From Candidatus Bathyarchaeota archaeon (GTDB lineage Archaea; Thermoproteota; Bathyarchaeia; Bathyarchaeales; DTEX01), in the NCBI GenBank assembly GCA_003601835.1, contig PIYB01000005.1, positions 1 through 38,358 on the forward strand: 38,358 bases of DNA, read 5' to 3'. Within the stretch, counting starts at the first letter, position 1. Each line of letters starts with the position of its first letter. The position numbers were made by a program, and so were the translations under genes. The notes under the pieces are model-generated. The model ran no database searches and was not told the DNA's origin. It saw only the letters and a program-made list of their open reading frames with translations. This document shows positions 1 through 38,358 of this stretch, in pieces.

Positions 1-217
1 CGACAGGGCACTGCCGGGCAGCCACGCTGCTGCGGATAAGAGCTGAAAGCATCTAAGCTCGAAGCCGCTCCCGAGAAGAGGCGGCCATTCCATGGCAGGA
101 GACCCGGTGACGGGCCTCAGTCATGGACGAGGGTTCCCATAGAAGATGGGTTTGATGGAGCCGGGGTGTACGCCTGAAGGCTTCGGCCGACAGGTTTAGC
201 CCGCGGCCCCCAACCAC
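1..217 (+). rRNA. 23S ribosomal RNA, 3' end (partial)
   Basis: The first ~215 bases read as the last part of archaeal large-subunit rRNA. The conserved stretch GCTGAAAGCATCTAAGCTCG lies at 41-60, followed by the GAAGCC continuation, and near the end comes the closing helix region with GGGGTGTACGCC (153-164) and GAGCCCGCGG-like sequence (about 197-206). The 5' part is outside the window. The exact 3' end is not defined by sequence alone; I place it near 217, where conserved sequence gives way to lower-GC DNA. A small reverse-strand open frame over this region is an artefact of rRNA. Confidence 0.9.
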
Positions 218-591
218 CCGAGGTGTCGAGCTGAAAAAGGACTAGCATCTGGACGAATTTACGGGCCTGTGCGTGGTGTTTGTTTCTTGAAAGCGTTTTT
301 CTGAAGGCGGTAAGATCAAAATTGATGTTTGGCAATGGTAGCTTGTGCGAAGGCTTATCGTTAGCTAGCTGTTTCTTCTAACAATCCACGCATATTCGTT
401 GCTTTGGTTGTTTCTTGTTCGAGCTCGGAGCAAAGTATAGAAGCGTTTAGGCCTTCGATGGCTATTGCTCCTTCATGTGCAAAGTCATGTAGAGCTATTG
501 TCTCTTCTTATGGTTTTCTTTTGTTTTTAGGTCTAGGTTTGGATGTTTAATGGTTTAATGTTTTTAGGCTTGTTTTGTACGTCTGAGTTTT
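218..591. other. Intergenic region after 23S rRNA; no 5S gene seen
   Basis: This AT-richer spacer contains T-tracts at about 279-301 that could end rRNA transcription. I find no 5S rRNA signature (no CCCATCCCGAAC-like loop) and no tRNA cloverleaf. On the minus strand, 507 down to 361 is an open stretch of about 48 codons with coding-like composition, ending at a TAA, but it has no usable start and is preceded directly by a stop. It may be the tail of a decayed gene or chance. Confidence 0.5.
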
Positions 592-1623
592 TTAAGTCCA
601 GACCCCGTTTATCTCTGTGCCGCAGTATGGGCATTGAGATTCCTTGATATTATTCTGGCGAACATTGTATCCACATCTTTCAATCAGCAAACGACCGCAC
701 TTATGGCAAAATGTGTTTTCTCCTTCCCCCGATGCATTTCCTTGGTAAACATATCTTAATCTGGATTCTAAACCGATTTTTCTCGCTTTGTTCAAGGTTG
801 ACAGAGGGGTTGGAGGTAACGCTGAAAGCTTGAAGGCTGGGAAGAACCGGGAGACGTGCCATGGGATTCCTTCATCGACTTCTTTTATGAACTCCGCTAT
901 CTTCCTTAAATCGTCTTCCGAATCGTTCAGTGACGGAATAACCAACGTTGTAATCTCAATCCAGATTCCTAGCTTCTTGTACAGCCTTATCGCTTCAAGC
1001 ACGGGCTGCAGGCGCGCTCCGCAAACCTTTTGGTAGAACTTGTCGCTTGAACTTTTTAGGTCGATGTTCGCTGCGTCAAGGTATGGAGCTATGGTTTTCA
1101 AGGCTTCAGGGGTGATGTATCCGTTGGTGACAAGGATGTTTCTGATGCCTTCCTCAGCAGCCAGCTTAGCCGTCTCATAAGCGTACTCGAAGAACACTGT
1201 GGGCTCCGTGTACGTGTAAGCTATGCTTTGGCAACTGTACCGTTTCGCTGTTTTAACGATCTCTTCTGGCGTTACCTCGCTGCCTCGTACAGGTTTATCC
1301 GGCTTAGGCATCTGAGAAATATCGTAGTTCTGACAGTTCATGCACCTGAAGTTGCATCCGACGGTTGCTATTGAGTAAGCTCGTGAACCGGGGAGAAAAT
1401 GGAACAAAGGCTTCTTCTCGATGGGATCAACGGCGCTGGCAACAAGTTTACCGTAAACCAGCGAATACAATTTTCCACTAATATTCTGCCGGACTCCGCA
1501 AATCCCTCTTTTCCCTTCGCTTATTCTGCAATGATGACTACACAGGTTGCACTGAACAACGCCGCCTTCAAGTTTCTCGTAAAACATTGCCTCTCTAAAC
1601 TTGGTTTCCCCCAAACAATTCAA
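592..1623 (-). CDS. amrS: AmrS-type radical SAM protein (AmmeMemoRadiSam system)
   Basis: This radical SAM enzyme belongs to the family that is named for its link to AMMECR1 and MEMO proteins; its substrate is unknown. An N-terminal cysteine set (CNLCSHHC, about residues 25-32, and CGV at 42) precedes the radical SAM cluster motif CNFRCMNC (CX3CX2C) near residue 90. The C-terminus carries a rubredoxin-like zinc ribbon (CHKCG ... CPYCG). Its 343 residues fit the family. The start is uncertain: TTG at 1623, or ATG at 1587 preceded by GAGAGG. Since family members usually have a few residues before the FYEKL motif, the upstream start is kept. No AMMECR1 or MEMO gene lies within the window. The next gene upstream on this strand ends at 1769. 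Confidence 0.88.
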   Translation of the reverse strand: MNCLGETKFREAMFYEKLEGGVVQCNLCSHHCRISEGKRGICGVRQNISGKLYSLVYGKLVASAVDPIEKKPLFHFLPGSRAYSIATVGCNFRCMNCQNYDISQMPKPDKPVRGSEVTPEEIVKTAKRYSCQSIAYTYTEPTVFFEYAYETAKLAAEEGIRNILVTNGYITPEALKTIAPYLDAANIDLKSSSDKFYQKVCGARLQPVLEAIRLYKKLGIWIEITTLVIPSLNDSEDDLRKIAEFIKEVDEGIPWHVSRFFPAFKLSALPPTPLSTLNKARKIGLESRLRYVYQGNASGEGENTFCHKCGRLLIERCGYNVRQNNIKESQCPYCGTEINGVWT

Positions 1624-1768
1624 ACCATACTATGCATACTCTGAAATAAAGGTTCGCTGCGCCGGGTTCACCTCAGCCTCCAACCGAAGGGTCCTCGTCT
1701 AAAACATTTTGAAGAACTCTGAGAACCTTTGCTGGCGCAGCAAGGTCCAAAGACACCGGCCTGAATTA

Positions 1769-2254
1769 TTATCCGGTCATGTTTTTCCAAAGGTCAACTT
1801 GGGTCTTGGGTTTGAAAGGTTTACCCACAATATCTAACGCACCCGTGTTCCCAATGTCCGTGATCTTTGCTTCGTGAGTTGGGTTGCCACGATCTATGAT
1901 CTGTTCATCAAACGAACCGTCACCGTTACCCAGATAGATAAACAAACGCGGATTCAGGTGTCTGCCTAATCCCATCTCGCCGACAAATATGTCCATGTGC
2001 CCATCGTTGTTAAAATCGGCAACAGCCAAGATATGCGGGTTGAAGGGTTCATCTGTTATTATGTGCATCTTCCAATCCGAGTACTCGTACCAAACCAGAT
2101 AGCCTTCCTCAGGCGGGCTTGTGTAACTTCCCACTATCACGTCTACGAAGCCGTTCCCGTTCACGTCGGCGACGAGGCAAACAGAGTTGCCCGTTGTGAG
2201 GGTTTTATCATCAATGACCGTATGTTCAAATCTGAGCCGTTTTTCCTTGGTCAT
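1769..2254 (-). CDS. FG-GAP/VCBS repeat protein, short and without signal peptide
   Basis: This 161-residue protein has three calcium-loop-like repeats typical of FG-GAP/VCBS beta-propeller blades: DVNGNGFVD, DFNNDGHMD and DIGNTGALD. Most relatives are large secreted proteins with many blades; here only about three are present and there is no signal peptide, so a cytoplasmic role or a truncated relic are both possible. It starts 29 bases after the stop of the URO-D-like gene and is probably co-transcribed with it. Between its stop and amrS the minus strand holds a further 27-codon coding-like stretch (about 1669-1755) of no recognised identity. The substrate or partner cannot be inferred. Confidence 0.7.
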   Translation of the reverse strand: MTKEKRLRFEHTVIDDKTLTTGNSVCLVADVNGNGFVDVIVGSYTSPPEEGYLVWYEYSDWKMHIITDEPFNPHILAVADFNNDGHMDIFVGEMGLGRHLNPRLFIYLGNGDGSFDEQIIDRGNPTHEAKITDIGNTGALDIVGKPFKPKTQVDLWKNMTG

Positions 2255-2283
2255 GTCTTCTACTTCCGACTTTTTGAGTATGG

Positions 2284-3402
2284 TTAATCGTATCTACCGT
2301 GTTTCTCCACCAACTCTGTGACCATCTTTACGCGGCTAATGTCCCCATCGGGAGGAACTTGGTCTGCCACGCCCATTATGAACTTATGTCCTTCAAGATG
2401 GTGTTCCAAGACGTTCAAAGTCATTCGACGAAGAAGATGCTTAGGATAGAGGGTGCTGAAGTATACTCCGGGTAAACCGCCCCACAAGACGATGTTCGGT
2501 CCAGCAAACTCGCGCAGCTTCTCAACAGGGATGTCTCCAACCGGCGCAGGGGTGACAGACTGGGCGCAATCTACGCCTGTCTCCTCCATTAAAGGCAGAA
2601 CTCCTCTAAGGGTGCCGTCAATGTGCACATAGATAACCTTCTTTGCGGCGTGAAGCTGTTCCACTCTTTTCTTGTAGTATGGCGCGTGATATTTCCTGAA
2701 TATCGATGGTGAAATCACGTCGCTTGTGATGTTTTCTCCGAAATAAACTCTGGGAGCCGGTGATTCACAGATAGCTTCGTAGATTGGGTCGTCTGCTTCG
2801 GACATTACCTGAATTGTTTCTTCCAGCTCTTCCGGTTCACGCATCATAAGTTTGAACGTGTTTACCACGCCTGCCCAAACCACGATTAGCCTCTGGAAAG
2901 GGGTGCGAGGGGGAAGGGAGCTCACAAACCCGATTTCCTTCCAGTTCTTCAAACGGTCATGTTGAAGCGAGAAATCTGGCTTGAACTCTTGATTCTTGTA
3001 AACATACTGTAGAACCTTCAGGTCTTCTCTAGTTTGCACAGGATATTTGATGTGAGCTGAGCTAGCGGACTGTGGGACAAACTTCTTTATCCCAACGATT
3101 CTACCCACTGGTGTGCTGAACCCTTCCTCATATATGATGGTGCCGTCTCTATGCGGTTCCGCGGAGCTAAAGCGTTTAACATCATAATAAGTAACTTCCC
3201 CCGGTAGATTGTACAGTTCTTCGTGGCTCCCACATCCAAGTTCACGGTACAACCGTATCTGACCGTGTTCGCCGAGATACTTGCTGGGAAGCTCGTTACG
3301 ATACAATTTAGCCCGGTACCAATAGGTGAGATCAGCAAACCAAGGCATAACATCAGGCTGCCGCCCTGAGAAAACAGCCAACAGCCTCTCTTGCAGGTTC
3401 AT
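2284..3402 (-). CDS. Uroporphyrinogen decarboxylase (URO-D) fold protein
   Basis: The 372-residue protein has the general layout of the URO-D/cobalamin-methyltransferase superfamily (HemE, MtaA/CmuA relatives): a TIM barrel with a conserved N-terminal ER(L)LAVF-type helix, YVHIDGT near residue 259, a DCAQSVTPAP segment and a late LWGGLPG segment. In corrinoid methyltransferases a His-x-Cys...Cys set binds zinc; here the corresponding place reads H-x-D, so I do not call it MtaA/CmuA. No haem pathway genes are nearby, which argues against true HemE. It is probably an anaerobic methyl- or decarboxylation enzyme of unknown substrate. ATG start at 3402. It pairs with the FG-GAP gene downstream. 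Confidence 0.75.
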   Translation of the reverse strand: MNLQERLLAVFSGRQPDVMPWFADLTYWYRAKLYRNELPSKYLGEHGQIRLYRELGCGSHEELYNLPGEVTYYDVKRFSSAEPHRDGTIIYEEGFSTPVGRIVGIKKFVPQSASSAHIKYPVQTREDLKVLQYVYKNQEFKPDFSLQHDRLKNWKEIGFVSSLPPRTPFQRLIVVWAGVVNTFKLMMREPEELEETIQVMSEADDPIYEAICESPAPRVYFGENITSDVISPSIFRKYHAPYYKKRVEQLHAAKKVIYVHIDGTLRGVLPLMEETGVDCAQSVTPAPVGDIPVEKLREFAGPNIVLWGGLPGVYFSTLYPKHLLRRMTLNVLEHHLEGHKFIMGVADQVPPDGDISRVKMVTELVEKHGRYD

Positions 3403-3484
3403 GATAAGTGGTTCCTTGACCTTGTTTCTTAATTTTTCCCTGCATAATCCGTTGAAGTCCGATTGCTTCAGCAGTTTTTACCGG

Positions 3485-4042
3485 TCACAGTTTTCTGCTT
3501 ACTTCCAACCCGTCGCCGCCTGCATGGATAAAAAAGCTCTCATACTTCCCAGAGTTTCTCACGTAGTCCAAGTAGTCTCTCATTAAATAAGCGAAGGCTT
3601 CCGCGTTGTCTGCTACGATTATGCTTCCTTTTCGGAGTTTATCTTCAAGGAGCTTAAGATGACGGAGATACTCACTTTTAGCTCCGTCCAGAAAGACAAG
3701 GTCGAATTTACCCTTCAGCTCAGGGATGATCTTTGATGCATCTCCAACCAACACCTGAACCTTCGGCTTCACCTTTGCTTCACGAATGTTTTCTCGAGCG
3801 GCCTCCGCTTCGGATCTGTCAACCTCTATTGTGATTAGCTCAGCGTCACTGTTCAGCTCCTTTGCCATCAAAATTGCTGAGTACCCTATCAAGGTTCCAA
3901 CCTCCAGAACCCGTTTAGGCTTAGACTTGCGCACAATCTCCGCTAGAAGATTTCCTCTTTCCTGTCCCATAATGGGCAGATGCTCTTTCCTAGCGGTTCT
4001 TTCGATGGCTGTGAGAACCTTTCTGCATTCTTCGGTGAGCAT
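3485..4042 (-). CDS. SAM-dependent O-methyltransferase (family 3, COMT-like)
   Basis: A class I SAM methyltransferase of 185 residues. Motif I is VLEVGTLIGYSAILMA (about residues 45-60), the acidic ribose-binding residue follows in ITIEVD, and the LVFLDGAK segment matches the metal-binding Asp region of catechol/caffeoyl-CoA O-methyltransferases, with VADNAE as the second metal-ligand region. The protein is shorter than typical COMT-like proteins (~210-220), with a short N-terminal helical part. It lies 83 bases upstream of the URO-D-like gene on the same strand. Substrate unknown. The ATG at 4042 is the best start. Confidence 0.85.
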   Translation of the reverse strand: MLTEECRKVLTAIERTARKEHLPIMGQERGNLLAEIVRKSKPKRVLEVGTLIGYSAILMAKELNSDAELITIEVDRSEAEAARENIREAKVKPKVQVLVGDASKIIPELKGKFDLVFLDGAKSEYLRHLKLLEDKLRKGSIIVADNAEAFAYLMRDYLDYVRNSGKYESFFIHAGGDGLEVSRKL

Positions 4043-4145
4043 GCTTAGATTCCTCTCGGAAGCCTCGTAGAATAATGAGGTTCAAATGATATAAGATTAG
4101 TTGGTAGATCATGAAAAGAAGAAGTAACGGCGGATATGTCTTGAG

Positions 4146-4154
4146 TTTTATATG
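4146..4154 (+). promoter_or_regulatory. TATA-box-like element
   Basis: TTTTATATG centred near 4150 would place transcription start close to 4174-4176, exactly at an in-frame ATG of the small gene downstream. This supports leaderless expression from 4174 rather than from the earlier ATG at 4111. Confidence 0.4.
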
Positions 4155-4173
4155 TGTTATACTGATACGTTTG

Positions 4174-4413
4174 ATGTTTAACTCAACGGGAGATCATGTT
4201 AGGTTGAGAAACGAGCATGATGTTAACGCGATGTTGAAACGGATTGAAAAACATGCGAAAAAGCTTGAGATGATGCTTACCCCTCAAGAACGGGAACAAC
4301 TGTTCACTTTGCTCGCTGAAAAAGACACCGTTCAGCTCTGCCGAATCTGCAAGCTCGGCACGATGAAAAAGATGCTTTTGTGGATTTTAGGGGAAAAGGA
4401 AATCCAGCCTTAA
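4174..4413 (+). CDS. Small uncharacterised helical protein
   Basis: I do not recognise this gene. From the ATG at 4174 it encodes 79 residues: a charged, probably helical N-terminal part with a heptad-like run (AMLKRIEKHAKKLEMMLT), a short central helix (PQEREQLFTLLAEKD) and a C-terminal segment with one CxxC pair (LCRIC) and a hydrophobic end (MLLWILG). The frame stays open back to an ATG at 4111, but those 21 residues look unnatural and a TATA-like box sits inside them, so the shorter form is preferred. One CxxC alone cannot hold zinc unless the protein dimerises. It stands alone between the O-methyltransferase (divergent) and fprA. Confidence 0.5.
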   Translation: MFNSTGDHVRLRNEHDVNAMLKRIEKHAKKLEMMLTPQEREQLFTLLAEKDTVQLCRICKLGTMKKMLLWILGEKEIQP

Positions 4414-4466
4414 GTATAACCTTTTCTTACCGAGGCTTTAGACATAGCTTCCAAACGAGAGAAGAT

Positions 4467-4477
4467 TCTTTATTTAC
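4467..4477 (+). promoter_or_regulatory. TATA-box-like element upstream of fprA
   Basis: TCTTTATTTAC centred near 4472 predicts a transcript start around 4498, about ten bases before the ATG at 4508, giving a very short leader. Confidence 0.4.
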
Positions 4478-4507
4478 GTTTAACTGATATATCGAAAGGG
4501 GACAATT

Positions 4508-5695
4508 ATGAATCTTGTGGAATTAGCTGAAAAGGTTTACTGGGTCGGCGTTGTAGATTGGAATCTCAGAGATTTTCACGGTTATGAAACAAGAAGAGGA
4601 ACAACGTATAACGCCTATTTGGTTGTGGACGCGAAAACTGCGCTCGTTGACACCGTTAAGTATCCTTTCAAAACCTCGCTGGCGGATAATATACGGCGGG
4701 TCACAAGCCTAGAAAACTTGGACTATGTGATAGTTAACCATGTCGAGATGGACCACTCAAGCTCGCTGAGCTACATAATGCAGCACGCTAAAAACGCAAC
4801 AATTGTGACATCTCGAAGAGGCAAAGCTGGACTAGTGAAATATTACGGGGAGAATGAATGGAATTTCCAGATAGTCAAAACCGGGGACGAACTTAGCCTA
4901 GGGAACAGAACACTGCGGTTCGTTGAGGCTCCGATGCTGCACTGGCCTGACAGCATGTTCACCTATTTGCAGGAGGACAAAATATTGATGCCTAACGACG
5001 CTTTTGGACAACACTTGGCGACGTCGCAAAGATTCGATGATGAGGTTGATCAGGCGGTTCTCATGGATGAAGCCGCCAAATACTACGCCAACATACTGAT
5101 GCCTTTCGCCTCGCTGATAATAAGAAAGATTGAGGAACTGCCTAAGCTAAACATTAACCCCCGAATCATAGCTCCAAGCCACGGCGTAATTTGGCGTAGC
5201 CACCCAAGTAAGATCGTTAATGCTTACCTTGAATGGAGCAAAGGGAAAACGAGCAACAAGGCGGTCATCGTTTACGACACGATGTGGGGCAGCACCCAAA
5301 AAATGGCAATGGCAATCTGCGACGCCATCGCCGAAAAAGGCATCGAAGTTCACGTCTACCAGATGCGAAGGTCAGACTTCGCCGAAATCCTCAAGGAAAT
5401 ACTGGAAGCCAAGGCTGTGATCGTTGGGTCTCCCACCGTCAACGGCTCCATGTTCCAAACCATAAGTGCGTTCCTCAGATACGTCACCGGACTGAAGCCG
5501 AAAGGAAAAATTTGGGCTGTCTTCGGCTCTTACGGATGGGGCGGCGGAGCTGTCAGAGCTATGACCGAACATCTGAAGACAGCAGGATTCGAGGTTCTGG
5601 AACCCGGTTTACAAGTACAGTACGCTCCAACCTTGGAAGAGCTCGGGAAGTGCAGAGAGCTCGGCGAGAAAATAGTTAATCAAATCCAAGCCTAG
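4508..5695 (+). CDS. fprA: Type A flavoprotein FprA (diiron flavodoxin; O2/NO reductase or F420H2 oxidase)
   Basis: The 395-residue protein has the standard two-domain form. The N-terminal beta-lactamase-fold domain carries the diiron ligands H78, E80, D82 and H83 (HVEMDH), then H145 (MLHWPD), D164 (PNDAFG) and a late His (APSHG, about 225): the full set. The C-terminal flavodoxin domain (about 250-395) starts KAVIVYDTMWGSTQKMA, the FMN phosphate loop, and continues with GSPTVNG and GSYGWGGG. In anaerobic archaea such proteins reduce oxygen to water, or NO, taking electrons from F420H2 or rubredoxin; no rubredoxin domain is fused here. A broken thioredoxin reductase gene follows, so the locus seems to be an oxygen-defence region that has partly decayed. 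Confidence 0.93.
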   Translation: MNLVELAEKVYWVGVVDWNLRDFHGYETRRGTTYNAYLVVDAKTALVDTVKYPFKTSLADNIRRVTSLENLDYVIVNHVEMDHSSSLSYIMQHAKNATIVTSRRGKAGLVKYYGENEWNFQIVKTGDELSLGNRTLRFVEAPMLHWPDSMFTYLQEDKILMPNDAFGQHLATSQRFDDEVDQAVLMDEAAKYYANILMPFASLIIRKIEELPKLNINPRIIAPSHGVIWRSHPSKIVNAYLEWSKGKTSNKAVIVYDTMWGSTQKMAMAICDAIAEKGIEVHVYQMRRSDFAEILKEILEAKAVIVGSPTVNGSMFQTISAFLRYVTGLKPKGKIWAVFGSYGWGGGAVRAMTEHLKTAGFEVLEPGLQVQYAPTLEELGKCRELGEKIVNQIQA

Positions 5696-5781
5696 ACCAC
5701 CTCGTGTCGATGCGGCTTCAGCTCCAATATCAAAAACAAAAGAAGCCGTGTATCCTACTGAACGGTGGTGAATAATGAAAA

Positions 5782-6051
5782 ATGGCTCCTGAACGCTTCG
5801 GCACCATCATAATCGGCGGCGGGCCCATGACCAACCTTGTTAAGAAAACCGGAATAGAGGTTGATAAAAGAGGCTGCATCAAGGTTGATCGAAGACAAGC
5901 AACGAACGTAGAAGGAGTCTACGCGGCGGGAGACTGCACCTGCGGAGGTATGCAGATAGTCACTGCAGCTGGAGAAGGAGCGATGGCAGCCATACAAGCG
6001 TACCGATATGTTAAGAGAATCAAAAAAAGAACCGCCCCAAAAAATAGCTAA
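5782..6051 (+). pseudogene. Thioredoxin reductase remnant with internal deletion
   Basis: An intact 89-codon frame joins two parts of a TrxB-type flavoprotein. The start reads MAPERFGTIIIGGGP, like the FAD-binding N-terminus, and then continues at once with PMTNLVKKTGIEVD and the C-terminal FAD motif NVEGVYAAGDCTCG. The middle ~220 residues, including the NADP domain and the CxxC redox centre, are missing. A normal TrxB has about 310 residues. A GGTGGTGA element at about 5762-5769 precedes it, as expected for a true gene start. The join falls where both N- and C-terminal parts code I-G-x-x-P, so recombination at this short similarity is likely. An alternative is a simple 5' truncation. It cannot be an active reductase. 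Confidence 0.75.
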
Positions 6052-6205
6052 TGATTTTGGTCTATCGAAAACCCTGTTTGGCTGGAACCCGGAGAAGAAC
6101 ATATGCCGAAGCATCAGTTCTTTTTTTACATGCAGTTAGAGACTAAACGTTTTAAGACTCAACTTGTGTCATAACTATGAAGTAGAAGGAGCTACGGAAC
6201 GAGAA

Positions 6206-6814
6206 TTGAACAAAACAGAAAAATTAGGGTCAAAACCAGCAGGACATTCAAGGCTGAACACAGCGGAAAAAACAGTCATCGGCATAACTGGGATGCCTGG
6301 CGCGGGAAAAAGCATCATAAGAAAAGTTTTTCGCGAGTTCGGTTTTCCGATTGTTGTTATGGGTGACGAGGTTAGAGCTGAAGCGCAGAAAAAAAGATTG
6401 GTTCCCACGCCTGAAAACTTGGGTAAGGTGATGCTTCAGCTGCGGAAGGAAGAGGGTCCAGGGGTCATAGCTCGAAGATGTATTCCTAAGATCAAAGCCT
6501 TAGGTTCACCGGTCGTGGTGATCGACGGAGTTCGGAGCATGCGTGAAGTTGAGGAGTACAAAGCGGAGTTTCCGAACATGAAGATAATAGCGGTTCACGC
6601 CTCACCTGAGACCCGGTTTAACCGCTTGGTGAAAAGGGGTAGAAGCGATGACCCTGAAAGCTGGAAAACATTTGTTGAACGTGATAAACGTGAGCTCAGC
6701 GTTGGGCTTGGCGATGTGATAGCGGAAGCGGACATCATGATTGTTAACGAGGGGACAGTGGAAGAATTCAAGGAAAAGCTGCGGCGACTTGTAAGACAAG
6801 AGTTTATGAGATGA
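6206..6814 (+). CDS. UPF0200 family P-loop nucleotide kinase-like protein
   Basis: The P-loop GMPGAGKS is followed by MGDEVRAEAQ, a VVIDGVRSMREVEEY Walker-B-like region and a GRSDDPESW segment, the signature of the archaeal UPF0200 family, related to adenylate and dephospho-CoA kinases. Biochemical role is not established. Start choice: the frame opens with TTG at 6164, but a TATA-like TTTTAAGA at about 6150-6157 predicts transcription from about 6180, so the next in-frame TTG at 6206, preceded by AAGGAG at 6186-6191, is preferred. Its stop overlaps the next gene's start by ATGA, implying translational coupling with UPF0201, a pairing that fits conserved archaeal gene order. Confidence 0.85.
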   Translation: MNKTEKLGSKPAGHSRLNTAEKTVIGITGMPGAGKSIIRKVFREFGFPIVVMGDEVRAEAQKKRLVPTPENLGKVMLQLRKEEGPGVIARRCIPKIKALGSPVVVIDGVRSMREVEEYKAEFPNMKIIAVHASPETRFNRLVKRGRSDDPESWKTFVERDKRELSVGLGDVIAEADIMIVNEGTVEEFKEKLRRLVRQEFMR

Positions 6815-7227
6815 ACCGGATGGACAAAATCAAGATAACCGTAGAAGCAGCCGTTAATCCCACTGAAGATGTTGATAAGGTAAAAATAGCTGTCCACAAA
6901 GTGTTGGGAGAGATTCCGCTTCAAGTTTTGAACGATCAGTATGAGGCACGCCTGTTCGGCAGAAAAGAAGGCTTAAAGGCGCTTGTAACGTTTCGTGATC
7001 TTTTGAGAAGAGAGTTGATACTTGACGCTGCGAGACGCGTGTTGTTCAGCGGGCTACGTGGGGACACTATTACCTTTTATCTGAACAAACAGGTTGCTTA
7101 TGTTGGACACGTTTCTTTCTCTCAGCCTGAAGGAGAATCCCCGCTTGGACCTATCCGTGTTGACATTCAATGCGATAACCCTCGGGCGCTCATCAATTGG
7201 TTAGCGCCGAAGACAGCTCAGCGATAG
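6811..7227 (+). CDS. UPF0201 family protein (probable RNA-binding)
   Basis: This 138-residue protein matches the archaeal UPF0201 family, whose known structures resemble RNA-binding ribosomal protein folds. Recognisable segments are KITVEAAVNPTEDVDKV at the N-terminus, the central LLRRELILDAARRVL helix and the PLGPIRVDIQCDNPRALI C-terminal part. Its ATG overlaps the stop of the UPF0200 gene (ATGA), so the two are an operon. The next gene begins 12 bases after its stop. Function is unknown; an RNA-related role is inferred from family structure only. Confidence 0.85.
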   Translation: MNRMDKIKITVEAAVNPTEDVDKVKIAVHKVLGEIPLQVLNDQYEARLFGRKEGLKALVTFRDLLRRELILDAARRVLFSGLRGDTITFYLNKQVAYVGHVSFSQPEGESPLGPIRVDIQCDNPRALINWLAPKTAQR

Positions 7228-7239
7228 GTGGCTTAGAAC

Positions 7240-8019
7240 ATGAAAGTGGGACTGTCAATGCTGTACTGTCTTGGGCAGCCGTTCTCTAGCCTTCTTAAGC
7301 AGCTGGAGACTGTTGAAGTCAGCAACGTAGAAGTCTTGGATGAGGGTTTGCACGCTCTCAATGACCGGCGTGTACATAGCATACGACGGATTGCTGTGGA
7401 CAGAGGGTTAGAACTGTCGGTTCACGCTCCGTTCGTTGACATAAACATTGCTTCGCCGTCGGAATCTGTCAGAATCGCTGTGCTTAAAAGGTTGAAAAAG
7501 TCGATTCAGCTCTCTGGTAAGCTTAACGCCGTTTTTTGGGTTTTTCATCCCGGTATGCGAACGGGGATCAGCCATTTCACCCCGGGGTTAGATTGGAAGT
7601 TCAATCTTGAATCTGTTCGGCAGCTGTTATCCACGGCGGAAAACACCGGTGTTAAACTAGCTATTGAGAACGGTCTGCATCCTCTTCCTTTTCTGCTTAA
7701 AACTCCAAGCGAGTTCGTCCGGTTTTATGAAGATCTTGGAGCTGATTTAGGTCTGACACTTGATGTGGGGCATGCTAATGTGAACGGTCAAATCTTCGAG
7801 TTCATCAAGACTTTTCCAGACAAAATAGTTCATGCGCATCTCCACGACAACCACGGGAAAGCAGATGAACATTTAGGGATAGGAGACGGAAACATAAACT
7901 GGGTCAAAGTTGTCAGAGCCTTCAAGAAAATAGGCTTCCGGGGAGCCTTAATCGTGGAATCCGAGAAGAACGCTTTAGAAAGCGTCCAAACGCTTAAAGC
8001 GCTTGTGCAAACCGTGTAG
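7240..8019 (+). CDS. Sugar phosphate isomerase/epimerase-like TIM barrel (AP endonuclease 2 family)
   Basis: The 259-residue protein has the xylose-isomerase-like barrel pattern: HAPFVDINIASP (strand with metal-side His), VFHPG, LAIENG (metal-binding Glu), LTLDVGHAN (Asp-x-x-His) and HAHLHDNHGKADEHLGIGDG near the end, then LIVESE with the last metal Glu. These fit a two-metal isomerase or endonuclease-IV-like enzyme. AP endonuclease IV itself is longer and has extra His ligands, so an isomerase-type role is more likely. An AGGTGG element at 7226-7231 precedes the ATG at 7240. It closes the UPF0200-UPF0201 operon. It is a distant paralogue of the gene at 19478-20296. Confidence 0.8.
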   Translation: MKVGLSMLYCLGQPFSSLLKQLETVEVSNVEVLDEGLHALNDRRVHSIRRIAVDRGLELSVHAPFVDINIASPSESVRIAVLKRLKKSIQLSGKLNAVFWVFHPGMRTGISHFTPGLDWKFNLESVRQLLSTAENTGVKLAIENGLHPLPFLLKTPSEFVRFYEDLGADLGLTLDVGHANVNGQIFEFIKTFPDKIVHAHLHDNHGKADEHLGIGDGNINWVKVVRAFKKIGFRGALIVESEKNALESVQTLKALVQTV

Positions 8020-8064
8020 ATCGCAGTCCCTCATCTGCCTATGGTCTTTGAAAAAACGGTGCTG

Positions 8065-8985
8065 CTAATCTTTAAGCGGAACATCAATCCGCATCAGGTC
8101 TTCCGCAACAATCACGTGTGGAAAAACGTTTTTGGCTTCTTCAAGGAGGATCGCCGGGTCACCGTATCGAGCACTTATATGCGTCAACACCAGAAGCTTG
8201 GCTCCCGCCTTCTTCGCAACCAAAGCAGCCCCGGTCGGGGTTGAATGAAGGTCCTTTGCAGCTCTCTCAGCAAGGTCCTCTGCGAAAGTTGCTTCATGAA
8301 TCAGAATATCCGCGTTGCAAGCAAACTTGGCTATTTTATCCGACGGTTTGGTGTCACCGACTATCACGATCTTCCTTCCAGGTCTCGGCGGATCCATAAC
8401 ATCATCCGGTCTGACTATCTGCTCATCTGAGACTTTAACCGCCTTCCCTTCCTGAAGCCGGTGCCACAAAGATCCCTTCGGAACTCCGAGAGCCAAAGCG
8501 CGTTCTGGATGAAACTTGCCGGGACGAGGTTTCTCAATCAGGGCGTAAGCCAGTGAAGGGATTGAATGTTCCGCCCATGCTGAGTGAACTTCATATTCTT
8601 GTTCGTTGAGGACCAGTCCTTCATTTTCTATTTCGCACACTTCAACTGGAAACCTAAGCGAAAACTCGACGGTGATGATCATGGCTTCTAGGAAGTCCGC
8701 GGTTCCCTTAGGTCCATAAATCTGCAGAGGCTTGTCTCTTCCAAGCAGCGACATTGTTTGAAGAAGCCCAGGTAACCCTAAGATGTGATCGCCATGTTTG
8801 TGGGTTATGAAGATCCTTGTTTTACGGTTGAACCCGAGTTTGGCTTGAATCATCTGTCTCTGGGTGCCTTCACCACAGTCGAACAGAAAGAGCTCGCCCT
8901 TACGTTGGATGGCTACGGCTGAAAGCGCCCTTGCCGCTGTGGGTATACTGGCGGCGGTTCCTAGAAACGTGATTCGCATGCTCAT
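8065..8985 (-). CDS. rnz: Ribonuclease Z (tRNA 3' processing endonuclease)
   Basis: RNase Z cuts the 3' trailer from tRNA precursors. The 306-residue protein is the usual short (ELAC1-like) form. The metallo-beta-lactamase motif THKHGDHILGL gives H62, H64, D66 and H67; later ligands are in VGDTKPSD, IHEATF and LTHISARY. MRITFLGTAAS is the standard N-terminus; start ATG at 8985 has GAGGTGAAA just upstream, and an alternative ATG lies two codons in. It is the last gene of a three-gene operon with the tRNA G10 methyltransferase (9-base gap) and HMG-CoA reductase, so two tRNA-maturation enzymes are made together. Its product would be needed for tRNA-Gln here, which lacks encoded CCA. Confidence 0.95.
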   Translation of the reverse strand: MSMRITFLGTAASIPTAARALSAVAIQRKGELFLFDCGEGTQRQMIQAKLGFNRKTRIFITHKHGDHILGLPGLLQTMSLLGRDKPLQIYGPKGTADFLEAMIITVEFSLRFPVEVCEIENEGLVLNEQEYEVHSAWAEHSIPSLAYALIEKPRPGKFHPERALALGVPKGSLWHRLQEGKAVKVSDEQIVRPDDVMDPPRPGRKIVIVGDTKPSDKIAKFACNADILIHEATFAEDLAERAAKDLHSTPTGAALVAKKAGAKLLVLTHISARYGDPAILLEEAKNVFPHVIVAEDLMRIDVPLKD

Positions 8986-8994
8986 GGACAGGTT

Positions 8995-10041
8995 TCACCT
9001 CGGCAACTCGAACACAGCGATCTCTCGCGTTAAGCTTCTATGAACATAAATTAGGTGTGACTGTAGATGCTTAAAGCCTATTCGTTCACCGATCTCCTTT
9101 ACTCCAACAGTTTTCGGGGCGGCTAAACAGATACGCCTACCCGGTTTAATGTATCTGCTGATGGTTGCCAAAAACGTTTCAAAAACGTCCTTTCTGCTTA
9201 ACCCAAGCGTTGTTGAAGAGGTTCCGTACGGCGGGTCCGTGGCAACGCAATCAACGCTTTTTTCAGGCAACGGGAGATGCCGTGTGTCAGCGACGGCTAA
9301 GCCTTCAAGCTTTACTTCGTAACGTGCGAGGTTTCTTAAGCTTCCTTCAACCATGGAACGTAAGACATCGAACCCCAAAACCCGGCAGCCTATCAAACCT
9401 GCTTCAACTAGGAAACTCCCGGTTCCACAGAAGGGGTCTAACATCAAGTCCCCAGGTTTCGCCTGAGCAAGGTTAACCATGCATCGAGCAATCTTAGGAG
9501 GCATCTCAGCTGAATGAGTGAAAACTTTCTCTTTTGAACCTCTTTCAACGAACTTTCCGGCTTTGATCTGCACTTTTTTCAAGCCGAAGATGAATCTTCC
9601 GTCGGTGAGGATGCCGAAGAAGTTTTTCCTAGGCGCCTTCAGATCAACCTTGCTTCCTTCAACATTTTCATAGATGATCTCGCCGATTCGACGTTCAAGC
9701 TCAAGCGAGTCAACATCGGGAGAGCTTCCTCTAACCCGTTTTACGCGAACAGCGAAACTGTCAGAGGCATCTAGGAACGCAGAGAAATCGGTTTCCTTAG
9801 CGTTCTTCAATATCTCTTTAGACTCAGCCCTGCAGTTGAAGAACTCGATTCCGCCGGCTCTCATCATGGAAGCCCTGAGCTTAACTGCTTTAAGACATTC
9901 AATATCAGCCTGTACTCTTAAAACCTGGGTCAACTCTTCGAGAACCTTATAAGAGAAGCCTTCAGCCTCTAAGATTGCCTTGGTTTCGGAAAAAGGAAGA
10001 GACGGATGCTCACCTGAAACTAGAAAGAACAGAACTGTCAC
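8995..10041 (-). CDS. tRNA (guanine-10-N2) dimethyltransferase
   Basis: The archaeal Trm-G10 enzyme makes N2,N2-dimethylguanosine at tRNA position 10. The N-terminal half (to about residue 170) is a THUMP-type RNA-binding region; the C-terminal half is a Rossmann methyltransferase with motif I DPFCGTGSFLVEAGLIG and the N2-guanine motif DPPYG. The frame is open to a TTG at 10071, but the GTG at 10041 is preferred: GAGG lies 8 bases before it and the product then starts MTVLFFLVSGEHPSLP, as is usual for the family. The gene sits 39 bases after HMG-CoA reductase and 9 before rnz, all on the minus strand. Confidence 0.92.
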   Translation of the reverse strand: MTVLFFLVSGEHPSLPFSETKAILEAEGFSYKVLEELTQVLRVQADIECLKAVKLRASMMRAGGIEFFNCRAESKEILKNAKETDFSAFLDASDSFAVRVKRVRGSSPDVDSLELERRIGEIIYENVEGSKVDLKAPRKNFFGILTDGRFIFGLKKVQIKAGKFVERGSKEKVFTHSAEMPPKIARCMVNLAQAKPGDLMLDPFCGTGSFLVEAGLIGCRVLGFDVLRSMVEGSLRNLARYEVKLEGLAVADTRHLPLPEKSVDCVATDPPYGTSSTTLGLSRKDVFETFLATISRYIKPGRRICLAAPKTVGVKEIGERIGFKHLQSHLIYVHRSLTREIAVFELPR

Positions 10042-10080
10042 AATGTGGTCCTCTTTGACCCGCCTCCCCAAGAAGCGGTC

Positions 10081-11352
10081 TCAAGCCTTCGCTTGGAGCT
10101 CTTTTATGAGTTCCTTCGCTCTGTCCATTCTGATCTTGCGTTCTTGAACCATCCGTTCAGCCACAAGGTCAATAAGGTCCCCAGTTGCACCAGCCATGAC
10201 CGCTATGTTTCGAGCGTGAAGCGACATGTGCCCCCTCTGAATACCTTCATGAGCAAGAGCTCTTAATGCACCTAGGTTCTGCGCAAGCCCAACGGCAGCC
10301 ATAACCTCGCCAAGTTCACGGGCTGACTTGACTCCTAATATTTTAAGGGCGATCTTGGCTATCGGGTGAACCTTTGTGGCTCCACCTATTGTACCTACGG
10401 CCATAGGTAATTCAATTGAACCAACCAAGTCTCCGTCCTCGTTTTTCTCCCAGATTGAAAGCGGACGATACTGTCCTGTTCTCGCGGCGTAGGCGTGGGC
10501 TCCTGCCTCAACTGCTCTGTGATCGTTGCAGGTTGCGATTACGACGCCGATTATGCCGTTCAGTATGCCTTTGTTGTGGGTTGCAGCCCTGTAGGGATCT
10601 CCGGCTGCGAAGGCGTAAGCCTCGAGGATGCCTTCTACCACTTCTTCTCCGCCGACTGCTTCTTTATCCACGACTGTCCATGCTCGAGCAAGCCGTTTTG
10701 TCGCAAGGTTCGAGATGATTCTTAGGAAAACCTTGCCTTTCGTTATCCGTTCAATCATAGGTGCGACGGCTTCAGCCATTGTGTTAACAGCGTTTGCGCC
10801 CATGGCGTCCCGGCAATCCACCAACAGTTCTGTTATGACCATCGGTCCACGCGGCGTGTCGATGACTTTGACCTGAACATCCTTTGCGCCGCCTCCTACT
10901 GAGACAAGCATAGGATCCTGTTCGTTAGCCTTTTTCAAAATCTCTTCTTTCGCATCCAGCACCGCCATTTTCGCCCTGTACGGGTCTTTAACTTTGACGG
11001 TTTGGATCTGTCCGATCATGACTGGTTCCGTGCTGCTGGTGTGAAAGCCGCCTTTGCTTCTAGCCATTTTAGCTGCGTAGCTTGCCGCGGCGACAACCGA
11101 AGGCTCTTCAATCGCCATGGGGATGAGGTAGTCTTTGCCGTTTATCAGGAAATTAACTGCGATGCCTAACGGCAAGGGAAAGGTGCCTACAACATTTTCG
11201 ATCATACGGTCAGCTAGGTCAAGGTTTAAGCTGCCCGTTGACTGCAGAAGCCTAACTTCCTCGTCAGTTAAATCTGCAAACTCTTTCACGATCTGTATTC
11301 TTTCAGGTATGCTTAGCTTGTAAAATCCAGAAATCTTTGAACTTTTTTTCAA
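10081..11352 (-). CDS. hmgA: Hydroxymethylglutaryl-CoA reductase, class II type
   Basis: HMG-CoA reductase makes mevalonate for archaeal lipids. The protein has the class II (Pseudomonas mevalonii-like) signatures: ENVVGTFPLPLGIAVNF, the catalytic-Glu segment AIEEPSVVAAASYAA, AVGTIGGATKVHP and the C-terminal GIQRGHMSLHARNIAV. Class II enzymes are typical of bacteria and of some archaea (Archaeoglobus, Thermoplasmata), whereas most archaea use class I, so an old transfer is possible. Class II enzymes tend to favour NADH, which is family knowledge, not visible here. The frame opens with TTG at 11370, but AGGAGAGATAAGAG directly before the TTG at 11352 makes 11352 the better start. First gene of the operon with the G10 methyltransferase and rnz. 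Confidence 0.93.
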   Translation of the reverse strand: MKKSSKISGFYKLSIPERIQIVKEFADLTDEEVRLLQSTGSLNLDLADRMIENVVGTFPLPLGIAVNFLINGKDYLIPMAIEEPSVVAAASYAAKMARSKGGFHTSSTEPVMIGQIQTVKVKDPYRAKMAVLDAKEEILKKANEQDPMLVSVGGGAKDVQVKVIDTPRGPMVITELLVDCRDAMGANAVNTMAEAVAPMIERITKGKVFLRIISNLATKRLARAWTVVDKEAVGGEEVVEGILEAYAFAAGDPYRAATHNKGILNGIIGVVIATCNDHRAVEAGAHAYAARTGQYRPLSIWEKNEDGDLVGSIELPMAVGTIGGATKVHPIAKIALKILGVKSARELGEVMAAVGLAQNLGALRALAHEGIQRGHMSLHARNIAVMAGATGDLIDLVAERMVQERKIRMDRAKELIKELQAKA

Positions 11353-11524
11353 ACTCTTATCTCTCCTCAATCAAAGCAAAGGATTCTCTAACAGTTCTTA
11401 TTCGGTCAGTGACATAAGAAACTAACGAATTGTTCCGAATCTTAAATTGTGCAAACCCGAGATTCAATGGTTGCCAAAAAGGTTTAGAGTCGAACAGATG
11501 CTTTAATACTGTGGGAAAGAAACC

Positions 11525-12004
11525 ATGTTTTGTCCGAACTGTGGAAAAAAGGTTGATGAAGGCTCAAACTTCTGCCAATACTGCGGATTCAGACTGGTCT
11601 CGCTGGAAAAGATGCCGGTAAAAGAGGTCCTACGGAACACCTTGATCCGTCGGATAGAAGGCATAAAACACCGCAACCCGAAGATCATAGAAGCCGTTGT
11701 CCTCAAAGAGAAATACACGAAGTTTGACGACTGGCCGCCTTTCGAGCTGCAGGAATCTGAGGCTTTAAGCAACGAGGCGAAAGCTCTGAAGGTGCTGAAA
11801 AGATATGAGTATGAAACGCGGTCATGGAAGATAGAAATTTTCGGAGACTGCGCCTTGGTAACGTTCATGATAAGATACCGCGGTACAATAAGAGACCTAG
11901 ATTTCGATGTTCGTTCAAGGGTAACTGCTTTTCTTGTTAAACACGAAGGGGAATGGAAGATAGTTCATGAACACTGGTCACGTCTCCCTAAGCCCATGCC
12001 TTAA
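11525..12004 (+). CDS. Zinc-ribbon protein with NTF2/SnoaL-like domain
   Basis: The first 25 residues form a zinc ribbon of the CPNCG...FCQYCG type. The rest (about 40-159) looks like a cone-shaped NTF2/SnoaL fold: a helical first part, then strands such as WKIEIFGDCALVTFMIRYRG and a last strand EWKIVHEHWSRLP, the typical ending of DUF4440/SnoaL-like proteins. Such domains bind small ligands or serve in oligomerisation; the zinc ribbon may recruit it to a partner. A TATA-like CTTTAATAC at 11501-11509 lies about 20 bases before the ATG, so the mRNA may have little or no leader. It is divergent from hmgA; the 154-base space between probably holds both promoters. Confidence 0.75.
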   Translation: MFCPNCGKKVDEGSNFCQYCGFRLVSLEKMPVKEVLRNTLIRRIEGIKHRNPKIIEAVVLKEKYTKFDDWPPFELQESEALSNEAKALKVLKRYEYETRSWKIEIFGDCALVTFMIRYRGTIRDLDFDVRSRVTAFLVKHEGEWKIVHEHWSRLPKPMP

Positions 12005-12056
12005 GACAGAGTGAAACAAAAAAGGAAAGGCGCAAGCACTACGCTATCAAAAATGC

Positions 12057-12329
12057 CTATGTTGATGTCTCTTTTTCCTCTTCCTCTTTCGAGTTTTCTT
12101 CAGACAAAGGTAAAGATGGCGGTGTGGTCGCCATAGCCCACCCTATCCAAGCAACCACGACGAGGAAAAGATAGACGATTATCATCACAGGAATAAGCAG
12201 AGCCCAATCTGCAACGGTTCTCCCGAGGAACTCAACATTGTGCGGTGCCAGAAAAAGCGCCCAGAAATATAGGATCATGGCGAAGAAGCTTAGAGCCAAA
12301 AGTAATCTTCCCTGCGTGATGTCCCGCAT
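12057..12329 (-). CDS. Small two-helix membrane protein
   Basis: A 90-residue protein with two clear hydrophobic segments (about residues 9-29, LLLALSFFAMILYFWALFL, and 43-66, WALLIPVMIIVYLFLVVVAW) and a charged, Glu/Lys-rich tail that should be cytoplasmic. I do not recognise a family. It stands alone and is convergent with the zinc-ribbon gene. The topology is seen directly; no function can be given. Confidence 0.6.
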   Translation of the reverse strand: MRDITQGRLLLALSFFAMILYFWALFLAPHNVEFLGRTVADWALLIPVMIIVYLFLVVVAWIGWAMATTPPSLPLSEENSKEEEEKETST

Positions 12330-12452
12330 ACCGGTTTAACCTCACTGAGTTAAGAAGCTGAAGGACTCAACTTAAAACTTTCGAACCTCTAGGCATTTTT
12401 ATAAACGATGAAACAACATAAGATTTGTCAGCGAACAGTCTGGCGAAACGGG

Positions 12453-12753
12453 ATGACTGAAAAGATCAGGAAGCTTCAAGGTAAGGTTCTCGATATACAT
12501 TGAACCGGCGAGTTCATAACGGATAAGGACGGGGATCGATGGGAAAAATGCATATTCACGGTTGAAATCACCAACTTCTCGAAGCGAACACCTGATGAGG
12601 TTGTCCCCGACGAGATCAAAGGAAAAAAAGGTTAAACTCGTCCGTTACTGTTGTTTCGACTGGCATTACAAGCTAGGTGTAAGGAAAACCTTGGAATTCG
12701 ATGAAACTGAGGCTGTTCTAGCTGGAAAACCAACTGAAACCATGTATTGGTAA
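12453..12753 (+). pseudogene. Broken small gene with in-frame stop and frameshift
   Basis: From ATG at 12453 the frame reads MTEKIRKLQGKVLDIH, meets TGA at 12501, then stays coding-like (GEFITDKDGDRWEKCIFTVE ...) until TAA after a run of seven A's near 12621-12629. Removing one A joins it to the adjacent frame, which continues KVKLVRYCCFDWHYKLGVRK and ends at 12753. The intact ancestor would be about 100 residues with two cysteines in the second half. The sequence between the defects looks like protein in one continuous reading, so a recently lost gene is likely; sequence error at the A-run is possible but does not explain the TGA. Confidence 0.6.
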
Positions 12754-12810
12754 GCCGTCTTTTTCCTATAAACAATCAAGCTTACAGTATGCCACCAGTC
12801 TATCAGAAAC

Positions 12811-12820
12811 CATTTATTCT
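12811..12820 (+). promoter_or_regulatory. TATA-box-like element of the DUF4432 gene
   Basis: CATTTATTCT is centred near 12815, 27 bases before the GTG at 12843, as expected for a leaderless archaeal transcript. Confidence 0.4.
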
Positions 12821-12842
12821 CGCGGTCTAATGGATATTAAGG

Positions 12843-14072
12843 GTGAATGTTTTGGGTCAGCTTTCTGGAAGCAAAAACCAAAACAGCCAAGTCTACTGCA
12901 AGACCTTGACCGATGTTGAAAAAGGAATCTACGTTGAAGACTGGAGTATATCAAGCGAAGAAGTAGATGCAGGAGAAGGATGGAAGATAGAGAAGCGCAG
13001 GCTCCACGGCGGCGTTTCAGACGGGGTTGACATAATCACGGTTGACAACGGAAACTTTTCATTCATCGTTGTGCCTACCCGCGGAATGGGCATCTGGAAA
13101 GGAGAATGCCAAGGAATTTCGCTTGGCTGGGATTCCCCCGTCAAATGTCTGGTTCACCCTCGGCACGTAAATCTTGAATCTCGCGGTGGACTGGGATGGC
13201 TTGACGGATTCAACGAGTGGATTGTCCGTTGTGGAATTGCGAGCTTCGGAGCTCCCGGTTTTGATGTGCTTAGGGACAACCAAGGAAGAGAAATGAAGGT
13301 GATGTTGACTCTCCACGGCAAAATCGCGAACATTCCGGCAAGCGTCGTTAAGGTTAAAATCGGTTTGAAACCGCCGTTCGAGATCGGGGTTGAGGGCGTG
13401 GTTTACGAAACCTCAATGTTCGGCTCCAACTTGAAACTGTCCACCTCGATCACGACTGTTCCCGGCAGCAACACGTTGAAAATTTCGGACATAATTGAGA
13501 ACCTTCGCAGTTTCCCGGATGAAACCCAGCTTCTATATCACTGTAACTTCGGAAGCCCGTTCTTGGAAAAGGGCGCTCGGCTGGTGGCGCCCATTAAACG
13601 TGTGGCTCCGAGAGACTCCGTTGCCGCGAAGGGGATTGACGCCTTCAACGTTTTCGGCGCTCCGGAAACCGGGTTTGTTGAACAGGTTTACTTCATGGAT
13701 CTTTTCTCGGATAACGAAGACCGGACTAGAACCGTGCTGGTAAACCGAGATGCAACCAAAGCCGTTTCAGTCTCGTTTTCGAAGAAGAACCTTCCCTGCT
13801 TCACCTTGTGGAAGAACACCGTTGCAATGGAAGACGGATATGTTGTAGGCTTAGAGCCGGGTACGAGCTTCCCGAATCCCAAACGTTTCGAACGGGAAAA
13901 AGGACGGGTTAGAGTGTTGAAGCCTGGAGAAAAATTTCAGGCTGAGGTTGCCTTATCCGTTCATTTAGGCGAAGACGAGGTAGCTAAGGCAGTGAAAAAG
14001 GTGGAAGCCATCAGAGGGGAAAGGGGTTCAACAGTTTACGAGAAGCCGATTCCCGAGTTTTCGCTCGTCTAA
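12843..14072 (+). CDS. DUF4432 family aldose-1-epimerase-like protein
   Basis: This 409-residue protein looks like the DUF4432 family, a branch of the galactose-mutarotase (aldose epimerase) superfamily. Family-like segments are VPTRGMGIWKGECQGISLGWDSP, SRGGLGWLDGFNEWIVRCG, LHGKIANIPASVV and LLYHCNFGSPFLEKGARLVAP; conserved His and Glu/Arg residues in these would line the sugar pocket. Bacterial homologues often sit with sugar-degradation genes; here no sugar pathway is adjacent, although two sugar-isomerase-like genes occur elsewhere in the window. It has a GTG start, probably leaderless. It is followed by a T-rich terminator-like tract, so it is monocistronic and separate from the division cluster that follows. 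Confidence 0.82.
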   Translation: MNVLGQLSGSKNQNSQVYCKTLTDVEKGIYVEDWSISSEEVDAGEGWKIEKRRLHGGVSDGVDIITVDNGNFSFIVVPTRGMGIWKGECQGISLGWDSPVKCLVHPRHVNLESRGGLGWLDGFNEWIVRCGIASFGAPGFDVLRDNQGREMKVMLTLHGKIANIPASVVKVKIGLKPPFEIGVEGVVYETSMFGSNLKLSTSITTVPGSNTLKISDIIENLRSFPDETQLLYHCNFGSPFLEKGARLVAPIKRVAPRDSVAAKGIDAFNVFGAPETGFVEQVYFMDLFSDNEDRTRTVLVNRDATKAVSVSFSKKNLPCFTLWKNTVAMEDGYVVGLEPGTSFPNPKRFEREKGRVRVLKPGEKFQAEVALSVHLGEDEVAKAVKKVEAIRGERGSTVYEKPIPEFSLV

Positions 14073-14102
14073 TTAAATATACTTTTCTGTTAATAACTTG
14101 GC

Positions 14103-14126
14103 ATTTTCTTTCTTTTTTTGCTTTCT
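14103..14126 (+). terminator. T-rich terminator-like tract
   Basis: ATTTTCTTTCTTTTTTTGCTTTC lies 31 bases after the DUF4432 stop. Oligo-T tracts are the usual archaeal termination signal; no hairpin is needed. It would insulate the cdv operon. Confidence 0.4.
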
Positions 14127-14250
14127 AAACAGCAAAAACTTGACTGGTGGTTGCCTGTAGGTTGTATACGTAGATATATGCATCAATATTCTGAGCATAA
14201 TAACAAGGTTCTAATTCACGGATGCATTCCCTTACTCAGGTGAGTAGTGG

Positions 14251-14898
14251 TTGTCATCGAAGTTCATTAAAAGATGGGAGGAGAGCGACCGAACCGGACT
14301 CAAAGCAGTATTGAAACCGTCTGCCCCGTTAAAGTCAAGGATTGAGCTCGCCATCAGACGGATTGAAGCTCAAATGCAATATTTGGATAGTGCTTTAACC
14401 CGGTTCGCAGATAGAGACCGATACATCTTCTCAAAGGTTGTTGATGCTTACTCGAAAAACCAGATGCAACGAGCTAACGTTTTCGCCAACGAGCTCGCAG
14501 AGCTAAGAAAAATGGCAAACTTCATGATGAACGCCCAGCTAGCCCTCGAAAGAGTTGTGTTGAGATTGAGAACGGTAACCCAGCTGGGCAACGTCGTCGT
14601 AAACCTAGCTCCAGCCACAGAGGTTCTTCAAAACGTGAGATCAGGACTGGCTGGAATGCTGCCGAACGCTGAAAAAGAGCTTGAACAGGTCAGCATGATG
14701 CTCAATGACATAATGGTTGAAGCAGGACACACAACGGGAATAGCCCCTGACTTTGAGATAGCAAGCGAAGACGCGAGGAAGATTCTCAACGAAGCAGCGA
14801 CGGTTGCGGAACAAAGGATGAAAGAGAAGTTCCCAGAGCTCCCATCGTTGAAACAGCCTGAAACATATCAGCAGGATTCCGGTTACACCCAATACTAG
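14251..14898 (+). CDS. ESCRT-III (Snf7/CdvB family) protein lacking the winged helix
   Basis: ESCRT-III subunits polymerise on the membrane during division. The 215-residue protein shows the helical core: a basic first helix (LKSRIELAIRRIEAQMQYL), then a long second helix with VFANELAELRKM, which closely parallels IYANEIAEIRKV of the second ESCRT-III gene at 15707. Near the C-terminus FPELPSLK (residues 194-201) resembles a MIM2 motif, the peptide by which ESCRT-III binds the MIT domain of Vps4. The winged helix that lets CdvB bind CdvA is absent, as in Sulfolobus CdvB1/B2-type paralogues. TTG start at 14251 with AGGTGAG 7 bases upstream. First gene of a four-gene cluster. Confidence 0.88.
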   Translation: MSSKFIKRWEESDRTGLKAVLKPSAPLKSRIELAIRRIEAQMQYLDSALTRFADRDRYIFSKVVDAYSKNQMQRANVFANELAELRKMANFMMNAQLALERVVLRLRTVTQLGNVVVNLAPATEVLQNVRSGLAGMLPNAEKELEQVSMMLNDIMVEAGHTTGIAPDFEIASEDARKILNEAATVAEQRMKEKFPELPSLKQPETYQQDSGYTQY

Positions 14899-14912
14899 GA
14901 GATGTGTGAATT

Positions 14913-15665
14913 TTGAACGTCAATATTAATGCGCCGAAACTTGTTGGAAAAACGGTGAAGGACGAAAACAACAGGGAAATCGGAAGAATCGTATCGTTCC
15001 TGATAGACTCCTCAGGCCGCGCTGAAGAGGTTTTAATAGAGAACAGGTTTGGAAGGTTGACCAAATACCCCGTTAGCATGCTTAAAACGGAGAAAGACGA
15101 GGTTTTCTTAGTTTCAAGCGTCGACAGAATGGTTGAAATGCTTTCCGAGCGGCTTCCGACAATACAGAAAAAACGAAGGATTCTTGATAGACTTCAAGAA
15201 AACCGGGTTATTCCCCCTGAAATATATGAAAACCTCTGCAAAGAATTCGATAAAGCATTGAAAGATATGAGGAATGAAGCCCGCTCTCTCTTAGAGGACA
15301 TGGACAAACAGATCAAAGCTCAAGAAGAAAAGATCAAAACGCTTCAGCTAGCTCGCGCGTTTCTGGAGATCGAGCACGGCATAGGCACCGTTGAAGACGA
15401 TGTTTACAAACAATCCATTGTATCGCTTCTTAAAGAGGTCAAAACCGCCCAACAGAAGAAACTGAGCCTTCTGAGAACCAAAGACAAGCTTGCAAGCATA
15501 CTTCAAGAAAAGAAAGAGCCTGAAAAGAAACCGGAAACGCAAGGTGGTTCCGAACGGGAACCTGAGAAAGAATCTGAACCCGCAGCCGCGGAAGCCGGAG
15601 CTAAATCAGGAACAGAATCGAAGGAGACGACGCAGGCAGTTCCAGTCCGGGTTACTCAGGGGTAG
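14913..15665 (+). CDS. cdvA: CdvA-like division protein (PRC barrel plus coiled coil)
   Basis: CdvA marks the division site in Cdv-dividing archaea and recruits CdvB. The protein has the expected layout: an N-terminal PRC-barrel-like domain (residues 1-70: KLVGKTVKDENNREIGRIVS ... LIENRFGRLTKYPVSML), a long coiled coil (about 85-195, heptad-rich around MDKQIKAQEEKIKTLQL) and a low-complexity Glu/Lys/Pro tail (about 195-242) ending VPVRVTQG. In Sulfolobus the CdvA C-terminal peptide (E3B) contacts the CdvB winged helix; the short hydrophobic end here could do the same, but this is inference. TTG start at 14913 with GGAGATG upstream; 14 bases after the ESCRT-III paralogue. The call rests on architecture plus neighbourhood, not on strong identity. 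Confidence 0.8.
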   Translation: MNVNINAPKLVGKTVKDENNREIGRIVSFLIDSSGRAEEVLIENRFGRLTKYPVSMLKTEKDEVFLVSSVDRMVEMLSERLPTIQKKRRILDRLQENRVIPPEIYENLCKEFDKALKDMRNEARSLLEDMDKQIKAQEEKIKTLQLARAFLEIEHGIGTVEDDVYKQSIVSLLKEVKTAQQKKLSLLRTKDKLASILQEKKEPEKKPETQGGSEREPEKESEPAAAEAGAKSGTESKETTQAVPVRVTQG

Positions 15666-15706
15666 ACCATTTTTCTTCAACAATCAGCCTCATGAGATGA
15701 GATGAT

Positions 15707-16552
15707 ATGATCAAAGCTCTCTTCAACAAGACAAGGAAACCGTTAAGCGAAATTATTCTAGACTGTACGAGAGAGCTTGGTAAATGCTATTCGAGGCTGG
15801 AGCTTGCTTCTTCGAAGCTTAACAAAAGAGGCGAAAACCTGTTTAACGCCTGCAGTTTCCACCTGAAAAAAGGCTCTAAGGCAAGAGCAACAATATACGC
15901 CAACGAGATAGCTGAGATAAGAAAGGTGCTTTCCATTCTGCAGCAGACCCAGCTAGCTGTGGAACAAGCTATCTTGAGGCTAGATACCCTTAAGATGGTC
16001 ACCCCGACCCTAGAGTCGCTGGGAGCAACATTTGGCGACGTCAAAAACGCGCTTGGTCTCGTCGCTAAAGTTATGCCATCCTTGGTTCCAGAGGTCAACC
16101 GGTTGAACACCGTTGTGAACGAGATTATGGAGGCCACCCAGTTCGATCTGGCTATGCCCATGCCGTTCGTGGTTAACGATGCATCAACTGAATCCATTCT
16201 TCAAGAAGCAGCAAGTGTGGTCGAGCAGGATCTCTACAGCAGAATCCCAGAGCCTCCGGTTGACACTAAAGTGCGGAGACCCGTGAAACCTAAACCTTTG
16301 GTTGCCTTGTCTGCTGACGGCTCTGAAATTTACGTCGACGAAAAAGAAGCAACCTTTACGGATAAGGGTTCCACGGAGACTTTTGATGTTTCCTCTTTTC
16401 TGCTAGAAGAGCTGGTCATGGACTACATCGAGAGAAACAACGGAGAAATGAACATATCTAGATGCGCCAAGGAGCTTAACCTGCCTCCCGCTAAAGTTAA
16501 TGAGGCCCTTCAGATTTTGAGCAGAAAAGGGAAGATTGAGATTCAGCAGTGA
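15707..16552 (+). CDS. cdvB: CdvB, ESCRT-III protein with C-terminal winged helix
   Basis: The 281-residue protein has the ESCRT-III core (about residues 15-150, with IYANEIAEIRKVLSILQQ), a proline-rich linker and a winged-helix domain (about 228-281: FLLEELVMDYIERNNGEMNI, then ELNLPPAKVNEALQILSRKG). The linker contains IPEPPV (180-185) and RPVKPKPL (191-198), which fit a MIM2 motif for the CdvC MIT domain. In crenarchaea the winged helix binds CdvA, so this subunit should be the adaptor linking CdvA to the polymer, while the paralogue at 14251 would be a downstream polymer subunit. ATG at 15707; 41 bases after cdvA and 9 bases before cdvC. Confidence 0.92.
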   Translation: MIKALFNKTRKPLSEIILDCTRELGKCYSRLELASSKLNKRGENLFNACSFHLKKGSKARATIYANEIAEIRKVLSILQQTQLAVEQAILRLDTLKMVTPTLESLGATFGDVKNALGLVAKVMPSLVPEVNRLNTVVNEIMEATQFDLAMPMPFVVNDASTESILQEAASVVEQDLYSRIPEPPVDTKVRRPVKPKPLVALSADGSEIYVDEKEATFTDKGSTETFDVSSFLLEELVMDYIERNNGEMNISRCAKELNLPPAKVNEALQILSRKGKIEIQQ

Positions 16553-16561
16553 CAAGAAAGA

Positions 16562-17731
16562 ATGAGCGCCGTTGAAGAGCTTGAAACGATAGCGATAAGG
16601 CACGCTCAGGAAGCTGTGGCGCTGGACCGTCAAGGCAAGAAGGAGCAGGCTATTGCAGCTTATCAAAGAGCCATAGATTGCCTTCTTAAGCTGGCACACA
16701 TATACCCTAACCACAATCTTAACAGAGTTTATGTGCAACGAGCCGAGGTTTACAAGACTCGCGTAAGGGTGCTCAAAGAGGTCTGGGTTGACAATTCATC
16801 CAGACATGAAAGAATGGATTACGAACGGGTTCAGACGGCTCAGATGACTGAAACAACTGAACTAACCGGTTTTGACGAGCTGATTCTCAGAGAACCCCCA
16901 AACGTCAAATGGAGCGACATCGTTGGTTTAGAAGACGCGAAGAAAGCTATCCAGCAGGCAATCGTGTATCCCTCGTTGAGACCAGACCTTTTCCCGTTAG
17001 GGTGGCCTAAAGGAATCCTTCTTTTCGGTCCTCCTGGCTGCGGAAAAACCTTGCTTTCAGCGGCGGTCGCTAACGAGGTTAAAGCCACGTTCATCTCGGT
17101 TGACGCTGCTTCGATAATGTCGAAGTGGCTGGGGGAGGCTGAACGGAACGTTGCTAGGCTTTTCAATACGGCGAGGAAGGCGGCTGCTGAGGCGCCGGCG
17201 ATAATCTTCATAGATGAGCTTGACTCTTTGATGGGAATCCACCGGTTGGAAGTCAGCGGCGAGACGAGGGTTCGGAACCAGTTCTTAAAGGAAATGGATG
17301 GGATAATTGACAAGAAAAATCCGGTTCGCGTCTATGTGATCGGCTCCACGAACAAGCCTTGGACTCTTGACCCCCCGTTCATAAGAAGATTCCAGAAGAG
17401 GATATATGTTCCTCCACCGGGCTATTCTGAACGCCTAGAAATGTTTAGGCTTTACACGAGTTGTTTGAAAACAGCGGCGGACATCAACCTTGAGGAGCTA
17501 GCAAGGTTGACTGAAGGATATTCCGGAAGCGACATAATGGACGTATGCCAGTCTGCTCAGCTGAAAGTGAACAGCGAACTTTTCGAGTCTGGCATGGCGG
17601 AAGCTGGTCATGAGCCACGGGCAATATGCATGCAGGACTTTCTGGAGATGCTGGAGAAAAGGAAACCAAGCATTGCTCAAGACTCGCTGGCAGCGTACGA
17701 AGCTTGGTTCAACAGCTTTAAAGCCCTTTAA
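16562..17731 (+). CDS. cdvC: CdvC, Vps4-type AAA ATPase
   Basis: Vps4/CdvC disassembles ESCRT-III polymers with ATP. Residues 1-75 form the three-helix MIT domain (ETIAIRHAQEAVALDRQGKK ... YQRAIDCLL). The AAA module has Walker A GPPGCGKT (156-163), pore loop K188-W189 (MSKWLGEAE), Walker B IIFIDE (214-219), sensor-1 N264 (GSTNKP) and arginine fingers R275/R276 (IRRF). The FYxxx region is followed by a Vps4-like C-terminal helix ending SLAAYEAWFNSFKAL. At 389 residues it fits archaeal Vps4 (about 370-380). Every catalytic residue is present, so it should be active. It closes the cdv cluster. Confidence 0.95.
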   Translation: MSAVEELETIAIRHAQEAVALDRQGKKEQAIAAYQRAIDCLLKLAHIYPNHNLNRVYVQRAEVYKTRVRVLKEVWVDNSSRHERMDYERVQTAQMTETTELTGFDELILREPPNVKWSDIVGLEDAKKAIQQAIVYPSLRPDLFPLGWPKGILLFGPPGCGKTLLSAAVANEVKATFISVDAASIMSKWLGEAERNVARLFNTARKAAAEAPAIIFIDELDSLMGIHRLEVSGETRVRNQFLKEMDGIIDKKNPVRVYVIGSTNKPWTLDPPFIRRFQKRIYVPPPGYSERLEMFRLYTSCLKTAADINLEELARLTEGYSGSDIMDVCQSAQLKVNSELFESGMAEAGHEPRAICMQDFLEMLEKRKPSIAQDSLAAYEAWFNSFKAL

Positions 17732-17841
17732 TGAACCGGCGTTCAGCTTGGGAAACAGGTTTTCCGGAATTATGGCTACAATGTTTTCCTTCGAGTGGTT
17801 CAGCATGTCATCTGAGGATTCACGAAGGGCGGAACATTAAA

Positions 17842-17851
17842 CTTTATATTT
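17842..17851 (+). promoter_or_regulatory. TATA-box-like element upstream of trpS
   Basis: CTTTATATTT at 17842-17851 predicts a start near 17873, which coincides with the ATG of an 18-codon upstream ORF. It lies 110 bases after the cdvC stop and separates trpS from the cdv operon. Confidence 0.45.
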
Positions 17852-17871
17852 GGACCCGTTGTTTCAACATC

Positions 17872-17928
17872 ATGCCGCAACGTGTGATGGGCCCTTGTTT
17901 CGCTAAACGTCGAAGAGGTAATGTCTGA
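17872..17928 (+). CDS. Possible leader ORF overlapping the trpS start
   Basis: ATG at 17872 opens 18 codons, MPQRVMGPCFAKRRRGNV, ending in TGA at 17926-17928. The stop and the trpS ATG overlap as TGATG. The ORF begins at the predicted transcript start, so it could be translated leaderless and couple ribosomes into trpS. It contains no Trp codon, so classical tryptophan attenuation is not supported. It may equally be chance in a short leader, with GAAGAGGT at 17912-17919 acting as the trpS ribosome site. Confidence 0.3.
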   Translation: MPQRVMGPCFAKRRRGNV

Positions 17929-19058
17929 TGTCTAACGATGATGAAGAGATGGTTGTAACACCTTGGACCGTTTCCGGTAAAATAGACTACAGCCGCTTAG
18001 TGGAAGAGTTCGGCACGCAACCGTTAACCGAAGACATGCTCGAAAGAATAAAGAAACACACCGGTGAACTGCATCTTCAGCTTAGAAGAGGACTGTTCTT
18101 TTCCCACAGAGATTTAGACTGGATTCTCGACATGTACGAGGCGGGGCGCAGATTCGTTCTTTACACTGGTAGAGGACCATCTGGACCGGTGCATATCGGG
18201 CATCTTGTACCGTGGATATTCACGAAGCATCTGCAGGACGTTTTCGGCTCAAAGCTGTATTTCCAGATGACGGACGACGAGAAATTTCTCATCCACCCTG
18301 AGTTTACACTTGACACATCAAAAGGGTTTGCCTACGACAACGCCTTAGATGTGATCGCTACGGGATTTGACCCTAAGAAAACAAAGATCATCATGGATGT
18401 CGAGGATTCTGGGACGCTTTACAGGATAGCGGTTCAAGTCGCCAAACGGATCACATTCTCCACCGTGAAAGCCACGTTCGGCTTCACGGAAAGCTCAAAC
18501 ATCGGCATAATATTCTTTCCAGCAATCCAGGCTGTTCCATGTTTTTTGGAAACGGAGCTAACCGGCGAGAATGTGCCGTGCCTAATTCCCGCAGCCATAG
18601 ATCAGGATCCATACTGGAGGGTGACGCGGGATGTAGCTCCGAAGCTCGGCTACTTTAAACCGGCGCAGATTCACTGCAAGTTTCTGCCTGGGCTGGGGAA
18701 AGGAGGTAAAATGTCGGCTTCCATCCCTGAAACCTGCGTGTTCACTACGGACCCGCCGGAGGTCGCTGAGAAGAAGATTTGGAACGCGTTCACCGGCGGC
18801 AAACCCACGGTTGAGGAGCAACGTAAGCTTGGGGGAGACCCTTACATCTGCCCCATTTACTACTATGAGTACTACCTGTTCGAGGAGGACGACGGCAAAC
18901 TGAAGGAGATATGCGAAAGATGCAGGTCCGGCGAACTTTTGTGCGGCGAACACAAGATGATGCTTGCGGAAAAAGTGAAGAAATTCCTCGTTGAGCATCA
19001 AAAGAAACGGGAAAAGGCAAAAGATGTCCTAGACGAGTTTCTTTTCAAGAACAGATAG
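17928..19058 (+). CDS. trpS: Tryptophanyl-tRNA synthetase
   Basis: TrpRS charges tRNA-Trp. The 376-residue class Ic enzyme is of archaeal/eukaryotic type: the HIGH motif is H89-I-G-H92 in GPSGPVHIGHLVPW, and the KMSKS loop reads KMSAS near residue 261, typical of archaeal and eukaryotic TrpRS. FQMTDDEKFL and AAIDQDPYWR are family-specific segments, the latter in the tryptophan/ATP site. The ATG at 17928 is fixed because an ATG seven bases earlier meets a stop; GAAGAGGT at 17912-17919 is the ribosome site. The gene has its own promoter and an upstream ORF, and is followed by tRNA-Gln. Confidence 0.96.
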   Translation: MSNDDEEMVVTPWTVSGKIDYSRLVEEFGTQPLTEDMLERIKKHTGELHLQLRRGLFFSHRDLDWILDMYEAGRRFVLYTGRGPSGPVHIGHLVPWIFTKHLQDVFGSKLYFQMTDDEKFLIHPEFTLDTSKGFAYDNALDVIATGFDPKKTKIIMDVEDSGTLYRIAVQVAKRITFSTVKATFGFTESSNIGIIFFPAIQAVPCFLETELTGENVPCLIPAAIDQDPYWRVTRDVAPKLGYFKPAQIHCKFLPGLGKGGKMSASIPETCVFTTDPPEVAEKKIWNAFTGGKPTVEEQRKLGGDPYICPIYYYEYYLFEEDDGKLKEICERCRSGELLCGEHKMMLAEKVKKFLVEHQKKREKAKDVLDEFLFKNR

Positions 19059-19131
19059 ACAACCCGCCTTCCCTATTCAACGGTAAAGTTAATACCGAGT
19101 ACCAGAAAAAAGAAACACATAGCCTCAAAGA

Positions 19132-19204
19132 AGCCCGGTGGTGTAGTGGACAAGCATAGCGGGCTTTGGACCCGCTGACGAGAGTTCGAATCTCTCCCGG
19201 GCTA
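19132..19204 (+). tRNA. tRNA-Gln (anticodon UUG)
   Basis: The acceptor AGCCCGG pairs with CCGGGCT at the 3' end, followed by discriminator A; the anticodon stem GCGGG/CCCGC holds loop CTTTGGA with anticodon TTG; the T arm is GAGAG-TTCGAAT-CTCTC. CCA is not encoded. A TATA-like AAAGTTAATACC lies about 43 bases upstream, a spacing similar to that of the tRNA-Gly gene. Confidence 0.95.
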
Positions 19205-19477
19205 CTAAATTTGTGGAAACGTAAACATAATTATTAGAGTCATACCGTTAGGCTGGTTGTAGATGCAAGGGGTTACGAGACTCTCTGATAATCTCCTGAA
19301 TTATGTACTTGTTTCCACAGGCATACAAGAAGGATATGGATTTCCAGAATAGTTGAAAAAACAAATCAAGCCGATAGGTCGTTGCTTGTGAACTCTTCAT
19401 TGGCTAAGAAACTCCCTAAGATTCAACAACGACCATCCGAGATTTTGCGGCATTTCCGTTCCATGGTTAGTGCAGGT
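19205..19477. other. Intergenic region after tRNA-Gln
   Basis: The plus strand is open from 19292 to a TAG at about 19493 without a convincing start; the translation matches nothing I know and runs into the end of the convergent isomerase gene. I see no integrase remnant or repeat of the tRNA 3' end that would mark an attachment site. Confidence 0.4.
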
Positions 19478-20296
19478 TTAGATGAGTTTTTCTAGGAACA
19501 TTTTTGCTTTTTTGATGTCTCTTATCTGTTGGGGGCCAGTTATCTCCCGTTCAATTGTCAGCGCCCCCGTGTAGCCCAGTTTTTTAAGTTTCGATATCAA
19601 AGCTGGAAAGTTAACACGGCCTTCGCCTAACGGTTTTTCTTTGCCGAGTTCGCGGCCGTTTGTCGGGTATTCACCGTCCTTCGCGTGGACGCCGCGGACG
19701 TATGGTCCGATGATGTCTAAAGCGTCCACGGGGTTGGCTTTTCCGTACATGAGAAGGTTTGCGGGGTCAAGGTTGATTCCAAGGTTATCTGTGCCCACAT
19801 CTTCAATCGTTCTCAGAAGGGTTATCGGGGTTTCTTGGCCAGTTTCAAACCAGAAGCTTTGTTCGTTTTCTCCGCAGAATTGGGCTACGGTCTTAAGAGC
19901 TTCGACGAGTGAGACGTAAACGGGGTCTTTTGGGCATTCAGGTATGAAGCCGACGTGGGTTGTTATGCTTTCAACCCCGATTTTACGGGCGAAACTGGAG
20001 GCCTTCTTCAAGGTTTTTAGGCGTTCCTTCCGTGTATCAGGGGGAACCAGGCCGATTGTGCTTGGGCCGTCGATGAAGTTCCACACGGCTTTGCCTGAGA
20101 ACCCTGTCCAAAGCGTCGTGATCTCAACATCGTTTTCTTCAGCTGCCTGCTTGAGCAGTTTAGCCATCTCTTCATTGTAGAGATCTGGGTTCCAGCAGCT
20201 AACTTGGCATGTTGGGAAGCCGAGTCTGCGGACTTTTTCTATCTCTTCCTTCGGGTCGCGTCGAAGAGACACGATTAAACCGAGCTTAAGTTTCAC
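19478..20296 (-). CDS. Sugar phosphate isomerase/epimerase family protein
   Basis: A xylose-isomerase-like TIM barrel. Typical segments: CQVSCWNPD (second strand), ITTHVGFIPE, FWFETGQETP (metal Glu), LGINLDPANLLMYG (Asp/His-site strand), RGVHAKDGEYP and LTIEREITGP with the last metal Glu. It resembles the branch often annotated as sugar phosphate isomerase/epimerase (IolE/hydroxypyruvate isomerase relatives). The frame is open to ATG at 20320, but CGGAGGAATCCAC sits directly before the GTG at 20296, so that start is preferred and the protein begins MKLKLGLIVSL. The broken DapA-family gene lies 107 bases upstream on the same strand, so both may once have served one sugar-acid pathway. Confidence 0.83.
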   Translation of the reverse strand: MKLKLGLIVSLRRDPKEEIEKVRRLGFPTCQVSCWNPDLYNEEMAKLLKQAAEENDVEITTLWTGFSGKAVWNFIDGPSTIGLVPPDTRKERLKTLKKASSFARKIGVESITTHVGFIPECPKDPVYVSLVEALKTVAQFCGENEQSFWFETGQETPITLLRTIEDVGTDNLGINLDPANLLMYGKANPVDALDIIGPYVRGVHAKDGEYPTNGRELGKEKPLGEGRVNFPALISKLKKLGYTGALTIEREITGPQQIRDIKKAKMFLEKLI

Positions 20297-20402
20297 GTGG
20301 ATTCCTCCGGTTCTAACCATAAGATCATGCGTTACTCAGTCGTTATGCAGATTAACATTTTAGGTTATTGTTTTGTTTGGTTTCCCGGTGGAAAACAAGG
20401 GT

Positions 20403-20874
20403 TCACCGGAGACGTTTTAAGAGCACCGTTTCACCCTCAAGATTCACATTGGTTCTGCTAGGGTTATTGTACAACAGCACCGGAATGTCAACGGCTTCCG
20501 CTATACGGCGGTAATGCCAGTAAAGCTCTTCTTGACTTGGACTTATGTAGTACGGTGTAACGATGGACACCGCGTCGGCGCCGACATCCGCTGCGTATCT
20601 GCTCATTAATTACGTCTCTGGTTGAGATGGCTCCCGTGCCAGCGTACACTGGAACCCGCCCGTTAACCTCGTCAACCGTCAGTTTGATGATCTTCTTTTT
20701 TTCTTCATCTGTTAACACGCAGGCTTCCCCTTGGCTGCCTGAAACAAAGATTCCATGGACCCCTGCGTCTATAAGATAGTTGATAACCGCCTTCATTCCT
20801 TCCTCGTCAATTTCCTGATTCTTGTCCATGGGGGTAACCATAGCTGGAATTATGCCTTCCACCTTCAAACCCAA
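20403..20874 (-). pseudogene. Dihydrodipicolinate synthase family gene, frameshifted and truncated
   Basis: The N-terminal part (20874 down to about 20612) reads GIIPAMVTPMDKNQEIDEEG, FVSGSQGEACVLTDEEK and VYAGTGAISTRDVI, the standard start of DapA/NanA/KDG-aldolase proteins. After a frameshift near 20606 the adjacent frame continues YAADVGADAVSIVTPYY and VLLYNNPSRTNVNLEGETV and stops at 20403. Together this is only about 155 of the usual ~295 residues; the part with the Schiff-base lysine (GIKD region) is missing, and nothing like it follows. Both the shift and the truncation would have to be errors for the gene to be live, so it is a pseudogene. Confidence 0.88.
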
Positions 20875-21042
20875 ACCTGAAACCTCCGAAACCTAAGGGA
20901 CAAACAGGCGATGCTCCTATCAGGTTCTTAAAGATGTTGCATAAACCTCCTCCAAGCCACCTGAACAAAAGAGTTTCACGGGTTCAAAGGACAAAAACAA
21001 TTTAAGACAATACCTGATAGAATTCTAGCTTGCCTAACCTGC

Positions 21043-21119
21043 GCGGCCGTAGTCTAGTTTGGTCAGGACGTCGGCCTGCCACGCCGGTGACCCGGGTTCA
21101 AATCCCGGCGGCCGCACCA
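21043..21119 (+). tRNA. tRNA-Gly (anticodon GCC)
   Basis: GCGGCCG pairs with CGGCCGC; D stem GTC/GAC; anticodon stem TCGGC/GCCGG around loop CTGCCAC, anticodon GCC; T arm CCGGG-TTCAAAT-CCCGG. Discriminator A at 21116 is followed by CCA at 21117-21119, so the CCA end appears encoded, unlike tRNA-Gln in this window. A TATA-like CAATTTAAG lies about 41 bases upstream. Confidence 0.96.
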
Positions 21120-21152
21120 TCACTAGAAGCGAATATGAAGGGGCTGATGGGA

Positions 21153-21170
21153 CTTTTGCTTGTATTTTTT
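21153..21170 (+). terminator. T-rich terminator-like tract after tRNA-Gly
   Basis: CTTTTGCTTGTATTTTTT lies 34 bases after the tRNA 3' end and fits archaeal oligo-T termination. Confidence 0.3.
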
Positions 21171-21388
21171 CATGCTTTATGGAAAAACAAGCCCCTTTTT
21201 TAGCAGGTAAATATAGAGATTTCTCCAGAAAACTTTCACCCCTTCAGTCGTTATATTCTTTGAAGCAAGCTTTTTTGATGCGTCTTTACAGCTGTATATA
21301 AGAAGGAAGCTGTAAATGTTAAGAACGTGATTGCATCTAATCCTCGGCGCCATATTAAAAATTATTTTTAGGCAACGGGCTTATTTTT

Positions 21389-21538
21389 TTAGCTTTGTTT
21401 TTCTTGCTTGATTTTTAGGCTTGGATCTATTCTGAGGTATCGAGTGATCATTACGAGGGCATCTGTTGCAGTTGTTAAGAGCAGGAACTCTTGGGAGATA
21501 TTGAAGAAAACGTTAGATTGATCGACTGCTATTCCCAA
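21389..21538 (-). CDS. Possible short ORF (49 codons)
   Basis: From a TTG at 21538 the minus strand encodes about 49 residues of protein-like composition, including SNVFFNISQEFLLLTTATDA and a basic end before TAA at 21389. There is no ribosome site. It lies 28 bases after the stop of the Ig-like protein gene on the same strand, so it could be a small co-transcribed gene, a relic or chance. Confidence 0.22.
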   Translation of the reverse strand: MGIAVDQSNVFFNISQEFLLLTTATDALVMITRYLRIDPSLKIKQEKQS

Positions 21539-21565
21539 TAAATCTCGTTGGTTTTAGCGGGGTTC

Positions 21566-22429
21566 TTAAGGCTTAACGTAAATTTCGTATACTGGCTCCC
21601 CTATGGCTACTTCGCCCGTGTTATCTCTTACAATCACCTTGAACCTGATGGTTTGACCTGCCATCTCGGAGCTAATTGTTCCCCGCACAAGTCCCCCACT
21701 CGCATCCAGCGTCAAGCCTGCCAACGTAAAGTTGCTCTTGTATGTCGAGTCTAAGCGCCAACTGTAGAATGGTTTTCCTCCCATAACATAGAGCGTTGCA
21801 CCATAGGGCTGTCCCGCCTTACCATCCGGCAACTGTATTGTTTGCATCAAAGGCTGCTGAAACTCGGCATATGGCGGGCCTGGATCAGGAATTGGACCCG
21901 CCTTTTTTACATATTTCTTCACTTCTATGGAGAAAGTTACGGAAGCGGTACTCGTGCCATCGCTAACTTCAACATCGAAGTAATACGTTCCAGATTTGGG
22001 CAACGCTCCGCCTGTTCCTCGAAGAACCCCTGTTTGCGGATCTATTGTGATCCCGGAGGGAGGAGAGCGACCTCCTGTAGGTTTGCTCCAACTATATCCT
22101 GCTACACCTGGGGAACCGCCATAAGCCATCAACTTTTGCGGAGTTACTTGATACCAAATGGTTCCATTTGGCTCGACAATTATCCAAGCCGGACAAATCG
22201 TCCATCTCGTGTCAATTGTCAGTGGAATACCTGCACGGGGGAACCCCGGAATTTTTATGCCGAAAATGTTCAGAATGGGTTGAAAGATTCTTGAGACAAC
22301 TGTTTGAATTATGTCAAGTCCATAAGTCGTCTCAAGAAACATATTTTCAAAAAAGGAGAAAACCACAAATAACGCGCAGATAACAAAAACGACCTTAACG
22401 ACAGTTGAACCCGTACCCAACCCGAACAC
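21566..22429 (-). CDS. Membrane-anchored protein with two Ig-like (putative-Ig) domains
   Basis: From the GTG at 22429 the protein has 287 residues: a short N-terminus, one hydrophobic helix (VVKVVFVICALFVVFSFF, about 11-28), then an extracellular part with two repeats of the putative-Ig (He_PIG-like) type. Marker segments are SGITIDPQTGVLRGT ... SGTYYFDVEVSDG in the first and LAGLTLDASGGLVRGTIS ... IRFKVIVRDNTGE in the second. The frame stays open to 22579, but those 50 extra residues are Cys/Pro/His-rich and unlike protein, and ACTCAATAAGG near 22455-22465 could be the TATA box of a leaderless start at 22429. Probably a surface or cell-wall protein; ligand unknown. Confidence 0.7.
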   Translation of the reverse strand: MFGLGTGSTVVKVVFVICALFVVFSFFENMFLETTYGLDIIQTVVSRIFQPILNIFGIKIPGFPRAGIPLTIDTRWTICPAWIIVEPNGTIWYQVTPQKLMAYGGSPGVAGYSWSKPTGGRSPPSGITIDPQTGVLRGTGGALPKSGTYYFDVEVSDGTSTASVTFSIEVKKYVKKAGPIPDPGPPYAEFQQPLMQTIQLPDGKAGQPYGATLYVMGGKPFYSWRLDSTYKSNFTLAGLTLDASGGLVRGTISSEMAGQTIRFKVIVRDNTGEVAIGEPVYEIYVKP

Positions 22430-22568
22430 GCATGATATATTTGACCTTATTGAGTAATTAACTTTTCTGTCTTCTTCTGTGTTTTTTGGTGTGGGTGGTG
22501 AAGGTGGGTGTCTGTGGACTGGAGGAATGTTGATGTGAAGAAAGCAGAAACAAACACCAAAAAAGCAA

Positions 22569-23606
22569 CTAGTCCACAAAGCATTTTTTCGTGATGTTTT
22601 CTAAAATCTTGATGTGCTTCTTTATTCTCTGTTCGTTGTGGGAGAAGTTCATCACTGAGTTTATGATGTTTCTGTAAGGATGTTTGTTCTGAACGAGTTC
22701 AATGTATCGCATGCTAGGGGCATTGGGTGAGGTGCCTTGCAGCAGCCGCAGTATTGGCGATGTGATGAGCATCGCTGAGTATCTTGCCTGTAACATAGCT
22801 GCGTCGAGGTCTCTGCTTTCTATACAGTCTTGGGCGTTGAATAATTCGGTTTTTGCACCGTGAAGGGGTTTGCCCCATTTCAACCAGTCTGCTTTGCCTT
22901 TGCTGCGGGCTTCTTCAGCTATTTTTTCCCGCCAGTTTGAAATCTGCTGGACGGCGGATTCAACCTCGTTTCTTCGGATGAAACCTAGATTGTGGACTTC
23001 ACGGAATACGCCGTAAAAATCGGGGGCTATGTTTCGGAGGTTTGGAACATAATTCTTAGGCGGCACTATCTCCGTCACGTCTTTCTCAAGCAGTACTGCC
23101 TTTGCAATTTCTTCGGCGGCTTTCCTTGTCTCAAGTTCAGCTCCTTCAAGTTCCTTCTTTTCAAGAAGATTCCGGGCGAACTGTAAGCTTTTGCATGCTT
23201 GTTCCAGCAACGATTTCATGTGCGAACGCGGTAGCCTACGGGTTTGTGCATGCGTCTTGAACCGTTGAAGGATGCCTTTTGGATCATAGACGATTTTTCC
23301 GTGTCTCATAACCTCAAAGATGAAAGCATCAGAGAGCACGTTTCCTAGGTCGCCGGAAAATGGTTTGCCGAAAACCTTCAGAGGCCACCTGTGAATCTCT
23401 AGTGGAATTCCCTTTCTTGTTTGTCTTGTTCTTGAATGTCCTTCAGTGTCCTTTCCAACTACGAGCAGGTCAAGGTCACTCGTTTCCCGTACTTTACCTT
23501 TGGCGAAGCTGCCGAAAACAAGTATTCCTACAACTTCCTTGTTCTGACTTTCCTGCCGAACGAAGTCTTCAACTAAGTCAGACATTCTCCTGAGTAAAGT
23601 GGACAT
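22569..23606 (-). CDS. Nucleotidyltransferase-HEPN fusion protein
   Basis: The N-terminal domain is a DNA-polymerase-beta-like (MNT) nucleotidyltransferase: GILVFGSFAKGKVRETSDLD gives the GS motif (32-33) and metal-binding D44 and D46. A HEPN-like helical region follows (about 125-205, SLLEQACKSLQFARNLLEKK ... ETRKAAEEIAKAVLL), and a second helical part (about 235-300) resembles another HEPN unit. The RNase motif of toxic HEPN proteins (R-x4-6-H) is not apparent. MNT/HEPN pairs act as toxin-antitoxin modules or nucleotidylate partners; a fused form is more often housekeeping or resistance-like. ATG at 23606 with a second ATG seven codons in. No partner toxin lies beside it. Confidence 0.8.
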   Translation of the reverse strand: MSTLLRRMSDLVEDFVRQESQNKEVVGILVFGSFAKGKVRETSDLDLLVVGKDTEGHSRTRQTRKGIPLEIHRWPLKVFGKPFSGDLGNVLSDAFIFEVMRHGKIVYDPKGILQRFKTHAQTRRLPRSHMKSLLEQACKSLQFARNLLEKKELEGAELETRKAAEEIAKAVLLEKDVTEIVPPKNYVPNLRNIAPDFYGVFREVHNLGFIRRNEVESAVQQISNWREKIAEEARSKGKADWLKWGKPLHGAKTELFNAQDCIESRDLDAAMLQARYSAMLITSPILRLLQGTSPNAPSMRYIELVQNKHPYRNIINSVMNFSHNEQRIKKHIKILENITKKCFVD

Positions 23607-23638
23607 GATTCAACAAAACAATATGTTGTTCTCTTATG

Positions 23639-23651
23639 CAATAAAATCTTT
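23639..23651 (-). promoter_or_regulatory. TATA-box-like element of the nucleotidyltransferase gene
   Basis: On the minus strand AAAGATTTTATTG is centred about 38 bases before the ATG at 23606, predicting a leader of about 12 bases. Confidence 0.35.
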
Positions 23652-23753
23652 TTCGGCAACCCATAAAACCATAAACAACATAACATAATAGGAGAAAAAC
23701 TAACTTTTGAAGCAGGCTGGCTGTTAAAGGAAAAAACCTAGTCACAAGGGTTC

Positions 23754-23777
23754 AGGCTAGCATTTTATTCCTAGCCT
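23754..23777. repeat. Inverted repeat / hairpin
   Basis: AGGCTAG (23754-23760) and CTAGCCT (23771-23777) are perfect inverted copies around a 10-base loop. It is far from both neighbouring starts, so it could be an RNA hairpin or protein site. Confidence 0.4.
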
Positions 23778-24181
23778 TCGCCACGTGTTCTGTATGTTGC
23801 GGAGAAAATTTACTCATGTTCCAGGTCTTTTTAGGCATAAACCTGTTTTTTGGCTCAAAACGGCTATACTTGTGTAAAGAGGGGGTGAAAGAACATGAGT
23901 GGATGCGAGGAAAAGGAGGAGGAAGAGGAATGCGAGTAATCTATGTATCCCTCGGTTTTAAACCTGAATATCCCCTTTTTTGTTTTGACACAGACACGAA
24001 AAACTCGTGATCGTTACATGTTCACATGAATGCTGGCTGAAAAGGCAAAGCGTGAATCTTTTAAGGAACCATAATGATCTGAGAGAACCGATTTATGAAC
24101 AAAAAAGAAAAGCAGCGTCCTTCATCTATGTTTCTGTCGGCTTAGCTAAAATAGGCGGAATGTTAACCGCAACAAGGCTTA

Positions 24182-24190
24182 GATTTATTA
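24182..24190 (+). promoter_or_regulatory. TATA-box-like element of the MFS gene
   Basis: GATTTATTA after CAAGGCTTA is centred at about 24186, predicting a start near 24212 and a leader of about 36 bases with GGAAAGCTGGA before the ATG. Confidence 0.4.
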
Positions 24191-24247
24191 GCACATGATT
24201 CAGCGTTAAAGAATAAAAGCAGCAGTTGGAAACGGGAAAGCTGGAAG

Positions 24248-25468
24248 ATGCCATCTGCCCACACAGGTTCAGAAAAGTATTTCTTCTTGGTAATGTGCGT
24301 TATGGGAGCCTGTGCTATCCTCAGCTCCACCATGTCTAAAAACCCGGTTCTTAACCCCTTCGCCGAAAGCCTTGGGACTCCTGAAGCTTTCATGGGGTTT
24401 GTTGCTGCTGCTTCCACCATACCGGGTGTTTTAATCAGCCTTCCAGCTGGATCATTGTCTGATGTTTTCGGAAGGAAAAAGGTTCTCTTAGCTTCCACCA
24501 TCATCTTTGCTTCAGCTCCCTTCCTTTACGTTATCATCACTTCTTGGTGGCAACTGGTGCTGGTCCGTTTCTATCATGGGTTCGCAACGGCAATCTTCAT
24601 ACCCGTAGCAAGAGCTGCTCTAGCAGAGCATTACCCGTCCCAAAAAGGAGAAAAAATATCGATATTCACGTCAGCAACCATCGTAGGACGCAGCATCGCC
24701 CCGTTCCTAGGTGGGTTCATACTTTCAATAACCATCTGGAACTACAGCACACTATATCTCGCTGTGGGCGTTGCCGGCATCTCAACCCTCTTCGCTACCT
24801 TAGTGTTCTTCAAGGAAGAAGACAAAACTGCAGAAGAACATCCTGTTGGAACATCTTTTAAGCGTTTCCGAGAAAGCGAATCAGTTCGTGGATGGAAAGC
24901 AGTCCTGCTGAACCTTAACATTCTGGTTGTGAGCAGCACAGAAGCCGCGGCACGATACGTTTACGGAGCCCTAGAATTCTTTCTCGTTGGATACCTGAAA
25001 AATGTGGCTAAGCTTGATCCTTCATTGATTGGAACAATCATGGGCATGCAAACAGTTTTGATTCCGGTCATCAGCCCTTTCATGGGCAGACTTTCCGATA
25101 AGATAGGGAGAAAAATCCTTATACTCGCAGGTTTGACGATAAGCGGCCTCGTTCTGATCGCTCTTCCCTTCGCGGCTGGTTTCGCTGCTTACCTAGCTAT
25201 CTCAGTGATCTATGGACTTGGGTTCTCAATGGTTCTGTCTTCCACACCAGCGTTGGTAAGCGACCTCACAACCAAAGAATCCTACGGGGCAGCTATGGGA
25301 TTCCTCGGAACCGTGATGGACGTGGGACAGATGCTGGGCCCCATAATCACCGGTTTCATACTAGCCACATTCGGCTATTCAAGCTCCTTCTTTTCCTTAG
25401 GAGCAACTCTTCTAGGAGTCTGCGCGTTATTCGCGCTTCACCAAAAGATGGCTGGAAAACCCGCTTGA
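24248..25468 (+). CDS. Major facilitator superfamily transporter
   Basis: A 406-residue membrane protein with about twelve hydrophobic segments. MFS motif A occurs twice, as expected for two homologous halves: GSLSDVFGRKKVLL after helix 2 and GRLSDKIGRKILIL after helix 8. The first helix region carries SKNPVLNPFAESLG and the fourth VRFYHGFATAIFIPVARAAL, resembling drug/multidrug proton antiporters (DHA1-like). The substrate cannot be told from sequence. It ends 13 bases from the convergent ChrB-type gene, a pairing that could suggest metal or oxyanion resistance, but this is only neighbourhood inference. Confidence 0.88.
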   Translation: MPSAHTGSEKYFFLVMCVMGACAILSSTMSKNPVLNPFAESLGTPEAFMGFVAAASTIPGVLISLPAGSLSDVFGRKKVLLASTIIFASAPFLYVIITSWWQLVLVRFYHGFATAIFIPVARAALAEHYPSQKGEKISIFTSATIVGRSIAPFLGGFILSITIWNYSTLYLAVGVAGISTLFATLVFFKEEDKTAEEHPVGTSFKRFRESESVRGWKAVLLNLNILVVSSTEAAARYVYGALEFFLVGYLKNVAKLDPSLIGTIMGMQTVLIPVISPFMGRLSDKIGRKILILAGLTISGLVLIALPFAAGFAAYLAISVIYGLGFSMVLSSTPALVSDLTTKESYGAAMGFLGTVMDVGQMLGPIITGFILATFGYSSSFFSLGATLLGVCALFALHQKMAGKPA

Positions 25469-25481
25469 CGATGAGAGAGTC

Positions 25482-25922
25482 TTAACTTTTCTTTGATGCT
25501 GCTACCTTCAGAGAGCAAAAGGCGTAAAACGCGTCATAAACAGGAAATTGTTTTTCTATGTTGTCGTAATCGTCGGAGCTTATCAATCTGAAGCCTTCAG
25601 CTATGGCTACGAGTCCCCTTGACTGGGGTGTTAAATCCTTGTTCTTTGTATCGGCACCTCTGACGATTTTCGCAAGCTCCAGTAAAGCTCGGTCTTTCAA
25701 CCCATATCTCTCGATGATTGCGTCAAAGGTACATTTGTCGCCTTTATGTCCCAGCTCGGCTCCTTTAACATCGAAGGGTATAGCATCAAGTTTTTCAGCC
25801 ATCTCAAGCACTTTATCCGCAGCGACGAAGATGAACTCGGCGTCGGAGTCAACAAACTTCCTTATCAGCCATGGGCACGCAATACGTTCAACCATGGCAT
25901 GGCTACGAGTGATCCATCTCAT
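25482..25922 (-). CDS. Stand-alone ChrB C-terminal domain protein
   Basis: The 146-residue protein matches the C-terminal domain of ChrB, a regulator linked to chromate resistance in bacteria: ERIACPWLIRKFVDSDAEFI, PFDVKGAELGHKGDKCTFDA, YGLKDRALLELAKIVRGAD and a C-terminal YDAFYAFC. ChrB proteins carry an N-terminal half as well, which is absent here; free C-terminal domains are known as a separate family. Conserved Cys and His residues suggest metal or redox sensing. No ChrA chromate transporter is present; the neighbouring exporter is MFS, not CHR. ATG at 25922 preceded by AAGAAGG. Confidence 0.83.
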   Translation of the reverse strand: MRWITRSHAMVERIACPWLIRKFVDSDAEFIFVAADKVLEMAEKLDAIPFDVKGAELGHKGDKCTFDAIIERYGLKDRALLELAKIVRGADTKNKDLTPQSRGLVAIAEGFRLISSDDYDNIEKQFPVYDAFYAFCSLKVAASKKS

Positions 25923-26067
25923 GATAAAGCCTTCTTGATACTAGCTAGATGGTCTGACGACTTAAACGTTGCGAGCGCAAAAACAGCAGTCAACAACATA
26001 AAATGGGTGAAAAGAAAACACGGTGACCGAAAAAAATGTGGGCGGGCGGGAAAAAATTGTGGTGCAA

Positions 26068-27450
26068 CTACTCGGTTTTAAGCCATGGGTATAATGCCTT
26101 GAGCTTCCGCATTGCTTCTTTGACTTTCTCTTCGGGGTACTCGTATGGTTGAAGCTTTCCAGCGAGATAGTCGTCGAAGGCTTGCATGTCGAAGTGTCCG
26201 TGGCCGCAAAGCAGGAACAAGATCGTCTTTTCTTCCCCTGTTTCTTTGCATCTCAGAGCTTCATCAATGGCAGCTTTAATAGCGTGTGCAGGCTCCGGCG
26301 CCGGGATCAACCCTTCAGTTTTGATGAAAAGGTTTGCTGCGTTGAAAACATCCATCTGGTTGTATGCCACTGTTTTAACCACGCCTTCCTCGTTAAGCAG
26401 CGAAATCGTGGGCGCTATCCCGTGGTAACGCAGTCCACCAGCATGAATCGGCGGCGGTATAAACATGTGTCCAAGCGTGTGCATTTTGAACATCGGGGTC
26501 ATCCGTGCTGTGTCCCCATGGTCATAGATGTATGCTCCCTTCGTCACCGATGGACATGCTGTCGATTCTACGGCTAGAAACTTGACATCTTTTGAAGCCT
26601 TGCCAGAAACCTTGTCGTAGTAAAAGGGCCAATATAAACCGGAAAAGCTGCTTCCGCCGCCTATGCATCCGATGATGATGTCTGGGTAGTCGTCCACCTG
26701 TTCAAGCTGCATCTGCGCTTCCTGTCCTATGACTGTTTGGTGTAAAAGAACATGGTTGACAACGCTTCCAATCGAGTATTTCACGTCTTCATGAGTAACC
26801 GCATCTTCTACAGCTTCGCTTATGGCTATGCCGAGGCTGCCAGGGCTGTCAGGATCTTCTTTCAAGATGCTTCTTCCACTGTTTGTTTTCTCGCTGGGAC
26901 TCGCATAGACCTCTGCGCCCCACGATTCCATCATCACCCTTCGGTAAGGCTTCTGGTTGTAGCTCACCTTCACCATGTACACCGTGGATTTCATGTTAAA
27001 CATCGTGCAGCTAAAAGCCAACGCGGATCCCCATTGGCCTGCGCCTGTTTCCGTGGACAGTCTTTGCACGCCTTCCTCTTTTGCGTAGTAGGCTTGGGCT
27101 ACAGCTGTGTTAGGTTTGTGGCTTCCAGGCGGGCTTACGCCTTCATATTTGTAGTAGATCCTTGCAGGGGTGCCAAGGGCTTTCTCAAGTTTCTCCGCTC
27201 TGTAAAGCGGTGTAGGTCTCCAAAGCCGGTAGACATTGCGTACTTCGTCAGGTATGGGGATGAATCGTTCTTGACTTACCTCTTGCATCACGCATTCTTT
27301 TGGGAAGAGCGCTATAAGCTGCGCTGGTTCAATAGGTTTCTGTGTTGCAGGGTTGATTGGTAGGGGCAACGGCTTCGGCAAATCGGGTTGAATGTTGTAC
27401 CATTGTTTGGGAATTCGCTCTTCGTCTAGGAGTATCTTTTTAGGTGCCAT
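26068..27450 (-). CDS. trpB2: Tryptophan synthase beta chain 2 (TrpB2)
   Basis: TrpB2 joins indole and serine to tryptophan with PLP and, unlike TrpB1, generally works without TrpA. The protein has the long N-terminal part of the TrpB2 family, the PLP lysine K112 in [10 protein letters not shown], the phosphate-binding [11 protein letters not shown] and the C-terminal [10 protein letters not shown]. No other trp biosynthesis gene is in the window, which suits a salvage role. Start choice: the frame is open to a TTG at 27498, but the TATA box at 27502-27512 places transcription near 27480, downstream of that TTG, so the ATG at 27450 ([10 protein letters not shown]) is the start. A TGTACA-type operator lies just upstream of the TATA box. 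Confidence 0.94.
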
Positions 27451-27501
27451 TTTTGTTTCGCATCCATCCAATTTATGAGTTAAGTATTGGACGTTCAAGC
27501 A

Positions 27502-27512
27502 CTATTTAAGCC
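27502..27512 (-). promoter_or_regulatory. BRE/TATA box of trpB2
   Basis: On the minus strand the sequence is GGCTTAAATAG, a good archaeal TATA element preceded by purines. It predicts a start about 27480 and a 30-base leader before the ATG at 27450. Confidence 0.55.
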
Positions 27513-27517
27513 TTTTG

Positions 27518-27532
27518 TGTACAAAATTGTAC
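27518..27532 (-). promoter_or_regulatory. TGTACA-type inverted repeat, candidate TRP box operator
   Basis: GTACAAAATTGTAC (27519-27532) is two perfect inverted hexamers, GTACAA and TTGTAC, separated by two bases; with the preceding T one half reads TGTACA. It ends six bases upstream of the trpB2 TATA box. In Methanothermobacter the regulator TrpY binds TRP boxes of sequence TGTACA at trp promoters including trpB2. No trpY-like gene is in this window, so regulation is inferred from site and position. Confidence 0.5.
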
Positions 27533-27580
27533 GTTGAAGTCGCTAGGACCTTAAGAAACCGCAAAATGTAACTCAAATAT

Positions 27581-27712
27581 ATGAATGCGTGCGTCTCCGT
27601 TGGGAATGAACCGCTTGTTATGCTTGTTTTTGTAACGCCTAATGAACCTAACGATGAAGTCTCTCTGTCAAAAGAAAAAGTAGAATTCCCGGACCCCAGT
27701 AGCCTCCGTTAA
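27581..27712 (+). CDS. Possible short ORF (43 codons)
   Basis: ATG at 27581 opens 43 codons with protein-like composition (NEPLVMLVFVTPNEPNDEVS in the middle) ending TAA at 27712. A TATA-like CAAATATATG overlaps its start, so it would need an upstream promoter, and no ribosome site is seen. Probably chance or a relic. Confidence 0.2.
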   Translation: MNACVSVGNEPLVMLVFVTPNEPNDEVSLSKEKVEFPDPSSLR

Positions 27713-27726
27713 CCATACTGATTTAC

Positions 27727-27737
27727 GGTATATATCA
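27727..27737 (+). promoter_or_regulatory. TATA-box-like element of the sensor operon
   Basis: GGTATATATC centred at about 27732 predicts a start near 27758 and a leader of about 60 bases before the GTG at 27821. Two copies of CATTTTTG (27751-27758 and 27771-27778) follow closely and could be a regulator site. Confidence 0.45.
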
Positions 27738-27820
27738 CGAGTTCGTAACTCATTTTTGTTCAGACTTGTTCATTTTTGACTGCGAAGCCGGGCGATGCTG
27801 AGAATTAGCGGTGTACTAAA

Positions 27821-28261
27821 GTGAGCCATCTCAGTCAAAACAGGCCGCAGTATAAAACCCGAACTCTGGACGAGTTCGATGAACTGCTATTGCAGATCAT
27901 GGACGATGTGATAAGAGCTTCTCTCGGAGACAGAAGCGCAAGGATGATTTACGCTCACCTTAAACGGATGCTCGGTTCAAGAACAAAGATCCCTTCTAAC
28001 CTCGACGCTTTTTCTTTAGAGCTAAGAAAGATCCTTTCAGATACCGGACCTCGTTTCAGCTTATCTAAAGGCATATCAGCTTGGGGCACAGCCGCACTGA
28101 TCGAGCGAACGATTGCTAAATGGGTTTGCAAGAAGCTAGGGATACCTTTTACCGCTGTTGGCCCCATAGATTTTTCGTCTTTTATGAAGGATTTGAAGGA
28201 TCTTTACAAAGAAAAGTTGCCGGAATCTGACTCTTTACCGAAAAAGGAGGTGAGCGTTTGA
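27821..28261 (+). CDS. Small signal-transduction-associated protein, NitrOD5-like
   Basis: A 146-residue protein whose central part (about residues 18-105) has the pattern of the archaeal NitrOD5-type output domain: LLQIMDDVIRASLGDRSARM, IYAHLKRMLG, then a C-terminal segment ending ALIERTIAKWVCKKLGI. These domains were described in archaeal signalling proteins and are often next to or fused with sensor kinases; their molecular role is unknown. Here the gene starts with GTG and its stop overlaps the start of the histidine kinase, with AAAGGAGGTGA at 28244-28254 inside its 3' end. The family name is a recollection of pattern and should be checked by profile search. Confidence 0.6.
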   Translation: MSHLSQNRPQYKTRTLDEFDELLLQIMDDVIRASLGDRSARMIYAHLKRMLGSRTKIPSNLDAFSLELRKILSDTGPRFSLSKGISAWGTAALIERTIAKWVCKKLGIPFTAVGPIDFSSFMKDLKDLYKEKLPESDSLPKKEVSV

Positions 28262-30642
28262 AGAGCAATATGGCGGGCATCTTAGCATTTAGCCATGTTG
28301 GAAACAGGAAGATGATGCGAGAGAAGGAGGGAACGGACGCCGAGGTGCAAGACGCTTTTGTTGAGTCAGGAATTAGGTTAAGAAAGATTTTTGAGAATTT
28401 GAGCGAAGCCGTGATCTATATTGACAAGTACGGAAAAATCCTTGATTTAAACAGGAAAGCGTTGGAGCTATACGGCGGTTCAAAAGAAGAACTGTTAGGA
28501 AAGCATTTTACGCGCGTAAACATTTTTTCTCCTAAAAACATGTTAACGCTGATGAAGAATTTTAAGAAGATCCTTTCCGGCGAAGAAACTAGGGTGAACG
28601 TTTCTTTCAAAAACAAAAAGGGTCAAAACCTTTCTCTGCAATGCTCAACCTACGCCGTGAGAATAAACGGTGAACTGGACGGTTTTTTGGTTATTCTCAC
28701 AGACATCACTGAACGTAGAAAAGCGGAATTGCAGGCTAAAGAGGCTCGTGAATATGCTGAGGACATTGTTGAAACGATACGTGAGCCTCTTGTTGTGTTG
28801 GACAAGGATCTCCGTGTAGTCTCAGCTAACAGCGCTTTCTACCGAACTTTTAAGGTGACACCTGAAAGGGTTGAGAAACATTCCATTTACGAACTGAGCA
28901 AGTACAAGTTGGACATTGCAGAGCTACGTACTCGGTTGCAACAGGTTCTCGCTGAGAACGTTGCTATTGAAGATTTTGAGGTTGAGCATAACTTTCCGAA
29001 GATCGGATGGCGGATAATGCCGTTGAACGCTCGGCGGGTATCCAGTAAAACGAACAAGGAGCCTTTGATTCTTCTTGCCATAGAGGATGGCACTAGACGC
29101 AAAGAAGCGGAGAAAGAGCTGTTATTCCAGCGGAAACTGTTTGACGCGTTGATGGACAACATTCCTGACGCAATCTACTTCAAAGATGCAGAATCCCGTT
29201 TCATCAGAATCAATAAAGCGCATGCGATGAGAATGGGGCTTAAAGCTCCTGAAGAAGCAATAGGAAAAATGGACTTCGACTTCTATCCGCTGGAGTTTGC
29301 TCAGAAAGCCTATGAGGACGAGCAGAACATTGTTAAAACCGGCAAGCCGCTTCTCAGAAAAACCGAGCGTATCGTGGACAAGAACGGGCAGGTTCGATGG
29401 GTTTCAGCCACAAAGGTGCCGATCAGGGATGATCTGGGTCAAGTTGTGGGAATAGTCGGCATCTCCCGGGACATCACGAAGCTCAAACAGATGGAAAAAA
29501 AGCTGAGAAAATATTCTCAACGTTTAGAGGAGATGGTTAAGGAGAGAACTAGGCAGCTGAGAAAAAGCGAGGAGAAATATCGTAGGCTCATACAACACAT
29601 ACCCGATGTAACGTGGACATCCACCCAAGAAGGCAAGACTATATTCATCAGCGACAACGTGAAACAGGTGTTTGGGTATACCCCGGAAGAAATTTACAGA
29701 AAAGGCGAACGCCTATGGTTTGGAAGAATCCATCCTGACGATTTAGAAAAGGTAAAGAAAGCATACAAAGCATTGTTTGAGAAGGGAGAACCATACGAGG
29801 TTGAATACAGAATCAGAAGGAAAGACGGAAAATGGATCTGGTTGTACGATAGAGCGAGGACCACTTACTGGAACGCTGGTCGACGGTACGCTGATGGCGC
29901 CTTCTCAGACATCACTGAACGCAAAGAGCTTGAAGAACGGCTAAAAAAGGCTGAAAGAATGGCTGCGATCGGTTCAACAGCGGCGATGGTCGGGCATGAT
30001 CTTCGTAATCCGCTTCAGGTAATGATGAACTTGGTTTACGTGGGGAAAAAGATAGTCAAGTCGATGCCGTCGTCGCTTGCATTTAAACCTCGGTTTGAGA
30101 AAATATGCGAGGCGATGGAGAGGCAAGTGCAGTACATGGACAAAATTGTTTCTGACCTTCAGGATTACGCGAGACCTATGCGGCTTGAATTAGCTGAGAC
30201 AAGCTTGTTAACCATTATGAAAAATGTGCTGAAAACACTAAGTATACCGAAAAACATCGAGGTGGCAGTAATGGTCCCTGAAGATTTCCCCGCCTTGTTA
30301 GTTGATTCTCATTTAATGACACGGGTTTTCACTAACTTGGTGTTGAACGCCTTCCAAGCTATGCCACAAGGCGGTCGGCTAACGATAGAAGCGTCACTAA
30401 CAGACAAAGAAGCGTTGGTGCACGTAAAAGACACAGGAATCGGAATAGAAAAGGAAAATATAAGCAAAATATTCAATCCTCTGTTCACTACGAAGGCGAA
30501 AGGGCAGGGGCTTGGTTTACCTGTTTGCAAAAGAATAGTTGAGGCTCATGGAGGCAGCATCACGGTTCAAAGTACTGTTAACAAGGGCACAATCTTCACT
30601 GTTAAGATACCGCTCAGACAGGAGGTGAAAAAGGGTGGATAA
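28258..30642 (+). CDS. Multi-PAS sensor histidine kinase
   Basis: A soluble 794-residue kinase with no membrane segment. Four PAS domains can be seen: about 38-155 (IFENLSEAVIYIDKYGKILD), 160-285 (ETIREPLVVLDKDLRVVSAN ... LLAIEDGTRR), 288-410 (NIPDAIYFKDAESRFIRINK) and 435-560 (HIPDVTWTSTQEGKTIFISD). Then comes the dimerisation helix with phospho-acceptor H580 in GHDLRNPLQ, and the ATPase domain with N box NLVLNAFQAMP, G1 DTGIGI and G2 GQGLGLPVCK. All motifs are intact. It probably senses a cytoplasmic redox or small-molecule signal. TTG start overlapping the upstream stop, with a strong GGAGGTGA ribosome site; the response regulator overlaps its 3' end. Confidence 0.95.
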   Translation: MKSNMAGILAFSHVGNRKMMREKEGTDAEVQDAFVESGIRLRKIFENLSEAVIYIDKYGKILDLNRKALELYGGSKEELLGKHFTRVNIFSPKNMLTLMKNFKKILSGEETRVNVSFKNKKGQNLSLQCSTYAVRINGELDGFLVILTDITERRKAELQAKEAREYAEDIVETIREPLVVLDKDLRVVSANSAFYRTFKVTPERVEKHSIYELSKYKLDIAELRTRLQQVLAENVAIEDFEVEHNFPKIGWRIMPLNARRVSSKTNKEPLILLAIEDGTRRKEAEKELLFQRKLFDALMDNIPDAIYFKDAESRFIRINKAHAMRMGLKAPEEAIGKMDFDFYPLEFAQKAYEDEQNIVKTGKPLLRKTERIVDKNGQVRWVSATKVPIRDDLGQVVGIVGISRDITKLKQMEKKLRKYSQRLEEMVKERTRQLRKSEEKYRRLIQHIPDVTWTSTQEGKTIFISDNVKQVFGYTPEEIYRKGERLWFGRIHPDDLEKVKKAYKALFEKGEPYEVEYRIRRKDGKWIWLYDRARTTYWNAGRRYADGAFSDITERKELEERLKKAERMAAIGSTAAMVGHDLRNPLQVMMNLVYVGKKIVKSMPSSLAFKPRFEKICEAMERQVQYMDKIVSDLQDYARPMRLELAETSLLTIMKNVLKTLSIPKNIEVAVMVPEDFPALLVDSHLMTRVFTNLVLNAFQAMPQGGRLTIEASLTDKEALVHVKDTGIGIEKENISKIFNPLFTTKAKGQGLGLPVCKRIVEAHGGSITVQSTVNKGTIFTVKIPLRQEVKKGG

Positions 30643-31093
30643 AACGAAGAAAAGAATCTTAATCGTCGACGATGACAAAGACATTCTGGAAAGCATAAAA
30701 GAGATCCTAGAAGCAGACGGCTACCGTTTGGACACAGCTGAAAACGGTTGTGAAGCCATAGAAAAAGCGAAGAACAACTTTTACAACATGGCTTTGCTGG
30801 ACATAAAGCTCCCCGACATGGAAGGCACAGAACTGCTTACCCAGCTGCCAGCAACCACCCCTAAAATGATGAAGGTCATAATCACCGGATATCCCAGCCA
30901 AGACAACGCCATCAGATCGCTGAACCTTGGAGCGGACGCTTACCTTACAAAGCCCATCTGGCCTGAAAAACTGTTAGAGGTCGTGGAAAATAAACTGAGA
31001 GAACAAGAAGAAATCGAAGAAATGAGCCAAGCAAAGATGGATGAACTCATCCAAGCACGTATTCGACGGCTAGAAAAAGAGCACGGTCTCTAG
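30635..31093 (+). CDS. Single-domain response regulator
   Basis: A CheY-like receiver of 152 residues: acidic pocket D12-D14 in ILIVDDDKD, phospho-acceptor D56 in MALLDIKLPD, the switch Thr in VIITGYPS and the conserved Lys in AYLTKPIW. After residue ~120 only a charged helical tail follows (QAKMDELIQARIRRLEKEHG), so there is no DNA-binding domain; output must be by protein contact, perhaps with the NitrOD5-like protein. GTG start at 30635, eight bases inside the kinase gene, with GGAGGTGAAA upstream, so kinase and regulator are made together as a cognate pair. Confidence 0.94.
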   Translation: MDKTKKRILIVDDDKDILESIKEILEADGYRLDTAENGCEAIEKAKNNFYNMALLDIKLPDMEGTELLTQLPATTPKMMKVIITGYPSQDNAIRSLNLGADAYLTKPIWPEKLLEVVENKLREQEEIEEMSQAKMDELIQARIRRLEKEHGL

Positions 31094-31500
31094 CATGCCC
31101 ACCGCTTCGCCATGTATTGGACCTAAATAAAACCTTTGCACAAAGACTGCTTAGCTCTTCATTCTGTCTGTTTGATGTAGTAAGCGACGGTTCTCTAAAT
31201 TCCGAAAATTTCCGCTATGTTCCCCAACGAACATGATCTGCCTCAAAGGCTTTTTCATGAGGCAATAAACATCTTTGGAAACAATCAATGTTTTGGCGCA
31301 AGCATCTGCAATTGCTGGATTATGTGCAGTTCTGAGGCGGAAAGATTTAAGAACTTCTTTTTGGATGTGAGTATTCTTAAGGTGATGAGGCTCACCTTTA
31401 ACCGCCTGAGATTTCTTGGTTTCAGGCTGATGGCTTCTACTGGTTAAATGCGGCTGACAGGGGTGGGATCATCCTTTCGCTGAGTAGAATTAGCAGTTTC
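31094..31500. other. Intergenic region before the toroid-repeat gene
   Basis: This region contains a 7-bp inverted repeat (31239-31264) and a TATA-like GATTTAAG near 31349-31356 that may serve the gene at 31501. The open frame at 31217-31447 has Cys/Phe-rich, unnatural composition and is rejected. Confidence 0.4.
31239..31264. repeat. Inverted repeat / hairpin
   Basis: TGCCTCA (31239-31245) and TGAGGCA (31258-31264) are perfect inverted copies with a 12-base loop that includes TTTTT. It lies 150 bases after the response-regulator stop and may be a terminator-like hairpin. Confidence 0.35.
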
Positions 31501-32328
31501 GTGGACATAGATGGTATTGTGGATTACATACGTGAAAGGCAAAATGAGGATGGTGGGTATTCTTTTTGCAGGGGGGCGGAATCTAACGCTGAGGATACGT
31601 ATTATGCCATAGAAATATTGAGGATGCTTGAAGTCAAACCTCGAAACATGGATAAAACAGTCGCATTTTTGCAGAGTCTTCAATATCAAGATGGAAGATT
31701 CGATTCGGTTAAGGTTGCCTATTACGTTACCACGACTTTGACCTGCCTCGGGTCTAAACCGTTAAAACCGATTAGCAAGGTTGTCCGGTTTTCAGAAGGA
31801 ATGATTGAAAAATGGGAAAGCGCAGACGTGTACATAGAAGCAGTGTCTGAAATTGAAAACCTGTACCTAGCAGTTGAGATTCTTAAAACATTCAATTCAT
31901 TAAAGAATTCTGGGGATGTCCAAAAACACGTATTGAGACTGCAGAATAATGATGGAAGTTTCGGGAGCGAAAGGTTCTCAAGGATAGCCTCCACGTTCTA
32001 CGCATTGAAAACATTAATCCTTCTAGGCTATAACGTAAAGACGTTGTGTGATGTGTTACGCTGGATCAGACGGTGCGAGGTTCCATCGGGAGGTTTTGTA
32101 TCGTCTCCGGAGGAATCTTCAACTCACATGGAAGACACGTATTTCGGGGTGAAGGCACTTAAGGTTCTTAATGAAAGCCCTCGGTATCCACAGAAAACCT
32201 TGAAGTTTGTTGCCGGGTTTCAGAATCCAAACGGCGGCTTCCGCAGATCCATATTTCTCGGAATCTCAGACTTCGAATCGACATATCAGGCAGTATCTGT
32301 TCTCAAGACGCTTTTGACATTGTTTTAA
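31501..32328 (+). CDS. Prenyltransferase/terpene-cyclase-like alpha-toroid repeat protein
   Basis: The 275-residue protein is built of paired helices separated by QxxDGG-type turns, as in the alpha/alpha toroid of squalene cyclases and protein prenyltransferase beta subunits: QNEDGGYSF, QYQDGRFDS, QNNDGSFGS, VPSGGFVS and QNPNGGFRR. Helix starts such as EDTYYAIEIL and MEDTYFGVKAL also fit. Neither the cyclase DxDD motif nor the prenyltransferase zinc ligands (D, C, H) are evident, so catalysis is doubtful. The start is uncertain: GTG at 31501 without ribosome site, frame open back to 31402. It lies 121 bases before an isoprenoid pyrophosphatase gene of the same strand, which hints at an isoprenoid ligand. 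Confidence 0.7.
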   Translation: MDIDGIVDYIRERQNEDGGYSFCRGAESNAEDTYYAIEILRMLEVKPRNMDKTVAFLQSLQYQDGRFDSVKVAYYVTTTLTCLGSKPLKPISKVVRFSEGMIEKWESADVYIEAVSEIENLYLAVEILKTFNSLKNSGDVQKHVLRLQNNDGSFGSERFSRIASTFYALKTLILLGYNVKTLCDVLRWIRRCEVPSGGFVSSPEESSTHMEDTYFGVKALKVLNESPRYPQKTLKFVAGFQNPNGGFRRSIFLGISDFESTYQAVSVLKTLLTLF

Positions 32329-32449
32329 GGGGCATCTGAAAATCCTGTCGGTTTCGATGCTTCGTTTTTCTGAAGAACAGGAAGGTTTAAGCCAACGGAA
32401 AAGCTTTTGAACGATTAATCTTATTAGTTGCCCGAGTTTCCTATTTCTG

Positions 32450-33259
32450 TTGGTTCCAATGTTGCTGGAAGCCATCATTCTGGGCGTAATCCAAGGTGTG
32501 CTTGAGTGGCTTCCCATCTCAAGTGAAGGAAACCTCATACTTGTTATGGTTATGCTTCTCGGCATCCAACAGTCGCAGGCTTTAGCAATCTCGGTTTATC
32601 TGCATGCGGGAACCCTTCTTTCGGTGATAATCTATTTTCGAAGAACCATCGTTGACCTTTTACGTGTCCTTCCAAAATATCGACCTGGACGTTCAAACAG
32701 CGAAGAGAACAGATTAATATCCTTCCTTCTTCTCAGCACAGTTCTCACAGGACTGGTCGGCTATCCCATCTACAGGTTCGCGGAAACAGCTACGGTTACC
32801 GGAGAATATTTCATAGCGCTTATAGGCATAGCCCTAATCGCAACTGGTCTTCTTCAAAAATCGGTGCGGCGGCTTGGGCGAAGAACCGTTAAAGAACTAA
32901 ATTTCACGGATGCACTGGTTGTGGGCTTGGCTCAGGGGTTTTCTGCTTTTCCCGGGGTTTCCCGTTCTGGGGTGACCACTTCATGTCTGCTTTTTAGGGG
33001 GTTTGGGACTGTGCATGCGTTAAACCTTTCGTTCTTAATGAGTATTCCAGCAATTCTCGGTGCACAGATAGGTTTAGGTCTAACCACAGGTGTCCCGAAC
33101 ATCGACATATTGGATATTGCGTTAGGCTGCTTTTCCTCCTTTGTTTCCGGTTTAATCTCGATTCATGTTCTGATGAAGGTCGCTCAAAGAATTAGATTCT
33201 GGTTGTTCTGCATCATCATCGGGCTCATAGCACTGCTCCCAGTATTTAGCCTCTTCTGA
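32450..33259 (+). CDS. uppP: Undecaprenyl-diphosphatase family protein (UppP/BacA)
   Basis: A polytopic membrane phosphatase that hydrolyses polyprenyl diphosphate to the monophosphate, recycling the lipid carrier for surface glycans; in archaea the carrier would be dolichyl-type. The first motif reads QGVLEWLPISSEGNL and the second PGVSRSGVTTS, with the Glu residues and Arg that form the active site. The His normally following SSTG in bacterial UppP is Asn here. About seven to eight hydrophobic segments, 269 residues as usual. TTG at 32450 or ATG at 32459 (MLLEAIILG) can start it; the ATG is equally likely. Confidence 0.88.
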   Translation: MVPMLLEAIILGVIQGVLEWLPISSEGNLILVMVMLLGIQQSQALAISVYLHAGTLLSVIIYFRRTIVDLLRVLPKYRPGRSNSEENRLISFLLLSTVLTGLVGYPIYRFAETATVTGEYFIALIGIALIATGLLQKSVRRLGRRTVKELNFTDALVVGLAQGFSAFPGVSRSGVTTSCLLFRGFGTVHALNLSFLMSIPAILGAQIGLGLTTGVPNIDILDIALGCFSSFVSGLISIHVLMKVAQRIRFWLFCIIIGLIALLPVFSLF

Positions 33260-33469
33260 TATTCTATCTTCAGCAGCATTGTACTTGGAAGGCAAGAAGC
33301 CTATAGAAAAAAAGAGGTTTGTCCCCGACGTTCACAACGGTTTTTCGGAGTTACCTATTTTTCAAAAAATGAGACCCGTCTTGTCCTTGAACAGTTCTGG
33401 TTTAAACAATGGTTAAATGCGAAACCTAGCTTGATGGGAACAGTTTGTCTGTTGATTCGTTTTAAGGAG

Positions 33470-34288
33470 TCATGAAATTGTTATGCTTACTCTTTCATCG
33501 CCCTTTATGTTTACGCCTTTCAAAGTTGAAACCATGCCTAGAACCGATTTGCGGATTATCTCTGATACGAATGGTTGAATCGGCACCTCAACATCATCAA
33601 TTGTTATCCGAGTCTTAAGCCTCGATCTAGATCGTAACGGAACACAATCATCAAAACTTGCTTCTTGCGCAAATATAGCTTCCGCCATTTCCTCACAAGA
33701 GGACCTACCGCATTTTCTACAATCTAAGCCGGGTAACCGATCCAGAATCTCCGCGATTTTTTCTTTTTCTGAAATGAAGGTGGATGTCTTCTCAACGATT
33801 GTTGCAAGACCGTCGTTTATGCTCAGAACAGGTTCGGGTAATTTGTGGAATGAACAGAACGCTATGATGTTTCTCTGCGTTTTCTTTTTGAACTGGTCGT
33901 ATTCCCTTTGGTTTCGGACGCATATGATCTTGCCCACCCATGGGTCATCAAGTACGAAGGAAGAGAAGCCTTCAAGAATCAAGACCTCAGCTCCATGCTC
34001 GCTTACAAGCCTAGAAATCTTCTTCGTTGAGAATCCCGCCATTCCCATTTTCGTTTTTATCGTCATCTCCACGTCAGAAACAATAATAACCGGGTTAGCT
34101 CCCGCTGCTGAATGACGCCACGAATCACTACCTTCAGTGTCGATTGAAAAGCCTTCTTTGCTTACATGTTTCACGGAGGCAACTCTGCGCCCTTTCTTCA
34201 CCAGCTCGGATATCAGCGCTTCAACAACCGTGGTTTTTCCAGAGTTCTTGTAGCCTACGACCGAAACGGTTGGCACGCGAGTACGCAA
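33470..34288 (-). CDS. mobB: MobB-like GTP-binding protein fused to an Fe-S domain
   Basis: The N-terminal ~165 residues are MobB, the GTPase partner in making molybdopterin guanine dinucleotide: P-loop GYKNSGKTT (11-19), SVKHVSKEGFSIDTEGSDSW and EVLILEGFSSF. The C-terminal part has CRKCGRSSCEEM ... CVPL, a four-cysteine set like the 4Fe-4S domain found in corrinoid and hydrogenase-related proteins. The rest has no recognised domain. TTG at 34288 follows GAGGTGAGG with good spacing. No other molybdenum-cofactor gene is close. The fusion suggests MGD loading onto, or sensing by, an iron-sulphur enzyme. Confidence 0.85.
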   Translation of the reverse strand: MRTRVPTVSVVGYKNSGKTTVVEALISELVKKGRRVASVKHVSKEGFSIDTEGSDSWRHSAAGANPVIIVSDVEMTIKTKMGMAGFSTKKISRLVSEHGAEVLILEGFSSFVLDDPWVGKIICVRNQREYDQFKKKTQRNIIAFCSFHKLPEPVLSINDGLATIVEKTSTFISEKEKIAEILDRLPGLDCRKCGRSSCEEMAEAIFAQEASFDDCVPLRSRSRLKTRITIDDVEVPIQPFVSEIIRKSVLGMVSTLKGVNIKGDERVSITIS

Positions 34289-34447
34289 CCAGCCTCACCT
34301 CTTGACAATGCTACCTTACAGGCTTGGAGAAGATAAAACCTTTCAAACATGCGTAGGTTTCACCCTGATAAACAAGGCTCAACCACGAAAACAAAAAGAC
34401 CGTTGCTTACCCTCGGATATGTATACAGTTAAATAAGAAGCTTCAAG

Positions 34448-35305
34448 TCATCTCCGACCGAAAAGCCCGCCTCTCGATGCTCTCCGTGAAGAAGCGTGCA
34501 CTCTTGGACCGATGTATCTCCACAGCCAGTTTACAAACTCTTGTGGATTTTTTGTCTGAATATAAACTTCACCTGGACCTGTAACCTCCGTTATTAAGCC
34601 TTCTCCTCCGAGGATTGTGGATTTCAAGCCGCCGAACATGCGAACCTCATACTGGCATGTTGTGCTTAAGGCTGCCAAGTGAAAGTTGTCAACAACCAGT
34701 TTTTCTCCCGGTTCCAATTCGTGTTTATCTATTGCGCCGAAGGCGGTGATAAAAACATCGCCTTCTCCCAAGGTTTTGATCATGAAAAGATTCTGCCCGA
34801 ATAGTCCTTTGGTGAAGCCTTGCCATTCTGTGTCTAGCTTCACTTTCGGTGTGGAAGCGATGTAAGCTGAGCTTTGGATGATGTATCCTTTTTCTTGGCT
34901 GACTTCTAGATGGGCTATATCCCCCAAGGGGGCTGATACCAGCCCAACCTTTCCATCGCCGCCTTTTGCAATGTAATCGTTGATGAATAAGGTTTCGCCG
35001 CCCAGAAGGGAAACCTTAATTGTGCCCCATAAACCGGTTTCTTTCATTCTTGTACGGGTTTTAACCTCGATGTTGCTGCTCATGTAGGTCATAGCTCCAG
35101 CTTCAGCAGTGATGTATGATCCTTGCGGCAGCTGAACCTCGAGAAGAGAATATGAAGGCTGATACTTTATCTTGTATTCCAAGGGTTGCTGTTCTTTTTC
35201 AATTATGGCTGGTTCTTGCAAGATTCTCGCGCCGCATTTCGGACAGAATTTAGCGTTATCTCCCACCTGAGCTCCGCAACTTGGGCATGTCTTCAAATAA
35301 GTCAC
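34448..35305 (-). CDS. Zinc-ribbon AIM24/TIGR00266 family protein
   Basis: An N-terminal zinc ribbon (CPSCGAQVGDNAKFCPKCG, residues 8-26) is followed by the AIM24-like beta-barrel domain (about 45-265): LEVQLPQGSYITAEAGAMTY, LLGGETLFINDYIA, LGDIAHLEV, GLFGQNLFMIKTLGEGDVFI and the ending EVYIQTKNPQEFVNWL. The role of this widespread family is unknown. The tail is Arg/Ser/Gly-rich. GTG at 35305 lies about 27 bases from a TATA-like CCTTTATATTC (plus-strand 35327-35337), so the transcript is probably leaderless. Monocistronic. Confidence 0.88.
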   Translation of the reverse strand: MTYLKTCPSCGAQVGDNAKFCPKCGARILQEPAIIEKEQQPLEYKIKYQPSYSLLEVQLPQGSYITAEAGAMTYMSSNIEVKTRTRMKETGLWGTIKVSLLGGETLFINDYIAKGGDGKVGLVSAPLGDIAHLEVSQEKGYIIQSSAYIASTPKVKLDTEWQGFTKGLFGQNLFMIKTLGEGDVFITAFGAIDKHELEPGEKLVVDNFHLAALSTTCQYEVRMFGGLKSTILGGEGLITEVTGPGEVYIQTKNPQEFVNWLWRYIGPRVHASSRRASRGGLFGRR

Positions 35306-35326
35306 CCTTGTACCCTTGTCTAACTG

Positions 35327-35337
35327 CCTTTATATTC
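35327..35337 (-). promoter_or_regulatory. TATA-box-like element of the AIM24-like gene
   Basis: On the minus strand GAATATAAAGG is centred 27 bases before the GTG at 35305, as expected for a leaderless transcript. Confidence 0.5.
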
Positions 35338-35367
35338 TTTGTGAAAACAAGAAAAACTATGGCTGGC

Positions 35368-36867
35368 TTATTCCATCCACAGCCTACCTGTAGTTTCAGC
35401 TGTTTCCTTTTTGCTCTTAGTAAGGTTCAAGAGGCCCGCTATGAAGAATGTCGCAGCGAAGATTGTACCAAGTATCAGAAGTGCCGTATGTTCTTTTGAG
35501 TATAACGTAAGCTGTAATACACCTGCTCCGCTGAGAAAAAGAATCAAGATGATGAACCCGCTTATGCCGATGTTGATCCCTCCGACTGCAAAGCGTAGGC
35601 GTTGGTAACCCATCATCTTCAGGTGGTATATCATCAGAGAGATCAGGATAAACTCAAGTACGAGAACCGCGGCTGAACTTTCAACAAACATCATCAACAT
35701 AAACGCGAACACAATCCCGAAGATAGGTGTGTACGGATAAAAAGGGGTCTTGAAGGGTCGTTCTAAGTTAGGCTGGGTCTTTCTGAGCTTGATCAAAGAC
35801 AGATTCACCAAGGCGAACACGATTAACGAAGCGAAGCCAGCTGCGTAGCCGACGAACGTAATTAACCCAGTTGCGGCGAAGAACATCGCTATGATGGAAC
35901 CTACCATCTGCGCAATGTAATTTGTTACTGAGCCTTTACCGGGGGAGAATATTATCCGAGGGAGGTACCCGTCTCTGCTTAGAGCTGAAAGGATACTTGT
36001 CTGAACCGACATGCTTGTTGCCAAAGACATTATAGCCGCAGCTGCCCATGCAACGATGATCAGTAACTGGCCTGCTGTTCCCATAATTACGTATCCCACG
36101 TGGACTAGAAGAGGCTCTGTTGAGGTTGCGGTTGGCGGTATTGTTCCCACGGCGATGAAAGCCACGCTGCAGTAGATGGCTATACATATGATGGTGGAGA
36201 ACCATACTGCCCTAGGAATGACTTTTCCCGGCTCTTTTATTATGGGGCTCTTGGTTACTATGGCTCGCATGCCAACAAACATGCTGAAGGTGTACATTGC
36301 TCCGGCTAAAACTCCTGGATAAAACCCGTTCGGCATAAAAGGCTGGAAATTGTCTAGGTTTAACCCTCGAAAGCAGCCGGCGACGCTGAGCACAACAAAG
36401 GCGATGATGAAGGATATAACCGTAGCCAGATCGACTATTCTTCCTCCTTTCACGCTGAGCGCCGTGAAAAGAGCGATCACCACAACTGCGAACAGTGAGG
36501 GGTTAATATAGGGGAAGAAAAAGCAAACTATCCGAGCCAGTCCCATGGCTGACAGTGTGGTTGTGAAGATGCTGCTGAGCCATCTTAGATATCCTGAGAA
36601 GAAACAGATGAACCCTCCGAAGGCAGCTTTTGTGAAGGTGTATTCAGCGCCGATTCTTGAGATGCTTGAGCTTAGTTCAGCGTAGTTGAACATAATCAGC
36701 AGGTTTATCAGTCCCGAAATTATGAGCGACAGCACAACAGCGGGTCCCGCAAGTTTGGTTGCGTAGTCCAACAGAACAAAGAATTCTATGCCGAGGGTGG
36801 AGCCGAGTCCCGTTATAATTGCGTAGAACATGCCGAGTTCCCGTTTTTTTCCTTCTTCCCCCATCAC
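35368..36867 (-). CDS. Amino acid permease (APC superfamily)
   Basis: A 499-residue transporter with about fourteen hydrophobic segments. The first helix has the broken GLGSTLGIEFFV pattern of APC proteins, followed by AELSSSISRIGAEYTFTKAAFG, the consensus amino acid permease segment; SPIIKEPGKVIPRAVWFSTI is the typical helix 6-7 loop. Substrate is not predictable. It lies 7 bases after a small two-TM gene, itself overlapping another, so the three form an operon on the minus strand from 37341. Two tiny membrane partners next to an APC permease are unusual and may be accessory subunits. Confidence 0.9.
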   Translation of the reverse strand: MMGEEGKKRELGMFYAIITGLGSTLGIEFFVLLDYATKLAGPAVVLSLIISGLINLLIMFNYAELSSSISRIGAEYTFTKAAFGGFICFFSGYLRWLSSIFTTTLSAMGLARIVCFFFPYINPSLFAVVVIALFTALSVKGGRIVDLATVISFIIAFVVLSVAGCFRGLNLDNFQPFMPNGFYPGVLAGAMYTFSMFVGMRAIVTKSPIIKEPGKVIPRAVWFSTIICIAIYCSVAFIAVGTIPPTATSTEPLLVHVGYVIMGTAGQLLIIVAWAAAAIMSLATSMSVQTSILSALSRDGYLPRIIFSPGKGSVTNYIAQMVGSIIAMFFAATGLITFVGYAAGFASLIVFALVNLSLIKLRKTQPNLERPFKTPFYPYTPIFGIVFAFMLMMFVESSAAVLVLEFILISLMIYHLKMMGYQRLRFAVGGINIGISGFIILILFLSGAGVLQLTLYSKEHTALLILGTIFAATFFIAGLLNLTKSKKETAETTGRLWME

Positions 36868-36874
36868 CTGACAC

Positions 36875-37126
36875 CTATGTTCTTATCGACCATTCATGGA
36901 TTATGAGGAGCCCGCTGATTATGGCGAAAGATCCTACTACGATAAGGAGCATCATATAGAAAGCTACGTGTTCCGGCAGAAGGTTGAACATCGTTCTAAC
37001 CGGGAAGAAGTCCGGATTGTAGTATATCAAATAAGCAACGGTGATGGACAGTATTCCTGTCAAACTCTGAAAGATGCCGACGAACATCGCAAAGGCTTCC
37101 TTTGCTTTCACTGTTTCAGTCACCAC
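36875..37126 (-). CDS. Small membrane protein, permease operon (two TM)
   Basis: 83 residues with two hydrophobic helices (about 12-31, MFVGIFQSLTGILSITVAYL, and 53-74, HVAFYMMLLIVVGSFAIISG). No family recognised. It overlaps the upstream small membrane gene by seven bases and ends 7 bases before the permease start. The size and topology resemble the product of the overlapping gene, so the two may be diverged duplicates or hetero-partners. Confidence 0.65.
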   Translation of the reverse strand: MVTETVKAKEAFAMFVGIFQSLTGILSITVAYLIYYNPDFFPVRTMFNLLPEHVAFYMMLLIVVGSFAIISGLLIIHEWSIRT

Positions 37127-37341
37127 AACAACAGTATTATGCCGGATATTAAGTCGATAACCCCGATAATGAGCAACGCCCAGACAAGAACCAGCTGAAT
37201 TTCTTTGCTCAAAAAAAGATCGGGGTTAAATATGCCGAAAAAGGCAAGCGAGAAGGTAGACAGCAAGATCACACCAGCTAGAATTATGAATCCGCCTATG
37301 GCTATGACGATCTTCTTGGTTGTTTCCCGGTTTTTCTGCAA
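37120..37341 (-). CDS. Small membrane protein, permease operon (two TM)
   Basis: 73 residues with two hydrophobic helices (about 10-35, IVIAIGGFIILAGVILLSTF, and 48-72, VLVWALLIIGVIDLISGIIL) after a basic N-terminus (MQKNRETTKK), which places the start inside the cell. No family recognised. First gene of the operon, translationally coupled to the next by overlap. Confidence 0.65.
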   Translation of the reverse strand: MQKNRETTKKIVIAIGGFIILAGVILLSTFSLAFFGIFNPDLFLSKEIQLVLVWALLIIGVIDLISGIILLLW

Positions 37342-37414
37342 CTAAGCCCCTCAGACCGCTCTCTTCTAATCGGAGAAACTGGACACATGTAAATAATGTT
37401 TTCCTACGGCTACC

Positions 37415-37936
37415 CTAAAACGTTTCGAACCGGACAATTTCTTCCAGAGCCCGCTTATATGGAATCCGCGGATTCTCAGCTGGATACCCGATGGGAACAA
37501 TCGCGACAGGTCTTAAGCCCAAAGGCAGTTTCAACGTTTCCCGAACATCGTTTTCTCTGAAGGCTCCAACCCAGCAAGCGCCTAACCCTAATCCGACGGC
37601 GGCTAAAAGCATGTTTTCGGTTGCCGCAGCAGCGTCTTGGATGCAGTAAAGATGTTTTCCTCGGCTTCCATAACCCCTCGCCGACTTTTCCTCGTCTGCG
37701 CAGACCACTATAACCACCGAGGCTTCTTCTATGAAACGCTGGTTTAAGGCCGCTTCAGCTAATCTTCTTTTTACGTCGCCTTTTCTCGCCACAATGAAGG
37801 TCCATGGTTGAATGTTTCCGGCTGAAGGAGCCATTCGAGCTGCATCTAGAATCTTCTTCACATCAGCCTCGGAAACTTCTTTTCCGGTAAACGCTCGAAT
37901 ACTTCTTCTTTGTTCGATGACTTCGAAAACGTCCAA
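37415..37936 (-). CDS. Nitroreductase family flavoprotein
   Basis: An FMN-dependent nitroreductase-fold enzyme of about 173 residues. FEVIEQRRSIRAFTG is the FMN-binding N-terminus, AARMAPSAGNIQPWTFIV follows, and LLAAVGLGLGACWVGAF and PIGYPAENPR are the typical later segments. Such proteins reduce quinones, nitro compounds or other acceptors with NAD(P)H; some have quite different roles. The frame opens at 37963, but GGGAGGAG at 37942-37949 directly precedes the TTG at 37936, so the protein begins MDVFEVIEQRRSIR. No neighbour in the same direction follows within 70 bases except the permease operon. Confidence 0.9.
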   Translation of the reverse strand: MDVFEVIEQRRSIRAFTGKEVSEADVKKILDAARMAPSAGNIQPWTFIVARKGDVKRRLAEAALNQRFIEEASVVIVVCADEEKSARGYGSRGKHLYCIQDAAAATENMLLAAVGLGLGACWVGAFRENDVRETLKLPLGLRPVAIVPIGYPAENPRIPYKRALEEIVRFETF

Positions 37937-38091
37937 AAAAGCTCCTCCCAGATTCTTATTCAATCATATTGCGTGACGGTTTTTTAGTCTTTTCTGAATC
38001 TGGTCTAGACCGGCATAACGCATCTTTCAGGAAAAAACATTTAGATCTTGCCCGGAAAATAAAGGTTGTCAACTGTCCGAATTGAGATAGC

Positions 38092-38358
38092 TAGGTTTTC
38101 CCCTTACGTAAGCACAAGGACTGTTCCAAGCGAAGCCGCGAAACAATTGCAGGGTCAGCTGACAGGGTTGCCCAGATCGAGTACATAATGCACACCAAGC
38201 TTATATCCAAGATATACGGCGGAGACCCCTTCAGAGCTCCTGATGAAGCTCTTGCTAAGACATACGAGAAACTGGACACAGACATGATCTTCTGGACCCT
38301 GCAGTCTTGGCATCCATGGAATGAAGCTAAGGCGAAGGGAGAAACCTTTGATGAGAGA
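38092..38358 (+). CDS. URO-D family-like protein, N-terminal part (runs off the window)
   Basis: The plus strand is open from 38092 to the window end. The product reads ADRVAQIEYIMHTKLISKIY, GGDPFRAPDEALAKTYEKLD and TDMIFWTLQSWHPWNEAKAK, resembling the N-terminal part of URO-D-fold proteins (DRVP.IEY, DPF.DPE.AL.KTYEKL). It is not a close copy of the gene at 2284-3402. No ATG, GTG or TTG occurs in frame before the ATG at 38188, although residues before it look coding, so the true start or an upstream frameshift is unresolved. AAAATAAAGG near 38056-38065 may be its TATA box. Confidence 0.55.

Follow-up and report, generated by a model that had tools for sequence, protein, structure and literature searches.

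Which protein reads the short inverted repeat in front of an archaeal trpB2 gene, and what does it do to that gene? The repeat lies in a 38,358-nucleotide stretch of DNA (the window), contig 30 of a 1.25-Mb assembly that is 85% complete, and the closest named relatives of the window, judged by trpB2, are Candidatus Bathyarchaeota. We analysed the window, its own genome and its relatives, and the explanation that best fits the results as a whole is a predicted TrpY-family operator on trpB2, repressing the gene when tryptophan is plentiful (probability about 0.75).

The trpB2 promoter carries a pair of TRP-box-like hexamers

The trpB2 gene (26068..27450, minus strand) encodes a TrpB-like PLP enzyme of 460 aa, which scored above the cut-offs of both NF009057 (726 bits, cut-off 366) and TIGR01415 (657 bits, cut-off 519). 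Its likely start codon is at 27448-27450 (MAPKK...). A motif search of the window found GTACAAAATTGTAC at 27519-27532 with zero mismatches, and the palindrome GTACAA-AA-TTGTAC (27519..27532) reported by the first-pass annotation is thus present and exact. The sense of trpB2 is the minus strand, on which the site reads CGTACA-ATTT-TGTACA (27518-27533). It consists of a proximal TRP-box-like hexamer, TGTACA (27518..27523, minus strand), which is nearest to the TATA box and conserved in position in relatives, and a distal hexamer, CGTACA (27528..27533, minus strand), which has one mismatch to TGTACA and was recognised from the sequence and from the composite pattern described below. The two hexamers are 10 bp apart, start to start, or about one helical turn.

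Between the boxes and the TATA box CTTAAATA (27503..27510, minus strand), which recurs in relatives, lies CAAAAGG (27511..27517, minus strand), a stretch that from its position and the consensus we take to be BRE-like. The full unit in the sense of trpB2 is therefore CGTACA-ATTT-TGTACA-CAAAAGG-CTTAAATA, and this operator-promoter unit of box, N4, box, BRE-like stretch and TATA box (27503..27533, minus strand) matched the composite pattern with 1 mismatch. The distance to the TATA box, previously given as six bases, is 7 bases from the proximal hexamer and 8 from the end of the palindrome. TGTACA is the TRP-box sequence of TrpY, as the first-pass annotation also stated; in the open-licence literature we found no paper pairing this box sequence with TrpY.

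On the opposite side of the site the nearest ORF begins at 27821, at a distance of 288 bp, so the site most likely serves trpB2. That ORF (27821-28261) encodes 146 aa with no Pfam match, and downstream of it are a PAS histidine kinase (28258-30642) and a response regulator receiver protein (30635-31093). On the other flank, a stand-alone ChrB_C domain protein (PF09828; 25482-25922) adjoins an MFS transporter.

Position and conservation lift the site above chance

Palindromic symmetry by itself does not make the site stand out. The window holds 12 perfect 6-2-6 palindromes, and the motif with up to 2 mismatches occurs twice in it, against 0.93 expected. Exact GTACAANNTTGTAC occurs in one place only in the whole 1.25-Mb assembly and was too strict as a regulon probe. 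The bare pair TGTACANNNNTGTACA was rejected as well: with up to 1 mismatch it gave 35 matches against 41 for the control (one strand, 21 family genomes), and many of the inspected matches lay within ORFs. Because the bare pair was no usable probe, we adopted a composite pattern of box, box, BRE (NNNAAG as the BRE-like portion) and TATA, TGTACANNNNTGTACANNNAAGNNTTAAATA, and searched with up to 3 mismatches in 162 genomes of the order.

The results showed 126 matches in 82 genomes, against 5 for the reversed control in the same 162 genomes; the pattern had been drawn from trpB2 promoters of the family, and the matches at trpE and SerK-like genes are the independent part of this result. By coordinates, the targets were trpE (62), trpB2 (44) and a SerK-like gene (7), with 13 unassigned, and 113 of the 126 matches end 39-148 bp before the matched start of one of these three genes. 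Among the 13 unassigned matches, two precede trpE at contig edges (tblastn; L267, L268), three are opposite-strand readings of pairs at trpE, trpB2 or SerK-like targets and one (G044:C1:16263) stands just before a trpY; the 7 left over are near the control number (5). For target and neighbour counts the lower limits were 507 bits for trpB2-like matches and 75 bits for TrpY matches, and target counts also omit one piece of a split trpE (G071).

Counted by gene, the composite unit precedes 62 of 84 trpE entries, and a pair with up to 2 mismatches was found in 1 of 16 readable others, with 4 contig-edge or split trpE entries left out. For trpB2 genes scoring at least 600 bits, a line of our own choice, 43 of 82 carry the composite unit; of the others, 38 were readable and 25 of these have a pair at up to 2 mismatches, together 68 of 81 (L308, L322 and L326 were too short to read). 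Seven of nine SerK-like genes carry the composite unit; the remaining two have no pair at up to 2 mismatches. When the spacing was left free, the last box lay 5-8 bp before a TATA-like element in 15 of 16 located cases, the rule for this element having located none in 9 further sequences. In genus g25, some genomes carry three such boxes, spaced in 10-bp steps.

In the window's own family, all 17 trpB2 genes read, the window's included, have the pair directly before the TATA box with 0-3 mismatches (0 in one gene, 1 in six, 2 in six and 3 in four). Absence of the repeat before trpB2 in close relatives had been named in advance as the result that would speak against an operator, and the reverse was found. 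The likeness to TrpY boxes was also aptly drawn: across the order, the same box pair precedes both trp operons and trpB2 genes. Additional sites at trp genes, a search for which had been proposed too, turned up in relatives; in the own genome the pair before trpB2 is the sole intergenic one with up to 1 mismatch.

We also read 80 loci from named genomes. Clear pairs were found in termite Bathycorpusculum and other Bathyarchaeota, and also in one Jordarchaeia, one of two Hadesarchaea, one Methanoculleus and two genomes labelled Euryarchaeota. Among these 80 loci, no clear pair was seen in, for example, Bathyarchaeum (L016, L017), and none of the bacterial loci had a pair at up to 2 mismatches.

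These counts bear on the simplest alternative, that the repeat is a chance palindrome or a piece of a general promoter consensus. The many 6-2-6 palindromes of the window and the unenriched bare pair in the family would suit it. Against it stand the 126 composite matches for 5 in the control, their position, nearly always before two trp loci and one serine-related gene, and the own genome's three other pairs with up to 1 mismatch, all of which sit inside ORFs. We regard chance as extremely improbable; it is place and conservation that lift the site above it.

A TrpY-family regulator is encoded in the genome and across the order

The first-pass annotation had inferred an analogous tryptophan-responsive repressor and proposed a search of the genome for TrpY homologues. 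The search found one at G000:C23:8610-9095, with 192.3-192.9 bits against a curated cut-off of 180 (NCBIfam TrpY_fam). A regulator gene is thus present as expected, and it encodes a member of the TrpY family itself, not a mere analogue. PF01842 (ACT) was unsuitable as a finder of this protein: it pointed to four other places, two of which, when opened, were enzyme-subunit-like ORFs in amino-acid clusters (L129 and L131 are not among them).

TrpY-family matches are present in 106 of the 162 genomes of the order, above the cut-off in 99. The ORF of 167-185 aa beside trpB2 in L203, L205 and L207 also belongs to the family (NCBIfam NF053754). Of 105 TrpY genes, 79 have a trpB2-type gene beside them within 1.5 kb, 75 in divergent and 4 in tandem orientation; 75 of these 79 adjacent genes are 93-250 bp from it. 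The other 26, including all 18 of the own family and thus the own-genome gene, are not adjacent to a trpB2-type gene. Box pairs were found between trpY and trpB2, and before trpY in other families (e.g. L253, L255, L233, L236). In the own genome, the 220 bp upstream of trpY contain no pair at up to 2 mismatches, and the same holds for 11 other own-family trpY genes with a located start (G012 partly masked), a count that excludes G019, whose start was not located, and 5 further own-family genomes with TrpY.

Outside the order, L019, L022, L062, L071 and L046 have TrpY_fam above the cut-off, and the pair with up to 2 mismatches in their trpB2 upstream regions was reached by 0 of 40 shuffles. In other groups, TrpY accompanies a weaker site in L036, both are absent from L026, L040 and L018, and L014 (above the cut-off), L012 and L008 have a TrpY-family match without the site.

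We then examined the fold of the regulator. The TrpY of a relative (L021), modelled from 9 sequences, gave a mean pLDDT of 88 and a pTM of 0.71, with N-terminal helices and short strands followed by a beta-alpha-beta-beta-alpha-beta arrangement. The top Foldseek matches were IlvN ACT domains, aligned over 77 columns with a TM of 0.61-0.63 by target length, together with ACT-bearing dehydrogenases; below them came proteins of the Lrp type, matched over the whole length and with a poor fit (rmsd about 10). The model supports an N-terminal helical part and an ACT-like domain in this protein. Pfam ACT matched L021 TrpY at 4.6e-5, below its cut-off, and the TrpY of the own genome matched HTH_38 at 0.0042, also below the cut-off, with no ACT match. 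A sequence search of the PDB with a TrpY query gave nothing useful.

The co-occurrence of site and regulator was then assessed. Over all 162 genomes it is significant (69/13/36/44, p = 2e-7), which we do not count as proof because the association is lost within the 97 genomes that have trpE or trpB2 (68/11/17/1, p = 0.46), most of which have TrpY either way. TrpY without a matching site is found in some clades, e.g. Bathyarchaeum genus g11, where it may have changed its site or act elsewhere. According to the parts of PMC6737238 available, the TrpY homologue of Thermococcus does not control its trp operon.

Another DNA-binding protein might read the boxes, for example an Lrp/AsnC-type regulator. 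AsnC-type HTH ORFs (Lrp/AsnC family, PF01037) lie directly upstream of trpE in L206 (1023-1463), L208 (4802-5278) and L209 (946-1422), and one lies on the opposite strand before trpE in L191; there are also site-bearing genomes without a TrpY match, e.g. G089 (97% complete), G004 (92%) and G058 (91%). However, such ORFs were present in only 4 of 20 stretches inspected, TrpY is the recurrent neighbour of trpB2, and the box pairs between the two genes point the same way. We consider an Lrp/AsnC-type reader improbable and an operator for a TrpY-family regulator highly probable.

Predicted action on trpB2

Binding by TrpY, with tryptophan as the ligand, is what we infer from the family, and tryptophan probably acts as the switch for trpB2. 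One or two TrpY dimers would bind the box pair through the N-terminal helical part, and tryptophan would bind the C-terminal ACT-like domain. The loaded regulator would cover roughly -39 to -54, with the start site assumed from the TATA box, and would keep TFB/TBP off the promoter; exclusion of TFB is allowed by the layout, since the boxes abut the BRE-like stretch. The gene would then be silent at ample tryptophan and expressed when tryptophan is scarce.

The sign of regulation is the least sure part of this reading. A TrpY-family protein could instead bind the pair as an activator, upstream of the BRE, and recruit TFB/TBP at low tryptophan. In this promoter, however, AAAAG of the BRE-like stretch and TTAAATA look strong against the consensus, and help with recruitment seems unneeded. 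In trpE, trpB2 and SerK-like promoters the pair does directly adjoin the BRE-like stretch on its upstream side, a place where archaeal activators bind: Tar on trp promoters, TFB-RF1 and EarA. The Tar paper itself notes that archaeal activators, too, use sites upstream of BRE/TATA (excerpts of PMC6737238, PMC5937170 and PMC10665913). The characterised TrpY, that of Methanothermobacter, is a repressor of trp genes (PMC6737238, in part). We consider activation unlikely and favour repression, which is reasonably likely if the site is a TrpY-family operator.

Comparison with known archaeal systems

The site appears to work like the TrpY/TRP-box control of Methanothermobacter thermautotrophicus, with which it shares a TrpY-family regulator, TGTACA-like boxes and, as targets, the trp operon and trpB2. 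A 2008 paper reportedly has TrpY regulation of trpB2 in its title. In Methanothermobacter the promoters of trpY and trpE overlap and contain the boxes, and TrpY is a repressor of its own gene as well (PMC6737238, in part). Across the order, by contrast, most trpY genes are divergent to trpB2; the trpY of the own genome is unlinked and without an upstream box pair, and no trp operon was found in that genome. We class the site as a variant of that system because boxes for trpY autoregulation were sought in the own genome and none was found.

Tar (TK0271) of Thermococcus kodakarensis likewise has a palindrome just upstream of the BRE/TATA of trp genes (TGGACA-N8-TGTCCA), but its sequence and spacing differ and the excerpts describe it as an activator, possibly MarR-like. 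For TFB-RF1 and EarA of Thermococcales, too, the site is a short palindrome or a set of repeats that keeps a constant distance from the BRE, upstream of it; as far as the available passages go, they differ in motif sequences and targets, act at a weak BRE and are activators. Further partial sources are PMC3729527 and PMC5120207. In the parts available, the 2019 paper (PMC6737238) gives TrpY homologues for methanogens, haloarchaea, Archaeoglobaceae and Thermococcales. For Bathyarchaeia, our search of the open-licence literature returned no paper on either TrpY or its boxes. By our prediction a tryptophan-type control circuit, so far studied in a methanogen, is present in uncultured Bathyarchaeia too, and in single cases in Hadesarchaea and Jordarchaeia.

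A stand-alone trpB2 and a SerK-like gene

In the own genome, 85% complete, we found no trpE, IGPS or operon-type trpB1. Ten genomes have the site and trpB2 without trpE, including G004, G005, G017 and G024 (92-99% complete), and IGPS above the cut-off was absent in the first three of these (92-96% complete), which the search covered, as it did not G024. Because near-complete, site-bearing relatives also are without trpE or IGPS, the lone occurrence of trpB2 is probably genuine and not simply the result of an assembly gap. The predicted operator thus seems to control a stand-alone trpB2, the only visible target in the own genome, whose product would combine scavenged indole with (phospho)serine to form tryptophan. 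This touches an old puzzle, the role of trpB2 in a genome without other trp genes, a situation noted for P. horikoshii (PMC1854888, in part); a conserved trp operator on a lone trpB2 argues that the gene makes tryptophan.

The SerK-like gene encodes a protein of about 150 aa in 9 of 21 family genomes, all of genus g3 (L140:1523-1553, L141, L150-L158). Its match to the free serine kinase SerK (PDB 5x0b, E 1e-7) covers residues 17-93, and the protein, shorter than SerK, scored 54 bits with NF053625, far below the cut-off of 380. Its function is a guess from sequence, putatively related to serine kinases. The promoter of this SerK/SbnI-like gene carries the composite box-box-BRE-TATA unit, and the protein could supply O-phosphoserine, a possible link to TrpB2; it would tie the regulon to a report, cited in the available part of PMC11917138, that TrpB2 enzymes use O-phospho-L-serine. 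We tentatively suggest, at somewhat less than even odds, that TrpY has kept control of the lone trpB2, and in one genus of the SerK/SbnI-like gene, in lineages from which the trp operon has been lost, as a regulon for indole-to-tryptophan salvage and not for de novo synthesis.

Similar boxes and neighbouring genes elsewhere

At L139:440-482 (G003:C58), two TGTACATTTCTGTACA-kind box pairs lie just downstream of a TATA-like element and precede an ORF of the 6-pyruvoyl-tetrahydropterin-synthase family (PF01242), a layout unlike that of the trp genes. At L134:600-650 (G006:C23), TGTACA repeats precede a 166-aa HTH ORF (DUF7347, HTH_5), possibly another regulator with a similar site, which adjoins an alpha-mannosidase-like ORF named by eye. 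In genus g25, an ORF of the CutA1 family lies directly upstream of the trpE promoter (L200:5203-5529, assigned by PF03091; L201:1067-1393 and L204:5444-5764, assigned by eye).
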